From NCBI GenBank assembly GCA_913061515.1, contig CAJXSF010000001.1, positions 1 to 64,000 of the forward strand: DNA of 64,000 nt, written 5' to 3'. Positions within the stretch are counted from its first letter, which is position 1. Each line of letters begins with the position of its first letter. The DNA comes from an uncultured Gammaproteobacteria bacterium. GTDB lineage: Bacteria; Pseudomonadota; Gammaproteobacteria; Pseudomonadales; Pseudohongiellaceae. This document shows, in pieces, positions 1-64,000 of the stretch. A program made the position numbers and the translations under genes. A model generated the notes under the pieces. The model saw only the letters and a list, made by a program, of their open reading frames with translations. It searched no databases and was not told where the DNA came from.

Positions 1-49
1 ATCTACACTAGATCGCTCGTCGGCAGCGTCAGATGTGTATAAGAGACAG
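1..49 (+). other. Illumina Nextera adapter (non-genomic)
   Basis: Bases 1-8 match the 3' end of the Illumina P5 oligonucleotide, bases 9-16 (TAGATCGC) match the i5 index known as N501/S501, and bases 17-49 match the Nextera read-1 transposase adapter, ending in the mosaic-end AGATGTGTATAAGAGACAG. This is library adapter retained at a contig end. Genomic sequence starts at about base 50. The uup reading frame running leftward ends where the adapter begins. Confidence 0.97.
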
Positions 50-657
50 GCATTGAGGAATTTCTCCAGCCATTCGATCGTGGGGATGTCCAAATGGTTG
101 GTAGGCTCGTCGAGAAGCAGCATGTCAGGCTCGCTGACTAACGCACGGCCAAGAGCGGCACGCCGACGGCTACCCCCGGACAAATTACGCATCAGCGAGT
201 CAGGAGGCAGTTTTAGGCTGTCGATGACACTGTCAATGCGATGCTGAAAAGCCCAGCCATCGCGGGCTTCAATCTGTTTTTGCAGATGGCCCATTTCGTC
301 TAGCTGACGTGGGTCTGCCCAGTCTATCTCGCTTTCACTGTGGGTCATCGCATGATAACGTCGTAAAAGCTCGCCTAGCGCCTCTAAGCCGCCTGCTACA
401 TAGTCATAGACGGTTTCATCACTAAGCTCTGGAAGTGTTTGATCGAGATAGGCGACTCTCAGGTCGCCTGCGCGCCAAAGATCACCAGAATCAGGAGTCG
501 CTTGGCCGCAAAGCAGTTTCATAAACGTGGATTTGCCAGCACCGTTCTGACCAAGTATCCCGATACGCTCCCCTTTATGAATAGTGAGATCGACCTTGTC
601 GAGCAGGGGCTTGTCACCATAGGCAAGGGAAACATTGGAGAGTCTGTAAAGCAGCAT
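50..657 (-). CDS. uup: ABC-F family ATPase Uup, 3' end missing
   Basis: About 202 N-terminal codons of an ABC-F ATPase are present, read from an ATG at 655-657 to the adapter junction. Family members of about 630 residues carry two ATPase domains and act on the ribosome or on DNA-associated processes in the cytoplasm; Uup mutants in E. coli show altered transposon excision. The first ATPase domain shows Walker A (GQNGAGKS), signature motif (LSGGSRRR) and Walker B followed by DEPTNHLD. The inter-motif stretch with EARDGW resembles Uup more than EttA or YheS. The truncation is an assembly edge, not a pseudogene. Confidence 0.85.
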
Positions 658-783
658 ATAGGGTCCGGTTAGAGTGTAGTGGCTTGAGCGATCGGCTTGC
701 TAAGTCGTTGTATTTAGTGGCGCGCAGTATAAACTTGTTGGCAATCAGAGGATAGCGACTTGCCTGTGAGCAGGAGAGTGAGT

Positions 784-2580
784 ATGAGCACGGCAAAAGC
801 CCCAAATAATAACGCCCGACTAAGCGCAAGCCCAGTGGAATTGGGGAGCTTCGTCCAGTCTCTCGTGCAAGCTGGCCGAGTTAATGACGCCGATGCGCAA
901 GCAATATTATCTCGACGCCGAGACCGGGAAGAGCTCAAAAAACCATTATTGGCCTGGATCGCTGAACAAAACCTCGTAGATCAGGCTCCTCCACACCGAA
1001 CCCTCGATATCGAATCTCTGAGCAAATTTCTGGCAGAAATCGCCAATCAAGACTATTACCGCATCGACCCCTTGAAAATCGATGTGGCACAAGTCACGCA
1101 AGTGATGTCTTACGCTTTTACTCAGCGCCACAATATTTTGGCAGTCGAGGTGCGACCTCTAGAGGTGCTGATCGCGAGCACAGAACCGTTTATAGACTCT
1201 TGGGAAGCGGATCTTGAGCATGTGCTGCAAAAGAAAATCAAACGTGTCGTTGCCAACCCTTTAGAAATCAAGCGCCTGACTACCGAGTTCTATAGTTTAG
1301 CAAGCTCAATAAGCCACGCAAGTAAGGACGCATCGCGTTCAATGCCTGGTCTTAGCAACCTAGAGCAAATGCTAGAACTAGGTAATATGAAGGACCCAGA
1401 GGCGAATGATCAGCACATTGTCAGTATTGTCGATTGGCTCCTGCAATATGCCTTTGATCAACGGGCAAGCGATATCCATATCGAACCGCGTCGTGAAAAA
1501 GGCAATGTCCGTTTTCGTATCGATGGGGTGTTGTACACCGTCTATGCATTGCCCATGCAAGTCATGAATGCCGTGACTAGCCGAATCAAAATTCTTGGCA
1601 GGATGAATGTCGCCGAGAAACGACGCCCGCAAGATGGCCGATTGAAGACGAAAAGCCCTTCTGGTGAAGAAATCGAATTACGGCTGTCGACCCTGCCAAC
1701 TGCGTTTGGTGAAAAACTCGTAATGAGAATCTTCGACCCTGAGGTGCTATTACGCCCATTCGAGTCCTTAGGCTTATTGGGGGAGGACCTCGATCGTTGG
1801 AAAAAAATTATTGGCCATAACCATGGCATTGTTATCATCACTGGCCCTACGGGAAGTGGTAAAACCACCACCCTATATTCCACTTTGAAAATGCTAGCCA
1901 CCGATGAGGTAAATGTTTGCACAATTGAAGACCCGATTGAGATGGTCGAGCCGCGTTTCAATCAAATGCAGGTGCAAGAGAATATCGAACTTGATTTTTC
2001 CACTGGCGTGAAAGCATTGCTTAGACAAGACCCAGACATCATCATGATTGGTGAGGTGCGCGATCTAGATACCGCAGAGATGGCAGTGCAGGCTGCGCTT
2101 ACAGGACATTTGGTCTTTACAACATTACACACAAACGATGCGCCGTCGGCTATAACCCGATTATTAGAGTTAGGAGTGGCACCTTACTTAATAAAAGCGA
2201 CAGTGGTGGGTGTCGTCGCTCAGCGTTTGGTGCGCGTGTTGTGCTCTCACTGCAAGCTGGAGTCAGAAATTAGCGAAGATGATTGGAAGGTTCTAAGCAG
2301 CCCATGGAAAGTACGCCCGCCAAGTACAGTTTCTCAGAGTGTTGGCTGCCTTGAGTGTCGTGAAACAGGTTTCAAAGGCAGGCAGGGGATCTACGAAGTT
2401 CTGCCGATGACAGAAAACTTGCAACAATACGTCGACAATAAGTCGGACTTACCGAAACTTCGACAAGCTGCTTACAAAGAAGGGATGCGCAGTTTGCGTT
2501 TAAGTGGCGCGCTAAAAGTCGCTGCGGGCGCGACGACTGTCAATGAAGTACTTCGGGTCACCCCAGAACAAGTAAAATAG
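784..2580 (+). CDS. GspE/PulE/PilB-type secretion ATPase, orphan
   Basis: Predicted 598-residue cytoplasmic hexameric ATPase of the type II secretion / type IV pilus superfamily, which powers pseudopilus or pilus assembly. Walker A (GPTGSGKT) is at about residues 354-361, followed by the Asp box, Walker B (IIMIGEVRD) and His box (HTNDAP). A zinc-type pair of CxxC motifs lies at 487-490 and 522-525, as in GspE/PilB. The N-terminal third looks like the MshE/GspE N-domain. I chose ATG 784 because AGGAG lies 7 bases upstream; an in-frame TTG at 760 would add 8 residues without a better ribosome site. No gspF, gspG or pilus genes are nearby, so the partner machine is unknown. It precedes glnE by 43 bases. 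Confidence 0.85.
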   Translation: MSTAKAPNNNARLSASPVELGSFVQSLVQAGRVNDADAQAILSRRRDREELKKPLLAWIAEQNLVDQAPPHRTLDIESLSKFLAEIANQDYYRIDPLKIDVAQVTQVMSYAFTQRHNILAVEVRPLEVLIASTEPFIDSWEADLEHVLQKKIKRVVANPLEIKRLTTEFYSLASSISHASKDASRSMPGLSNLEQMLELGNMKDPEANDQHIVSIVDWLLQYAFDQRASDIHIEPRREKGNVRFRIDGVLYTVYALPMQVMNAVTSRIKILGRMNVAEKRRPQDGRLKTKSPSGEEIELRLSTLPTAFGEKLVMRIFDPEVLLRPFESLGLLGEDLDRWKKIIGHNHGIVIITGPTGSGKTTTLYSTLKMLATDEVNVCTIEDPIEMVEPRFNQMQVQENIELDFSTGVKALLRQDPDIIMIGEVRDLDTAEMAVQAALTGHLVFTTLHTNDAPSAITRLLELGVAPYLIKATVVGVVAQRLVRVLCSHCKLESEISEDDWKVLSSPWKVRPPSTVSQSVGCLECRETGFKGRQGIYEVLPMTENLQQYVDNKSDLPKLRQAAYKEGMRSLRLSGALKVAAGATTVNEVLRVTPEQVK

Positions 2581-2623
2581 CCAACGCCCAGCGATTGCCG
2601 CCTAAATTAATTACGAGATTAGT

Positions 2624-5578
2624 ATGTTAGATACAAATGCATTGCCTCCAGAAATAGCAAAAATACTTTCACTTTACGCTGAGCGTTTACTCGAGAGTGA
2701 AACCGCCAACGAAATAGCTGAAGCCGATAGACTTAGCACTTTAGTAAGTATAGATACAGAATTTGCTAATGAACTACGCGCAGTATGGAGCGCCAGCGAT
2801 TTTGTCGCGCAACTATGTGTGCAAAATCCAAGCCTCGTAGTTGAGTTAAAGCACTCGGGTGAACTCGATAGAAACAATAAGCGAAACTTCGACGAAGAGT
2901 TGGCTAAAAATATTGCCACTTTAAAAGAGCTGGATGCAAGCGAGTGCGACGCAGAATTAAAACGCATTTTGCGTCGTTATCAGCAGCAACAAATGCTGAG
3001 AATTATATGGCGAGATGTTTGCCAAAAGGCAGACGTGGCAGAAGTCTGTGCGGATATTTCAGCATTGGCTGATGCAGCCCTAGATACGGCGCTACAAATT
3101 TTGCATGCGCAGTGTGTTGCGAAGTGGGGCGTGCCTATTGGCAGGCGCACTGGCAAAGAGCAAAACCTTGTCATCATTGGAATGGGCAAGCTCGGAGCCT
3201 ATGAGCTAAATCTATCTTCGGACATTGACCTGATGTTTGCCTTTCCCGAAGGTGGCGACACTGAAAACCCTAATGGTGAGTCGATCACCAATCAACAGTT
3301 TTTTACTCGGCTTGGACAAAGCCTAATTGACGTAATTGACACAGTGACTAGCGATGGTTTCGTCTTTCGTGTGGACATGCGCCTACGTCCCTATGGAAGT
3401 GAAGGCGCCTTAGTCTGTAGTTTTGATGCAATGGAAAATTACTATCAAAGCCAAGGCAGGGACTGGGAGCGTTATGCCTTGATCAAAGGCCGTATTGTGG
3501 CCGGTGATCAGCAAAGAGGTGCCGATTTGCTTGAGCTGTTGCGCCCATTTGTATATCGACGCTATTTAGACTTCTCGGCGTTCGAAGCATTGCGTAGCAT
3601 GAAAATGCAGATTAACAAGCAAGTGCGACGCAAAGGCTTGAGTGAGGATATTAAGCTAGGGCAAGGTGGTATTCGAGAAGTCGAATTCATTGTACAAGCA
3701 TTGCAATTGGTACATGGTGGTCGCGACAAGCGCCTGCAAGAACCTTCGCTTTACAAGGCGATGATAGAATTGGAAGCCAACGATTATCTTCCGGCGCAAA
3801 CGGTCGCACAATTGACCAGCGCCTATGCGTTTCTGCGCAGTCTTGAGCACAAATTGCAAGGTTTGGCTAATAAGCAAACCCAAATGCTAGTGAAGGATCC
3901 GGTAGAGCGACAACGCGTGGCCTTGGCCATGGGGTTTGAAGATTGGGATGCCTTAATCGGCAAGCTCGATGAACACAGGCAGCAAGTGCGCGAGCATTTT
4001 TCAGAGGTTATTAGGACCGAGGAAGAAGATCAAGAAGTCGCTGACTCGCAAGACGAAGTAGAGTGGAGCGCGTTGTGGCGCCAAGAAATGAGCGAAAGCG
4101 CTGCGAAAAAAATTCTTGATGACAATGGCTTTGAAGATTCGGCCGATACGACCAAGTTGATCGATGAGTTTCGAAAAGACAGAACTTTTAGAGTGTTGCA
4201 AGGAGAAGGGCGACTTCGTTTTGATCGCTTCATGCCAGTATTGCTAGAAGCTGTTGCGAAAGTATCTACGCCAAGCCTAGCGTTTCGGCGCGTAATGACA
4301 TTAATTGATGCAGTCAGTCGCCGCACAGCCTATTTAGTTTTGATGCTTGAAAATCGTCATGCCTTGCGCGAGGTGGTGCAACTTTGTACCGCTAGCCCTT
4401 TTGTCACCGAGTATCTCAGTAAGTATCCAGTGCTTCTCGATGAGCTTTTAGATGGCATTGATGAGCCGCCTGGTAAAAGTGTGTTGCAAGAAGAGTTGGC
4501 GCAGCATTTATTGCGCATCGATCCAGAAAATTTTGAAGAGCAAATGGAAACGCTGCGATACTTCAAGCTGTCGCATACTCTGCAAGTGGCCGCAGCGCAG
4601 ATCACTGGTAGATTAACAGTGATGAAGGTCAGCGATTATCTTACCTTTACTGCCGAGTCAGTGTTAGAGCAAGTGTTGGCACTAGGGTGGGATTTCTTAG
4701 TGCGTAAGCATGGCTATCCGGTGAATACAAAAGGCGAGCATGGTGAGATGGATTTTGTCGTGCTTGGTTTTGGCAAGCTAGGCGGAATAGAGCTGAGTTA
4801 CGCATCCGATCTCGATCTGGTGTTTTTGCACACGGGCGCGATGGACGAAGACACGGTCGTAATAGAAGGCCAGCGCTCAATCAATAGTCGTGAGTTCTAT
4901 ACGCGCCTGGCTCAGCGAGTCATTATGATGCTAGGGACCTATACAGTGTCCGGCAAATTATATGAAGTTGATATGCGACTGCGACCTTCCGGCGAGTCGG
5001 GTTTATTAGTAAGTTCATTGGAAGGCTTTGACTCCTATGAGCGGGAAGAGGCATGGACATGGGAGCATCAGGCATTGGTGCGTGCCCGAGCAGTCGCTGG
5101 CAGTAATGCCTTGCATCAGGAGTTTGAGCGGCTGCGTGCCAATATACTGTCGATGGTAAGAGACAAAGATAGTCTCGCAAAAGATGTAGTCTCAATGCGT
5201 AAACGCATGCGCGATGAATTTGGCAAGCGCTCGGCCAGCGAGCGTGAAAAACTTTCGTTTATCATCAAACATTCGGTTGGCGGTATAGTCGATATCGAGT
5301 TCATGGTGCAATTTTTAGTTTTGGCCCATAGCACCGCACACCCAAGCCTATTAACGTATCCTGACAATGTCCGAATTCTTGAGGCTGCCTTGCAGTGCGA
5401 GCTGATCAATGAGCGCGAATTTACGTTGCTGACGCAAGCCTATTTAACTTTGCGCTCTGCACTTCACCAGTTTGCTTTGGCACAACTAGAGGTTGGAGAA
5501 CTGCCAGAAGCGCTGCTAAAAGATCAACGTGAGGTGGCGGCCATCTGGGAGCGATTGTTTAGAGGTATCGATGCATGA
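2624..5578 (+). CDS. glnE: Bifunctional glutamine synthetase adenylyltransferase/deadenylylase
   Basis: 984 residues, the usual length for GlnE, which attaches AMP to a tyrosine of glutamine synthetase and removes it by phosphorolysis in response to PII and glutamine. Two nucleotidyltransferase domains are visible: the N-terminal one near residues 186-205 (GMGKLG then SSDIDL, deadenylylase) and the C-terminal one near 713-735 (GFGKLG then ASDLDL, adenylylase). A GIREVEF motif lies in the N-half and GGIVDIEF in the C-half, typical of the family. The stop codon overlaps the waaF start as ATGA, so glnE heads or feeds the LPS core operon. Confidence 0.97.
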   Translation: MLDTNALPPEIAKILSLYAERLLESETANEIAEADRLSTLVSIDTEFANELRAVWSASDFVAQLCVQNPSLVVELKHSGELDRNNKRNFDEELAKNIATLKELDASECDAELKRILRRYQQQQMLRIIWRDVCQKADVAEVCADISALADAALDTALQILHAQCVAKWGVPIGRRTGKEQNLVIIGMGKLGAYELNLSSDIDLMFAFPEGGDTENPNGESITNQQFFTRLGQSLIDVIDTVTSDGFVFRVDMRLRPYGSEGALVCSFDAMENYYQSQGRDWERYALIKGRIVAGDQQRGADLLELLRPFVYRRYLDFSAFEALRSMKMQINKQVRRKGLSEDIKLGQGGIREVEFIVQALQLVHGGRDKRLQEPSLYKAMIELEANDYLPAQTVAQLTSAYAFLRSLEHKLQGLANKQTQMLVKDPVERQRVALAMGFEDWDALIGKLDEHRQQVREHFSEVIRTEEEDQEVADSQDEVEWSALWRQEMSESAAKKILDDNGFEDSADTTKLIDEFRKDRTFRVLQGEGRLRFDRFMPVLLEAVAKVSTPSLAFRRVMTLIDAVSRRTAYLVLMLENRHALREVVQLCTASPFVTEYLSKYPVLLDELLDGIDEPPGKSVLQEELAQHLLRIDPENFEEQMETLRYFKLSHTLQVAAAQITGRLTVMKVSDYLTFTAESVLEQVLALGWDFLVRKHGYPVNTKGEHGEMDFVVLGFGKLGGIELSYASDLDLVFLHTGAMDEDTVVIEGQRSINSREFYTRLAQRVIMMLGTYTVSGKLYEVDMRLRPSGESGLLVSSLEGFDSYEREEAWTWEHQALVRARAVAGSNALHQEFERLRANILSMVRDKDSLAKDVVSMRKRMRDEFGKRSASEREKLSFIIKHSVGGIVDIEFMVQFLVLAHSTAHPSLLTYPDNVRILEAALQCELINEREFTLLTQAYLTLRSALHQFALAQLEVGELPEALLKDQREVAAIWERLFRGIDA

Positions 5579-6702
5579 CCCCCAAGAAAATTCTAATCAT
5601 CGGTCCCTCCTGGGTGGGTGACATGGTAATGGCGCAGGCCCTCTTTATCACCTTACAAGAAGATGCCCGGATGCAAGGCGGTGCGTTAGTGATCGATGTG
5701 CTTGCCCCGGCCTGGAGTCGTCCTCTTTTGGAGCGGATGCCACAAGTTAACCAAGCGATCGATCTGCCTTTTGCGCACGGCGAATTGAACCTCACTGGCC
5801 GGTATCGTTTAGGAAAGTCTTTGCGCGCCAAGGGCTATGATGAAGTGATTCTTCTGCCTAACTCCTTGAAGTCAGCACTAGTGCCGATGTTTGCAAAAAT
5901 ACCCAAGCGTACGGGTTGGCGAGGTGAGGCCCGTGGTCTGATTCTCAATGATATGCGCTATTTAGACCCAGAAGCTTTGCCATTGATGGTGCAACGTTTT
6001 GTGGCTTTAGCGCGCCCTGGTGGATCTGAACTGCCCGAAATATTGCCTAAACCCTCATTAGTCACCGCGCCTGAGAGTGTTTTGAAGGCAATGCAGGCGA
6101 TGGATCTAGACAGTCAACGCCCGGTATTAGTGATCTGTCCTGGTGCAGAGTTTGGCGATGCCAAACAATGGCCTGCGACGCATTATGCGAGTTTGAGTGC
6201 CGAGAAAATCGCCGAAGGTTGGCAGGTCTGGATCTTAGGCTCTGCAAAGGACAACGCTGTAGCCCTTGAAATACAAGGGCTTATAGCAGAAGAGCTGCAA
6301 ATGAGCTGTAAAATATTGACCGGTCGAACCTCGCTGGCGCAAGCAATAGACTTAATGTCGGTGGCAAGCGCTGTGGTTAGCAACGATTCAGGTTTAATGC
6401 ATGTGGCGGCGGCGCTAGGAAAGCCAATTGTGGCTCTATATGGCTCAACCTCGGCTGATTTCACTCCTCCGCTCGCAGATCAAGTACAATTGCTCTCCAT
6501 CGATATTGACTGCCGTCCGTGTTTTAAGAGGACTTGTCCGTTAGGCCACAAACGTTGCCTTGTTGACTTGTCTCCATCTTTGGCTTTAGAGGCTTTAGAG
6601 AAATTAGCACCCATGAGCAGTGAAGCCATATTAGTTAAAGATAGCTCTGCCGATAGTAACGAGCCATCTGCTGGGGAGCGCCAAACGTTTTGCGAGTCTT
6701 AA
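5575..6702 (+). CDS. waaF: ADP-heptose:LPS heptosyltransferase II
   Basis: 375-residue GT9 family glycosyltransferase that adds the second L-glycero-D-manno-heptose to the LPS inner core at the cytoplasmic face of the inner membrane. It has the N-terminal GPSWVGDMVMAQ motif of WaaF and the C-terminal NDSGLMHVAAALG donor-binding motif followed by ALYGSTSADFTPP. The ATG at 5575 overlaps the glnE TGA, implying translational coupling. The C-terminus runs some 25 residues past the usual family end, through the overlap with waaC. Confidence 0.95.
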   Translation: MTPKKILIIGPSWVGDMVMAQALFITLQEDARMQGGALVIDVLAPAWSRPLLERMPQVNQAIDLPFAHGELNLTGRYRLGKSLRAKGYDEVILLPNSLKSALVPMFAKIPKRTGWRGEARGLILNDMRYLDPEALPLMVQRFVALARPGGSELPEILPKPSLVTAPESVLKAMQAMDLDSQRPVLVICPGAEFGDAKQWPATHYASLSAEKIAEGWQVWILGSAKDNAVALEIQGLIAEELQMSCKILTGRTSLAQAIDLMSVASAVVSNDSGLMHVAAALGKPIVALYGSTSADFTPPLADQVQLLSIDIDCRPCFKRTCPLGHKRCLVDLSPSLALEALEKLAPMSSEAILVKDSSADSNEPSAGERQTFCES

Positions 6703-7781
6703 TAGTTAAGGTCTCTTCGCTCGGGGATGTTATTCATACATTGCCCGCCGTGACGGATGCGAAGAGAGCCAATAGACGACTACAGTTTGACTGGGTTGTA
6801 GAAGAAAACTTTGTTGAAATTCCTGCATGGCACCCAGCAGTTGATCGGGTGATTCCAGTGGCGTTTCGACGTTGGAAGAAAAATATCATTGGCACTTTAC
6901 GCAATGGGCAGTTCAAAGCCTTTAAGGCAGATCTAAAGCGAGAACACTATGACCTTGTCATTGATGCGCAAGGCTTAATTAAAAGCGGGATAATCAGCCG
7001 ACTATCGAAAGGACTAACGATTGGTTTGAGCGACAGCACAATCAAAGAGCCAATGGCGACGCTGTTCTATAATAAGATGTTTTCAGTGCCACGCGATGAA
7101 CATGCGGTGCAGAGGGTGCGCGAACTATTCTCCCGCGCCTTGAATTATGAGCTAGACGCAGAAGATCTTGCAACGATCGACTATGGCATCGACCTGAAGC
7201 GCATTGGCTTGCAAGAGAAAAGCTCCCCGAGTGGTTTACTCATTTTTCTGCATGGAACGACTTGGAAGAGCAAGCACTGGCCAGTAGAGTTTTGGCGCGA
7301 ACTTGCGATGTTGGCAGCCGATCGCGGCTATAGTATCAGATTGCCTTGGGGGAATGATGTCGAGCGCGAGCGCGCCCAGGCCATTGCTAAAGGGATTCCT
7401 GCCGTCAGTGTATTAGAGCGTCAATCGTTAACTGAAATGGCAAGACAAATTGCCCAAGCTGACGGCGTTGTGGCCGTTGATACAGGGCTTGGCCATTTAG
7501 CTGCAGCATTGGCCACCCCAACAGTTTCGATCTACGGCCCGACTAACCCTGGGTTGTCCGGGACGTTTGGTCACAAACAAGTTCAGCTGTCAGCACAATT
7601 CTCCTGTGCGCCCTGTATGAGTAAGACCTGTCACTACCAAGGCAGCGGTGTTGAACACCAGTTCAATGGAGAAGCGTTTACAGTGACTCCACCCTGTTTT
7701 TCGACTAACCCACCACAGCAAGTCCTGCGCACATTAGAGCAGCTTATCTCGCAATCCAAAGCAGGTGTAGTCGCGCAATGA
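6690..7781 (+). CDS. waaC: ADP-heptose:LPS heptosyltransferase I
   Basis: 363-residue GT9 enzyme that transfers the first heptose onto Kdo of the inner core. The N-terminus (RVLIVKVSSLGDVIHTLPAV) and the C-terminal DTGLGHLAAALATP motif followed by SIYGPTNPG are diagnostic of WaaC. The start is a TTG at 6690 inside the end of waaF (13-base overlap), with GGGGAG about 11 bases upstream; no ATG fits the conserved N-terminus. A C-terminal stretch contains closely spaced cysteines (CAPCMSKTC). Confidence 0.95.
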   Translation: MRVLIVKVSSLGDVIHTLPAVTDAKRANRRLQFDWVVEENFVEIPAWHPAVDRVIPVAFRRWKKNIIGTLRNGQFKAFKADLKREHYDLVIDAQGLIKSGIISRLSKGLTIGLSDSTIKEPMATLFYNKMFSVPRDEHAVQRVRELFSRALNYELDAEDLATIDYGIDLKRIGLQEKSSPSGLLIFLHGTTWKSKHWPVEFWRELAMLAADRGYSIRLPWGNDVERERAQAIAKGIPAVSVLERQSLTEMARQIAQADGVVAVDTGLGHLAAALATPTVSIYGPTNPGLSGTFGHKQVQLSAQFSCAPCMSKTCHYQGSGVEHQFNGEAFTVTPPCFSTNPPQQVLRTLEQLISQSKAGVVAQ

Positions 7782-8923
7782 CATTGGCATTCCTCATCTA
7801 TAGTTACTTTCCATATGGAGGTCAGCAAAGGGACTTCCTGAGAGTGGCTATGGCGTGTGCGCAACGTGGTCATAAAATTATCGTCTACACAATGAAATGG
7901 CAGGGCGAAGTGCCAGAGCAATTCGAAGTCGTTAAGGTTGCGGCAAAAGCCTGGAGCCGTCACGGTCTCTACCAGGATTTTACTGCTCGTGTTGATAAAC
8001 TCTTAGATGCCAGGCAAATCGACGCTGTGATTGGTTTTAATAAGATGCCAGGGCTCGATGTCTATTTTGCAGCAGACCCTTGTTTTGCCGAACGCGCACA
8101 AACTCAACGGGGTTTCTATTATCGATTTATGCCTAGGTACCGGCATTTTATGAAGTATGAATCGGCGGTATTCGGGCCAGAAAGTGCAACCGAAACACTG
8201 CTTCTGTCGCCACTGCAAAGAGCCCAATTTTTGCAGCACTACCCGCAAAGTGAAAACCGGCTACACGATATACCACCGGGTATTTCAAAAGACAGATTAC
8301 CTCCAGAGAACGCCGCAGAGATAAGAGCGGCATTTCGAAATGAATTTGCGATTAGTGATAAGCAATTGTTAATCGCGACGATTGGTTCTGGATTTGTCGT
8401 GAAGGGGGTCGATCGTGCGCTAAGGGCAATCGCTGCATTGCCTAACGATATACGACAAAGAGTTCGTTACTTTATTGTCGGTCAAGACAAAGAATTACGA
8501 TTTAGGCGCTTAGCTGAAAGATTAGCCATTTCGAAGCACGTACACTTCCTTGGTGGCCGTGATGATGTGCCGCGATTTTTACTTGGCGCAGACCTGCTTC
8601 TTCATCCTGCCTATAGTGAAAGCGCAGGTTATGTCTTATTAGAAGCTACAATTGCGGGCTTACCAGTTCTAACTACCGATACATGTGGTTATGCGTTTCA
8701 CATAGAAAAGGCGCAAGCTGGCATAGTATGCGCCTCACCTTTCTCGCAACAGCAACTCAATAGTCAATTAGAGTACATGTTGCGAGGAGAAGGGCGGCCA
8801 GTGTGGAGCGCCAACGGCATCGCCTATGGTCAGAACGAGGATCTCTACAGTATGCCCGAAACTGTGACGGCAATGATCGAAGAGTGTGCTGTGCGCCGCA
8901 ACAGTAGGATAGGTGAAAAATGA
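7778..8923 (+). CDS. waaG: LPS core glucosyltransferase WaaG-like
   Basis: 381-residue GT4 retaining glycosyltransferase. WaaG adds the first outer-core hexose to heptose II. The N-terminal YFPYGGQQRDFLRVA segment and the C-terminal EX7E motif (ESAGYVLLE) followed by GLPVLTTDTCGY fit WaaG. Its start overlaps the waaC stop as ATGA and its own stop overlaps the next start the same way. The sugar donor (UDP-glucose or UDP-galactose type) cannot be decided from sequence. Confidence 0.9.
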   Translation: MTLAFLIYSYFPYGGQQRDFLRVAMACAQRGHKIIVYTMKWQGEVPEQFEVVKVAAKAWSRHGLYQDFTARVDKLLDARQIDAVIGFNKMPGLDVYFAADPCFAERAQTQRGFYYRFMPRYRHFMKYESAVFGPESATETLLLSPLQRAQFLQHYPQSENRLHDIPPGISKDRLPPENAAEIRAAFRNEFAISDKQLLIATIGSGFVVKGVDRALRAIAALPNDIRQRVRYFIVGQDKELRFRRLAERLAISKHVHFLGGRDDVPRFLLGADLLLHPAYSESAGYVLLEATIAGLPVLTTDTCGYAFHIEKAQAGIVCASPFSQQQLNSQLEYMLRGEGRPVWSANGIAYGQNEDLYSMPETVTAMIEECAVRRNSRIGEK

Positions 8924-9723
8924 TTGTGAACTTAAGAGACGACTTTGCCAAAGCATGGCAAGGCAAAGACCCGTTTGCCCAAGTCCAGGCTTTGGATGGT
9001 GATATTTATCGCGATGTGTCAGGGCGTCGGACACTGCGCTTTGAGTTTGAGGGCAGGCGATATTTTGCAAAAATCCACCAAGGAGTGGGTTGGGCAGAAA
9101 TATTTAAAAATCTATTAGTCGGAAAATTGCCTATATTGGGCGCTGCTAACGAATGGTGCGCCGTCGCAAAACTAACTGAATGTGACATCCAAACCATGAC
9201 GACCGTTGGGTTTGGTACGCGTGGATGGAATCCAGCGAAACGAGAGTCATTCATTCTCACTGAAGCACTCGAAGACACCATTAGCCTTGAAGATTTCTGT
9301 GCAGATTGGGCGCAAAATCCGCCGTCAAAGTTGGTGAAACAAAAACTTATAGATGCTTTGGCTAAAATTGCACGAAAGATGCACGGCTGCGGCGTTTGTC
9401 ATCGCGACTTTTATATCTGTCATTTTTTACTTCACAACGCCCAAGCGTTTGTGGAGGACACCGAAGCGCAGCCTGAGCTTTCTTTAATTGATCTGCATCG
9501 CGCATTGAACCGGCGGTCACTGTCCCAACGCTGGGTAGTTAAAGATGTGGCTGGTTTGTATTTTTCGGCCTTGCATATAGGCTTAAGCCAACGGGATTTT
9601 TTACGGTTCGTGCAGGGCTATTCAGGAAAATCATTGCGTAAAGCTTTTAGTGAAGATGGGCAGTTTTGGCAGCAAGTACAAGAGCGTGCAATGAAGATGG
9701 ATAGGAAACACACCCCTTCCTAA
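8920..9723 (+). CDS. waaP: LPS core heptose(I) kinase
   Basis: 267-residue protein-kinase-fold enzyme that phosphorylates heptose I of the inner core, a modification important for outer-membrane stability. The catalytic loop reads CHRDFYICHF, with H161 and D163, and the metal-binding segment reads LIDLHRA, both typical of WaaP/RfaP. Family length is about 265. The start overlaps the waaG stop (ATGA), and its TAA shares one base with the next ATG (TAATG). Confidence 0.94.
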   Translation: MIVNLRDDFAKAWQGKDPFAQVQALDGDIYRDVSGRRTLRFEFEGRRYFAKIHQGVGWAEIFKNLLVGKLPILGAANEWCAVAKLTECDIQTMTTVGFGTRGWNPAKRESFILTEALEDTISLEDFCADWAQNPPSKLVKQKLIDALAKIARKMHGCGVCHRDFYICHFLLHNAQAFVEDTEAQPELSLIDLHRALNRRSLSQRWVVKDVAGLYFSALHIGLSQRDFLRFVQGYSGKSLRKAFSEDGQFWQQVQERAMKMDRKHTPS

Positions 9724-11204
9724 TGGTATCTATGACTTCGATTGATACAAAAACGCTGATAGCTAGCGGAAGAGCATTGCAGCTACCTGCTGCAATAGAT
9801 TGCTCTATTGACGGCGTAGCGCAAAGCTTAGAAATGTTAGAAGTGTTCCGCGTGCTTCCGCAAAAACGCTTAGTTTGCTTAGCCAGATGGCAAGGTGAGT
9901 TAGTCGTAGCAAAACTCTTTTTTGCTCGCGGGCGATGGAGCCAGCATATAGCGCGAGAAGAGCAAGGCATTAAAGCGTTAATGAGCGCTGGAGTCCAAAC
10001 TGCAAGAATGCTTGGGAAGGGCGAAACGGCGGACAAAGCCTGCGGTTTATTGTTGCTAGAATATCTGGACAATAGTGAAAGCCTTGGTGCGCGGTGTGAT
10101 CGCCTTGGCTTAGACGACAAACGCGCCATGCTGGAAACGGTGGTGGAGTTGATCGCTCAATGCCATTCACTGGGCTTTTTGCAGAAAGATATACACCTGA
10201 ATAATTTTTTGCTGAAAGATAACGAGCTCTATTTGCTCGATGCTGGAGAGCTAGAACAACATTCGGTTGGAGTTGATAGCGTCAACTCTATGCGAAATTT
10301 AGCAATGTTCTTAGCGCAATTCTCAGTCAATAATGACGTTTTGGTTCCCGCACTCTACGAGCACTATAAGAAACAACGGTCAGTAGTCGATTGGAGTAGT
10401 GACACCGCAGTCTTTCACGCATTGCTGCGTAAAAAACGCGCGCAGCGACTGAAAATCGTGCTCAATAAACTGTACCGAGAAACAAGTGCCAATGCATTCA
10501 AGCGCGATTGGAATCACTACATCGTTTATGAGCGTTCTATTGAATCAGTGTCCTTGCAGGCGTTTTTAGCAAACCCCGATCAATTCATAGAGCAAGGCAC
10601 CGTTATCAAAGATGGTCGCAGCGCGACGGTCGCTTTGGTGGATATTGCTGGCACCCGTTATGTATTAAAGCGTTATAATATTAAGAGTCTGTGGCATCGT
10701 TTGCGTCGTCAATTCAGACCGAGCCGAGCTTGGGTTTGTTGGCGCAATGCCCATATACTTGAAATGTTAGGAATTGCAACCGCGAAACCATTGCTGATGA
10801 TGGAGTGGCGCTTCGGATCACTGCGCAGAGAAGCCTATTTTCTATGTGAATATGTGCCTGGGGAAGATGCCTTGCATTTCCTTAAGAAAGAGCCTATAAA
10901 TTCGCCCGCTTTGAGTTCGGCTTTAGAGCAATTCAAAGCATTGTTTGCCGCCATGCGGGACTACTCGATTGTTCATGGCGATATGAAAGCGACTAACTTT
11001 CATATCAATGAAAAAGGCATTGTAGTATTGGATCTTGATGGCATGTACCAAGAGCCAGATCAGCGACGCTTCGAGATCGCCAGACAAAAAGATTTACAAC
11101 GATTCGCCAAAAACTGGGAAGATTCTCCTGAGCTTGCACAGCGAGTAGAGCAAATGTTGCAGCGCTTAAGGGAAGACTCCGACTATTTTACGAAAGGGTC
11201 ATAA
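9723..11204 (+). CDS. Tandem LPS-core sugar kinase (two kinase domains)
   Basis: 493-residue protein with two apparently complete kinase-like domains related to the LPS kinase (WaaP/InaA/RIO-like) fold. Domain 1 (about residues 30-235) has catalytic D156 in KDIHLNNF and a metal-binding LDAGE (D173). Domain 2 (about 275-490) has HGDMKATNF (H418, D420, N425) and DLDG at 437-440. Both keep the residues needed for phosphotransfer. The position between waaP and a carbamoyltransferase implies phosphorylation of core heptose sites other than the WaaP one. The Pseudomonas core cluster also carries several kinases here. Start ATG 9723 overlaps the waaP stop by one base; ATG 9732 is an alternative. Substrates are inferred. 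Confidence 0.82.
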   Translation: MVSMTSIDTKTLIASGRALQLPAAIDCSIDGVAQSLEMLEVFRVLPQKRLVCLARWQGELVVAKLFFARGRWSQHIAREEQGIKALMSAGVQTARMLGKGETADKACGLLLLEYLDNSESLGARCDRLGLDDKRAMLETVVELIAQCHSLGFLQKDIHLNNFLLKDNELYLLDAGELEQHSVGVDSVNSMRNLAMFLAQFSVNNDVLVPALYEHYKKQRSVVDWSSDTAVFHALLRKKRAQRLKIVLNKLYRETSANAFKRDWNHYIVYERSIESVSLQAFLANPDQFIEQGTVIKDGRSATVALVDIAGTRYVLKRYNIKSLWHRLRRQFRPSRAWVCWRNAHILEMLGIATAKPLLMMEWRFGSLRREAYFLCEYVPGEDALHFLKKEPINSPALSSALEQFKALFAAMRDYSIVHGDMKATNFHINEKGIVVLDLDGMYQEPDQRRFEIARQKDLQRFAKNWEDSPELAQRVEQMLQRLREDSDYFTKGS

Positions 11205-12955
11205 TGTCACTAATCACGCTGGGGCTTTCCGGTGCACTTGGACACGATGCCGCTGCTGCACTGTTCATCGATGGCGAACTCGTCGCTGCAGTTGAAGAAG
11301 AGCGCTTGGTAAGGCGCAAGCACGCCAAAGGGTGTATGCCGAGCGAAGCGGCGAAGTTTTGTATTCGCTCGGCTAAGATTAAGCCTCGCGATATTAATTG
11401 TGTGGCGGTTTCCTATGCGCCTATCTCACTGCTTAGCCCGGCCCGTTGGCATTATGCTAAACGGCATTGGTATGCGCCTGAGCGCAGTGTTGATGCTATT
11501 TTTAATGGCAACCGTCGTTATCGTCGTTACCTATCAGAAGTTAAACAACTTTTAGATGATTTGAAAATACCATGGCATAAAGTGCAGTTCGTGCCAATTC
11601 AGAATCAGCTTGCGCATGCTAGCAGCGCCTATTATATGAGTGGTTTCAAAGAAAAAACGGCCATACTGACCATCGACATGAAAGGTGAGTATGCCTCGAT
11701 GTTCTTTGGTTACGGTGAAAACGGCAAGATTCATAAGATCAAAGAATTCTATGATCCAGACTCACTAGCTGGCATGTTTGGTGCAATCACCGATTACTTG
11801 GGATTCGATATGCTCGATGGTGATTCCAAAGTTATGGGCATGGCTACTTATGGTGATCCAGAAAAATACGATCTATCTGCAATCGCACAGTTTGATGGCA
11901 AGAATTTCAAGGTTAATACTAAATTAATAGGCACCGTGGGCTTGCGTCGTTATAAAGATAAGTCGCGCGGTCATTTCTTCAGCAATAAATTGGTGGAGCT
12001 CTTAGGGCCAAGGCGTGCAGGGGAGCTATTCCAAGACCCCTATGTGCATTATGCGGCAAGCATTCAAAAACTATTCGAAGATGCGGCGGTGGCATTGATT
12101 TCCTATTATTTAGGGGATGTGCTGAAGGAGTCGGGTAAGCTCGTTTTTGGTGGCACAGGAGCTTTGAACGTTAAACTCAATCAGCGCCTTGCATCGATGC
12201 CATTAGTGCATGAGCTTTTTGTTCCGCCCTCTGCTGGCGATGCGGGCACAGCGATAGGTGCTGCAGCCAATTCTATTGCTAGCCGAGACATAAAAGTTGA
12301 GCCGCACAAAAACGCTTTCTTGGGGCCGCGCTATACAACCGATCGCTGTGTGAAAGCATGCGAGAAGCACCGTGAAAAACCGCTATTCGAAGTGCTGCAA
12401 AATCCTACTCGTAAAGCAGCAGAGCTGATCAGCGAGGGCAATCTTGTTGGCTGGTTTCAAAGTCGTATGGAGTTTGGGTCACGCTCACTTGGCAATCGTT
12501 GTATTCTTGCCAATCCGATGTCTCAGCAGTGCGTTGAGTCGGTGAATAAGAAAATAAAATTCCGCGAGGGTTGGCGTTCTTTTTCGCCAAGCATGTTAGA
12601 TACTATGGCGGACGAGGTATTAACCTCGAAGCACCCAGCTGACTATATGACAATGACTTTCGATATTACTGAGGCGTGGCGTGATAAATTGCCAGGGCTT
12701 GTGTATCAAGATGGCACTTCTCGTGCACACGTGGTACGACGCGTAGCCAATCCGCGTTTTTATCGACTGCTGAAAGAGTTGGAAGCGCTCAACGGGCATG
12801 GCATCGTGTTGAACTCTTCATTGAATAGACCCGGAGAGGCCATGGTGTGTTCTCCCGAAGATGCATTGAATTTATTCTTTGGTTCAGACCTAGAATATAT
12901 GATCATGCAAGACGTTTTAGTCACAAAGCGCCCTGAGCCTGATTGGGAAAATTAA
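11204..12955 (+). CDS. Carbamoyltransferase, NodU/CmcH family (LPS core)
   Basis: 583-residue O-carbamoyltransferase. The N-terminal YrdC/Kae1-like nucleotide-binding half begins LGLSGALGHDAAAALF and includes AVEEERL; the C-terminal half has the family signature RMEFGSRSLGNRCILANP. Such enzymes use carbamoyl phosphate and ATP to put a carbamoyl group on a sugar hydroxyl. In Pseudomonas a homologue in the same cluster is associated with carbamoylation of heptose II of the core, so that is the likely job here. The start shares one base with the upstream stop (TAATG). Its stop overlaps the convergent 12952-14448 gene by 4 bases. Confidence 0.9.
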   Translation: MSLITLGLSGALGHDAAAALFIDGELVAAVEEERLVRRKHAKGCMPSEAAKFCIRSAKIKPRDINCVAVSYAPISLLSPARWHYAKRHWYAPERSVDAIFNGNRRYRRYLSEVKQLLDDLKIPWHKVQFVPIQNQLAHASSAYYMSGFKEKTAILTIDMKGEYASMFFGYGENGKIHKIKEFYDPDSLAGMFGAITDYLGFDMLDGDSKVMGMATYGDPEKYDLSAIAQFDGKNFKVNTKLIGTVGLRRYKDKSRGHFFSNKLVELLGPRRAGELFQDPYVHYAASIQKLFEDAAVALISYYLGDVLKESGKLVFGGTGALNVKLNQRLASMPLVHELFVPPSAGDAGTAIGAAANSIASRDIKVEPHKNAFLGPRYTTDRCVKACEKHREKPLFEVLQNPTRKAAELISEGNLVGWFQSRMEFGSRSLGNRCILANPMSQQCVESVNKKIKFREGWRSFSPSMLDTMADEVLTSKHPADYMTMTFDITEAWRDKLPGLVYQDGTSRAHVVRRVANPRFYRLLKELEALNGHGIVLNSSLNRPGEAMVCSPEDALNLFFGSDLEYMIMQDVLVTKRPEPDWEN

Positions 12956-14448
12956 TTGCCGAGCCGACGATAGATGAGCACTTCTGGTTCATCTGTCTGC
13001 GGGAAGGTAGCAAGTGCTTCCACTTGTTGAAACTCAATGCTGCGCTCAATGATACTGTCGTTGCTGCTACTGGCCATGATCACGATAATAGTGCCGTACT
13101 GCGCATTTTCAATTGCATCGTCTGCCATATATCGAGAGATCTCGTCGTAGTCTTCCACTTTTCCGCTGTAGTAGGCGATGTAACGGCTGTTGGTCAAAAA
13201 TGCATCCCGCTCATCGGTATTGGCCGCTACCCAGTCAACCGCACTCTGTAAAGAATTACGCGAGCCACCGAAGCTGATGTGGGCATCGATAGCAGAGAAC
13301 ACGAACAAAAATAGTAGTGCGCCGTTGGCCAGCTTGCGCCGCTGCATTTGTTGAATGCGACTAAGAAGATTGTCCAATATCAACACAAGTACGGCGAGAA
13401 CGGACAGACTAAACATCATGGTATAGCGCGTGGAAATGAACCGAGTCAGCACTAAAAAACCCAATAGGATTGCGAACGCAATGCCAGAATAGCTTAGCAT
13501 CACGCGCGTATTTTTCTGGAAAATGTCTTCTCTATGTTGGCTAAAGCCATAGATAAGCAATAATAAAACAGGTACACCGAGGCCGTTGAGAAGTTGCGCT
13601 ACTAGTACAGAGCTTAGGCCGGTCAACATAAAAAGCCAAATATATTGACCAGAAAAATTCGATGCGTACTCACCGAAAACGGCAACGCTTAACGCGGAGT
13701 CCCCATCTGAGATGGCCGCCATGGCATCGCGTAAAAATGGCCAGTAAACAGTCAGCACTCGTTGCAGGATGTTGACGACATCTATCTTGAGTAAAAAAAG
13801 CAGCACAAGCGCACAGGCTGCGACGCCTAGCATTAATAATTCCAGTTTTAAGAATAATTGCCACGGCTGGTGTGTACGACCGATTAAGGCGATTGGGGCA
13901 AGCGGCAAGTAGACCAACGCTTCAGATCGAAAAAGGGCAGCGACAAAAATTAGAAGTATAAAAGCGATGGCATGTAAATTTTTTTCAAACTTCGCAAATC
14001 GCGTCAGGGAAAGGGCAGCCAAAAGCATAAAAGCCAAAAAGCCGATGTCGCGAATCAGGTAGTATCGATATTCGTTCAGTGTAGGAAAAATCAGTATGAA
14101 GGCTGCTGCAATCAGCGCGACACGCTGTGTATTGCGAAACTCGACGACAATAGAGATAAAGGCATAAACAATTAATGCGTAAAAGGCGGCGTTAATGAGC
14201 TGCCCGGCCGCAAAAAGATCGATGCCTGTCAATTGATGCAGGATTCCCATTAGCACCGGATAAGTGGCAGATGGGTACCATGAGAAGGCCGCCGCTATGC
14301 CTGAGTCCAAGTACACTGTTGCGGTGCGCACATAGCTGAAGGCGTCGGCATTGGGGATAGGGTTGGCGAAAACATGCCACGCGCAGAGCACGCAACTGAC
14401 TAAAACTGCGAGTGTCCGGATGTCGATGTTGCGCCACTTGGTATTCAT
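12952..14448 (-). CDS. GT-C fold polyprenyl-type membrane glycosyltransferase
   Basis: 498 residues with a short N-terminal cytoplasmic part, about ten hydrophobic membrane segments and a soluble C-terminal region. The first periplasmic loop holds NADAFSYVRTA, an acidic-residue pattern typical of GT-C enzymes such as ArnT and PMT family (GT39/83) that use lipid-linked sugar donors on the periplasmic side. No gene-specific signature is seen. It sits downstream of a lipid A acyltransferase and opposite the LPS core operon, so modification of lipid A or core is a reasonable inference, but a role in another glycan is possible. Confidence 0.65.
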   Translation of the reverse strand: MNTKWRNIDIRTLAVLVSCVLCAWHVFANPIPNADAFSYVRTATVYLDSGIAAAFSWYPSATYPVLMGILHQLTGIDLFAAGQLINAAFYALIVYAFISIVVEFRNTQRVALIAAAFILIFPTLNEYRYYLIRDIGFLAFMLLAALSLTRFAKFEKNLHAIAFILLIFVAALFRSEALVYLPLAPIALIGRTHQPWQLFLKLELLMLGVAACALVLLFLLKIDVVNILQRVLTVYWPFLRDAMAAISDGDSALSVAVFGEYASNFSGQYIWLFMLTGLSSVLVAQLLNGLGVPVLLLLIYGFSQHREDIFQKNTRVMLSYSGIAFAILLGFLVLTRFISTRYTMMFSLSVLAVLVLILDNLLSRIQQMQRRKLANGALLFLFVFSAIDAHISFGGSRNSLQSAVDWVAANTDERDAFLTNSRYIAYYSGKVEDYDEISRYMADDAIENAQYGTIIVIMASSSNDSIIERSIEFQQVEALATFPQTDEPEVLIYRRLGN

Positions 14449-14474
14449 TTACACTCTCAATAGGCTGTCAGCGA

Positions 14475-15407
14475 TTATAGATTCTTATAGGGGCTTAAGC
14501 CCTGTTCCTGAGTCTTGAAGCGTTTGTGTAGCCACAGATATTGTTCGGGATGTTTGCGTATCGCTGTTTCGATTATGTCGTTTATTCTCTGCGCGTCTTG
14601 TTCTTCATCGCCGCAAGGGTAATTCTGCAATGGTTCGCTAAAATGTAGGTGATATCCCGAATTGTCTTCATTGCGATAATGACTGAAAAATACAACTGCG
14701 GAGTCATTGAATGAAGCGAAGCGACTCGTTGCAGTAATAGTCGCGGCTTTGACACCAAAAAAATTTACAAATACAGAGTGTCTGCGACCGTAGTCTTGAT
14801 CTGGCGCATACCAGACAGTGTGTCCTTGCTTAAGACTACGCAGGGCCTGACGGACATCGCCTCGTTCGATCACCGCGCCATATAAACGTTGTCGTGAGCG
14901 AAACATTAAGGTCTCGAACAATGGATTCTTGTGCGGCCTATAGGTGACATCCATCGGGTGAAATAGGCTTAATAAACTGCCTGCAAACTCAAGAGTAGTG
15001 AAGTGCGCACAAACCAACAGAACACCTTTCCCTTGCGCAGAGGCCTTCTGTAGAGCCGCAAGCCCTGTGACATCGACGCGCTGTTGAAAAGACTTGGGTG
15101 AGCGACACCAAGCAAGCCCTACCTCCATGACGCCTATCCCATTAGAAATGAAAGTCTCTTTGACTAAACGTGCCTGTTCTTGCTCGGTTAGTTCAGGAAA
15201 GCACAGCGCAATATTGGTTTCACAGATACGACGCCGCTCTTTGGCAAAACGAAAACTGATGAGTCCTAAGGCACGCCCCATCGCCATTTGTGCGGAAAAG
15301 GGTAATTGCGCCGCTAGCCAGATAACGCCAAAGGCCAACCAAGTCGGCCAATAGCGAGGGCCAAGGAAGTGACTTAGTTGCTCAGATTTTTGAGATTTCT
15401 TGCTCAC
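14475..15407 (-). CDS. Lipid A biosynthesis lauroyl-type acyltransferase
   Basis: 310-residue LpxL/LpxM (HtrB/MsbB) family enzyme that transfers a secondary acyl chain from acyl-ACP to Kdo-lipid A. It has one N-terminal membrane segment (about residues 22-42) and the HX4E catalytic motif HFTTLE (H135, E140), followed by the family block APDQDYGRRHSVFVNFFGV. Length matches LpxL (about 306). Chain-length specificity cannot be told. It is followed by the GT-C gene 26 bases downstream and preceded by the potassium channel gene in the same direction. Confidence 0.88.
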   Translation of the reverse strand: MSKKSQKSEQLSHFLGPRYWPTWLAFGVIWLAAQLPFSAQMAMGRALGLISFRFAKERRRICETNIALCFPELTEQEQARLVKETFISNGIGVMEVGLAWCRSPKSFQQRVDVTGLAALQKASAQGKGVLLVCAHFTTLEFAGSLLSLFHPMDVTYRPHKNPLFETLMFRSRQRLYGAVIERGDVRQALRSLKQGHTVWYAPDQDYGRRHSVFVNFFGVKAATITATSRFASFNDSAVVFFSHYRNEDNSGYHLHFSEPLQNYPCGDEEQDAQRINDIIETAIRKHPEQYLWLHKRFKTQEQGLSPYKNL

Positions 15408-15460
15408 AGGCTACCAACAGTACGCAATAAAAGGAGGGATTGTAGCAAACCTTCGCTAAA

Positions 15461-16174
15461 TCACTCATCGACTTCTTCGTCATCTTCTCGTCTGACTTTA
15501 TTCAATGCCGAGGCGAGCAAGCCAGCGGGAATTGCTACGATCCCTAAACCCAGCATTAAGATCGAAAAAGTAAAAATTCGCCCGCCAGCGGTAATGGGGT
15601 ACATATCGCCATACCCTACAGTGGTTAGAGTGGTAACTGCCCACCACATACTGTGAAATATGCTGGCAAATAGCTCTGGTTGCGCTTCGTGTTCAAAATA
15701 ATAGATTCCGATGGCACTCAGATACAGCAGGATCACTGTCACCATTACGAAAACGATGATTTCTTCGCGCGCAATAGTAAACGCTCGCACAAAACGCTCT
15801 ATGGCTTTGTTGTAGCGCACCAACTTAAACAAACGGAACAAGCGCAGTAGGCGCAATGTGCGTAGTGAACGCATATCGATGCCTAGGGCGAGATAGAAAG
15901 GCAGGATCGCAAGTAGGTCAACGATTCCGTAAAAGCTGAACATATAGGTTAAGCGGTGATCAGCGACATAGACGCGCATTAGGTACTCGATGGTAAATAA
16001 TATGACGGTAACTGCTTCGATATAGCCCAGTAATTGGTATATCTCTGGGTCAAGGTTCGGCAATGTTTCGAACGAAAATGACAGTAAAGAGATAATAATT
16101 AGTGCTTGAATGACTAAGTCGAAGGCTTTGCTTGCCGGTGTGTCGTGACGCTCAACGAGTGCTTTTAGGTCCAT
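15461..16174 (-). CDS. Voltage-sensor potassium channel, six-TM
   Basis: 237 residues with the S1-S6 layout of a voltage-gated potassium channel. The S4 segment has seven positive residues at every third position (R102, R105, R108, R111, R114, K117, R120). The pore has the selectivity filter TVGYGD at 185-190 followed by a pore-lining helix. The C-terminus after S6 is short and acidic with no ligand-binding domain. It resembles bacterial Kv-type ion transporter proteins. It would act in the inner membrane, setting potassium permeability. Its physiological role here is not indicated by neighbours. Confidence 0.88.
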   Translation of the reverse strand: MDLKALVERHDTPASKAFDLVIQALIIISLLSFSFETLPNLDPEIYQLLGYIEAVTVILFTIEYLMRVYVADHRLTYMFSFYGIVDLLAILPFYLALGIDMRSLRTLRLLRLFRLFKLVRYNKAIERFVRAFTIAREEIIVFVMVTVILLYLSAIGIYYFEHEAQPELFASIFHSMWWAVTTLTTVGYGDMYPITAGGRIFTFSILMLGLGIVAIPAGLLASALNKVRREDDEEVDE

Positions 16175-16325
16175 TAGTTGGTCTTCTTATTTAAGAGGCT
16201 TGGCATTTATACACATTAACTGTATGCCGCAGTAAGACAAGCCTAAATCACCTATAAGCTCCCAATCAACTTCATCTAAGCCATGTGCTATTATTCCGGC
16301 CTCTTTGACGACATTAGGATAAGCA

Positions 16326-17747
16326 ATGAAGCTCGACATGCCCCCCTTTCAACAGGCACGTATATTGGTAGTTGGAGACGTCATGCTGGACCGTTATTGG
16401 CACGGTAAAGCAACGCGTATTTCCCCTGAAGCCCCTGTTCCTGTGGTGCGGGTAGGCAATAGTGAGGATCGCCCTGGTGGCGCCGGCAATGTGGCGTTGA
16501 ATATCTCGGCACTCGGGGCAGCCGCTTCATTGGCAGGCATCATCGGGCAAGATGAGGCCGGGGTTGAACTGCAGTCACGTTTAGAAGCAGCGGGTGTGTA
16601 TTGCGAGTTTGCGCAGTGCGACAGCGCTCCGACAATCACTAAACTAAGAGTGATCAGTCAACATCAACAATTGTTGCGAGTTGATTTTGAAGAGGGTTTT
16701 GCACCCGCGGCCATCGCGGTATTTCAAGCGCAGGCGCTTAATCTGCTCGCCAATACGCAAGTCTTGGTGCTCTCTGACTACAGTAAGGGAGCGCTGGCCG
16801 ATACCCAAAGTTTGATTAAAGCCGCCAAAGACAAAGGCATCCCCGTAGTCGTAGACCCCAAAGGCGATGATTTTTCTAAATATCGCGGGGCCACTGTAAT
16901 TACGCCTAATTTGAACGAATTTGAAGCGATTGTCGGCAAATGTGCCAATGAAGAGATTTTGGCTGCCCGAGGTTTGCAGTTGCTGGAAGACTTAGAACTA
17001 AAGGCGCTGTTAATTACTCGCGGTGAGAGTGGTATGACGTTGCTGCGGCCCGATATGCCGGAATTGCATATGCCAACCCGTGCACAGGAGGTGTTCGACG
17101 TGACTGGTGCGGGTGATACAGTGGTGGCCGTGCTCGCGGCGTCATTAGCGGCAGGAAGCAGCTTTGACGATGCAACTGCATTAGCGAATCTGGCGGCAGG
17201 GCTTGCAGTGGGTAAACTTGGTACGGCAGCGATTAGTGGGCCTGAATTGCGCCGAGCAATTGCGCGCGAAGAGGGCACTGGCCGAGGCGTTATGACGGCC
17301 GATCAATTGGCTTTGGCAGTGGAAGATGCGAAAGCGCAAGGTGAGAAAGTCGTCTTTACCAATGGTTGCTTCGATATAATTCATGCAGGTCATGTTGGGT
17401 ACTTAGCCCAGGCTCGCAAATTGGGTCAGCGACTTATAGTTGCGATCAATGATGACGCGTCCGTTAAGCGACTGAAAGGATCAGGGCGACCGATTAATCC
17501 GGTGGAGAGACGCATGGCGGTTTTGGCAGGCTTAGAAGCGGTCGACTGGGTTGTCTCTTTCTCTGAAGATACCCCCGAAGCTTTGTTGGAAGTCATCAAG
17601 CCTGATGTGCTGGCAAAAGGTGGCGACTACACCATAGACCAAGTGGTCGGTGGCGAGTTTGTACTAGCTTATGGTGGTAGTGTTGAAGTATTGGCCTTTC
17701 TCGATAATTGCTCGACATCGGCAATTGTTGAAAAGCTGAAGGCTTAA
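16326..17747 (+). CDS. hldE: Bifunctional heptose-7-P kinase / heptose-1-P adenylyltransferase
   Basis: 473 residues, the normal HldE (RfaE) length. The N-terminal ribokinase-type domain phosphorylates D-glycero-D-manno-heptose 7-phosphate: substrate-binding GGAGNVALNIS near residue 52 and the catalytic GAGD motif with D264. The C-terminal cytidylyltransferase-type domain has the HAGH motif at 353-356 and makes ADP-heptose, the donor for WaaC and WaaF. The upstream 151-base divergent gap separates it from the potassium channel gene; AGGA precedes the ATG. Confidence 0.96.
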   Translation: MKLDMPPFQQARILVVGDVMLDRYWHGKATRISPEAPVPVVRVGNSEDRPGGAGNVALNISALGAAASLAGIIGQDEAGVELQSRLEAAGVYCEFAQCDSAPTITKLRVISQHQQLLRVDFEEGFAPAAIAVFQAQALNLLANTQVLVLSDYSKGALADTQSLIKAAKDKGIPVVVDPKGDDFSKYRGATVITPNLNEFEAIVGKCANEEILAARGLQLLEDLELKALLITRGESGMTLLRPDMPELHMPTRAQEVFDVTGAGDTVVAVLAASLAAGSSFDDATALANLAAGLAVGKLGTAAISGPELRRAIAREEGTGRGVMTADQLALAVEDAKAQGEKVVFTNGCFDIIHAGHVGYLAQARKLGQRLIVAINDDASVKRLKGSGRPINPVERRMAVLAGLEAVDWVVSFSEDTPEALLEVIKPDVLAKGGDYTIDQVVGGEFVLAYGGSVEVLAFLDNCSTSAIVEKLKA

Positions 17748-17755
17748 GCAGCTAC

Positions 17756-19057
17756 GTGAGTCAGGTCAGCCTGCGTGAAGCCATCACCATCTGGTGGCGT
17801 ATCGGTATTCTGAGTTTCGGTGGGCCAGCTGGACAGATCGCCCTCATGCACCGGATTATCGTTGATGAGAAGCGCTGGTTAGATGAAGCAAGATTCCTGC
17901 ACGCATTGAACTACTGCATGTTATTACCCGGGCCCGAGGCTCAACAATTGGCCACCTATATTGGCTGGCTATTGCATGGGGTACGCGGTGGCCTTGTGGC
18001 GGGGATATTGTTCATTTTGCCCGGGGCATTCGCGATTTTGGCGCTTTCTTGGCTTTATGTTCTGTTTGCCGATGTCGGTTTAGTGGCCGGCATTTTCTTC
18101 GGTATGAAGGCGGCTGTCCTTGCGATAGTCTGCCAAGCGCTGATTCGAATTGCCGGGCGTGCATTGAAAAGTGTGATGAATATCGGGCTTGCAATCGCGG
18201 GATTTGTCGCGTTATTTGTCTTCGCTATTCCTTTTCCCCTGGTGGTACTTAGTGCTGCCCTGATTGCATTTGTGGTGGCGCGTCTGCGTCCGCGCGATGA
18301 TGAGGCTGAGCAAACTGTAAGCAATTACGATTCGGTGAGCTCAACCCAATACGCTGGCACGACAAAGGCGGCAGCCATTTGTCTTGTCTTATGGATCGGC
18401 ACTATCGTGGTATTGCATCTGCTACTAGGCCCTAGCAGTACCTTCACTCAGATTGGCGATTTCTTCTCCCGCATGGCTGTGGTGAGCTTTGGTGGCGCGT
18501 ATGCGGTGCTTTCCTATGTTGCCCAGCAGGCTGTAGAGCAATACCACTGGTTGGCCCCTGGAGAGATGTTGGATGGCCTAGGATTAGCAGAGACCACGCC
18601 AGGGCCGCTAATATTGGTCACGCAATTTGTTGGGTTTATGGGTGCGTGGCGTGGAACTGGGATTGAGTCTTCGTTGCTCATGGCCAGTGCAGGGGCTTTA
18701 CTGACCACATGGGTAACGTTTTTACCCTGCTTCCTATGGATATTTGCGGGAGCACCCTATATTGAGAAACTGCGTCAACACAAAGCACTAGCGCAAGCCT
18801 TAGCGGGCATCACTGCAGTCGTGGTTGGAGTAATTGCAAACTTGGCGCTTTGGTTTGCCCTTAATTTTCTTTTTGCCGAAACTATACAAATTGATAACGG
18901 CTTATTGAATATGCAGTGGCCAGTACTAAACAGCATCAATTGGCCGAATATCTTTTTGAGCACCATTGCTTTCGTTCTGCTATTTGTCGTGCGGATCAAT
19001 ATGCTGGCAATGCTGGGTACATGTGCATTACTTGGAATGATGTGGACACTTCTTTAA
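17756..19057 (+). CDS. chrA: Chromate transporter, two-domain ChrA
   Basis: 433-residue membrane protein of the CHR family, long-chain type with two homologous halves: SFGGPAGQIALMHR in the first and SFGGAYAVLSYVAQQ in the second, each followed by a PGP motif (LLPGPEAQQL and TTPGPLILVTQ). ChrA exports chromate at the inner membrane. The start is GTG at 17756, 8 bases after the hldE stop; no clear Shine-Dalgarno sequence is seen, but the N-terminus matches the family. The gene is likely cotranscribed with hldE and sppA. No chrB-like regulator is adjacent. Confidence 0.92.
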   Translation: MSQVSLREAITIWWRIGILSFGGPAGQIALMHRIIVDEKRWLDEARFLHALNYCMLLPGPEAQQLATYIGWLLHGVRGGLVAGILFILPGAFAILALSWLYVLFADVGLVAGIFFGMKAAVLAIVCQALIRIAGRALKSVMNIGLAIAGFVALFVFAIPFPLVVLSAALIAFVVARLRPRDDEAEQTVSNYDSVSSTQYAGTTKAAAICLVLWIGTIVVLHLLLGPSSTFTQIGDFFSRMAVVSFGGAYAVLSYVAQQAVEQYHWLAPGEMLDGLGLAETTPGPLILVTQFVGFMGAWRGTGIESSLLMASAGALLTTWVTFLPCFLWIFAGAPYIEKLRQHKALAQALAGITAVVVGVIANLALWFALNFLFAETIQIDNGLLNMQWPVLNSINWPNIFLSTIAFVLLFVVRINMLAMLGTCALLGMMWTLL

Positions 19058-19075
19058 TCAAGGTCTAGGTATTTT

Positions 19076-20938
19076 ATGTCTGAGCGTTCGATAATTGGTC
19101 AAATATTTCATTTCATTGGTCGCAGCATCGACATGGTCAGGGTCATTCTTGGTCGTATAGTGTTCTTGTTGGTCGTTGTGCTTGTGTTAGGTTTTCTCTT
19201 CAGTGGTCCGGCGCAGATTCAAATTGCCGACAATACACTGGTGGTCTTAGCGCCCAAGGGAGCGATTGTAGAGCAAAGCAATGTACTTGCCGTCAGCGAT
19301 CTATTGCTTGGTAACGATGAATTTATCGACACCCCTGTTCAAGATGTACTCGACACTTTGATGTACGCCGCACAAGATGAGCGGGTGCAGGGCGTCATTC
19401 TTGAGCTAGAAGAGATGACTGCTGTCAGCAATGCGAACCTTGAGCGCATTGGCCGCGCTCTTGAGGACTACAAGCTCAGCGGCAAAGCATTGCTCGCCCA
19501 TGGCCAGTTCTTCACGCAAGCTCAGTACTACCTCGCCTCCTATGCTGACTCCATCTATATGCACGCCATGGGGCAACTGATGTTGCCAGGTTTCGGCGGC
19601 AGTCAGTTGTTTTTTTCAGAGCTATTAGAAAAATTAGGCGTCACGATGCACATTTTTAGAGTGGGCACTCATAAAGCTGCAGTAGAGCCTTTTATTCTCA
19701 ATGGCATGTCAGATGAATCGCGACAAAACAATCAGCAACTCATTGATGAGTTGTGGCAACGTTATGTCAATCAGATAGCGCGCAATCGTGGGCTCACGGT
19801 CGAGCAAGTGCAAGAGTACGCGCAAAATTATGCACAGTTGTTGCTGGCAGCGAATGGAGATACCGCGCGGCTAGCTGTACAACAACAGTTGATAGATGAA
19901 CTGGTATCGCCGGCGCAGTTAGAACTTCGTCTTAGCAGCATTGTAGGTGCTAGAGCGTCGGCGAACAGTATTTCCCACGAGCAATATCTTGGCGCAGTTA
20001 GTGAAATCGTAATGCCTAGCGAGTCAGAAATTGGAGTCATTGTGGCGCAAGGGTCGATCAATATGGGAGAACAACCCCGTGGCGCAATTGGTTCGGATTC
20101 GCTCAATCGATTAATCGCACAAGCCCGAAATGATGCTTCAGTAAAAGCAGTTGTCTTACGTGTGGATTCGCCAGGGGGGTCCGCTTTTGCCTCAGAACTT
20201 ATTCGACAAGAATTGCTGGAGTTGCAAAGAGCGGGTAAACCATTGGTTATCTCTATGGGTGGTACTGCTGCATCGGGAGGCTATTGGATATCGGCAAGTG
20301 CAGATGAGATTTGGGCGTCACCGGCAACGATTACCGGTTCTATTGGGATTTTTAGCATCGTGCCCACTTTCGAAAATAGCATTGAGAAAATTGGTGTTTA
20401 TGCCGATGGCGTTGGTACAACGCCTTATAGCCGCGCGGATGTGCTCACAGGTATGAATAGTGAGCTAGCGACAGTCTTGCAATCGAGTATCGAACAACAG
20501 TACAGAAATTTTTTGCAACTAGTTGCAGACGGCAGGGGTTTAGAAATTGATGCAGTAGATGCTGTCGCACAAGGCCAAGTGTGGACCGGCACGCAAGCAA
20601 TGAACTTTGGTCTTGTCGATAATCTCGGCGATCTCGATGATGCCATTGCCGCCGCAGCGCGCTTGGCAGAGGTAGATGATTATACTTGGCGCTATATCGA
20701 AAAAACACTCAGCCCTGGCGAACAGTTTGCCCAAGAAATTATTAACAATTTTTCGGTGCAAGCAAGTTTACAAGCACTGTCCAATACCATGATGGGGCCG
20801 GTGGATCGCTTATTGTCTAGCAACACTGATATCCGTGCACTGCAAAGCACATTAAATGAGGCGAGCCAGTTTCTAACGATTAAAGACCCGCGCAATAATT
20901 TGGCTGTGTGTGAATTTTGTGTGTCCCTACTTCACTAA
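19076..20938 (+). CDS. sppA: Signal peptide peptidase SppA, 67-kDa type
   Basis: 620-residue membrane-anchored serine protease that degrades released signal peptides in the periplasm. One N-terminal transmembrane segment (about residues 20-44) is followed by two tandem S49 domains, as in E. coli SppA (618 residues). The Ser/Lys dyad is visible: K200 in GTHKAAVEPF of the first domain and S400 in GTAASGGYW of the second. Its stop overlaps the convergent aldo/keto reductase stop by a few bases. Confidence 0.95.
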   Translation: MSERSIIGQIFHFIGRSIDMVRVILGRIVFLLVVVLVLGFLFSGPAQIQIADNTLVVLAPKGAIVEQSNVLAVSDLLLGNDEFIDTPVQDVLDTLMYAAQDERVQGVILELEEMTAVSNANLERIGRALEDYKLSGKALLAHGQFFTQAQYYLASYADSIYMHAMGQLMLPGFGGSQLFFSELLEKLGVTMHIFRVGTHKAAVEPFILNGMSDESRQNNQQLIDELWQRYVNQIARNRGLTVEQVQEYAQNYAQLLLAANGDTARLAVQQQLIDELVSPAQLELRLSSIVGARASANSISHEQYLGAVSEIVMPSESEIGVIVAQGSINMGEQPRGAIGSDSLNRLIAQARNDASVKAVVLRVDSPGGSAFASELIRQELLELQRAGKPLVISMGGTAASGGYWISASADEIWASPATITGSIGIFSIVPTFENSIEKIGVYADGVGTTPYSRADVLTGMNSELATVLQSSIEQQYRNFLQLVADGRGLEIDAVDAVAQGQVWTGTQAMNFGLVDNLGDLDDAIAAAARLAEVDDYTWRYIEKTLSPGEQFAQEIINNFSVQASLQALSNTMMGPVDRLLSSNTDIRALQSTLNEASQFLTIKDPRNNLAVCEFCVSLLH

Positions 20939-21732
20939 AGCGTTGCTGCGGCAATTGCATGCGCAATATTTTGGCGCAAATGGGTTGGGGTGATGCTGCC
21001 AATGATGATGGAACCGACACCAGGGTGGCCGTAAATAAAATTCATGCTGGCGCGCACTGGGTCGACGTTTGAATTTGCTCCGGATAAATGCCCGCTATTG
21101 AGAGCCTTCTTAATGAGCACGCCTTTGTTCTTCTGCAAAGCCGTATCGATCACTCGTTGTTCATCTGGCTCTTCGGGGCGATAAGTGACCATGACAATGT
21201 CGGCGCGTTCAATGGCGAGCAAGCCACCGGCTAAAGTCTTTGTCGACATGCCAAACGCGCGAATATACCCTTCGTCGCGAAGCTTCTCTAGGCTCGCGAA
21301 ACAATCGCTGTGTTCGATGATGTCGCTATCATTGCCGTCTGAATGCACGAGTACAATGTCGAGATAGTCAGTTTTTAGCCGACGCAGACTGCGCTCTACA
21401 CTTGTGCGAGTGTGCTTGGCACTGAAATCGAAATTCGATTGACCGTTTTCAAATTCTTCGCCCACTTTTGTGCAGATCTTCCAATGCTCACGTTCGCGGA
21501 GCAATTGGCCTAGACGCTCTTCGCTGTGTCCATAGGCCGGTGCCGTATCGATTAAATTCATGCCGGCCTCACGACAGATACTAAGAATATTGAGAACGCT
21601 TTGATCGTCGGGAAGCTGGAACCCAGAGGGATATTTCACACCTTGATTACGGCCAAATTTGACAGTGCCAAGCCCAAGACAGGAGACGTCCAGTCCCGTT
21701 CGCCCGAGACTGCGCATAGGTAGCAACTTCAT
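20935..21732 (-). CDS. Aldo/keto reductase
   Basis: 265-residue TIM-barrel NAD(P)H-dependent oxidoreductase. The catalytic tetrad is recognisable: Asp and Tyr in LIDTAPAYGHSEERLG, Lys in KICTKVG and His in DIVLVHSDG. The C-terminal cofactor segment reads GSIIIGSITPTHLRQN. The substrate is unknown. Its start overlaps the upstream FAD oxidoreductase stop (ATGA), so the two are translated together and probably act in one pathway. Confidence 0.88.
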   Translation of the reverse strand: MKLLPMRSLGRTGLDVSCLGLGTVKFGRNQGVKYPSGFQLPDDQSVLNILSICREAGMNLIDTAPAYGHSEERLGQLLREREHWKICTKVGEEFENGQSNFDFSAKHTRTSVERSLRRLKTDYLDIVLVHSDGNDSDIIEHSDCFASLEKLRDEGYIRAFGMSTKTLAGGLLAIERADIVMVTYRPEEPDEQRVIDTALQKNKGVLIKKALNSGHLSGANSNVDPVRASMNFIYGHPGVGSIIIGSITPTHLRQNIAHAIAAATL

Positions 21733-22952
21733 CGGAGTAAATCCTCCCAGCGTGGCTGCGCAATGCTGGCCGTGGCAAACTGCTTGCGCAATTGGGCAAG
21801 TGTAGAACCCTCGTTGGAGCCGCTTTCTGCGGCAATCGATTGCTGCTGTAAGGTGTTCACTACACTCTGTCCAAGCTCAGGAGTCAGTGTGAGTTTGGTA
21901 GGCCAGGTCAGCAAGACATTCTCTGTTGCATGTAAATAGGCGGTGTCAGGTCGTTGCAAATTGGCGAGTTTTGGTTCGGCCCTATTGATAAAGAAACTAG
22001 TCCATTGAGCGCGATCATAGTCGACCCATGGGAAGACCTCTTGCAGCTGCTGTCGGCCTAGGGCTATCTGTTGCTCTGCGCTACGGTCGACGCCACTTTC
22101 CGCAATCTCACCGCCTATATACCAAATCCAGCCTCCATCTTGGCTAGGGTGCGAGGTGATGGTCATGCGCGGGGTCATTCCGAAGCTATCGCCTATACAG
22201 TGCAAAAACACAGGGTGTGGGTGATCACTGCGTAGCGCTAACATGTGCAGAGGACGCACTTGCATGGACGGCTGTTCGATACCGATCTGACTGAGTAGGG
22301 CGCCATTGCCTTCACCCGCTGCCAAAATATAACGCTTAGCAGACAGGGCAATCGTACCCCTGCTAGTGTTTAGTGCGAGTTGTGCAATTGCGCCCTTATT
22401 GTTGCAGACCAGGCGCATTTGCTCTTTCGGGACATGGAAAATTCTATCGGCATGGGGTGAGGACAAATTGCTCACTAGCGAAGGAGTGTCCACCACGAAA
22501 TCGGTGAGCTTATAGAGTGTGCCAGAGAGTGACTGGCCACGCAGGAACTCCGGATAGGATGATGCGCTAAGAGCGTCTATGCGGCCTCGCAATGCTTTGC
22601 TGCCGAGAAAAGTCTTTAGGCGTGAACGATAGCCACCGCTAGACCACATGAAATAGTGGGGTGCTAAGACCTTGGTTTGACGCAGATCGATATCGCCTTC
22701 GCCCGCAAGGCATTGGCGCCAACGATCGGGCATTGCTGCGATAGCACTGCTAGCGGGGCTTAAGACTCCGCTCAGTGCATACTTCAACCCGCCGTGGATG
22801 ATGCCTTGCGAGGCAAGGGTTTGGCCACCACCAAGGGCGTCAGTCTCCAATAGCACCGTCTCTAAACCTTGTTGGCGTAAGCGGTTTAGGAGCCAAAGCC
22901 CGGCGATTCCACCGCCAAAAATGACAATGTCGGTGTGTAGTTCTTGGGTCAT
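21729..22952 (-). CDS. FAD-dependent oxidoreductase, DAO family
   Basis: 407-residue flavoprotein with an N-terminal Rossmann dinucleotide-binding motif GGGIAG (about residues 13-18) and the following LLETDALGGGQTLASQG segment typical of glycerol-3-phosphate/amino-acid oxidase-like enzymes. No specific substrate motif is recognised. It pairs with the aldo/keto reductase downstream. The same two gene types near waaA occur in Pseudomonas, as far as I recall. Its start region is divergent with waaA. Confidence 0.8.
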   Translation of the reverse strand: MTQELHTDIVIFGGGIAGLWLLNRLRQQGLETVLLETDALGGGQTLASQGIIHGGLKYALSGVLSPASSAIAAMPDRWRQCLAGEGDIDLRQTKVLAPHYFMWSSGGYRSRLKTFLGSKALRGRIDALSASSYPEFLRGQSLSGTLYKLTDFVVDTPSLVSNLSSPHADRIFHVPKEQMRLVCNNKGAIAQLALNTSRGTIALSAKRYILAAGEGNGALLSQIGIEQPSMQVRPLHMLALRSDHPHPVFLHCIGDSFGMTPRMTITSHPSQDGGWIWYIGGEIAESGVDRSAEQQIALGRQQLQEVFPWVDYDRAQWTSFFINRAEPKLANLQRPDTAYLHATENVLLTWPTKLTLTPELGQSVVNTLQQQSIAAESGSNEGSTLAQLRKQFATASIAQPRWEDLLR

Positions 22953-23027
22953 ACATACTCACTTGCGAAAATTTGCTACAGTGCGGCATCACTGACGCGG
23001 CACTCTTATATTGGCGCCAATGGTAGC

Positions 23028-24335
23028 ATGCAACCGCATTGGAGCAGACAAACCGTTTTGAATAGACTCACCTACAACCTCCTTTTTACGCTCGTACTTC
23101 CCATTATCATTGTGCGCCTGCTTTGGCGCTCGCTCAAAGCCCCTGCCTATGCGCGGCGTTGGGCGCAACGCTTCGGCTTTGCCCAGCTAAGCCCAGAGCA
23201 GCAAGCCCTAAAAGGGCAGTGGATCTGGGTACATGCCGTGTCGGTCGGAGAGTCTATCGCGGCAGCTCCCCTGATTCGCAAGTTATTACAGGAGCACCCC
23301 GAGATCCCTATTGTTGTCACAACAATGACGCCCACTGGCTCGGAGCGCGTGCAGGCGATGTTCCCTGAGCAGGTGTGTCATGTGTACGCCCCATACGATC
23401 ACCCCATCGCTGTGCAAAATTTCCTAAATCGATTCAAACCCCGGTTATTGGTAATCATGGAAACAGAGCTATGGCCAAACATCGTGCACTATTCAAAAAA
23501 AGCTGGAGCTAAAGTCATTGTCGCGAACGCGAGGCTTTCAGTGAAATCGGCACGAGGTTACGAGAAATTCATCAAATTGGCATCCCCGATGCTGGCCTCT
23601 ATAGATTGCATTGCAACCCAAGCGCACAATGATGCCCAGCGTTTCATAAAACTTGGTGTTCCCGCAGAAAAAGTGCCAGTCACTGGCAGCATCAAATTTG
23701 AAATAGATTTGCCGGAAGATTTGCAGCAACAACGCCAACAGATGGCTTCATTGATTGAAGGCGAAAGACCAGTGCTGATTGCGGCGAGCACAAGAGAAGG
23801 TGAAGAGGAAAAAGTCCTTGCTGCGTTTAAAAAATGCCTTCCGAACATTCCAGAACTTTTGCTGGTTTTAGTCCCGCGTCATCCCGAAAGATTCCGCTCC
23901 GTCGCAAAACTTTGTCAGAATCAAGGCTTGAGTCTAGTTAGCCGCAGTGACGGTTGTGAAATATCAGAGTTGAATAATGTATTTCTAGGCGACTCGATGG
24001 GCGAGATGTTGAACTATTTTTCAATAAGCGATGTCGCCTTTGTCGGTGGCAGTCTTGTCGAGACAGGGTGCCATAATGTTTTGGAACCGGCGGCATTTGG
24101 GTTGCCCGTGTTAGTGGGGCCTTCTCAGTTCAATTTTCAAACGATCTGTGAGCAGCTTGAAGAAGCAGGTGCTTTGATAACCGTTAGAGATGAGTTGCAT
24201 TTGAGCGACGTGATTCTAGAGCTGTTTGCAGATACAGAGAAAAGAAAGGCAATGGGCGTTGCTGGCCAAAAAATGATTGCCGAGAATAAAGGTGCGCTAC
24301 AACGCACCTACGATATTGTTATTGCACACTATTAG
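23028..24335 (+). CDS. waaA: Kdo transferase WaaA
   Basis: 435-residue GT30 enzyme that adds one or two Kdo residues from CMP-Kdo to lipid IVA at the inner membrane. An N-terminal membrane anchor is followed by KAPAYARRWAQRFGF, the WVHAVSVGESIAAAPL active-site block (catalytic Glu) and the C-terminal ETGCHNVLEPAAFG donor-binding block. I prefer ATG 23028; an upstream in-frame ATG at 22944 would overlap the divergent oxidoreductase start, and the extra residues are not WaaA-like. No strong ribosome site is visible, so a start a few codons downstream remains possible. Confidence 0.95.
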   Translation: MQPHWSRQTVLNRLTYNLLFTLVLPIIIVRLLWRSLKAPAYARRWAQRFGFAQLSPEQQALKGQWIWVHAVSVGESIAAAPLIRKLLQEHPEIPIVVTTMTPTGSERVQAMFPEQVCHVYAPYDHPIAVQNFLNRFKPRLLVIMETELWPNIVHYSKKAGAKVIVANARLSVKSARGYEKFIKLASPMLASIDCIATQAHNDAQRFIKLGVPAEKVPVTGSIKFEIDLPEDLQQQRQQMASLIEGERPVLIAASTREGEEEKVLAAFKKCLPNIPELLLVLVPRHPERFRSVAKLCQNQGLSLVSRSDGCEISELNNVFLGDSMGEMLNYFSISDVAFVGGSLVETGCHNVLEPAAFGLPVLVGPSQFNFQTICEQLEEAGALITVRDELHLSDVILELFADTEKRKAMGVAGQKMIAENKGALQRTYDIVIAHY

Positions 24336-24353
24336 CCAAGAGTGAATTGAACT

Positions 24354-25157
24354 ATGAAATTTGCATTAGTATTACTTACAGCCGTCACTTGTACTTTGGC
24401 AAACCCACTTGCAGCGCAAGTACGAGAGAACCAGGCCGCCAAGAGCATTTTAGATGACAGCCCCTATTCGGGCACCTTGCTGGTATACAAAGAAAGTGAT
24501 GGCTATTTTCAGGCTGGGCATTCTGAGTTGGCATCTAAAGCTTTGATTCCGGCTTCAACGTTTAAGATTGTCAGTGCGATGATCGCGCTAGATACCGAAG
24601 TTGTGCCCGATGCTAATACGGTCTTGCCCTGGGATGGTGTGACGCGTTCACGGCCAGAGATCAACAAGGATCTAGATTTAGTCTCGGCATTTAGAGTGTC
24701 TGCTTTGCCGCATTTTCAAGCACTGGTTAGGCAGATTGGTCCGTCCACGATGCAGCAATACATCGATGCCTTTGGCTATGGAAATCAGGATATCAGTGGC
24801 GGGGATGATATTTTCTGGATTGCAGGGAATATAAAAATTAGCCCAATAGAACAAATTGAACTGTTGCGTAAATTATACCGTGACGATCTGCCTGTGCGCC
24901 CAGAGGTCATGAGTAGCGTTAAACATATGATGATTTCGGAAGAAACCGAAGACTATGTGATTCGCAGTAAGACCGGGTTGGCTGTATTAGATGGTGAGCA
25001 CAATGTCGGCTGGTGGGTCGGTTGGGTTGAGCAGGGAGATGAAAGAGTGTTTTTTGCTAGTGCCCTTGAGGCGGTTTCGCCGGGCGACGATTTTATCCCT
25101 GCGCGAATTAGGCTTATGCGGGAGTTTTTGCAAACGTTGGGTGTTTTAGAGAACTAA
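24354..25157 (+). CDS. Class D (OXA-type) serine beta-lactamase
   Basis: 267 residues with a cleavable signal peptide (about 1-21, ending LAAQ), so a periplasmic enzyme. All class D landmarks are seen in order: the nucleophile and carbamylatable lysine in STFK (S68-K71), SxL at 116-118 in place of the usual SxV, YGN at 142-144, the omega-region FWIAGNIKISPIEQ, KTG at 206-208 and a GWWVGW block. The gene lies between waaA and a peptidase gene with no transposon, integron site or resistance cluster, so it looks like a native chromosomal enzyme. Whether it hydrolyses clinical beta-lactams cannot be told. Confidence 0.92.
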   Translation: MKFALVLLTAVTCTLANPLAAQVRENQAAKSILDDSPYSGTLLVYKESDGYFQAGHSELASKALIPASTFKIVSAMIALDTEVVPDANTVLPWDGVTRSRPEINKDLDLVSAFRVSALPHFQALVRQIGPSTMQQYIDAFGYGNQDISGGDDIFWIAGNIKISPIEQIELLRKLYRDDLPVRPEVMSSVKHMMISEETEDYVIRSKTGLAVLDGEHNVGWWVGWVEQGDERVFFASALEAVSPGDDFIPARIRLMREFLQTLGVLEN

Positions 25158-25176
25158 AGTTTTCAAGGGGGGCAAC

Positions 25177-26922
25177 ATGAAAAGTAGTTTTAAAAGTAAA
25201 CTGATACAGTGGGCAAGCCTATGCATCTTATTTGGACTGAGTGGGGCGAGCATCGCTCAGTCTCCCATCGACACTGAGCGCGCGGGCGGCATCGTAGAGG
25301 CGCTTGCAGATACTCAGCCGCAAAGCTTTAGTGATTTTCTCGAAGCGGTGTCTGCTTTGCCTGCGAGTGCGAACACAGATTATGTGGCGCTGCTAGAGAG
25401 TTTTCGGCAGGGCGAGTCAGTAAGCGAGCTCCAGCGTAATGATCTGTATCGTCTACTTGGTCTCTACGCGCGCGTCAAATATGCCGATGATGCATTGCAA
25501 ACTTTGCGTGAATTCGTTGCGATTCCGACATTCAATGTTGAATCGCTAGTGCAGCATGAGAATCCAGAGTTCCACCGTTTTGCAGAAAAACTACAAAGCC
25601 TTGCAGATGAGTTTAATCTTGATTTTCGTAATGTGGGTGACCGAATTTACGAGATCTCATTGGGCGAAGAAGTGGGTGAGCGCATTGGCGTGCATGCCCA
25701 TGCGGATGTCGTGCCTGTGAATCCTGATTTGTGGGTACTAGAAGATGGCACGAAGTTGGATCCTTTCGTTGTTACGCAAATAGGTAACCGCTTATACGGG
25801 CGTGGTACACAAGATGATAAGAACGGAATCGTCGTGTCTATGTACGCCATGCGTGTGGTGCAGGATGAGAATCTGCCTCTGCTGCGGCATTTCAAACTAC
25901 TAGTGGATACGCGTGAAGAAACTGGTGGTGACGCCATGCCATACTACTTCGAGCGTAACCCAATCCCCGACTATAATATTGCGTTAGATGGCAGCTATCC
26001 TGTCATTATCGCAGAGAAAGGCTATGGCACCGTGATGGCCAGTTTTCCGTTTCGCACTGCAAGTGGTGAGGGCGCGCAGATTGTAGAGCTCACCGGTGGT
26101 TTGGCGACGAACCAAATTCCGGCAAGCGCAAGTGTGTGGTTTACTACCCCACGCGCCGAGCAATTAGTGGCACGTTTGAATCAGGAAGGCGCGTTATTCG
26201 CGACGGCTAATGGGAGCAATTTTGCGATCAACGCCAATCAAGATGGGGCAAGGGTAAGATTGGACGTGCTTGGAGTTTCTGCGCATTCATCCGAACCAAG
26301 CTCAGGGGTCAACCCTGTTTCGCGTATGTTCGCCTTTATTAATGTTCTTGCTCAGCAAGGCTTAGTGCAAAGTAATCACTTTACCGATGCAGCGCTGTAT
26401 GCCAGCGAGAATTGGGGAATGGACTACCTGGGTACACAGTTACAAATTGCTTATTCGGACAGTTTCATGGGGCCGATGACAGCTGCGCAGACCTTTGTGT
26501 CCATAGATGATGACACCCTGCGAACTGCTGTGAATTTGCGCCTACCCATAGGCCGTGAGCCTCAAGACTTGGTGAGCGAACTGGAGAGCACATTGAGTGA
26601 ATGGGCTAGCGCCCGCGACGTTCAGGTCAGCTTTAATATTTCGGCAAGTGATCCGATGTATCGCAATCCAGAGGGTGCATGGGTCAATGCGCTGTTAGAT
26701 ATTGCAGTGGAGAACCTTGGAATCCCGCGCGAGTTCGGCTCCTCCGCTGGTGGCACGTCTATTCATGATCTTCCCAATGGTGTGCAATTTGGCTTGGCTT
26801 TGGCTACTGAAAAATACACAGGGCACAATGCCAATGAATTTAAGACCATCGATCAATTTCTCTTAGATCTGCAGATAGTGACCGAGATGTTTGCACGACT
26901 AGGTGGAATGCCAGCGCTATAA
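25177..26922 (+). CDS. Exported M20-family dipeptidase
   Basis: 581 residues beginning with a signal peptide (about 1-28, ending ASIAQ). The M20 metallopeptidase ligands are present: HAHAD near residue 170, GRGTQDDKNG, TREETGG with the paired glutamates, AHSSEPSSG of the lid domain and GHNANEF near the C-terminus. The sequence resembles Sapep/PepV-type dipeptidases, longer than the family by an N-terminal extension of about 100 residues. It follows the beta-lactamase by 19 bases with a strong AAGGGGGG ribosome site, suggesting cotranscription; periplasmic peptide turnover is a plausible role. Confidence 0.85.
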   Translation: MKSSFKSKLIQWASLCILFGLSGASIAQSPIDTERAGGIVEALADTQPQSFSDFLEAVSALPASANTDYVALLESFRQGESVSELQRNDLYRLLGLYARVKYADDALQTLREFVAIPTFNVESLVQHENPEFHRFAEKLQSLADEFNLDFRNVGDRIYEISLGEEVGERIGVHAHADVVPVNPDLWVLEDGTKLDPFVVTQIGNRLYGRGTQDDKNGIVVSMYAMRVVQDENLPLLRHFKLLVDTREETGGDAMPYYFERNPIPDYNIALDGSYPVIIAEKGYGTVMASFPFRTASGEGAQIVELTGGLATNQIPASASVWFTTPRAEQLVARLNQEGALFATANGSNFAINANQDGARVRLDVLGVSAHSSEPSSGVNPVSRMFAFINVLAQQGLVQSNHFTDAALYASENWGMDYLGTQLQIAYSDSFMGPMTAAQTFVSIDDDTLRTAVNLRLPIGREPQDLVSELESTLSEWASARDVQVSFNISASDPMYRNPEGAWVNALLDIAVENLGIPREFGSSAGGTSIHDLPNGVQFGLALATEKYTGHNANEFKTIDQFLLDLQIVTEMFARLGGMPAL

Positions 26923-26932
26923 AATTGGTGAT

Positions 26933-28267
26933 TCAAATGAGTACGCGGGTAAGGTTTTCGAAACCCGTTTCAGTGACTAGGATATTGTCTTCGATTCTTA
27001 TGCCACCTAGTGGCATAAGGGTGTCGACGATGTCCCAGTTAATTAAGCGGCCTCTCTCGCTATTGCGCTCTTTGTTTAGTAACAATGGAATGAAGTACAA
27101 GCCTGGCTCTATCGTGAAAACTTGCCCGACTTCGGTTTGCCTTGTCGTACGCAAACTTGGGTAGTCCTGTGGCGGGTTACGAGTTTCGCCCTTTGCGTTT
27201 TTCATGCGCCCACCCACGTCGTGCACCTGAATGCCTAGTAGATGCCCTATTCCATGGGGCATGAATAGCGTGCTGATCTTATGCTCTTTCAACGCTTGCA
27301 CCGAGCCTCGGCAGATCCCTGAACCTAATAGAATATTGGTTAAACCTTCATGTGCAGCGCGGTGGATGTCCGGATAGTCTATGCCACTTTTTACGCGGCG
27401 AATCAGGCTGGTTTGCAGTGACTCCACTGCTTCGATAAGATCGCGGAACAAGCTGAGTGTGCCCTCGCGTGTTGACGTTCTAGTGATGTCAGAACAGTAG
27501 CCATTGACCCGACAGCCCGCATCGATAAGTAATACTTGGCTTTGCTTTCTGTTGCTTCGCCGCTTGTTTTGATAATGCAAAATAGCGGCTTTCTCATCGA
27601 GGGCGACAATATTGGTATAGGGCGTTTCTTCTTCAAGCACTTCGCAGGCCTGTAGATAGGCCATGTGTATTTGATATTCGCTATCGCCTTGCAAGAAGGC
27701 GTGGCGCGCCGCCGTGTGACCTAGCAGGGCTTGTCTATTCGCTTTGCGAATACTGGCAATCTCGTACTGAGTTTTCACGGCGCGTTGAAAGTTGAGGTAG
27801 TGCACTAAAGACTCAGGATTCGTGGCTTCTTTTGAAAAACCCAGCGCCTTCGCAAACAATTCATCTTCGCCAACAAAGGCAATATTTTTGATCGAGGAAA
27901 AAGGCGCACTACTGATTTTAGTAATGAGTTCATCACTGCTTGTTAGGCAGTGTACTTGAAATTGTTCGGAGGCCCACTCTTGTAGAGTTACGTCTTGTTC
28001 GTACCAGAAATCGGCAGGGGTAACTTGAAAATAGTGAGCTTTTTTGCCGGGAATAACGAGTACGGCTTGGTCCGGTTTGTTAACAGGTAACCATTGGTTG
28101 AAATGGGGATTTGCTCGAAAGGGGATGCTTTGATCATCGGCAAAGTAATAGTGTTCTTTGCCGCTATGTAAAAGGATTGCGTCAAACTCGCCGTGCTGTT
28201 CAAGCGCTTTCGCATAACGGGTATGCAGAGTGTCAATATGTTGAGCGAAGTGCAACGCAAAGGACAT
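26933..28267 (-). CDS. pepQ: Xaa-Pro dipeptidase
   Basis: 444 residues from the chosen start, matching the PepQ family (about 440). The M24 metal ligands are visible: two Asp in LIDAGCRVNGYCSD, His in HGIGHLLGIQVHDVGG, Glu in FTIEPGLYF and Glu in GGIRIEDN. PepQ cleaves X-Pro dipeptides in the cytoplasm. ATG 28267 has GAGG about 8 bases upstream and gives the conserved N-terminus; an in-frame start at 28321 adds 18 residues lacking family similarity. It converges on the M20 gene with a 10-base gap. Confidence 0.92.
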   Translation of the reverse strand: MSFALHFAQHIDTLHTRYAKALEQHGEFDAILLHSGKEHYYFADDQSIPFRANPHFNQWLPVNKPDQAVLVIPGKKAHYFQVTPADFWYEQDVTLQEWASEQFQVHCLTSSDELITKISSAPFSSIKNIAFVGEDELFAKALGFSKEATNPESLVHYLNFQRAVKTQYEIASIRKANRQALLGHTAARHAFLQGDSEYQIHMAYLQACEVLEEETPYTNIVALDEKAAILHYQNKRRSNRKQSQVLLIDAGCRVNGYCSDITRTSTREGTLSLFRDLIEAVESLQTSLIRRVKSGIDYPDIHRAAHEGLTNILLGSGICRGSVQALKEHKISTLFMPHGIGHLLGIQVHDVGGRMKNAKGETRNPPQDYPSLRTTRQTEVGQVFTIEPGLYFIPLLLNKERNSERGRLINWDIVDTLMPLGGIRIEDNILVTETGFENLTRVLI

Positions 28268-28361
28268 GAATAAAGCCTCACATTTAGAATTTGTTTGGAT
28301 CGAGGCAATCGACAATAACACAGAGCGAGTTCTGCTCCTATAAGTGGGCAGCGATGCTTTA

Positions 28362-28391
28362 TTGAAGTAAGCGTATGCTTGGCGCTATGAT
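28362..28391 (+). promoter_or_regulatory. Candidate sigma-70 promoter for the cupin-GST pair
   Basis: TTGAAG (28362-28367) and TATGAT (28386-28391) are separated by 18 bases and lie 65 bases before the cupin ATG. This is a pattern match only. Confidence 0.4.
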
Positions 28392-28455
28392 TGAAGCAGC
28401 TAAGAATTGCTAAGTACGTTGATTGCCAATAAAAACAAACATCAAGGAAAACGCC

Positions 28456-28863
28456 ATGGCTAAGAACGGTCCATTTGAGTTGCAGCGCCACTTTGCGCAT
28501 TTGCGCAGTGATGCAACCGCAAATGTCTTAGAAGTTAATGAGACGTTCTGGCAGGATCTTAGCCAAGGTCAGTTTGGCAATTTTAAAAATGAATACTTAG
28601 TTTCGACGCTAGCCTTCGATCAAAACTGGCCAGTTTGGGAAATGCACCCGCAAGGCGATGAAGTCGTCGTGCTGTTATCTGGGGCGCTAGACCTAGTATT
28701 AGAGAAAAAAACCGGCAACAAAGTCATCTGTATGAGTGGTAGTGCAAATTGGACCATCGTGCCTAAGGGCGTATGGCATACGGCAAGAGTTTATGAGCCC
28801 AGCGTTGTATTGTTTATTACTCCAGGTGAGGGCACCTTACAAAGACCCATCGATCTGCTCTAG
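28456..28863 (+). CDS. Cupin-domain protein
   Basis: 135-residue single-domain beta-barrel protein. The cupin motif 1 region reads WEMHPQGDEVVVLLSGAL and motif 2 reads VPKGVWHTARV, giving a possible metal site. No signal peptide. ATG 28456 is preceded by AAGGAAAA; a TTG at 28423 would add 11 non-cupin residues. It is 12 bases before a GST gene and probably cotranscribed with it. Substrate and function unknown. Confidence 0.75.
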   Translation: MAKNGPFELQRHFAHLRSDATANVLEVNETFWQDLSQGQFGNFKNEYLVSTLAFDQNWPVWEMHPQGDEVVVLLSGALDLVLEKKTGNKVICMSGSANWTIVPKGVWHTARVYEPSVVLFITPGEGTLQRPIDLL

Positions 28864-28875
28864 GAGTAACTAGCA

Positions 28876-29556
28876 ATGATTCTCTTCATAGCCAATAAGA
28901 ATTATTCGTCCTGGTCGCTACGCCCTTGGGTGCTAATGCGCGCCTTAGGAATCGATTTCGAAGAACGTGTAATGCCCTTCAAGCCTGGCTCGAATTGGGA
29001 GGCGTTTAGAGATTTTTCACCAAGCGGCAAAGTGCCTGCTTTGGTGTTGCCAGAGACAACTCTTTGGGACTCTTTGGCGATCACTGAATATTTGTACGAA
29101 TCTCATAGCAGTGTCTGGCCAAGCGAGCGCCTAGCGCGTGCATGGGCTAGATGCGCCACTGCCGAGATGCATTCTGGCTTTCCGGTTTTGCGTGAGGTGT
29201 GTTCGATGAGCTGCGGTGTGCGAATGTCGCTTTATGAGCCCAATGCAGCGTTAAACAAAGAGTTAGAGCGCATCGATGAGCTTTGGTGTGAGGGTTTGAA
29301 TAGTTTTGCAGGGCCTTATTTGGCGGGAGCGCAATTCACCGCCGTGGATGCCTTCTTTGCGCCGGTCGTATTTCGGTTGCAGACATACGGTTTGGTGCTG
29401 GGAGATCAGGCGCAAGAATATGCCGAACTGATGCTTGCGCATCCTGCAATGCGTCAATGGTATAAAGAGGCATTGCAGGAAGTGTGGCGAGATACTCCCC
29501 ATGATGCGGAATGTCAAAAGTACAGCCGTGTGGTAGAGGATTTGCGCGCCGATTAG
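28876..29556 (+). CDS. Glutathione S-transferase family protein
   Basis: 226-residue soluble protein with an N-terminal thioredoxin-like domain starting IANKNYSSWSLRPW, where the SSWS serine is the likely glutathione-activating residue, a cis-Pro VPAL and a DSLAITEYL substrate site, then an all-helical C-terminal domain. A paralogue lies at 41485-42147 with the same NKNYSSWS motif. Its stop overlaps the convergent tesB stop by 4 bases. Confidence 0.88.
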   Translation: MILFIANKNYSSWSLRPWVLMRALGIDFEERVMPFKPGSNWEAFRDFSPSGKVPALVLPETTLWDSLAITEYLYESHSSVWPSERLARAWARCATAEMHSGFPVLREVCSMSCGVRMSLYEPNAALNKELERIDELWCEGLNSFAGPYLAGAQFTAVDAFFAPVVFRLQTYGLVLGDQAQEYAELMLAHPAMRQWYKEALQEVWRDTPHDAECQKYSRVVEDLRAD

Positions 29557-29579
29557 GCTTTAGGTTCTCGCAGCCTAAT
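29552..29579. terminator. Hairpin spanning two convergent stop codons
   Basis: Perfect 8-base arms ATTAGGCT (29552-29559) and AGCCTAAT (29572-29579) with a 12-base loop cover the ends of both the GST and tesB genes. There is no long T tract on either side, so it is terminator-like at best. Confidence 0.4.
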
Positions 29580-30422
29580 TAAGCCTTCTTGTGCAACGGA
29601 GACCACAAGCTCCCCATTACGTCTGAATATATTGCCGCGGCTAAAACCTCTTGCTGCTGAACTCGACGGGCTGTCTTGCACGTAAAGCAACCATTCATCC
29701 ATCCGGAAGGGCCTATGAAACCACATCGAATGGTCAAGGCTAGCGATCTGCAGATTGGGTTTCAACATACTGATGCCATGGGGGCGCAGACTCGTCTCTA
29801 GCAGGGTCATGTCTGATGCATAGGCCAACATATGACGGTGCAAGGCATAGTCGTCAGGAAGGTCATCATTTAAACGCAACCACACAGCACGAGTGGGCTC
29901 GCGTTTTTCTGGCTGCAAGAAATTCTGAGGCTCTATTTCGCGCAAATCTATTGCGAAGGGGCGCGCTGCATTAGCAAGCAACTCAGGGCTTAGGCTATCT
30001 TTGAATTTCTCGGCTAATTGCTGCCTAGTCAGGCAGTCTTCAGGGCCTGGCACTGCAGGCATCGCAATCTGATGGCTCAAACCTGCTTCGCTGATTTGAA
30101 ATGAAACGGCAAGATTGAGGATGGCGGCGCCATGTTGAATTGCGGTTACTCGACGTGTGTTAAAGCTCTTTCCGTCGCGAAGCCTGTCGACCTGGAAGCT
30201 TATGGGAGCAGTTTTATCACCTGGTCGCAGAAAGTAGGCATGTAAAGAGTGTGGTTGGCGCTCTTCGCTGACAGTACGGCTCGCACTGACTAAAGCTTGG
30301 GCAAGCACCTGGCCACCGAAAATTTGTCGCCACCCTTCGTTTTTGTGTTTAGTTTTGAAGGTGTCGTCGTCTATTGTTTCTAGGTCGAGATGGTCAAAAA
30401 GTTGCTGCAGTTGTTGGTTCAT
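29553..30422 (-). CDS. tesB: Acyl-CoA thioesterase II
   Basis: 289-residue double-hotdog thioesterase (E. coli TesB is 286) that hydrolyses medium- and long-chain acyl-CoA. The N-terminal IFGGQVLAQALVSA block, the catalytic Asp in SLDHSMWFHRP and the Gln in SVAQEGLIR are all present. AGGAAA lies ahead of its ATG. Cytoplasmic; single gene unit convergent with the GST gene. Confidence 0.93.
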   Translation of the reverse strand: MNQQLQQLFDHLDLETIDDDTFKTKHKNEGWRQIFGGQVLAQALVSASRTVSEERQPHSLHAYFLRPGDKTAPISFQVDRLRDGKSFNTRRVTAIQHGAAILNLAVSFQISEAGLSHQIAMPAVPGPEDCLTRQQLAEKFKDSLSPELLANAARPFAIDLREIEPQNFLQPEKREPTRAVWLRLNDDLPDDYALHRHMLAYASDMTLLETSLRPHGISMLKPNLQIASLDHSMWFHRPFRMDEWLLYVQDSPSSSAARGFSRGNIFRRNGELVVSVAQEGLIRLREPKA

Positions 30423-30588
30423 GCTGTTTCCTAATGCCGCACTGATAAAGCGTTAGAGGCTTATTCAAAGCTGCATTATAGCATTTTGTCGTATGCGAAT
30501 CATGAGCAATGCTTTACGCTTGAATGATTCTTAGACATCACCGATGATGGTTAAAACTATCTATTCCAATAAAAATAAGAGGTTTACC

Positions 30589-31083
30589 ATGCGAACACTA
30601 GGGTTTATTGGTGCTGGGGTAATTTGCGTAAGCAGTGTTATGGTTTGGAATGCCAATCCCACCGCCGCAGCCAACAACAATGAACTAGAGGCCGTTAAGC
30701 AACAGTTTTTGGGGCATTATGAGTTGTTAAGTTTTATCTCCTACGCCGAAGATGGCAGTGCCATTGATAATGGCTATGAAGGCCGAATTACCTACGACGC
30801 CTATGACAATATGACGGCGCAAGGGATGCCGAAGGATTTGCCAGCACGGGCCGCAGCCTCAACAGAGAATGTCCGCGGTGGTTTTGCCTATTACGGCGAT
30901 GTGACTTGGGATGTTGAAAATAAGATAGTGACGCATCATGTAAAAGGTTCCCCAAGTAGGGGAAGCTGGGTTGGCGAGGACAATGTCCGCCACTATGAGT
31001 GGGATAACGGCTTATTAAAATTATCAATTAAAAACCCAGAAGGGCGTATTACTGGGACGTTGACCTGGCGACGCTTTGAGTAG
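30589..31083 (+). CDS. Exported lipocalin-like domain protein
   Basis: 164 residues from ATG 30589 (AAGAGG 6 bases upstream). An N-terminal hydrophobic segment with an ANPTAAA end looks like a signal peptide. The rest resembles the short lipocalin-like domain family: LGHYELLSFISYAEDG near the start and a C-terminal GTLTWRRF strand. Ligand unknown. An in-frame start at 30544 would place a charged stretch before the signal peptide and is less likely. Confidence 0.65.
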   Translation: MRTLGFIGAGVICVSSVMVWNANPTAAANNNELEAVKQQFLGHYELLSFISYAEDGSAIDNGYEGRITYDAYDNMTAQGMPKDLPARAAASTENVRGGFAYYGDVTWDVENKIVTHHVKGSPSRGSWVGEDNVRHYEWDNGLLKLSIKNPEGRITGTLTWRRFE

Positions 31084-31218
31084 TGAGCCCAGCACTAGTC
31101 GATCATGAAGGTCATCCGCTCATATATGAGTTATTATCTAGGCGGTACTAGGTAAAGGCATTGCATCGACTAGCGCGTCCTCAATAGCGGCAGCTAGCCG
31201 TCATTGAAGGACTATAGT

Positions 31219-32643
31219 TTGACTACAAGGCAAACCCCCGCATCGCGTTTTGAAGCCCACTGGTTGGCTCATACACTGCGTCTTCAAGATTTAGAGTCTC
31301 AGCAATCCAGCAAGCTTACTCCGGTATTTCCCGCTTTAGCTGATACCAGTGATGCCGAACAAGCTCAGGGATGGCTTATTCAGAGAGCCTATGAGCGTCA
31401 TAAAGACTCAGAATCCCTGCAGTGGATTCGGCATTGGGTGCAAAGCGCTCGCTTCTTGTTTTTACTAGTTTTAGTGCTCGCTATTGTTAGTGGGGTGAGC
31501 GCCGCCATTGGCTTCTTTGGCGGTCAGCAGCGCAGTGTTAACGTGATTTGGACCCTAATTGGGCTGATTGGCGTGCATGGTCTGACGCTATTGATGTGGT
31601 TGTTTGCGGGAAGGCTGACCGGTGGCTGGTTAGGGCGCGCATCGTTTTGGCTCATGAGTCATTGGCCAAAACCTGCCCAGAGCAATAGCAGCCAAACCGC
31701 AAAACTATCGACGGCGCTAGGGACCGTCATGACGAACAATGGCCTAGGCAAGTGGTCGTTAAGTTGTATTACTCATAGTGCTTGGTTGGTGGCGCTGCTC
31801 GCGACTTTTCTGACAATTTTGGTGGTACTGAGCGTGCGCAGCTATAGCTTTGTGCTTGAAACAACGATTCTTTCTGAATCAGTGATTGTTGAGCTAGTGA
31901 AAGGTTTCTCCTACTTACCGTCTCAGCTCGGGTTTACGGTGCCAAGTGATCAGATGATCACAGCAGCACTGGGGCCAGATCAGAGTGGTCAGTCTGATGA
32001 AGTACGCCGGGCATGGGCCTCATCTCTCGGAGGAGGGCTGCTAGTCTATGCCATCATTCCTCGTTTCCTTGTGTTGATTTGGAGTCTGTTGCGCTTGCGG
32101 CGCGCCCATGCAAGCCTGCGCTTGGATCTTAAGTTGCCAGGGTTTGCAGAATTGTTTGCAGCGAAGCTTGCGGCCAACCAAGTCGTGGATGCCGCGCCGA
32201 CAAGTTTGCGAAAAATGCAATTGCAGCAGGCCGTAGATGTGAAGGGAGATAAAGCAGCCCTTGTGGGTTTGGAGTTGGGCCCGGGGCTTTTGTGGCCGCC
32301 GCAAGGCGTTCGTGAACTAAACACTATTTTATTGTTTGATGATGTTGTGACAACTGGTGCGCAACAAAGAGCAGTGTTGCAAGTATTGCGCGCGAGCCCG
32401 GTGCGGCGCATCTTAGTAATGTGCGATGCTCGCTTATCCCCTGATCGGGGAAGTCTGCAGTGGTTAATCGATGTCTCTGAGTATGCGAGTAATATGGCAC
32501 TTTGTGTCCTAAATCCTGATAGACAAGAAACTGCAGGTCGTCAAGAAATCTGGGCGCATAGCCTTGAGAGTATTGGTTTGAGTTCCAAGTGTCTTTTTTA
32601 TACGCAAGCCGATGGTTTGCGCTGGCTGCAATCTAATGAGTAA
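31219..32643 (+). CDS. DUF2868 membrane protein
   Basis: 474 residues with hydrophobic segments around residues 80-130 and 190-220, and another near 270-290, with cytoplasmic regions rich in charged residues. It matches the layout of DUF2868 proteins, which are found paired with DUF3482 GTPases. The start is probably TTG 31219 because AAGGA lies 7 bases upstream; TTG 31204 is the other option. The 3' end overlaps the GTPase gene by 8 bases, so the pair is translationally coupled. Function not established. Confidence 0.7.
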   Translation: MTTRQTPASRFEAHWLAHTLRLQDLESQQSSKLTPVFPALADTSDAEQAQGWLIQRAYERHKDSESLQWIRHWVQSARFLFLLVLVLAIVSGVSAAIGFFGGQQRSVNVIWTLIGLIGVHGLTLLMWLFAGRLTGGWLGRASFWLMSHWPKPAQSNSSQTAKLSTALGTVMTNNGLGKWSLSCITHSAWLVALLATFLTILVVLSVRSYSFVLETTILSESVIVELVKGFSYLPSQLGFTVPSDQMITAALGPDQSGQSDEVRRAWASSLGGGLLVYAIIPRFLVLIWSLLRLRRAHASLRLDLKLPGFAELFAAKLAANQVVDAAPTSLRKMQLQQAVDVKGDKAALVGLELGPGLLWPPQGVRELNTILLFDDVVTTGAQQRAVLQVLRASPVRRILVMCDARLSPDRGSLQWLIDVSEYASNMALCVLNPDRQETAGRQEIWAHSLESIGLSSKCLFYTQADGLRWLQSNE

Positions 32644-34066
32644 TAATCAACAGCAGGCATTAAAGATTGCCGTAGTCGGTCATACGAATACAGGCAAGAC
32701 CTCTCTTTTGCGCACGCTCAGCCGAGATAAGAGTTTCGGGGAAGTGTCTGCTATGCCAAGTACCACTCGTCATGTACAAGTGGTGCGCATGGGTGTCGGC
32801 GATGAAGTCATTGTGGAGCTTTTTGACACGCCTGGCCTAGAGGAGGCAATCGCTCTGTTAGACGCTTTAGATGCGCAGAAAGATGTCAATTACCGAGACG
32901 GACCGGTGCAGATCGAAGCGTTATTAGGAGACTCTGAGGCTTCCGTGCGTTTCGAGCAAGAGGCAAAAGTCCTAAGGCAATTATTAGTAAGTGATGCAGC
33001 GGTCTATGTGATCGATGTGCGCGACCCAGTGCTCCCAAAATATCGAGATGAGATTGCGATTTTGAGTCGCTGTGGAAAACCGCTGCTGCCACTGTTGAAT
33101 TTCGTAAGTGTATCGAATACTCATGAAAAGCAGTGGCGTGATGCACTGGCTCAACTTGGGCTGCACGTAGTAGTTAGTTTTGACACCGTTGCGCCGGCCC
33201 TCGATGGTGAGGCAATCTTCTACGAAAAATTGGCGACCTTGCTCGATGCGCGCGGCAAGCGCTTGGCGGTATTGATGGCTAACCATCGTGACGATGCCGC
33301 ATTGCGCAATAAGTCTGCGTGCTCATTGATAGCTGAGCTATTGCTAGATGTGGCGACCTGCAAGGTGACTTATGCGGAGGGTGAAATTAGCTCGGGCTCG
33401 GCTCTGCAGGAGTTTAATGATCGGGTACGCAAGCGAGAGCAAAGCTGTGTAGATGCGATGTTAGGGCTCTACCATTTTACGCGAGATGATCTCAATGCCA
33501 GCACTTTACCTTTTAACGAGGGGCAGTGGCGTGATGACTTGTTTGATCCAAGCACCCTAACGGCTCTAGGCCTAAACCTTGGTGGCGGCGCTGCTGCTGG
33601 TGCCGCAGCGGGGTTTGGCGTAGACCTTATGCTAGGGGGCGCTTCCCTTGGTACAGGGGCAGCAGTAGGCGCGTTAATGGGGGGCGGACTGCAAACGCTG
33701 CGTCGATTCGGGCGCCGAGTTGGCAGCCAGTTGAATCAAACTATTCAAGGGGCGGTGTTGAACCGGCAATTCTTGCGTGTAGATGACAAAATACTGCAGG
33801 TGCTCTTAACACGCCAGTTGCTATTGCTAAGCGCACTGCAAAAGCGTGGACATGCAGCGATTCGCCAAGTGCAAGTTGATAATGCTGTGCTAGAGCAATT
33901 ATGGCAGGGCGAGATCGAGCAAGCGGTAGGGGTGATAAGACCATTCACGGCGTGGTCTTCCTTGTACCAACCTTTGCAGTGGAGCGCAGAAAGAGAAGCA
34001 AAGGTAAAAAGCATTGCTGACTTATTAGCGCGTAAGTTGCAGACTCTAGGGGCTTTACAAGATTAG
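32636..34066 (+). CDS. DUF3482 GTPase
   Basis: 476 residues. The N-terminal Ras-like G domain shows the P-loop GHTNTGKTSLLR (about 14-25) and the G3 motif DTPG. A C-terminal DUF3482 region has a glycine/alanine-rich segment (GGGAAAGAAAGFG then GAAVGALMGGGL) that looks like a glycine-zipper membrane element. This suggests a GTPase that inserts into or acts at the inner membrane together with its DUF2868 partner. ATG 32636 overlaps the partner's end; the earlier in-frame start lies inside that gene. Confidence 0.75.
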   Translation: MSNNQQQALKIAVVGHTNTGKTSLLRTLSRDKSFGEVSAMPSTTRHVQVVRMGVGDEVIVELFDTPGLEEAIALLDALDAQKDVNYRDGPVQIEALLGDSEASVRFEQEAKVLRQLLVSDAAVYVIDVRDPVLPKYRDEIAILSRCGKPLLPLLNFVSVSNTHEKQWRDALAQLGLHVVVSFDTVAPALDGEAIFYEKLATLLDARGKRLAVLMANHRDDAALRNKSACSLIAELLLDVATCKVTYAEGEISSGSALQEFNDRVRKREQSCVDAMLGLYHFTRDDLNASTLPFNEGQWRDDLFDPSTLTALGLNLGGGAAAGAAAGFGVDLMLGGASLGTGAAVGALMGGGLQTLRRFGRRVGSQLNQTIQGAVLNRQFLRVDDKILQVLLTRQLLLLSALQKRGHAAIRQVQVDNAVLEQLWQGEIEQAVGVIRPFTAWSSLYQPLQWSAEREAKVKSIADLLARKLQTLGALQD

Positions 34067-34144
34067 CGTCGCGTTGAATATCGGTGCAAATGCAATAAGA
34101 TAGCGTGACCGTTTGCTCAAAATTGCTCTGATTTAGGTGGGAAT

Positions 34145-35434
34145 ATGACTACGATAATTAGAAAAACTATAGGTAGTGTACAATCCGCGACAACTTTTAT
34201 ACACAAGGGAAGGGCGCTAGCCCTATTATTGCTCTTGTATGTGGCGTTAGTTGCGCCGGCCAGTTATGCGCAAATCGACTCCGGTTTGAATTGGGTCACC
34301 ACGTGGTCTGCGAGTCCAAGTTCCTTGCCTGCAGGGATGCTAGCCGAAGCGCAGCGCGTTGATGCCTTTGAAGAGCAAACCCTGCGTCTAATTGCGCACA
34401 GTAGCATTGGTGGTGATGTCGTGCGCATACGAGTGTCAAACACCCATGGTAATAAACGCTTAGATATTGGTGCTGCGAGCATTGCCTTGCAAGCCCAAGG
34501 CAGCCGTATACAGGCATCAACATTAACTGCCTTGACCTTTGGGGGTGAAGAATCGATTACAATCGCAAGAGGGGCGTCGGTGCTCAGCGATCCCGTTGCA
34601 TTTACCTTGCCGGCCTTGAGCAATATCAGTATCAGCCTGTATTTGCCAACCGCTAGTGGGACGGTGACAACTCATTTGGCAGCGGCACAAACAAACTATG
34701 TCACAGCGCGTGGGGATTTCACTGCAGCGCTCGATTTAGAATCCGCACAGGAAATTCCAGTTTGGAATTACTTAACAGCAATAGAGGTTGGGCGTACCGA
34801 CGATGTTACGGCAATCGTGACATTAGGGGATTCCATCACGGATGGTGTGGGTTCGACACAAGATAGTAATAATCGTTGGCCGAATTATCTAGCAAGAAAA
34901 TTGCTAAACGATCCAGAGCTGCCAGATTTTGCAGTGGTCAATGCAGGAATCAGTGGAAATCGTGTATTGCAGGAAAACTCTCCAAGGTTTGGAGAAAATT
35001 TGCAGGTGCGGTTCGATCGCGATGTATTGGCGCTAAGTGGGGTGTCCCATATTGTGTTGTTAGAGGGCATTAATGACATTGGTATGGTGATGATGTTTGC
35101 TGGCGAAGATGTCTCACCTGAGGAGATCATTGCGGGATATCGCCAAATTATTACTCGCGCACATGCGCGAGGGATTAAAATTATAGGGGCCACGTTAACA
35201 CCATTTGAAGGCGCAGCTTATTACACAGAAGAAGGTGAGGTAAAACGACAGGCGGTAAACGCTTGGATTCGCAACAGCCAGGAGTTTGATGGCGTCATCG
35301 ATTTCGAGACTGCCGTGCGTGACCCTGAACACCCTACGCGCTTAGTGCCTTCTTATACTAGCGATAATTTGCACCCAAATGATGAAGGCTATAAAGCTAT
35401 GGCGCAGGCAATCGAACTATCATTGTTTCGCTGA
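34145..35434 (+). CDS. Exported SGNH/GDSL-family esterase
   Basis: 429 residues. An N-terminal hydrophobic signal segment (about 23-43, ending ASYAQ) suggests secretion. A family-typical WVTTWSASP opening and a beta-rich N-domain lead to the SGNH hydrolase domain: nucleophile Ser in GDSITDG, Gly in NAGISGN, Asn in EGINDIG and the Asp/His pair in SDNLHPND. It probably hydrolyses esters of carbohydrates or lipids outside the cytoplasm. It stands alone between the DUF3482 gene and hemH. Confidence 0.87.
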   Translation: MTTIIRKTIGSVQSATTFIHKGRALALLLLLYVALVAPASYAQIDSGLNWVTTWSASPSSLPAGMLAEAQRVDAFEEQTLRLIAHSSIGGDVVRIRVSNTHGNKRLDIGAASIALQAQGSRIQASTLTALTFGGEESITIARGASVLSDPVAFTLPALSNISISLYLPTASGTVTTHLAAAQTNYVTARGDFTAALDLESAQEIPVWNYLTAIEVGRTDDVTAIVTLGDSITDGVGSTQDSNNRWPNYLARKLLNDPELPDFAVVNAGISGNRVLQENSPRFGENLQVRFDRDVLALSGVSHIVLLEGINDIGMVMMFAGEDVSPEEIIAGYRQIITRAHARGIKIIGATLTPFEGAAYYTEEGEVKRQAVNAWIRNSQEFDGVIDFETAVRDPEHPTRLVPSYTSDNLHPNDEGYKAMAQAIELSLFR

Positions 35435-35514
35435 ACGCTGCTGCCTCAATATAGATCCACAACTGGCATTTTGAACGTATACATTAGCTAATTGAACGAA
35501 AAATAAGGATAGAC

Positions 35515-36591
35515 ATGAAATACATAGGAAGCCCTGAGTTTTCACATAAACAAACTGACAAAATAGGGGTTTTGATTACCAATTTAGGAACGCCAGATGC
35601 GCCTACTCCCAAAGCCTTGCATCGTTATTTGAAAGAGTTTTTATGGGACCCTCGGGTAGTAGAGGTCCCGCGTTTAATCTGGTGGTTTGCTCTCAATGGC
35701 GTAATACTTCGGTTGCGGCCTCGTCGTTCGGCAAAGTCCTATGCGACTGTGTTTACTGACGAGGGCTCGCCTTTGTTGTTTCATACGCAAGCGCAATCCG
35801 ACGCTTTGACCGAGCACTTGTCAGGCCTTGGGCATGAAAACCTTGTGGTTGATTTTGCCATGCGTTATGGAAATCCTTCGATTCCAAGCGTGTTGGAATC
35901 GATGTTCAATAAAGGGGTGCGAAAATTATTGGTGGTGCCACTCTACCCCCAGTATTCCGGCTCTACTGCAGCGTCGACGTTTGATGCGATATCGGCAGAC
36001 TTTACCAAGCGTCGCTGGTTGCCGGATTTTCGCTTTGTTTCGCATTATCATGATTATGACCCCTTCATTGCGGCAGCCGCTACGCGAATACAAGCTTATT
36101 GGGCAGAACACGGTAGAGCAGATAAGTTAATGTTCTCCTACCATGGTGTGCCTATGCGGTATCTTCACTCAGGCGATCCTTATCATTGTGAATGCTATAA
36201 AACTTCGCGCCTTATCGCCGAAAAGTTAGGCATTAGTGAGGACGAATATATTACGACCTTCCAGTCGCGCTTTGGGCGAGAAGAATGGTTAAAGCCTTAC
36301 ACAGATGCCACATTGAAAGCGTTTCCTGCGCAAGGGGTAAAGTCGATACAAGTTTTTTGTCCAGGCTTTTCTGCAGATTGCTTGGAGACCATTGAAGAGA
36401 TTGGTGAAGAGAACAAGGAATATTTTCTCGAGGCCGGTGGCGAACGTTATGAGTACATTTCAGCTTTGAATGCACGTCCAGAACATATTGAGGCAATTGG
36501 CCAGTTAGTGCTCGACAATTTACAGGGCTGGAAGGTTCAGGCTCAAGAAAGGCGGCCAGAGTTGGCCAAAGCGCAGGGCGCCGAAAACTAA
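35515..36591 (+). CDS. hemH: Ferrochelatase
   Basis: 358-residue enzyme inserting Fe2+ into protoporphyrin IX, the last step of protoheme synthesis. Family markers: LLITNLGTPDAP at the N-terminus, LYPQYSGSTAAS, the active-site His in SYHGVPMRY, HCECYKT and the C-terminal CPGFSADCLETIEEI. AAGGA lies 7 bases before the ATG. It is followed by a strong hairpin and converges on tolC. Confidence 0.95.
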   Translation: MKYIGSPEFSHKQTDKIGVLITNLGTPDAPTPKALHRYLKEFLWDPRVVEVPRLIWWFALNGVILRLRPRRSAKSYATVFTDEGSPLLFHTQAQSDALTEHLSGLGHENLVVDFAMRYGNPSIPSVLESMFNKGVRKLLVVPLYPQYSGSTAASTFDAISADFTKRRWLPDFRFVSHYHDYDPFIAAAATRIQAYWAEHGRADKLMFSYHGVPMRYLHSGDPYHCECYKTSRLIAEKLGISEDEYITTFQSRFGREEWLKPYTDATLKAFPAQGVKSIQVFCPGFSADCLETIEEIGEENKEYFLEAGGERYEYISALNARPEHIEAIGQLVLDNLQGWKVQAQERRPELAKAQGAEN

Positions 36592-36593
36592 GA

Positions 36594-36627
36594 ATTGTGC
36601 GCGTTGCTGGAAAGCGACGCGCACAAT
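36594..36627. terminator. Hairpin between hemH and tolC
   Basis: Perfect 11-base arms ATTGTGCGCGT (36594-36604) and ACGCGCACAAT (36617-36627) with a 12-base loop sit just after the hemH stop, between convergent genes. The following CTT is a weak T tract, so this is a terminator candidate rather than a textbook one. Confidence 0.6.
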
Positions 36628-36645
36628 CTTATGACAGCAAGCTTG

Positions 36646-37998
36646 TTATGGTGCCGCAGTGGCAGATTCGGTTTCAAGCCACTCGTTCAAGTCGATGATG
36701 TCCTGGGGCGTTAGCAATCCAGTCACTTGTTTCAGCAACAAAGTATCGACCACATAGTTATAACGGGCATCGGAATAATTGCGCAAGGCAACGAATAGCT
36801 GCTGGCGAGCCTGCAGCACATCTACGATGTTACGCGTCCCCACTTCATAACCCACTTCAATGGCCTCTAGTGCGCTGCGCGCAGAGGTGATTGCCTGCTG
36901 ACGCTGTGCAATAACTAATGCGTCTGTATTCACTTTGCGAAAGGCGTTGCGAACATTTTGAGTCGTTTGACGACGAGTCAGGTTCAAGGCTTCTTGCTGA
37001 GCAATCACATCATACTCTGCTGCTCTGCGTCGCGCAGAAGTGCCGCCGCCAGTAAAAATTGGAATATTGATCGATAGCGACAGTGATGAGCCGTCGATGG
37101 CGCCAGTGCGACGTAACGCGCCATCGGCTGATTGAGCGCCGCCTGTGACGTTGCGGTTAAATGAGCCGGTTGCGGTGATCGTTGGCAAGTGATCAGCTTT
37201 GCGAGCTTTTAGATTTTCTTGCTGAGCCTCTAAATTATAACGTGCCGCTATCAGTGCAAGATTGGACTCAAGTGCCTGCTGAGTCCAGGTCTGCATTGAA
37301 CCGTCGACGCTAACGATTGGGAAATCTTCTCTTAGCACGTCGATGTTCGGATGCGGCTGGCCGGTAATTGCTTCTAAGGCTTCATAGGCAGTTGCTAAGG
37401 TGTCTTCCGCGATAATTGTGTTATTGCGCGCTAGGTCGTATGCGGCTTGGCTTTCGTAAACCTCAGTGATGGCGATTAGGCCCACTTCTTCGCGCTGTTC
37501 AGTTTGTTCAAACTGGCGTTGTGCGGCCTCTTCTTCTTGGCGCCGCGTATCTAGATCATCAATGGCACGCAATACATCAAAATAGGCGCTAGCAACACGA
37601 ATGATGAGGCTTTGCTCTTGTGCAGCTAAAGAGATAGCACCGGCGCGCACTTGCATTTTGGCATTTTCGTAGGAGTACCAGGCGCTAAGATTAAAAAGAG
37701 CTTGGGAAACGTTTATTGAGTAGTTGTGTGAGTTTTGGCCCGGTTTGTAGCTAAATTCACCTGCAGGTCCTGCTGTTTGCCGCGAAGTGGAGCCTCGTAC
37801 GGAAACTGTAGGTAATAAAGCTGCTCGGCCTTGGTCAAGAAATGTCGTTCCGGAGTTGTACTGCGCCTGTGCTTGTCTGAGCGTTGGATCGTTGCGCATT
37901 GCAAGATCTAGAATAGATACTAGATCGTCGGCAAATACTGGCGAACTGGTTATAGAGAGGCAGAGAGCGAACCCTAGGCCTTGAGTAAAACGTCCCAT
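36646..37998 (-). CDS. tolC: TolC family outer-membrane channel
   Basis: 450 residues with a signal peptide (about 1-23, ending VFADD) and the long helical, internally duplicated structure of outer-membrane efflux proteins: LRQAQAQYNSG and a matching DVLQARQQLFVA in the second half. TolC trimers form the outer channel for efflux pumps and type I secretion. The neighbour thiC is divergent; tolC next to thiC is also the Pseudomonas order. No inner-membrane pump genes are adjacent. Confidence 0.92.
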   Translation of the reverse strand: MGRFTQGLGFALCLSITSSPVFADDLVSILDLAMRNDPTLRQAQAQYNSGTTFLDQGRAALLPTVSVRGSTSRQTAGPAGEFSYKPGQNSHNYSINVSQALFNLSAWYSYENAKMQVRAGAISLAAQEQSLIIRVASAYFDVLRAIDDLDTRRQEEEAAQRQFEQTEQREEVGLIAITEVYESQAAYDLARNNTIIAEDTLATAYEALEAITGQPHPNIDVLREDFPIVSVDGSMQTWTQQALESNLALIAARYNLEAQQENLKARKADHLPTITATGSFNRNVTGGAQSADGALRRTGAIDGSSLSLSINIPIFTGGGTSARRRAAEYDVIAQQEALNLTRRQTTQNVRNAFRKVNTDALVIAQRQQAITSARSALEAIEVGYEVGTRNIVDVLQARQQLFVALRNYSDARYNYVVDTLLLKQVTGLLTPQDIIDLNEWLETESATAAP

Positions 37999-38139
37999 AT
38001 TGAAAACCTTTGCTGATATTCTGGATCAGTATAGATGAGGATATATTTGGATGCCGGTTTTTGTTGTGAGTGAGCCTCTCTAAAATACGTGGTTAGCGCT
38101 TACTCTATGGCTCTTCGGCTAATCCGCATTCTACACTTA

Positions 38140-38156
38140 TGTCACCATAAGTGACA
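38140..38156. promoter_or_regulatory. Candidate operator palindrome TGTCAC-N5-GTGACA
   Basis: Perfect 6-base arms (38140-38145 and 38151-38156) around CATAA, located about 140 bases upstream of tolC and 250 upstream of thiC. The form suits a dimeric DNA-binding regulator; which one is unknown. Confidence 0.45.
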
Positions 38157-38276
38157 AACCACGTAACCCATGGTTGACTCATTTTGTCCTTTACAACGAA
38201 CGGCGATTTCTTATACGCAATACTTAGGAAAAACTATCGCTGGCAACTGAAAAATAGCGCGCTAAGCTAGCGGGGT

Positions 38277-38307
38277 TTGTGACACATCAGCCCGATTGAG
38301 GCATAAT
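38277..38307 (+). promoter_or_regulatory. Candidate thiC promoter
   Basis: TTGTGA (38277-38282) and CATAAT (38302-38307) lie about 100 bases before the thiC ATG; the 19-base spacing is on the long side. Pattern match only. Confidence 0.3.
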
Positions 38308-38395
38308 ACGGCCTAGCCCGTAAACCTCTTAGCGCCCGGCTAGCGCCCAGATTCCCTGGCGACACTCCCACTTCGGCTTGGCATCGGCAATATAG

Positions 38396-40288
<1,893 letters not shown>

Positions 40289-40351
40289 GCGGTACGTTTC
40301 CATTATCCATTGCATTAGCACAATGAAAGAAATTAGAACTGAGATTAAAAA

Positions 40352-41434
40352 ATGACGAATTCAATGCTTGATGATTTAAACATTGATTCCATTGAAGCTT
40401 TGATGACGCCAGAAAAGCTTAAGCAGCAGCTGCCGTTAGAGGCAGACGCTTTGGAGTCGGTTCGCAGTGCACGACAAACTATTTTCGATATTCTTGATCG
40501 AAAAGACCCACGTCTATTTGTGGTGGTTGGGCCATGTTCAATCCATGATGTTGACGCGGCACTAGACTATGCGCAGCGTTTGCAAAAATTAGCAGAAGAA
40601 GTCAAAGATACCCTCTATTTGGTCATGCGTGTTTATTTCGAAAAACCACGTACCTCAGTGGGCTGGAAAGGCTTGATTAACGACCCTTACATGGATGACA
40701 CCTTCAAAATTGAAGAGGGCTTAACGAAAGGGCGCAAACTGCTTCTTGATATAGCGCGTATGGGCTTGCCAACTTCGACTGAAGCGCTCGACCCAATTTC
40801 GCCGCAGTATTTGCAAGACATCATTGCTTGGTCAGCTATTGGCGCGCGCACTACTGAGTCGCAAACTCACCGAGAAATGTCGAGTGGCCTTTCAAGTGCT
40901 GTTGGATTTAAAAACGGTACTGATGGCGGGTTGACCGTTGCAATCAATGCAATGCAGTCTGTAAGTAGTGCCCACCGTTTCTTGGGAATCAACAGCCAGG
41001 GTCAAGTGTCTGTTGTAAAAACAAAAGGCAATCCTTACGCGCATGTTGTGCTGCGTGGTGGCAGTGCTGGGCCAAATTATGACTCTGTGCACGTGGCGCA
41101 GTGTGAGGCCGCGTTACAAAAAGGGGGCGTGAGTAAAAATATTATGATCGATTGTAGTCACGCGAACTCCAATAAAGATCCATCCGTACAATCGCTGGTT
41201 CTAAAAGATGTTACGCATCAAATACTCGAAGGCAATACGTCGATCATTGGGTTAATGCTAGAGAGTAATATCAATTTTGGGAATCAAAGCATTCCTAAAG
41301 ATCTGTCGCAATTGAAATATGGCGTGTCCGTGACAGACGCTTGTATCGATTGGGCTGAAACGGAGCGCAGTATTCGCGAAATGGCAGATAAGTTGCGAGA
41401 TGTTTTGCCTGCTAGACAAGCAAAAGCAGAATAA
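40352..41434 (+). CDS. 3-deoxy-7-phosphoheptulonate (DAHP) synthase, class I
   Basis: 360-residue AroF/AroG/AroH family enzyme making DAHP from PEP and erythrose-4-phosphate, the entry to the shikimate pathway. Family blocks: VVVGPCSIHD, EKPRTSVGWKGLINDP, ESQTHREMSSGLS and the metal-ligand region IMIDCSHANSNKD. Which amino acid inhibits it (Phe, Tyr or Trp) cannot be assigned with confidence. It follows thiC by 63 bases and ends in a strong terminator. Confidence 0.93.
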   Translation: MTNSMLDDLNIDSIEALMTPEKLKQQLPLEADALESVRSARQTIFDILDRKDPRLFVVVGPCSIHDVDAALDYAQRLQKLAEEVKDTLYLVMRVYFEKPRTSVGWKGLINDPYMDDTFKIEEGLTKGRKLLLDIARMGLPTSTEALDPISPQYLQDIIAWSAIGARTTESQTHREMSSGLSSAVGFKNGTDGGLTVAINAMQSVSSAHRFLGINSQGQVSVVKTKGNPYAHVVLRGGSAGPNYDSVHVAQCEAALQKGGVSKNIMIDCSHANSNKDPSVQSLVLKDVTHQILEGNTSIIGLMLESNINFGNQSIPKDLSQLKYGVSVTDACIDWAETERSIREMADKLRDVLPARQAKAE

Positions 41435-41470
41435 AAAAAGGGGTGCCGTTATTTCTGCACCCCCTTTTTT
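41434..41470. terminator. Rho-independent terminator, bidirectional
   Basis: GGGGTGC (41440-41446) pairs with GCACCCC (41457-41463) over a 10-base loop, flanked by an A run on the left and six T on the right. It sits between the convergent DAHP synthase and GST genes and can serve both. Confidence 0.9.
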
Positions 41471-41484
41471 GTTAGCCCTATGAA

Positions 41485-42147
41485 TCAATACATGTTGCTG
41501 ACATTGCTCATAGACATGGATTCCTCTTCTTGCTGCCCTTGTTCGATCCACTGCTGCACATGCGGATGCGCGAGCAATGTGTTTGCATAAGCTTGGGCTT
41601 CCTGACTTAATTTAGCGCCGTAAGATTGAAAACAAATTGCCATTGGGGCAAACATTGCGTCGGCTATCGAGAATCTGCCAAAGAGATAGCGCCCGTCAGT
41701 GCCATACTTGCGACGGCAACAGCTCCATATAGCATCGATACGCGCTATTTCATCTTCAATTTTATCTGAAACAAACAATTCGACGGATGCCTTGCAGTTC
41801 ATAGGCCAATCTTTCTTAAGATTGGGGAATTCTGCGTGCATTTCAGCGCAGACAGATCGTGCACTTGCGCGTTTTTTCGGATTGGCCGGCCAACCGCGCC
41901 CATCTAATAGCTGCTCTGAGATGTACTCGCAAATAGCGAGTGAATCCCACACAGTGATCTCATTGTGAAGCAGCGCAGGGACTTTGAGTGAGGGGGAATA
42001 GGGGCCTAATTTTTCTGCTGTGTTGTCTTGATAAAGCGCAATGTTGACTTCCTCGAACGGGATATCAAATGCCTTAAGAAGCAACCAAGGGCGCATAGAC
42101 CAAGAAGAATAATTCTTATTGCCGATGACTAATTTGGTGTGACTCAT
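41485..42147 (-). CDS. Glutathione S-transferase family protein
   Basis: 220 residues. The N-terminal thioredoxin-like domain starts VIGNKNYSSWSMRPW with the presumed catalytic Ser, followed by a VPAL cis-proline and DSLAICEYI; the C-terminal half is helical. It is a paralogue of the 28876-29556 protein. Substrate unknown. Transcribed away from pdsR. Confidence 0.88.
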   Translation of the reverse strand: MSHTKLVIGNKNYSSWSMRPWLLLKAFDIPFEEVNIALYQDNTAEKLGPYSPSLKVPALLHNEITVWDSLAICEYISEQLLDGRGWPANPKKRASARSVCAEMHAEFPNLKKDWPMNCKASVELFVSDKIEDEIARIDAIWSCCRRKYGTDGRYLFGRFSIADAMFAPMAICFQSYGAKLSQEAQAYANTLLAHPHVQQWIEQGQQEEESMSMSNVSNMY

Positions 42148-42312
42148 AACATAGGCTCCACTGACCGTATCTGTGCATTTATATACACTTTTGAATACTA
42201 GGATTAAACACCGTCTTTATTACGTTGTAGGGCGTCAATTAGGGCTAGACGCTGACCGAATATGGCAGAATTAAGGCAGGGGCTTGGGTGTGGTTGTAGG
42301 CGATTGGCATGC

Positions 42313-42342
42313 TTCACGTTTTCAGCGCAAATACTGTATAGT
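42313..42342 (+). promoter_or_regulatory. Candidate promoter of pdsR-pdsS
   Basis: TTCACG (42313-42318), an 18-base spacer and TATAGT (42337-42342). A transcript from here would start near 42349, immediately before the inverted repeat at 42351-42372, leaving a 5' leader of about 70 bases. Confidence 0.45.
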
Positions 42343-42350
42343 CCTTCAGA

Positions 42351-42372
42351 CTTAGGTGCTGCGACACCTAGG
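42351..42372 (+). promoter_or_regulatory. Inverted repeat at the pdsR transcript start
   Basis: TAGGTG (42353-42358) and CACCTA (42365-42370) are perfect arms, with one G-U and one G-C pair extending them outward. It could be an operator or an RNA hairpin at the 5' end of the message. Confidence 0.4.
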
Positions 42373-42416
42373 AATTTAGAGGCATTGAGGCCAATCTATT
42401 AGCGAGTGCAGACTTT

Positions 42417-43133
42417 ATGGCGAAAAGAATTGCGATTGTAGAGGACGAGGCGGCAATCCGTGAAAATTATGCGGATGTTCTTAGAAAACAAGGTTATGAA
42501 GTGCAGACTTTCTCAAATCGAAAGGATGCTATGCGCTCGTTTGATATCCGTCTTCCCAATCTAGCCATTATTGATATTGGGCTAGAGAATGAGATCGACG
42601 GTGGCTTTACTCTCTGCCAAGCGCTGCGCTCCATGTCGGACACCTTGCCAATCATATTTCTGACCGCACGCGACAATGATTTTGATACTGTTAGTGGATT
42701 GCGTATGGGGGCTGATGATTATTTGACCAAAGATATCAGTCTGCCGCATCTGTCTGCGCGGATTGCTGCACTGTTCCGACGTCTTGATGTGCTAGACCAA
42801 CCAACCTCTCCTGAGAACCTATTGCAGCGTGAAAAACTCGTACTGGATATTGGCCGTTTAACCATCCAGTGGGATGGCATCCCTGTGCCGTTGACGGTGA
42901 CTGAATTTTGGATGGTCCATGCCTTAGTGAAATTTCCAGGGCATGTGAAAAGTCGTCAAGTACTGATGCAAGAGTCAAAAATATTTGTCGATGGCAGCAC
43001 CATAACCTCTCATGTAAAACGCATACGCAAAAAATTTATGTTAGTTGATGAGAGTTTTGATTGTATCGAGACGGTCTATGGCATGGGTTATCGCTGGAAT
43101 ACGCAAAACACGGCTGGCAGTTCTGACAACTAA
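42417..43133 (+). CDS. pdsR: Response regulator of the proteobacterial dedicated sortase system
   Basis: 238-residue OmpR-type response regulator: receiver domain with acidic pocket E9-D10, phospho-acceptor D53, the T in FLTARD and K in YLTKD, then a winged-helix DNA-binding domain ending in VYGMGYRW. The sequence, with its DIGLENEIDGGFTLCQALR block, matches my memory of the family named PdsR (TIGR03787), which normally sits beside a class of sortase and its target. No sortase or target is in this window. Stop and the pdsS start overlap by one base. Confidence 0.78.
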   Translation: MAKRIAIVEDEAAIRENYADVLRKQGYEVQTFSNRKDAMRSFDIRLPNLAIIDIGLENEIDGGFTLCQALRSMSDTLPIIFLTARDNDFDTVSGLRMGADDYLTKDISLPHLSARIAALFRRLDVLDQPTSPENLLQREKLVLDIGRLTIQWDGIPVPLTVTEFWMVHALVKFPGHVKSRQVLMQESKIFVDGSTITSHVKRIRKKFMLVDESFDCIETVYGMGYRWNTQNTAGSSDN

Positions 43134-45331
43134 TGAATAGATATCTGAAAAATCCATTTGGCATTCGCTTCAAACTGGTCTTTTTATCCAGCTTTCTTTT
43201 AGTGATTCCATGGTTGGGTTATCAGTACATTCTTGAGATGGAGGAATATCTGCGTCGTGGGCAAGAAGAAACCGTCCTTGGGACGGCGCGGGCGTTGGCT
43301 ACAGCGCTTAATGAGCGGCCTGAGTTATTCGATGAAGGCAGTTATAGCCCTGCAAGACAAACCAGCGATCTCTATGTTTACCCAGTGTTCTACCCGCTAG
43401 CACTAGATGACAACACCTTAGTGGATTGGCAAGATTATCAACGTTATGAGCTCTCTTATGGCGCCCAAGATACTATTGGCACGGAGCTCAATCCGCAAAG
43501 CCCTTACGCACGTTATTACTACTATGATGAATCACTGAACTTTAAATTATTGGTCGGTGAGTTCAATCGGTTTTTGTATGCCTATCTAAAAGTGGTCGAT
43601 GACAATGTCATCTATCGTAGCCCTGATAGTTTGAGTGTCCACAGAAGCGATTTTCTCCAGATATCATTAGTGACACGAGATGGTGGTTTCAAACGCTATG
43701 TGATCGCTCCTCGCGGCCCGGAGTTTCTTTATGCCTATGAGGTGGGCGAGGATCTACGCGACGTGGCCGCTCTTCAGCATGAAGAAAGAATCGCGGGGCA
43801 ATGGTATGAGACTCCAGATGGCTATGAGATTGAGCTGCGATTGCCTTTGACTATGTTAGGGGATCAAGTTGGCTTTGCCATATACGATGTGGATGATCCA
43901 CAAGCCAGAGAGGTGACCTCGGTTGTCGCCACTTCCGATGTGAACAATCCAGAACGTTTGGGTTTTTTGCGTCGCCCAACGCCAGAGATCGATCGAATCG
44001 TTGAAGGCATGGGCCATACTAATTCCCGCATTCAAGTAATCGATAGAGCAGGGCGCATCTTATTAAGCGTTGGCGATATTCAATCGGCCACGGGTTTGGC
44101 GCTGAACACCGAGGCTCTCAATAGGCCAGTGAATAAATACTGGATGTTTATCGAAGATACACTATTGAACCCCTTGTATTATCGAATGTTAACAAAGCCG
44201 TCCAATGATTTTATTGACGAACTCTACGCAGGAGGGACAGCCGAAGGTTCGCATATTGATTCAGCTCTTGGGGGAGCCCCGCAAACTCAGTTCCGCACGA
44301 TTGATGATACGCAAACCCGTATTCTTGAAGCCGCTCATCCGATTGTCGCCGACGAAGAAGTCATAGGTGCGGTGATCGTGGATCAGAACATGAATGGTAT
44401 TCGTACCTTCCGCAACCAGGCGTTAGAAACGCTTTTCAACACGATACTGGGAGTGATGCTGGTGATCTCTTTCGGTTTGTTCGCGTTCGCTTCGCGTATC
44501 TCAAGTCGGATTCGGGATTTGCGCAACCAAGCCGAAAACATCATTGATGATAGCGGGAGGCTTCGCAATAGCATCACCGCTAGTAAAAGTTCGGATGAGA
44601 TCGGTGATCTCTCACGCAGTTTCTCTAGCATTGTTGAGCGACTATCTCAGTACACAACCTATTTAGAACATATGTCCTCAAGGCTTTCTCACGAGCTTCG
44701 AACACCCGTCACGGTGGTGCGCTCCTCTTTAGAGAATTTAGGCATGGTCGCCCATGGCAAAGAGTCAGAGATTTATATCCAGCGCGCTGAAGAAGGCATT
44801 AATCGACTTAATCTTATTCTCACTAATATGAGCGAGGCGACACGACTCGAGCAGATGTTACAAAGCTCTGAGAAAGAGCGGATCGATTTGGCGAAAGTCA
44901 TCAATGGCTGTGTAGAAGGCTATAAGCTTGCCTATCCTGACTATACACTCATCGCTGATATTGAAGGGCCGGTAATGATCTGGGGTGTGCCTGAGTATAT
45001 TGCGCAGTTGATGGACAAACTGATTGCCAACGCAGTCGAGTTTACTTATCCAAACAAGCCTATCTCTATTTTTTGCCGTATCGTGCGAGACCAGGCGGTA
45101 GTGAGAGTGTCGAATTTTGGCCCCTATCTGCCCGAAGAGATGAAGGGACGTTTATTCGACTCGATGATTTCTGTTCGCCCCCAAGAAAAACAAAAACAGC
45201 CGCATTTAGGAATAGGTCTACACATTGCTCGCCTTGTGACGGAGTTTCATCAAGGGCAAATTCGCGCAGAAAACCTGCGTGATGACGAAGGCGTCGCCAT
45301 CACTCTTGCTATTCCATTAATGGAGGACTGA
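43133..45331 (+). CDS. pdsS: Sensor histidine kinase of the dedicated sortase system
   Basis: 732 residues. A membrane segment near 12-30 precedes a large extracytoplasmic domain up to about 430, a second membrane segment at about 431-453, a HAMP-like linker, a HisKA domain with phospho-accepting H520 in SHELRTP, and a HATPase domain with NAVEFT and LGIGLHIA. The extracytoplasmic part includes GYEIELRLPLTMLGDQVGFAIYDVD-like strands (near 235-260) that look like a CBM9/DOMON sandwich. It pairs with pdsR and matches the PdsS (TIGR03785) pattern. Its ligand is unknown. Confidence 0.75.
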   Translation: MNRYLKNPFGIRFKLVFLSSFLLVIPWLGYQYILEMEEYLRRGQEETVLGTARALATALNERPELFDEGSYSPARQTSDLYVYPVFYPLALDDNTLVDWQDYQRYELSYGAQDTIGTELNPQSPYARYYYYDESLNFKLLVGEFNRFLYAYLKVVDDNVIYRSPDSLSVHRSDFLQISLVTRDGGFKRYVIAPRGPEFLYAYEVGEDLRDVAALQHEERIAGQWYETPDGYEIELRLPLTMLGDQVGFAIYDVDDPQAREVTSVVATSDVNNPERLGFLRRPTPEIDRIVEGMGHTNSRIQVIDRAGRILLSVGDIQSATGLALNTEALNRPVNKYWMFIEDTLLNPLYYRMLTKPSNDFIDELYAGGTAEGSHIDSALGGAPQTQFRTIDDTQTRILEAAHPIVADEEVIGAVIVDQNMNGIRTFRNQALETLFNTILGVMLVISFGLFAFASRISSRIRDLRNQAENIIDDSGRLRNSITASKSSDEIGDLSRSFSSIVERLSQYTTYLEHMSSRLSHELRTPVTVVRSSLENLGMVAHGKESEIYIQRAEEGINRLNLILTNMSEATRLEQMLQSSEKERIDLAKVINGCVEGYKLAYPDYTLIADIEGPVMIWGVPEYIAQLMDKLIANAVEFTYPNKPISIFCRIVRDQAVVRVSNFGPYLPEEMKGRLFDSMISVRPQEKQKQPHLGIGLHIARLVTEFHQGQIRAENLRDDEGVAITLAIPLMED

Positions 45332-45334
45332 GTG

Positions 45335-45898
45335 TTATTTACCCGTGTAAAAATCTGGGACTATAGCCTTTACCACGGGGGAGTCATCGGCCCACGCATG
45401 GCAGGTGTTAAGCACGACAGGCTTCTTGCCGAGGTGGCGTGTGTCTGAATCGGGGCGTTTGCTGCGATGCTTTTTCAGTGGCGAAATCGTTTGAAAGGCA
45501 ACCGTCGCCATTTGGTATAAAATCTCAGTAATATGAGTACAGCCTTTGACTCCGCCCACTCGTTCTCTGATGCCTTCGCGCCACCCTCTGCCCATCTTCA
45601 GACCGATCAGCGCTGTATAGTTTGGAGTAATATCCGGGCAAATTTGAAACGGGCTATTCTCTGTGGAGGCCTCTACGTTCGTTACGATAAAGGCGTCATC
45701 TACAGTGATGCGCACAAGCATCTCATGCAGGGCCTCGCCGGGAGATATTTGCCCGCGCCAATCATTTGCGAAGGGGTAAGTTTTAGTATCGGTCATATGA
45801 GCTTCAATGTCGAACTGACCATCTTCACGTTCATAACCGGTATAGCGAATCTCACGCGTATGAATAGGTTTACGCGGCGCAGCAGTGGAAAGGGGCAT
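45335..45898 (-). CDS. DUF2889 family protein
   Basis: 187-residue soluble protein with the features of DUF2889: an early REIRYTGYEREDGQFDIEAH block, a MLVRITVDDAFIV strand and a C-terminal GCTHITEIL segment holding a Cys-Thr-His. No catalytic function is established for the family. It converges on pdsS with a 3-base gap and is transcribed alone. Confidence 0.75.
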   Translation of the reverse strand: MPLSTAAPRKPIHTREIRYTGYEREDGQFDIEAHMTDTKTYPFANDWRGQISPGEALHEMLVRITVDDAFIVTNVEASTENSPFQICPDITPNYTALIGLKMGRGWREGIRERVGGVKGCTHITEILYQMATVAFQTISPLKKHRSKRPDSDTRHLGKKPVVLNTCHAWADDSPVVKAIVPDFYTGK

Positions 45899-46038
45899 AC
45901 AGTAACCTCATCTGCGCAGTGACTATCCTTGTACTCGCAGAATACATAACCAAGATAATGCGGTGCATCGCGCACGCACACCCAAGGGAGTGCGGATTAT
46001 AGCGCGAATCGGCAATGCAGGTAAGTTAATGGTATTGC

Positions 46039-46776
46039 TTACTGTATTTTTTGCGGATACTCGTAGGTGATAAGCACATCTTGGGTGTTGCCTTCATCGT
46101 CAAGAAGATTGCTAATACCCTTGTACTGAATAAGGCGTTGGGTCTGCTCATCATAGGCAAGGATTAGTGGATCGACAAACCACGTTAGCACGCGTAAGAA
46201 TCCGGCAGGCCGGACGGTTAAGCATAAGGCCTCTTCGATGCTAGGCTCGCAATCATCTAGGTCGGTTTTACTTATACCAATATTGACTGTGTCCAGCCGA
46301 GCGGGCACTAAGAACTCTCCTCGCACCGTTCTCCCTGCTTGGAGTGCTTCCCAATGCTCGCGCACATAGGCGTCAAAACCGGCATCGATGACGAGGCGTT
46401 CGCTGCGCTGTATTTCGCTCGAGCGCAGCGGTTCGCCTTGGCGTTGGTAGCCGACTTCGACACCAGCGTTTGTATTCCGAGTAAAGATTTTGGTGGCGTT
46501 GCGATAATCTATTTGCTCAATGGCCGGTGTGGCTAGCGAGTCGCTGTACTCTAGTGTCTTAGCGACAATAAGCTCTTGGCTCTGGTCGACATATTCCACC
46601 CGAGCACTCACTGTCGCCTCTGGCGAGGCTCTATAGTGTAACTCGGTGTACAGTTTTTGTTTGCTACTAGCCTCGTATGCGTTTCCCTTGATCCAAGGCA
46701 GCTCTGCGTAAGCATTGGTCGCGGCAACGCAGCCGAGGCCACAAGCCAGTAATAGGGTATAGGTGCGGCGCATCAT
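46039..46776 (-). CDS. Exported protein of unknown function in the cfa operon
   Basis: 245 residues with a clear signal peptide (about 1-24, ending NAYAE). The rest is rich in beta-strand patterns and has one pair of cysteines (DCEPSIEEALCL) that could form a disulfide. I recognise no family. Its ATG overlaps the cfa stop (ATGA), so it is translated with cfa and belongs to the presumed RpoE-controlled operon. A periplasmic or lipid-binding role is only a guess. Confidence 0.7.
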   Translation of the reverse strand: MMRRTYTLLLACGLGCVAATNAYAELPWIKGNAYEASSKQKLYTELHYRASPEATVSARVEYVDQSQELIVAKTLEYSDSLATPAIEQIDYRNATKIFTRNTNAGVEVGYQRQGEPLRSSEIQRSERLVIDAGFDAYVREHWEALQAGRTVRGEFLVPARLDTVNIGISKTDLDDCEPSIEEALCLTVRPAGFLRVLTWFVDPLILAYDEQTQRLIQYKGISNLLDDEGNTQDVLITYEYPQKIQ

Positions 46777-48074
46777 AGAGAGAGTTCTGCATTCTGTGTA
46801 GTAAAAGTGGGTGTGCTGCGAAACTTAGGTTTGGCAATTAAGGTTTGGCTTGTGTGGATTACACGCTCGCTAAAACCACCTTGGCAATACGCAAGATAGT
46901 AATCCCACATGCGTAGGAATTCTCCAGTGAGACCTTGAGCAAGATATTGTTGAGTATTGGCTAAAAAACGTTTGCGCCAATGTGCAATGGTCAGCGCATA
47001 GTCTTTGGTAATATCTTCCAGACCAATGATTTGCATATCAGTATCGGTACAAACATGTTTGGCGATAACGCTGTTGCTGGGAAGGCAGCCGCCAGGGAAA
47101 ATATACTGTTGGATAAAATCGACTGATTGAGTTGCGCGTTCGTAGCGTTGATCGGAAATACAGATAGCTTGCAGTAGCATCAAGCCATTTTCTTTAAGTA
47201 AAGACGAACACTGTTGAAAATAGCTTGTATAGAATTCATGACCTACCGCTTCGATCATCTCCACCGAGACTAATTTGTCGTATTTCCCTTCTAAGTCTCG
47301 ATAGTCCTCAAGCAATAATTCGACTCGATCTTCGAGCTGTTCTTCACGTACCCGTGCCTGTGCAAATTCAAACTGTTCTTTAGATAAGGTCGTTGTTGTG
47401 ACTCGGCAACCAAAATGTTTGGCTGCGAAGATCGCCATCGAGCCCCATCCAGTGCCGATCTCTAATAAGTGATCTGTCGGTTTCAGCTGTAGTCGCTGGC
47501 AAATATGTTGCAGTTTCGTCAATGAGGCTTGATGCAATGATGTTTGCTCTGTCGGAAATATTGCAGATGAATACATCATACTAGGGTCGAGAAAACTCAT
47601 AAAAAATTCATTGCTGAGATCGTAGTGCGCAGAAATATTGCGACGTGACCCAGTGCGGCTGTTAGCGTTAAAGCGGTGGAGAGTGCGAGTGGCGATTTTC
47701 CTGAACCATGACTGCCCGCTGTCTACCCCATCAAGAATATGCAAATTTAAGACGATCACGCGGACAAGAGTTACAAGATCCTGCGATTGCCAGTGTTGCC
47801 ACATATAGGATTCACCGCAACCAATGCTGCCGTTGCGCAAGAGGTCCACATAGAAGGCCGGGCTCAAAACCTCAATGTGTGCTACAAGATCAAGATTATC
47901 TGGATCGCCAAAATGCAGAGAAACCCCTGCGTCCTCCAATATGATCTGCCCGATTTCGAGTCTGTTAAGAACATCTAATACGAATTTTTTGGCGATCCCT
48001 TCTAGCATTGCCCCGCTTGCTTTTCTACGCTTCTGCGTGATGAGTTTGCTGGGGTCTAAAACCATGGTTTTCAT
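46773..48074 (-). CDS. cfa: Cyclopropane-fatty-acyl-phospholipid synthase
   Basis: 433-residue SAM-dependent enzyme that methylenates unsaturated acyl chains of membrane phospholipids, protecting the membrane under oxidative stress. The SAM-binding motif LEIGTGWGSMAIFAA lies near residue 205, followed by TTTTLSKEQ; the SVEMIEAVGHEFY active-site block is present. It lies between DUF1365 and an exported protein and is a known RpoE-ChrR regulon member in Rhodobacter. Confidence 0.94.
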   Translation of the reverse strand: MKTMVLDPSKLITQKRRKASGAMLEGIAKKFVLDVLNRLEIGQIILEDAGVSLHFGDPDNLDLVAHIEVLSPAFYVDLLRNGSIGCGESYMWQHWQSQDLVTLVRVIVLNLHILDGVDSGQSWFRKIATRTLHRFNANSRTGSRRNISAHYDLSNEFFMSFLDPSMMYSSAIFPTEQTSLHQASLTKLQHICQRLQLKPTDHLLEIGTGWGSMAIFAAKHFGCRVTTTTLSKEQFEFAQARVREEQLEDRVELLLEDYRDLEGKYDKLVSVEMIEAVGHEFYTSYFQQCSSLLKENGLMLLQAICISDQRYERATQSVDFIQQYIFPGGCLPSNSVIAKHVCTDTDMQIIGLEDITKDYALTIAHWRKRFLANTQQYLAQGLTGEFLRMWDYYLAYCQGGFSERVIHTSQTLIAKPKFRSTPTFTTQNAELSL

Positions 48075-48090
48075 TAGAGGATTCTCTCCT

Positions 48091-48888
48091 TCATTGTTTT
48101 CTGTTAGCCGTCTCAGGATGTTTAATGATGGGAATACGTTTGAGAAAAAGTCGCAAAGCCTGCCAATGAATGCCGAGCATAACTTTCAAAGTCATGAACG
48201 GAAAACGACGCAGTGCACTATTTAAAGTCTGTGTGCTTAACTCTGTACGACTAAGCGCGAGAGTGGCATTAAAGACTTGTGTGTTTTCATTCCAATTTTC
48301 TAAATGAATTCTTATGGATGAGTCGGGTGTATTACTTTTCCAGTGGTAGCTCATCTGCATTGGCATGAACGGTGAAACATGCATTGCCTTATTAAATTGG
48401 TGTCTTTGTAGATTATTGTTTTCTACGCAAGGAATGACATATTGGATGCGTTCTTTCCAGGGGGTGTTAGTGACCTCTGCAACAATGAAGCGCAGCTGTT
48501 CTTTCTCGTCGAAGCAGTAATAGCAACTGATAGGGTTTAAGATGTAGCCGAAATAGCGAAGATTGCACAAGAGGCGAACCGGGCCGTTGAGTTTGTCCCC
48601 AGTAGCGGCATAGATGTATTCGTGCACGGCCTGTTTTAGCGGCAGATTGTTAGGGCCAAGGAAGTCGCTTCGACGAAACTGCGCTGCATTGAAACCGCTT
48701 GCTGACCACCAGCGCGACAGCGACATTGCTGTGTCGATCTCATCGAGGTCTAAGTACATCATAAACACTTTGTACTTAAACAGATGGTTCTTGGGTAGTA
48801 GACGTTGGTGCCGAATGGTGCCCTCGAAGATAGCGCTCGCTAAATGCCTGTGAGGGGAGTCCTGTCCATGACTAAGTGTCGATGCCAT
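48091..48888 (-). CDS. DUF1365 family protein
   Basis: 265 residues from ATG 48888, which lies 13 bases after the upstream gene's stop codon; an in-frame ATG at 48927 overlaps that gene. Typical DUF1365 blocks are present: HQRLLPKNHLFKYKVFMMYLDLDE at the start and NPISCYYCFD in the middle. The family is regularly found next to cfa in ECF-controlled operons, and its function is not known. Confidence 0.85.
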   Translation of the reverse strand: MASTLSHGQDSPHRHLASAIFEGTIRHQRLLPKNHLFKYKVFMMYLDLDEIDTAMSLSRWWSASGFNAAQFRRSDFLGPNNLPLKQAVHEYIYAATGDKLNGPVRLLCNLRYFGYILNPISCYYCFDEKEQLRFIVAEVTNTPWKERIQYVIPCVENNNLQRHQFNKAMHVSPFMPMQMSYHWKSNTPDSSIRIHLENWNENTQVFNATLALSRTELSTQTLNSALRRFPFMTLKVMLGIHWQALRLFLKRIPIIKHPETANRKQ

Positions 48889-48901
48889 CGCGATGAGTGA
48901 C

Positions 48902-49357
48902 CTATGGGCGAAGACGGCTATTAACAAACTGGACCAATTTACCTAGAACAGGCACGTGTTGATAAATCATGGCACCTAGGTCGTAAAAGTCCTCTTGGTA
49001 GTAAATGCGATCGGTGAATCGGATCAAGGTGTTGCCGCGCAGTGAGATTGCTTTGCCGTTAGCGATAGAGGGGTGCTGGAAGTGCATTAGCCATGCGATG
49101 CTAGCGCAGTTCTCGCTATTGACCTCATCAGTGTATTCAAACTCTATCTTTTCGGACTTAGCGTACAAACTCTTAATATAGCTTTTAAGAGCAAGTATCC
49201 CTTGGATTTTATGAATCGGATCGTGAAACTCGATGTCTTGTGTGTATATTCGATCTAAGCGGTCAAGGTCAGTTTCTTTACCATCTTGATAGAAGCTCTT
49301 AAACTCGGCTAGAAGCGTTAGTTTGCGATTGTCAGTTAGCTGTTTGTTCTCGTTCAC
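48902..49357 (-). CDS. NTF2/SnoaL-like protein, first gene of the cfa operon
   Basis: 151-residue cone-barrel protein of the nuclear transport factor 2-like type: the early YTQDIEFHDPIHKIQG segment and a central AWLMHFQHPS strand fit. Homologues occur with DUF1365 and cfa in RpoE-ChrR clusters. It is the promoter-proximal gene, with an ECF-type promoter directly upstream. No catalytic role can be assigned. Confidence 0.8.
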   Translation of the reverse strand: MNENKQLTDNRKLTLLAEFKSFYQDGKETDLDRLDRIYTQDIEFHDPIHKIQGILALKSYIKSLYAKSEKIEFEYTDEVNSENCASIAWLMHFQHPSIANGKAISLRGNTLIRFTDRIYYQEDFYDLGAMIYQHVPVLGKLVQFVNSRLRP

Positions 49358-49396
49358 GGTATTTTACCCTGCGTTAGCATTGAATTAGCTATGAAC

Positions 49397-49426
49397 TGAT
49401 TACGACTGCAATAATTGAATAGATCA
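49397..49426 (-). promoter_or_regulatory. ECF (RpoE/ChrR-type) promoter of the cfa operon
   Basis: On the minus strand, TGATCT (49421-49426) is followed by 18 bases and TAATCA (49397-49402), 40 bases before the NTF2-like ATG. TGATC at -35 is the hallmark of ECF11-type RpoE promoters in Rhodobacter and relatives. The mirror promoter for rpoE has the same -35 box and spacing. Confidence 0.75.
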
Positions 49427-49472
49427 GGATAGGCAGTATTAAGTCCTATTAGATGATGTCCTCATTTTAGTT

Positions 49473-49502
49473 TGATCTAGATGTATTGGGCATTCGTATA
49501 GT
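49473..49502 (+). promoter_or_regulatory. ECF (RpoE/ChrR-type) autoregulatory promoter of rpoE-chrR
   Basis: TGATCT (49473-49478), 18 bases, TATAGT (49497-49502). The identical -35 hexamer and spacing to the divergent cfa promoter indicate one sigma factor reads both and thus autoregulates. Confidence 0.75.
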
Positions 49503-49519
49503 CACTAGAAGGAAGTTTC

Positions 49520-49639
49520 ATGAACGGGCAAGATGTAAACGCTAATCTACGCACGGCAAAGAAGAACAAAGGGATAACGTGGGAACCAAAGACGAAACTA
49601 ATGGTTTTAAGCAAGGTCTGCCTAAGGGGGCTGCATTGA
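49520..49639 (+). CDS. Possible leader ORF overlapping the rpoE start
   Basis: A 39-codon ORF begins at ATG 49520, about 11 bases after the predicted transcript start, with GGAAG just upstream. It ends at TGA 49637-49639, 60 bases inside the sigma gene in another frame. It has a better ribosome site than the sigma GTG. It may be a leader peptide or only a chance frame. Confidence 0.3.
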   Translation: MNGQDVNANLRTAKKNKGITWEPKTKLMVLSKVCLRGLH

Positions 49640-50190
49640 CAGCCGATCCGTGGGAGGAAGCACTGCACAAGGTGGCCGAGTCTGCGGACAGGGCTGCATT
49701 TCAGTTGTTATTTGAGCATTTTGCTCCGCAGATCAAGGCCTTTTTGATGAAAGGGATGTCCTCCTACGCAGATCGCAGCCAAGCGGAAGAGATGACCCAA
49801 GAAGTGATGATCAAAGTCTGGAACAAAGCCGCTTCGTTCAATGCGGCTAAGGCTAGTGTCAACACATGGATATTTACGATCGCCCGAAATACCCGAATCG
49901 ATTTTATTCGGCGAAACACCCGAGCTGAGCGAAAAATAGAGATAGAAGACATCTGGCATGAAGCGGATTCTCCAGAGCCAATCGTGGATTTTCAACAGCG
50001 CCGCGTTGAGGTTGAAATCCGCAATGCGATGTCGACTTTGCCAGCCGAACAAGCATTAGTGTTGGAAAAGGCATTTATGGAAAGCAAATCCCATAATGAG
50101 ATAGCCGAAGAATTGGACTTGCCACTTGGAACGGTTAAATCCCGTATTCGCTTGGCCTTGAATAAACTCCAGATACTCATAGATCGCTAA
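49579..50190 (+). CDS. rpoE: ECF sigma factor RpoE, ChrR-partner type
   Basis: 203 residues. Region 2 reads FQLLFEHFAPQIKAFLMKG, then EEMTQEVMIKVWNKA and TWIFTIARNTRIDFIRR; region 4 has the HNEIAEELDLPLGTVKSRI helix-turn-helix. The type pairs with zinc anti-sigma ChrR and responds to singlet oxygen and organic peroxides. The start is GTG 49579; an in-frame stop at 49543 limits the choice, and no good ribosome site is seen, which may mean coupling to the leader ORF. chrR follows after 16 bases. Confidence 0.9.
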   Translation: MGTKDETNGFKQGLPKGAALTADPWEEALHKVAESADRAAFQLLFEHFAPQIKAFLMKGMSSYADRSQAEEMTQEVMIKVWNKAASFNAAKASVNTWIFTIARNTRIDFIRRNTRAERKIEIEDIWHEADSPEPIVDFQQRRVEVEIRNAMSTLPAEQALVLEKAFMESKSHNEIAEELDLPLGTVKSRIRLALNKLQILIDR

Positions 50191-50206
50191 ACCCATAGGT
50201 ACAGAC

Positions 50207-50926
50207 ATGATTTCATATCACCCCGATTCAAGATTTTTGACAGACTTCGCTAGTGCGAACCTGCCGATGGCGCAAGCAATGTGTGTGTCAGCGCATCTTG
50301 AGTTTTGTGGCAAGTGCCGAGCCCATGTGCATCAATTGAAAGAGATTGGTGGCCATTTGCTCTCACAGATCCCGCCTGTTGCAGTAGAGGCCGGTAGTTT
50401 TGAACAATTAATGAGTAAGATCGCAAGCCCACAGCCGCTACCAACAGCGCCTAGCGCCCAGGCGCACAATGCACTGACCAGCATAGCGCCTAAGTCAGGT
50501 AAAGAGACCTATTTGCCTCGCTCAGTGCGCCGGCTTTCCAACGGTAGCTTGCAGAATTTAGGGTGGGCTCAATTTGGCAAAGCCTTGCGTATAGCCCCAT
50601 TACCCATTGCTGGAGAGACGCTCGAGACTTCTATTTACGATATTAAGGCGGGCGGACAAATGCCTGAGCATGAGCATCGTGGGGAAGAAATCACCGTGTT
50701 GCTCAAGGGTAGTTTCTCAGATGCGGACGGAACTTACTCGCGAGGAGATTTTGTCGTTCGAAATGCTGGTGAGGCGCATCAACCGACAGCTACTCAAGAT
50801 ACCGATTGTATATGCTTAGTATGCCTTGAGAGGCCAGTTCGGCCGCGAGGGTGGTTCTATCGACTGCTCGAGCCCTATATTCAATATCGACTTCACTCGC
50901 TAAAGCGCAATGGGGCAACTCACTAA
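50207..50926 (+). CDS. chrR: Zinc-binding anti-sigma factor ChrR
   Basis: 239 residues. The N-terminal anti-sigma domain has zinc ligands H5, H30, C34 and C37, each one residue earlier than the four in Rhodobacter ChrR. The C-terminal cupin domain has a MPEHEHRGEEITVLLKG motif and GEAHQP, which bind a second zinc and are needed for the singlet-oxygen response. It would hold RpoE inactive in the cytoplasm until photo-oxidative stress releases it. Confidence 0.93.
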   Translation: MISYHPDSRFLTDFASANLPMAQAMCVSAHLEFCGKCRAHVHQLKEIGGHLLSQIPPVAVEAGSFEQLMSKIASPQPLPTAPSAQAHNALTSIAPKSGKETYLPRSVRRLSNGSLQNLGWAQFGKALRIAPLPIAGETLETSIYDIKAGGQMPEHEHRGEEITVLLKGSFSDADGTYSRGDFVVRNAGEAHQPTATQDTDCICLVCLERPVRPRGWFYRLLEPYIQYRLHSLKRNGATH

Positions 50927-51020
50927 GTTTGCCGCATTGCGACCTTGTTTCTTGCGCTTTTTCAGCTAAGCACTGTTCAATCGACTGCCTCACATCGATT
51001 TCAGTGCTCTGCTCGGGCAT

Positions 51021-51050
51021 AATACTCCTTCAATTATTTTAAGGAGTTTT
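51021..51050 (+). promoter_or_regulatory. Inverted repeat enclosing the ppiC ribosome site
   Basis: ACTCCTT (51024-51030) pairs perfectly with AAGGAGT (51041-51047), which contains the ppiC Shine-Dalgarno sequence, over a 10-base loop; two outer A-T pairs extend the stem beyond one mismatch. If the left arm is transcribed, the stem would hide the ribosome site. A CATAAT at 51018-51023 could instead be a -10 box, in which case the repeat is DNA-level. Confidence 0.5.
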
Positions 51051-51053
51051 CCC

Positions 51054-51335
51054 ATGGCTACAGCCACAGCCCGTCACATCCTCGTTGAATCAGAAGCCCA
51101 ATGCCTAGAGCTGAAAGACCGCATTGTTGCAGGCGAAGACTTTGGCGATATCGCGAAGCAATACTCTTCATGCCCCTCTCGCGCACAAGGCGGCGACCTT
51201 GGTAGCTTTGGCCCAGGTCAAATGGTGAAAGAGTTTGATCAGGTTGTTTTCAGCGCTGAGCCGAACACTGTGCAGGGCCCTGTTAAAACCCAATTCGGAT
51301 ATCACTTGCTAGAAGTGACAAGTCGTACTGCCTGA
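51054..51335 (+). CDS. ppiC: Parvulin-type peptidyl-prolyl isomerase PpiC
   Basis: 93-residue single-domain cytoplasmic parvulin: ARHILVESEAQCLELKDRI, GGDLGSFGPGQMVKEFD and FGYHLLEV are the family blocks. It speeds cis-trans isomerisation at proline bonds. E. coli PpiC is 93 residues. AAGGAG sits 7 bases before the ATG inside an inverted repeat. It is 16 bases upstream of nudF. Confidence 0.95.
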   Translation: MATATARHILVESEAQCLELKDRIVAGEDFGDIAKQYSSCPSRAQGGDLGSFGPGQMVKEFDQVVFSAEPNTVQGPVKTQFGYHLLEVTSRTA

Positions 51336-51351
51336 TTCTTGAGGCCTACAA

Positions 51352-52005
51352 ATGACTTACTTTCCCCCTGAATTTTCTATTCAGGACGTCAACGTAGAGC
51401 AAAGAACCTCGGAATACCGGGGTTTTTTCTCTATTGATAAATTTACTCTGAAACACAAACTCTATGCAGGTGGTTACAGCGACAGTTTCACTCGTGAGCT
51501 GTTTTTACGCGACCCTGCAGCGGGAGTATTGCTCTATGATCCAAAGTTAGACGCCGTGGTCTTAGTCGAGCAGTTTCGAATAGGAGCGCTTTTGGACGCG
51601 CAACGGCAAGGCGCTAGTCCTTGGTGTTTAGAGGTCGTTGCAGGGATTCTAGCCCCCACTGAATCTGCCGCCGAACTCTCTCGTCGAGAGGCGATGGAAG
51701 AGGCCGGCTGCGTCATACAAGCGTTGGAGCCCATCTGTGAGTATTACAATAGTCCAGGGGGCAGCAACGAGCGTATCAGCCTCTATTGTGGTCAAATTGA
51801 TGCGACGAATGCGGGCGGGATCTACGGTCTTGCCGAAGAACATGAAGATATTCGCGCCATTGTGCTATCTTTTGATGAGGCTTGGGTCCTCTTGCAAGAA
51901 GGGCGCATGAATAACGCGATGGCGATCATTGCAATGCAATGGCTATATATAAACAGAGACAAGCTCAAAGAGCGCTGGTTAATAGGCGGCAATCAAGCTG
52001 GATGA
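51352..52005 (+). CDS. nudF: ADP-ribose pyrophosphatase
   Basis: 217-residue Nudix hydrolase that cleaves ADP-ribose to AMP and ribose-5-phosphate. The Nudix box is exact: G-x5-E-x7-REAMEEAG from residue about 101. The N-terminal extension and late EEHEDIR segment fit NudF. Its stop overlaps the next start as ATGA. NudF-DUF1249-CpdA-YqiA-ParE is a conserved gammaproteobacterial order. Confidence 0.93.
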   Translation: MTYFPPEFSIQDVNVEQRTSEYRGFFSIDKFTLKHKLYAGGYSDSFTRELFLRDPAAGVLLYDPKLDAVVLVEQFRIGALLDAQRQGASPWCLEVVAGILAPTESAAELSRREAMEEAGCVIQALEPICEYYNSPGGSNERISLYCGQIDATNAGGIYGLAEEHEDIRAIVLSFDEAWVLLQEGRMNNAMAIIAMQWLYINRDKLKERWLIGGNQAG

Positions 52006-52580
52006 AAACTTCTCAATACCGTATAGATCTAATTAGGCAAATGGCTGATTGTGATGCGAATTTTATTCGTTTACTAAAGCTTATGCCTGAACTAGAATCA
52101 TTCCGAGAGCACTGTTTCCAGCTAGATCAAGAGAGCCCCACAAGCGGCGGTATCAATCTCGATTTTCACCGAAAATCTAATGATGAAGCAGTGGCGTGCA
52201 CCGCCAGTGATGATACGGAGCAATATACACGAGAGTTCATACTAAGCTCGCCTCATCACAATGAGGAGCAACGTGTGCGAATCAGTGTGCTAGAAGTATT
52301 TCGCTATACGAGTACTCTGTCTATTACGCAAGTCACTCAAGTGAGCGATTGGATCGAGCCTCCAGGCATTATAGTGCGTGTGTACCATGATGCCTCCACT
52401 GCAGAAGCCGTGTCTTATCAAGGGCATAGGGCGTTTCTTGCAAAGTATGCGATACCTAATCCAACGATGTACCACCAAGATGAGAAGAGGCAGATAAACG
52501 AATTCCTCGGCGAGTGGCTAAGCCTCTGTTTACAGGCAGGTCGCAGTCTTAAAGCCCCGACAGTTATCTGCGCTGCATAA
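52002..52580 (+). CDS. DUF1249 family protein
   Basis: 192-residue protein starting at ATG 52002, which overlaps the nudF TGA; a longer in-frame start at 51939 lies inside nudF and is not needed. The N-terminal LMPELESFRE and the C-terminal KRQINEFLGEWLSLCL match the DUF1249 (YqiB) family found between nudF and cpdA. Function unknown. Confidence 0.85.
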   Translation: MKTSQYRIDLIRQMADCDANFIRLLKLMPELESFREHCFQLDQESPTSGGINLDFHRKSNDEAVACTASDDTEQYTREFILSSPHHNEEQRVRISVLEVFRYTSTLSITQVTQVSDWIEPPGIIVRVYHDASTAEAVSYQGHRAFLAKYAIPNPTMYHQDEKRQINEFLGEWLSLCLQAGRSLKAPTVICAA

Positions 52581-52583
52581 ATT

Positions 52584-53402
52584 ATGATAAGAAACTCCGA
52601 GGAAGCTGCTATTAGAGTTGTTCAGATAACGGATACCCATCTGTTTCGTGAGCCTGGCGCCAATCTACTAAAGCTGAATACTCAAGATAGCTTCGAGAAA
52701 GTGATTGAGTTAATACAAGCTAAAGAGGATGCAATTGATGTGATTCTCGCCACCGGTGATATCGCGCAAGATGCCTCCGTAGAAGCTTATATGCGTTTTG
52801 CTCAAGCGATGCAGGACTTCGACGCGCCTTTCTATTGGATTCCGGGAAACCACGATCGTCGCCGCGTAATGCAAGAAATAGAGATGTACAAGAGCGCATT
52901 TGGTGGCTCAGCTCAATTTGCTAATTGGCAAATCATTTTATTAGATTCCAGTGTTTCCGGTGAGGTACATGGATTGCTCGGTGCTGCTGAGCTAAAGCGC
53001 TTGGTCACGAATTTAGAGGCGTCAGCCAAAAACCCCGAAATCGAACATTGCATTGTGTGCTTGCACCATAACCCTGTGCCAGGTTCCGCGCAATGGATGG
53101 AAGGAATTGGCCTACAGAATGACAGCGAGTTTTTGGCGTTGATTGACAAGTATCCCCATGTGCGAGCGGTAGTTTATGGGCACATACACCAAGAGTTAGA
53201 TTTTGTTCGCAACAACGTGCGCTATTTCTGCACTCCGTCTACGTGCATTCAGTTTAAACCGAAAGTGGAAGACTTCACTCTTGATAATGTGAACCCTGCT
53301 TATCGATGGTTTGATCTTTTGCCAAATGGCGAAATTAGAAGTGCAATTGAACGTGTCACGGGATATGAATTTGAAGTGGATCATTCATCGACAGGGTATT
53401 GA
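52584..53402 (+). CDS. cpdA: 3',5'-cyclic-AMP phosphodiesterase
   Basis: 272-residue metallophosphoesterase (CpdA/Icc) that lowers cytoplasmic cAMP. The metal ligands follow the family order: QITDTHLF, GDIAQD, GNHDRR, HHNPVP and YGHIHQE. Length matches E. coli CpdA (275). It starts 3 bases after DUF1249. Confidence 0.93.
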   Translation: MIRNSEEAAIRVVQITDTHLFREPGANLLKLNTQDSFEKVIELIQAKEDAIDVILATGDIAQDASVEAYMRFAQAMQDFDAPFYWIPGNHDRRRVMQEIEMYKSAFGGSAQFANWQIILLDSSVSGEVHGLLGAAELKRLVTNLEASAKNPEIEHCIVCLHHNPVPGSAQWMEGIGLQNDSEFLALIDKYPHVRAVVYGHIHQELDFVRNNVRYFCTPSTCIQFKPKVEDFTLDNVNPAYRWFDLLPNGEIRSAIERVTGYEFEVDHSSTGY

Positions 53403-53485
53403 TGCGCTAATGAATGCGCGGATCTCGCTATGGTAAAAAAGCAACATTGCCCCCCTGTGTGGCTATGCAGCACAGGAGCAGTAGC

Positions 53486-54073
53486 ATGAGTATCGCTCCG
53501 TTTTTTCTTCTCTATTTGCATGGTTTTAATAGTTCTCCTATTTCTAGCAAAGCTCGTATCACCTATGACTTTTGTGTGGCAAATGGCATGTCTGATTGTA
53601 TTGCGATCCCAGAGCTTCCGCATATTCCCGCTTTAGCTATGGAGCAGATGAGCGAAATAATCGAACGTCAGACTCTGCCGGTGGCGATTATTGGTAGCTC
53701 ACTAGGGGGGTATTACGCGAGCTTCCTTGCAGAAAAATATGGTTTGAACGCCGCGCTCATCAACCCTGCTGTGAACCCTGCGCAATTGTGGCATGAGCAC
53801 CTAGGGCTCAACCGTAATTATTATTCAGGGCGTGAGTACGAAATCACCGAAGAGCATGTGCAACAATTGCGCGCAATTGACACCCCCTCGCTTCAACATC
53901 CTGAGAAATTCATGTTGCTAGTACAGACCGGTGATGAGACGCTAGATTATCGGCTCGCGGTGGACAAATACAAGTCCAGCATGCGTATAATTCAAGAAGG
54001 TGGCAATCATAGTTTTGAGAACTATGCTGACATGTTGCCCGAAATTTTTCAGTTTCTCGCGACGCCACACTAG
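53486..54073 (+). CDS. yqiA: YqiA-type alpha/beta hydrolase (esterase)
   Basis: 195 residues from ATG 53486, which has AGGAG 8 bases upstream; an upstream in-frame start at 53414 adds 24 residues with no family similarity. YLHGFNSSP is the oxyanion region, the nucleophile Ser is in GSSLGGYYA, and the late GGNHSFENY supplies the His. E. coli YqiA, an esterase upstream of parE, is 193 residues. Confidence 0.92.
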   Translation: MSIAPFFLLYLHGFNSSPISSKARITYDFCVANGMSDCIAIPELPHIPALAMEQMSEIIERQTLPVAIIGSSLGGYYASFLAEKYGLNAALINPAVNPAQLWHEHLGLNRNYYSGREYEITEEHVQQLRAIDTPSLQHPEKFMLLVQTGDETLDYRLAVDKYKSSMRIIQEGGNHSFENYADMLPEIFQFLATPH

Positions 54074-54135
54074 AGGCTCTTGCTTATAGTTGGCAATCAT
54101 TTCTTAGCGAGTTTGCAAATAGAGATAACAAATTA

Positions 54136-56049
54136 ATGAGCAACACTTATAACGCCGATGCCATTGAAGTCCTAACAGGGCTCGACCCAGTGCGAAAACG
54201 CCCGGGTATGTACACTGACACTACCCGCCCTAATCATCTTGTTCAGGAAGTATTGGACAATAGTGTTGACGAAGCATTGGCAGGTCATGCGAAAACAATC
54301 ACAGTCGAAATGCACAAAGACGGCTATGTGGAAGTCAGCGATGATGGACGCGGTATGCCTGTTGATGTGCACCCAGAAGAAAAAGTAAGTGGGGTAGAAC
54401 TTATTCTTACGCGCTTGCATGCCGGCGGTAAATTCTCTAATAAGAATTACCAGTACTCCGGCGGTTTGCACGGTGTCGGGGTGTCAGTTGTTAACGCCTT
54501 GTCAAAACATCTGGAAGTCATTGTGCGTCGTGCAGGCACAGTGTTTCAGATGAAATTTAAAGATGGTGAAAAAGTATCAGAGCTGACCCCAATAGGGACG
54601 GCCCCGAAGCGCATGACTGGTACTACCGTTCGCTTTATTCCTGACGAAAAATATTTCGATTCAAGCAAAATATCCATTACAAGATTGAAGCATGTCTTAA
54701 GAGCTAAAGCGGTATTGTGTTCCGGTTTGCGAGTCGTCTTTATTGACAACACTGTAGACCCAGATAAAAGCCAGAGTGAAGAATGGCTATTCGAAGAAGG
54801 CTTGGCGGATTATCTCACTCAGTCGACACATGGCTGGCAGGTGTTGCCGGTATCTCCCTTTATAGGCTCCATGCAGGGAAACAGTGAGGCTGTCGATTGG
54901 GCGGTGCAATGGTTGCCCGAAGGCGGTGATATTACAGCAGAGAGCTATGTCAATCTTATTCCTACTGCGCAAGGCGGGACCCATGTAAATGGCTTGCGCA
55001 CTGGCTTGCTTGATGCGTTGCGCGAGTTCTGTGAATTTAGAAACTTGCTGCCAAGAGGCATCAAGCTGAGCCCTGAAGATGTTTGGGAGCGCTGCTGTTA
55101 TGTGCTCTCTGCGAAAGTGGTAGAGCCACAGTTCTCTGGTCAAACTAAGGAGCGACTCTCTTCAAGACAATGTGCCGTATTCATTTCTGGCGTTGTGAAA
55201 GACGCTTTCAGCTTATGGTTGAATCAACATACTGATGAAGCAGAGTTGATTGCAGAGCTGTGTATAAGCAATGCACAAAGCCGCCTAAAGGCTAGTAAGA
55301 AAGTTGAACGGAAAAAAGTGACAGCAGGGCCTGCATTGCCAGGAAAATTAGCAGATTGCTCGACTCAGGATGTAATGGCAGGCGAATTATTTCTGGTCGA
55401 AGGGGACTCTGCAGGGGGCTCGGCAAAGCAAGCACGTGATCGAGAGACGCAGGCGATAATGCCGCTGCGCGGAAAGATTCTCAATACCTGGGAAGTCGAC
55501 TCGAATGAGATCTTAGCATCGCAAGAGGTTCATGACATTGCAGTCGCCTTAGGGGTTGATCCTGGTTCAAGTGACTTGGAGGGTTTGCGTTACGGCAAGA
55601 TCTGCATACTTGCTGATGCCGACTCCGATGGATTGCATATCGCCACATTGCTGTGTGCTTTGTTCGTTCGTCATTTCAGGCCACTAGTAAGTGCAGGGCA
55701 TATCTATGTCGCCATGCCGCCTTTGTACCGGATCGATGTGGGTAAAGAAGTATTTTATGCCTTGGACGATCAAGACAAAGATGGAATATTGGATCGATTG
55801 GTTGCAGAGAATAAAAAAGGCAAACCTAACGTCCAGCGCTTTAAAGGTTTGGGTGAGATGAACCCATTGCAGTTGCGCGAAACCACTATGAGTCGCGATA
55901 CGCGCCGCTTAGTACAATTAACCCTCGATGATGAGCAAGAGTCGAGAACCACCGATGAAATGCTAGATATGCTACTTGCGAAAAAGCGGGCAGCAGATCG
56001 CAAGTCATGGCTTGAAGAGAATGGTAACTTGGCAGATTTAGCGGAATAA
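54136..56049 (+). CDS. parE: DNA topoisomerase IV subunit B
   Basis: 637-residue ATPase subunit of topoisomerase IV, which decatenates replicated chromosomes. GHKL ATP site: EVLDNSVDEAL and DDGRGMPVD, GGLHGVGVSVVNALS. The TOPRIM domain has LVEGDSAGGSAKQARDR and the DADSDG motif. Length identifies ParE rather than the longer GyrB. Confidence 0.97.
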   Translation: MSNTYNADAIEVLTGLDPVRKRPGMYTDTTRPNHLVQEVLDNSVDEALAGHAKTITVEMHKDGYVEVSDDGRGMPVDVHPEEKVSGVELILTRLHAGGKFSNKNYQYSGGLHGVGVSVVNALSKHLEVIVRRAGTVFQMKFKDGEKVSELTPIGTAPKRMTGTTVRFIPDEKYFDSSKISITRLKHVLRAKAVLCSGLRVVFIDNTVDPDKSQSEEWLFEEGLADYLTQSTHGWQVLPVSPFIGSMQGNSEAVDWAVQWLPEGGDITAESYVNLIPTAQGGTHVNGLRTGLLDALREFCEFRNLLPRGIKLSPEDVWERCCYVLSAKVVEPQFSGQTKERLSSRQCAVFISGVVKDAFSLWLNQHTDEAELIAELCISNAQSRLKASKKVERKKVTAGPALPGKLADCSTQDVMAGELFLVEGDSAGGSAKQARDRETQAIMPLRGKILNTWEVDSNEILASQEVHDIAVALGVDPGSSDLEGLRYGKICILADADSDGLHIATLLCALFVRHFRPLVSAGHIYVAMPPLYRIDVGKEVFYALDDQDKDGILDRLVAENKKGKPNVQRFKGLGEMNPLQLRETTMSRDTRRLVQLTLDDEQESRTTDEMLDMLLAKKRAADRKSWLEENGNLADLAE

Positions 56050-56100
56050 CACATAGACGTAAATCGCTCACATAATCAGATATAAAAGCAGATAGAAAAC

Positions 56101-58350
56101 ATGACTCAAAATATTACAGTGAACGAACACGGTGTAGAACAAATTGCCTTGAGTAGTTACTCACAACAGGCTTATTTGAACTACTCGATGTACGTTATCA
56201 ACGACCGTGCCTTGCCGCATATTGGCGATGGTTTGAAACCTGTGCAAAGACGAATCGTGTATGCGATGTCTGAGCTTGGTCTTAAGTCGACGGCAAAATT
56301 CAAAAAGTCTGCTCGTACCATTGGCGATGTGATAGGTAAGTTTCACCCGCACGGTGATTCGGCTTGCTACGAGGCCATGGTGCTAATGGCACAGCCATTT
56401 AGTTATCGCTACCCACTAGTTGATGGGCAGGGAAACTGGGGCTCGCCAGACGATCCAAAATCATTCGCGGCCATGCGTTACACGGAATCGAAACTGCGCA
56501 AATATGCCGATGTTCTTTTATCGGAATTGGAGCAAGGCACGGTCGAATGGAAACTTAATTTTGATGGCACCTTGGAAGAGCCCGAGATTCTGCCCGCTAG
56601 GCTGCCCAACGTCTTGTTAAACGGTGGCAGTGGTATCGCCGTGGGTATGGCGACGGATATACCGCCTCATAATCTGCGTGAAGTCGCGAGCGCCTGTATC
56701 CATTTATTGGAAAGCCCAAGTGCCACTGTTGCTGATTTGCTGACTCATATTAAGGGGCCTGATTATCCAACAGCGGCAGATATCATTAGCTCGCAAAATG
56801 ATATTGCTTCGTTGTATGAGACTGGTAAAGGGTCTATCAAAGCGCGGGCAGTCTATCATATCGAGAATGGCGATATTGTGATCACAGCACTGCCTTACCA
56901 AGTGTCTGGAGCCAAGGTCTTAGAACAGATCGCAGCCCAGATGCAGAAGAAGAAGCTACCAATGGTTGTCGATCTAAGAGATGAGTCAGATCATGAGAAT
57001 CCGACCCGAATCGTAGTAGTGCCTCGCTCTAATCGAATCGACACGGACGCTTTGATGTTGCATCTATTTGCGTCTACAGATCTAGAGCGCAACTATCGCG
57101 TCAATTTTAATATGATTGGCACGAATGGCCGGCCGCAGGTTAAGGATTTGCGCTCTTTATTAAAGGAGTGGCTAGAGTTTCGCACCGAAACAGTGCGTCG
57201 GCGTTTACAGAACCGACTAGATCGTATCTTACAAAGATTGCATATTTTAGAAGGCCTATTGGTCGCCTTCTTAAACATCGATGAAGTGATTCATATCATC
57301 CGCACAGAGGATAAACCCCGCCCTGTCCTAATGGAGCGATTTGGTATCAGTGAAGTGCAGGCGGAATCGATTCTCGAGCTCAAACTGCGACACTTAGCTA
57401 AATTGGAAGAAGTGAAAATCCGCGCAGAGCAAAGTGAGCTTGATGCCGAACGTGAAAAGTTAGAGCAAATTCTAGGCTCAGCAACACGGCTGAAAACGCT
57501 TATTCGTAAAGAGATCGCCAAAGATGCAGAAGATTTTGGTGATGATCGATGTTCAGCAATTGTGCAGCGCGAAGAAGCACAAGCATTTAGTGAAACTGAA
57601 TTGCTCTCGACAGAGCCACTGACGGTCGTACTTTCAGAGCGAGGCTGGGCCCGCACAGCGAAGGGGCATGAAGTTGACCCTACAGCCTTGCAGTATAAAT
57701 CTGGAGATGCATTCAAATTCGCGGCAAAAGGGCGTAGTAATCAGAATGCGATTTTTATTGATTCTACTGGTCGCTCTTACTCATTGCCATCCCACACCTT
57801 GCCGTCTGCGCGCGGCCAAGGTGAACCACTCACAGGGCGTATCACGCCAGAGTCGGGCGCGAGTTTCGAGGGTGTGCTTATGGGCGATGATACGCAGCGA
57901 GTCTTACTGGCAAGTGATGCTGGTTATGGCTTTGTTGCAAAAATTGCAGACTTACAAAGCAAGAATAAATCCGGAAAGAGCGTCCTCAAGCTGCCAACTG
58001 CGAGTAAAGTTTTGCCACCCATAGTCGTTAACAATTATGAAGAAGATTTGGTTGTCGCAATTACAAACGAAGGACGCATGTTAAGTTTCCCGCTCTCAGA
58101 GTTGCCGGAACTATCCCGTGGCAAGGGCAATAAAGTGATTAGTATTCCCTCTGCGCGAGCTAGTGATCGCATAGAGTTCGTGGTTGCTCTGTGTGTGTTG
58201 GGCGAAAAAGACACGCTGACCATCCATGCTGGTAGGCGATACCTCAATATGAAAATCTCTGATCTAGAGCATTATCGTGGCGAAAGAGGTCGTCGTGGGA
58301 ATAAACTTCCGCGCGGCTTCCAGAATGTAGACAGGGTAGAAGTCACTTGA
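56101..58350 (+). CDS. parC: DNA topoisomerase IV subunit A
   Basis: 749-residue DNA-cleaving subunit. The active-site tyrosine is Y127 in AAMRYTES. The quinolone-determining region has S87 and E91 in [12 protein letters not shown], the unmutated state at the positions equivalent to E. coli Ser80 and Glu84. The C-terminal beta-pinwheel follows. It is 51 bases after parE. Confidence 0.97.
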
Positions 58351-58471
58351 GGGATGCTAACTTTTAGTACAAAAACCCTCTAATTAGGTAGCAACGGAAA
58401 CGCACAAGTTGCTATCCTTCTACTATACGCTTCTTGTAGTTTAAGAATGACAATAATTAGGAGAAGGGTTT

Positions 58472-61400
58472 TTGCGATTCCGGGCTGTGTTAGGCATCTT
58501 TGTAGTGTGTTTGGGCTATCTATTGCCAAGCACTGTGCAAGCACAAGAAAACCAGCGGGTCGTGCTACAACTGCAATGGGAGCATGAGTTTCAATTTGCT
58601 GGTTACTACGCCGCGCAATGGCAAGGGTTCTATAGTGATCAAGGCCTAGATGTCGATATAAGGTCTGCCTTTAACGAAGACTTGCAATATATATCTCCGC
58701 TTGATCAAGTCCTTACTGGTGCTGCCGATTTCGGTATTGGCGGCATTGAAATATTGGTCGCGCGCGGTCAAGGTGAAGATGTTGTCGTCCTCACTCCCGT
58801 CTATCAAAACTCTCCTTTTTCGGTTTTAAGTTTAGAGACCACTGGAATCGAATCTCTGCAGCAATTGAGTCAACTGCGCATAGCTGCCGGCCAGAGCATT
58901 TACACACAAGTGCAATTAGAAGCCATGTTTCTATCTGTTGGGATTGATCCTGCTCAGGTAGATTTCGTTACCGATGACGCCACGATTGAAACTCTGCTTG
59001 ATGGTAAAGCGGATGCGATTATTAAATATGATATATCAGCACTATACCGCGCCAGAGAGTTGGGAGTATCGCTAAATACTCTGCATCCGAAAGATTATGG
59101 CGTCAATTTTTACGGTGACGTTCTCTATACGACGCAAGCAGTGATCGATAGGGACCCAGAGTTAGTCCAAGGATTTGTGCGCGCAAGTCTTGAGGGTTGG
59201 CGTTATGCCCTTGAGAACAAAGCCGATACCGCGGACAAGATCTCAACGCAATTGCCGCGTTTTCGATATGTGTTCAACAATACTTTTGACTACAATGTTT
59301 TATTTGCAGAGCGAATAGATGACTACCTGCTTTTTCCCCTAGTCCCCCTTGGTCACAATCAAAGAGAGCGTTGGGAGACGTCGTATTTACTTCTTGACCA
59401 GCTAGGATTGATTGAACAGGCGTTTAGTATAGAGGAGCTGCTGAGCCCTATTGAGCCCATCGACGACAACACAAGCTTTTCTGAAGTGTGGCGGTTACTT
59501 GGTGTTTGTGTATTTGCCTTATTGATCCTTGTGGTGTTTGTTCGCAGCTCATTAATCCGATGGATACTAGCGATGCCATTGCTCTTTTTTATTGGCGAAC
59601 AACTAATCGAGTTGCGCTATCGAGTACTTTTAGAGGATGAACAACGAATCAATGTAGCCGAAAGGCTTAGTTCGGTGCGTTATCAGCTAGAGAGCCGACT
59701 AGCCAATAATTTATCTCTGATTAATGGGCTTGCAGCGTTCGTTGCAGCAAAGCCTGACTTTACCGATCGCGAGTTTGAAACTTATGCGGCGACAGTCATC
59801 GAGCGTGAACCAGCACTAATCAATTTGGCGATCGCTCCAAATCTGGTCATAAGCAATATCTACCCGCTTGCAGGTAATGAGCGCGCGCTAGGGCTTAATT
59901 ACAATGAGAACCCAGAGCAATACTACGCGGTTCAGCGCGCCGTGCTTACCGGTTCCCTAGTGATCGCAGGGCCTGTCAATCTAGTACAAGGAGGGACCGC
60001 ATTTGTCGGGCGTGCGCCGGTATATATCACCGATAGCGCTGGGCAGCGTACGTTGTGGGGTATTGTTTCTGCTCCTATATCCACTACGAATATTTATTCT
60101 GAAAGTAGCTTATTTGACCCCAGTACAGGCCTGAATATCGCCATTCGAGGGCGCGATGGTCTCGGGGAAGACGGGGAGGTCTTCTTTGGCGAGGAGGCCG
60201 TATTCGCTAATCCTAACGTGGTGACAATGCCCGTAGTGCTCGGTGGTGGGACGTGGCAGCTTGGTGCCTATGAATTACAAGATATCACGGTTAACAATCG
60301 CAGTATTCTCCTGTTGCGTTCAGTGACCGCGATTCTATGTGTACTGTTTATGATTGCTGTTTTCCTTCGCTCACGGGCAAAAATTAAAGAAGAAGCCTAT
60401 GAGCAGCTAATATTTAGAAATGAACAATTCTTAAGAGAGGTAGAAACAGTCTCCCATGTTGGTGGCTGGAGACTCGATTCCCAGGGCGTTTTCACTGAGG
60501 TTTCTGATCAATGTATGCAGATTCTTGGAGTCTCCTCTGGTGCCGGCGTCCTAACCTTAGATGAGGTTTGTGCCCAGTACACAGATGAGACGGGCAAGAT
60601 GCTGCGAATGCTGCTTGACCGTGCTAAGCAAAATAGCCATAGCTTTGATACCGAGCTGCGGCTAGAAAGAGTCAATAAAGGCGAGACTTGGCTGCATATT
60701 CGTGGCGAGATGCTTAATTTGTCTACCGGCAGGGAGTTGGTTGGCGCTATTCAAGATATTACAAAAGCCAAGGCTGCCGACAAGCTAATTGAGTATCAGG
60801 CAAATTATGACGCGTTAACGGGGCTTGCTAATCGAAGTTTGCTGCGTGATCGATTGAATAGCGCCTTGGCGATGTCGAGACGCGCAAATACGAAGCTCGC
60901 AGTGCTGTTTATCGATCTCGACAACTTCAAATCAGTGAACGACAACCTAGGGCATGACGTTGGTGATGAGGTGTTAGTTGAGGCTGCCTCGCGGATCAAG
61001 CACAGCGTTCGCGAAGTAGATACAGTGGCGCGATACAGTGGTGATGAGTTTATTGTGGTTTTGCGAGACGTCTACTCGGAGTCTGCTGTATGCCGGATTG
61101 TTGATGAAGTCGTCGCAAAGGTGGGTGAATCATTCAAGGTCGGAACCCATAAAATCTACTGTGGTGCTAGCGTTGGTATTGCCTTTTATCCTGATGATGC
61201 GACAGATTCGGAGACTTTGATCATCAAGGCTGACCAAGCCATGTACGAGGTCAAAAAGGCCGGGCGAAATGGTTGGCAGTTTTACACGCAAGAAATGCAA
61301 CGCAAGTCTGAGAAGCGCCATAGTTTGTATAATGAGCTTGTGGCCGCGATTAAAAACGGTGAATTAGGTGTCTATTACCAACCAATTTATAGCTACAAAG

Positions 61401-62089
61401 AGCAGTGCATAGTAGGGTGTGAAGCCTTGGTGCGTTGGCGCAGGCCTGATGGTAGCTTCATTGCTCCAGATGAATTTATCCCGCTTGCCGAAGAGAGTGG
61501 CTTAGTGATTCGTATTGATCACTTTGTTTTGAAAACTGGCCGTAATTTTATTAGTAGCCTTAATACAGAATACGGGCTAAATATCGGGATCTCAGTGAAC
61601 GTCTCAACTCGATTGTTGTATATGCGAGATGAGTCCTCGCAGGCGTGGTTCTATGAGATCAAAGCGCCAGGCAATGTGCCGATTACCGCTGAGATTACTG
61701 AGCGCGTGTTGGTTGAAGATGCTACCAGGGCATTGCAAGTATTAAATGACTTGAGTGCGTCGGGTGTGCAGATCTCGATTGATGATTTTGGCACAGGTTA
61801 TTCAGGGCTAAGTTATCTATCTCGTTTTCCTGTAAATGTGTTTAAAATTGATCGCTCGTTTGTCGACAAAATTGGCAAGCTAAAGACAGAGGAAGCACTG
61901 ATTGAAACGATGTTGCTGATGGCCGAAAAACTACAAATAAAAGTAGTGGCTGAAGGTGTAGAAACCCAAGAGCAACTCGAATTCTTGCGCCGTCTGAATT
62001 GTGACTATGCGCAAGGTTATTTCATTGGCAAACCGATGCCGGCAGATCAGTTTCGTAAGCACCTTCTTGACAGCTTGTCAGAGAATTAA
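58472..62089 (+). CDS. Membrane GGDEF/EAL protein with NMT1 and CHASE sensors
   Basis: 1205 residues. Signal peptide (1-24), a periplasmic NMT1/ThiY-like binding domain (about 28-245), two adjacent membrane segments near 343-375, a CHASE-like periplasmic domain (about 385-560), a membrane segment near 610-630, a PAS-like domain (about 650-770), GGDEF (SGDEF at 856-860, preceded by an RxxD inhibition site) and EAL (EAL at 984-986, DDFGTG later). Both catalytic sites look intact, so it could make and break cyclic-di-GMP. NMT1 domains bind thiamine-pyrimidine-type ligands. The start is TTG 58472 with GGAGAAGG upstream. Confidence 0.9.
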   Translation: MRFRAVLGIFVVCLGYLLPSTVQAQENQRVVLQLQWEHEFQFAGYYAAQWQGFYSDQGLDVDIRSAFNEDLQYISPLDQVLTGAADFGIGGIEILVARGQGEDVVVLTPVYQNSPFSVLSLETTGIESLQQLSQLRIAAGQSIYTQVQLEAMFLSVGIDPAQVDFVTDDATIETLLDGKADAIIKYDISALYRARELGVSLNTLHPKDYGVNFYGDVLYTTQAVIDRDPELVQGFVRASLEGWRYALENKADTADKISTQLPRFRYVFNNTFDYNVLFAERIDDYLLFPLVPLGHNQRERWETSYLLLDQLGLIEQAFSIEELLSPIEPIDDNTSFSEVWRLLGVCVFALLILVVFVRSSLIRWILAMPLLFFIGEQLIELRYRVLLEDEQRINVAERLSSVRYQLESRLANNLSLINGLAAFVAAKPDFTDREFETYAATVIEREPALINLAIAPNLVISNIYPLAGNERALGLNYNENPEQYYAVQRAVLTGSLVIAGPVNLVQGGTAFVGRAPVYITDSAGQRTLWGIVSAPISTTNIYSESSLFDPSTGLNIAIRGRDGLGEDGEVFFGEEAVFANPNVVTMPVVLGGGTWQLGAYELQDITVNNRSILLLRSVTAILCVLFMIAVFLRSRAKIKEEAYEQLIFRNEQFLREVETVSHVGGWRLDSQGVFTEVSDQCMQILGVSSGAGVLTLDEVCAQYTDETGKMLRMLLDRAKQNSHSFDTELRLERVNKGETWLHIRGEMLNLSTGRELVGAIQDITKAKAADKLIEYQANYDALTGLANRSLLRDRLNSALAMSRRANTKLAVLFIDLDNFKSVNDNLGHDVGDEVLVEAASRIKHSVREVDTVARYSGDEFIVVLRDVYSESAVCRIVDEVVAKVGESFKVGTHKIYCGASVGIAFYPDDATDSETLIIKADQAMYEVKKAGRNGWQFYTQEMQRKSEKRHSLYNELVAAIKNGELGVYYQPIYSYKEQCIVGCEALVRWRRPDGSFIAPDEFIPLAEESGLVIRIDHFVLKTGRNFISSLNTEYGLNIGISVNVSTRLLYMRDESSQAWFYEIKAPGNVPITAEITERVLVEDATRALQVLNDLSASGVQISIDDFGTGYSGLSYLSRFPVNVFKIDRSFVDKIGKLKTEEALIETMLLMAEKLQIKVVAEGVETQEQLEFLRRLNCDYAQGYFIGKPMPADQFRKHLLDSLSEN

Positions 62090-62102
62090 TAACTGTCACA
62101 TC

Positions 62103-62126
62103 TTTGTAGGAATATTTGTAGGAATA
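62103..62126. repeat. 12-base tandem duplication
   Basis: TTTGTAGGAATA occurs twice in direct succession, just after the GGDEF/EAL stop codon. It may be a simple slippage product. Confidence 0.8.
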
Positions 62127-62211
62127 CTGAATCCCCTCAGAATTAATTTGCGTCTGAACGGTCAATAACTAATATATATTGTGATTATCCCGTTGCTTGC
62201 CTCTCGAACCG

Positions 62212-62239
62212 TTGATCATTATTTGCCCTCCACTATAAG
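62212..62239 (+). promoter_or_regulatory. Candidate promoter of the acyltransferase gene
   Basis: TTGATC (62212-62217), 16 bases, TATAAG (62234-62239). The transcript would have a leader of about 130 bases before ATG 62379. Confidence 0.45.
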
Positions 62240-62241
62240 CT

Positions 62242-62252
62242 GAACATAGTTC
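62242..62252. promoter_or_regulatory. Palindrome GAAC-ATA-GTTC at the transcription start
   Basis: Perfect 4-base arms around ATA, lying right after the -10 box, where a repressor or activator could act. Too short to name a regulator. Confidence 0.35.
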
Positions 62253-62378
62253 GGCACCACGACACGTGCGTTTTGCGCTGCGTTGTGCTGACAACATCAA
62301 CTCAAAGGCCGCTTTTCCCTGTGTTTTTCATAAACACTTTTGACCTTTGTGAATTCAGTTTGTATTAGAGGAATTATC

Positions 62379-63224
62379 ATGACTGCACAAACAGTAGTAA
62401 GCCCAGTAGCACCTTCTCATCCACTTCCAATTCAAATGCGTCAAGCAAAACGCTTGATAAAAAAACCGCTTATTGAGCAATCGTCGACGCCAATGTTGAA
62501 CGAGATGATTAAAGAAAAGTTGGGTGAAGACTATCAATTGAAAACGTTTTTTGGCGACGAAGTCACTCATATAGACGAAAGGACAATTGACGACTTAGCC
62601 GATTGTTATATGAATGTGTTTAATGAAAGCTGGGGGGAGTCGTGGACTCACAGTTCAGCAAAAAGCGAAATCACTCATAGCCTGCGCAGTGACCCTGAGC
62701 GAATTCCTTTAATCTCCTTGCTTTATAAAGGTGAGTCGATCATCGGGTTTTGCTGGGTTCTGCTTATGCATAAAAGCGCTATGAGTAAGGAGCACGATAT
62801 GCCTTGGGAGCTATCTGATTCGGAAAAAAATAATGGCATGAGCATCTCTAACTACTGGTTAAGTGAGGTGGTCAAGAAAGACAGAATTATGTTTATCAAG
62901 GAGCTTGGCGTTCTTAAGGAATTCCGGCAGGTGGTTTCGCCATTCCTGTCGATCCCAATTTTGGAGCGTTCCGCTCAAATGGGCTATGATGTGGGGTTCT
63001 TATGGACAAATGTAAACAGTAAGGCCTTTAAGTGGGGCTTGGGCGTAGGGTACTCGCCAGTGCATTTCTTCATTACAAATAACTTATTGTTGATGTATGG
63101 CAGTGTTCAGGGCTCTTTAAAGGCCATGCGTAATGTGGTCGAGGCTTCATTTAGCAAGCAAAGTCAGTACTATATGATCAACAATATCAACAAGTACTTG
63201 TTAAAAGGAGAGGCGCGAAACTGA
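62379..63224 (+). CDS. GNAT-like acyltransferase
   Basis: 281 residues from ATG 62379, preceded by AGAGGA; a TTG at 62340 is the alternative. The first 65 residues form an extension, then a GNAT-fold core: DLADCYMNVFNESWGE, the central strand ESIIGFCWVLL, the acyl-CoA-binding stretch FIKELGVLKEFRQ followed by helix PFLSIPILERSA, and a late GLGVGYSPVHFF strand. No substrate is recognised. The gene is followed by a membrane sensor and preceded by a cyclic-di-GMP enzyme. It may modify a protein or metabolite, or make an acyl signal. Confidence 0.6.
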   Translation: MTAQTVVSPVAPSHPLPIQMRQAKRLIKKPLIEQSSTPMLNEMIKEKLGEDYQLKTFFGDEVTHIDERTIDDLADCYMNVFNESWGESWTHSSAKSEITHSLRSDPERIPLISLLYKGESIIGFCWVLLMHKSAMSKEHDMPWELSDSEKNNGMSISNYWLSEVVKKDRIMFIKELGVLKEFRQVVSPFLSIPILERSAQMGYDVGFLWTNVNSKAFKWGLGVGYSPVHFFITNNLLLMYGSVQGSLKAMRNVVEASFSKQSQYYMINNINKYLLKGEARN

Positions 63225-63268
63225 TAGCGATTAGACTCACTGACCCTTCGAGTTACTAGGATTGGGGA

Positions 63269-63296
63269 ACCACTGGAGATGTAATGCTCCAGTGGT
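63269..63296 (+). terminator. Hairpin between acyltransferase and sensor genes
   Basis: Perfect 10-base arms ACCACTGGAG (63269-63278) and CTCCAGTGGT (63287-63296) with an 8-base loop. No T tract follows, so it could be an mRNA processing or attenuation element rather than a terminator. Confidence 0.45.
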
Positions 63297-63331
63297 AGTG
63301 GGCTGCTGCCGAATAGTTTCGACTTAGGGCT

Positions 63332-64000
63332 ATGAATTATATTTTTATCCCTAACGCCGTAGCTTTGCTGATCCTTGGCTTGTTCACTTGGCGACAAAAC
63401 CCCAGTAGGTTGTCGGCGACCTATTTGGTCACGAATGTCGCTGTGGCGGTCTGGGCCTTGTGCTACATGCTGTTGCACGAGTTTCAACACCTAGTGCCAG
63501 TGAATCTAGTGTCGCAGATACAACTTGTTGCGGCGCTTACGTTTGCTAACGGGCATTTCGATATTAGTTTGCGTTATCCGGACCCGAAAAGGCTTCCTGG
63601 GCCATTTCTGCGAAGGCTGAATTACACTGTTTTTGCCGCTTTAGCGGTGCTGATCGTCTTTTCAGATGTGGTATCGGTGGCGGTACTACAAGAGGGCAGT
63701 GTGGTATTTGTCGATGGACCTGGGTATACGGTCTATGCACTCTATTTGATGCTATTGGGCATCTTAGTCATCGCAAACCTCATTATCAGCTACCGGCGCT
63801 ACCCAAGTTATCGCATAAGAATTGGGTATATGTTGGCTGGTTTAGCGCTTTTTATAGCATTTGGGATCATTTTCGACCTAGTGCTGGTGGTTATGGGCAA
63901 CTATGACTGGCTTGTGCTAGGCCATTTAGGTTCTGTGTTCCCTTCGTTATTCTTCGCCTACGCCTTTAGTAAATACGACTTGCTTGATATGCGTATGGTG
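63332..64000 (+). CDS. N-terminal part of a 7TM-type membrane sensor, cut by window end
   Basis: 223 codons without a stop reach the window edge. There are about seven hydrophobic segments, beginning at the N-terminus (YIFIPNAVALLILGLF) and ending in FFAYAFSKYDLLDMRMV, the pattern of the seven-helix sensory region at the N-terminus of many histidine kinases and GGDEF proteins. The output domain is off the window. The ATG at 63332 has only a weak AGGG upstream. Confidence 0.6.
   Translation, partial: MNYIFIPNAVALLILGLFTWRQNPSRLSATYLVTNVAVAVWALCYMLLHEFQHLVPVNLVSQIQLVAALTFANGHFDISLRYPDPKRLPGPFLRRLNYTVFAALAVLIVFSDVVSVAVLQEGSVVFVDGPGYTVYALYLMLLGILVIANLIISYRRYPSYRIRIGYMLAGLALFIAFGIIFDLVLVVMGNYDWLVLGHLGSVFPSLFFAYAFSKYDLLDMRMV

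Follow-up and report, generated by a model that had tools for sequence, protein, structure and literature searches.

Probable divergent ECF11-type promoters of a slimmed-down, partly dispersed RpoE-ChrR regulon in an uncultured gammaproteobacterium

The intergenic region between rpoE and a divergent SnoaL-like gene, located in the 64,000-nucleotide stretch of DNA analysed here (the window), very probably (roughly 0.93) carries two divergent ECF11-type (sigmaE/RpoE) promoters of the form TGATCY-N16-CGTAW. Both would be controlled by ChrR, one serving rpoE-chrR and the other a SnoaL-UfaO-UfaM-orf245 operon, with ufaD and a photolyase gene as further likely targets. The locus is a slimmed-down, partly dispersed version of the known core RpoE-ChrR oxidative-stress regulon, in which the scattering of ufaD is unusual. 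The promoter facing rpoE-chrR lies on the forward strand at 49473-49498 (TGATCTAGATGTATTGGGCATTCGTA) and is composed of the -35 element TGATCT (49473-49478), a 16-base spacer and the -10 core CGTA (49495-49498); that of the divergent operon lies on the reverse strand at 49426-49401 (TGATCTATTCAATTATTGCAGTCGTA), with TGATCT at 49426-49421, a 16-base spacer and CGTA at 49404-49401. Transcription from both sites is inferred.

Judged by their sequences, the sigma factor and its partner match the co-crystallised sigmaE-ChrR pair of Rhodobacter sphaeroides. The ECF sigma factor gene rpoE (49579..50190, forward strand, GTG start) encodes the Pfam domains Sigma70_r2 and r4_2 and is a homologue of R. 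sphaeroides sigmaE; when compared to the PDB, RpoE itself (2q1z_A) was the best of 16 matches (E 1.9e-39, the next being 1.5e-14). The adjacent chrR (50207..50926, forward strand) encodes a zinc-binding anti-sigma factor with a cupin-like domain (PF12973), recognised by TIGR02451 at 162.1 bits against a cut-off of 124.5 and by a structure match to ChrR (2z2s_B, E 4.4e-27). In the alignment to 2z2s_B, H5, H30, C34 and C37 of the N-terminal zinc site align with H6, H31, C35 and C38 of the R. sphaeroides protein, and H155, H157, E161 and H191 of the cupin-like domain with H141, H143, E147 and H177, so that all eight zinc ligands named in PMC6852236 are kept. A short frame of 39 codons (49520-49639), opening with ATG and equipped with a good ribosome-binding site, overlaps the start of rpoE in a different reading frame. 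It was considered as a conserved leader peptide and rejected, as among 11 aligned loci it was found only in the window and in its nearest relative, L072.

By homology, ChrR would keep RpoE inactive until an oxidative signal, singlet oxygen or organic hydroperoxides, inactivates it. Free RpoE would then transcribe rpoE-chrR, in a positive feedback, together with the divergent operon; ufaD and the photolyase gene, with the weaker -35 elements AAATCC and TAATCT, respectively, would be further likely targets. As output one would expect DNA repair together with membrane lipids of the methylated and furan types. Singlet oxygen as the inducing signal is something we infer by homology only, and it is possible, if on balance unlikely, that the promoters are real and RpoE-dependent while the signal is mainly another one, such as superoxide, organic hydroperoxide, nitrosative or metal stress. 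In Stenotrophomonas maltophilia the counterpart system is described as affecting superoxide tolerance and not singlet-oxygen tolerance (PMC11832516), and the cupin ligands of ChrR also take part in the organic hydroperoxide response (PMC6852236). Against this stand the response of R. sphaeroides to singlet oxygen and of Caulobacter to both singlet oxygen and organic hydroperoxides (PMC6852236), the testing of the Pseudomonas syringae promoters with singlet oxygen and tBOOH (PMC5507510), and the likely membership of a photolyase in the present regulon.

An initial annotation had described the two sites as TGATCT, an 18-base spacer and TA, which is correct to the letter and in position at both. 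The more informative form is TGATCT-N16-CGTA, a spacing inside the published consensus: the ChIP-seq consensus for RpoE (ECF11) of P. syringae is TGATCC-N16-CGTA (PMC5507510), in Shewanella the starts mapped for rpoE2 and pgpD follow TGATCC-N16-CGTAWT (PMC4336711), and the Vibrio cholerae promoter is given as TGATC-N16..18-CGTAW (PMC5241685). As a general element TGATCT-N18-TA is to be replaced by TGATCY-N16-CGTAW, with TGATCC as the usual -35 sequence, although the annotated form is indeed present here. Variation in the -35 element is tolerated in P. syringae, where TGATCt (102-fold), TaATCt of katG (41-fold) and aGATCC of phrB (14-fold) all work (PMC5507510).

Conservation of the two elements was examined in loci from several sources: 194 genomes of the order searched for ChrR (100 matching, 30 of these taken as loci), GTDB contigs scanned for RpoE (12 loci), selected wider stretches, and later genus and family searches. 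This gave 112 loci with an rpoE match, of which one was dropped as too short and 38 as duplicates, leaving 73. TGATCY-N16-CGTA was present toward rpoE in 59, in the divergent orientation in 48, and in both in 42. Six of the 73 had a 17-base spacer toward rpoE, making 64 with N16 or N17 and nine with neither; 25 were without a divergent N16 site. No other spacing from 12 to 20 occurred toward rpoE, and divergent sites off N16 numbered 0-1 per spacing. Among the 23 closest loci, those with at least 60% rpoE identity, the N16 element was found toward rpoE in 22 and divergently in 21, and in the remaining 50 in 37 and 27, respectively. The sixth -35 base was C in 49 of the 59 rpoE-side sites and in 35 of the 48 divergent ones; T on both sides was seen in only four of the 42, namely the window plus its three closest relatives, so that TGATCT is a lineage trait. 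This conservation of sequence, spacing and orientation, together with the P. syringae consensus and the mapped Shewanella starts, bears out the earlier designation of the sites as ECF promoters and assigns them to the RpoE-ChrR, ECF11 type. The proposal that rpoE-chrR and the cfa operon form a joint regulon is supported by the same conservation and by S. maltophilia, in which a divergent cfa cluster is sigmaE-dependent and 165- to 697-fold higher without ChrR (PMC11832516).

Since two inverted copies share one intergenic region, they could in principle constitute a single palindromic operator of a dimeric regulator and not two promoters. We consider this very improbable: the gap between the two -35 elements takes no fixed value, ranging from 2 to 179 bases in the 42 loci while each element stays with its own gene, and this variability argues against a single dimer operator; furthermore, each half retains the -35/-10 spacing of an ECF promoter, and before phr and ufaD the element occurs singly.

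Counting within one genome was not informative. The window contains six matches to TGATCT-N17..19-TA, as compared to 5.27 expected, and in the 3.23-Mb genome TGATC-N16..18-CGTA yielded 60 matches versus 59 for the reversed pattern. The genome scan with plain TGATCT-N18-TA that had been proposed is consequently of no use, the loose pattern matching in the window about as often as expected by chance and the looser TGATC-N16..18-CGTA staying at background genome-wide. The pattern TGATCT-N17..19-CGTA was tried and discarded; it has the wrong spacing, misses the window sites and returned background only (13 matches, 19 when reversed). Exact-spacing sites numbered 25 in the genome (14 with one base less, 21 with one more), and only three, among them the window pair, are located outside ORFs of at least 70 aa. 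That the window elements arose by chance in intergenic DNA rich in A and T, as the background-level counts of the short pattern in window and genome might suggest, has a probability close to nil in view of the exact-spacing conservation over the 73 loci, against 0.055 matches expected from mononucleotide shuffles; the pair is therefore far beyond chance, though counting alone does not place it there.

The third exact-spacing site outside ORFs, TGATCC-N16-CGTAAT at C46:6522-6547 (L095:1501-1526), follows an ORF named by eye as cytochrome b561-like, with a terminator-like repeat approximately 40 bases downstream. No gene start of an ORF of at least 70 aa was present within 300 bases, and a search of Rfam and for tRNA gave no match. 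The site is probably a chance occurrence; it could also be the promoter of an RpoE-driven small RNA.

The exact spacing also served to examine genes outside the locus. The suggestion that phrB belongs to the regulon was supported by an element before the photolyase gene in the two nearest genera, where 20 of 22 genomes have it. In this survey, which covered 30 of the 51 matching genomes, NNNTCY-N16-CGTA was found in 11 of 12 members of the genus, nine of 10 of the sister genus and two of eight of a third genus; other spacings on that strand occurred 0-1 times in each group. One of the genus's 11, L234, has a poor -35 element (ACATCC). In the genome under study the photolyase gene (C15:24683) is preceded by TAATCT-N16-CGTATA (C15:24608-24633). 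Its -35 element, exact in most relatives, is weakened here, as is the AAATCC of ufaD, while the ufaO-ufaM operon has an exact TGATCT; TAATCT is of the same type as the katG -35 element of P. syringae. A perfect TGATCC-N16-CGTATA precedes the photolyase gene in two genomes of the same genus, G242 and G217 (L227 and L230), in which no ChrR, UfaD or close RpoE was found (best RpoE matches of 25-35% identity, E ~1e-13 or weaker). The two are counted as one lineage because their phr stretches are nearly identical. Their element is either a relict or read by another sigma factor.

The divergent operon consists of four genes on the reverse strand: a SnoaL-like protein (48902..49357, PF12680); a DUF1365 protein homologous to UfaO (48091..48927, PF07103, E 1.2e-81); a CFA-type SAM methyltransferase, probably UfaM (46773..48074, PF02353); and orf245, an exported protein with a signal peptide recognised by eye (46039..46776). 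The methyltransferase is the sole strong CMAS match in the genome and scores 280.7 bits against the cyclopropane synthase equivalog, below the cut-off of 400. For the gene annotated as cfa, ufaM, of the furan-fatty-acid pathway, is probably the more apt name. In R. sphaeroides, UfaM, UfaD and UfaO produce methylated furan fatty acids, DUF1365 being found in UfaO, which acts in the oxygenation step of furan-ring formation (PMC7380195). With UfaM and UfaO homologues in the window and a UfaD homologue at C52:9599-10843, the Ufa set is complete, the three names being given from protein family and gene order in relatives and not from alignment with the R. sphaeroides proteins. The lipid product of the operon is a putative one.

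No Pfam match above its cut-off was obtained for orf245. Its AlphaFold model (mean pLDDT 84.9) has a predicted LolA/DUF1849-like beta fold; Foldseek scores were weak, and in a re-ranked fold comparison the DUF1849 structure 6ntr_C came first with Z 11.4, ahead of an axonemal chain (11.0) and LolA chains (~5 to 8). That the protein binds lipids in the periplasm is a guess. The lipid cluster of S. maltophilia also includes a periplasmic "lipocalin family" gene (PMC11832516).

In the mapped relatives, the usual order-level divergent operon is SnoaL-SDR-UfaD-DUF1365 (UfaO)-CFA (UfaM)-DUF2878-orf245, with single genes or the entire operon absent in the exceptions; UfaD, FAD amine-oxidase-like, was assigned by position and PF01593. 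The window operon is without SDR, UfaD and DUF2878. Loss of UfaD was the first idea, and it was rejected when a gene whose product is 52% identical to the order-level UfaD was located on contig C52 (C52:9599-10843). In this lineage ufaD has thus moved out of the operon to a separate contig, a move for which no earlier report was found in the open-licence papers searched. Over 59 genomes of the family, ChrR and UfaD were both present in 44 and both absent in eight, with ChrR alone in four and UfaD alone in three (Fisher p 3e-5, kinship ignored).

Among 47 genomes with a UfaD match, 19 moved ufaD genes were examined. L163 and L165 were excluded as their ufaD lies within a second SDR-ufaD-DUF1365-CFA cluster, and L172 and L173 as theirs adjoins rpoE. 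NNNTCY-N16-CGTA was present within 250 bases upstream in 18 of the 19, six with an exact TGATC; the one gene without the element is that of L203. Spacings of 11-15 and 17-21 gave 0-1 matches on that strand. The element in the genome under study is AAATCC-N16-CGTATT (C52:10925-10900), with two mismatches in the -35. Its CGTA lies inside a terminator-like hairpin that trails the upstream acyl-CoA-dehydrogenase-like gene (L157, C52:10843-10925). Because of the AAATCC -35 element and the position of CGTA within this hairpin, the ufaD promoter may be weak or dead.

Gene loss from the operon varies within the genus. SDR and DUF2878 are both kept in G211; SDR is lost in G202, and both are lost in G196, G206, G230 and the window. 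Only SnoaL and orf245 remain at the divergent position in G226, G234, G246 and G247; no operon genes were present in the stretch of G222 examined, and the G238 contig ends too early to judge. G226 and G234 (L163, L165), in which the rpoE-linked operon is reduced to SnoaL-orf245, carry the second SDR-ufaD-DUF1365-CFA cluster away from rpoE. No exact RpoE element was found before this cluster, which looks like a replacement of the furan genes.

One tentative reading, to which we give somewhat less than even odds, is that the furan-lipid operon is being dismantled in the genus and its sister while the regulon persists: ufaD would have moved, its kept or regained RpoE promoter now decaying, SDR and DUF2878 would have gone step by step, and SnoaL and orf245 would be all that the divergent promoter drives in four genomes. 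The stepwise loss points to these two genes as the most persistent output of that promoter. Were this reading true, SnoaL and the LolA-like orf245 would form a separate core output of RpoE-ChrR and not be helpers of furan synthesis, perhaps binding or carrying oxidised periplasmic lipids. Their persistence offers a testable lead on roles of the RpoE-ChrR response other than furan lipids.

Taken together, these results extend the RpoE-ChrR regulon and its 16-base promoter rule to a gammaproteobacterial lineage known here mostly from metagenome-assembled genomes, and the N16 rule can be used for tracking genes that have left the operon, such as ufaD and phr. With the sigmaE-ChrR (ECF11) core regulon of R. 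sphaeroides the locus shares rpoE-chrR, the zinc ligands, the promoter type and, as likely targets, ufaM, ufaO, ufaD and a photolyase gene, but there ufaD and ufaO lie together (RSP1091-1090) and ufaM apart (RSP2144), whereas here ufaO and ufaM are together and ufaD apart (PMC6852236). The PSPTO_1043/1042 regulon of P. syringae resembles it in promoter consensus, in autoregulation (predicted for the window), in a phrB-cfa locus and in probable tolerance of -35 variants; however, phrB-ufaD-ufaO-cfa form one locus away from rpoE in that organism (PMC5507510), while the present lipid operon sits divergently next to rpoE, with phr and ufaD separate. Shewanella oneidensis rpoE2-chrR has an element of the same type, TGATCC-N16-CGTATT, with a mapped start and a second RpoE2 promoter before its neighbour SO_1987, although this is a Lon-domain gene, and cfa and phrB are located elsewhere (PMC4336711). 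S. maltophilia, with rpoEc-chrR-chrA and smlt2375-2367, has a lipid-modification cluster that is divergent from rpoE-chrR, as here, and RpoE-dependent, as is predicted here, but it is one of nine genes that include a desaturase, an FAD oxidoreductase and two CFA synthases, as compared to the four genes, none for an FAD oxidoreductase, of the operon described here (PMC11832516).
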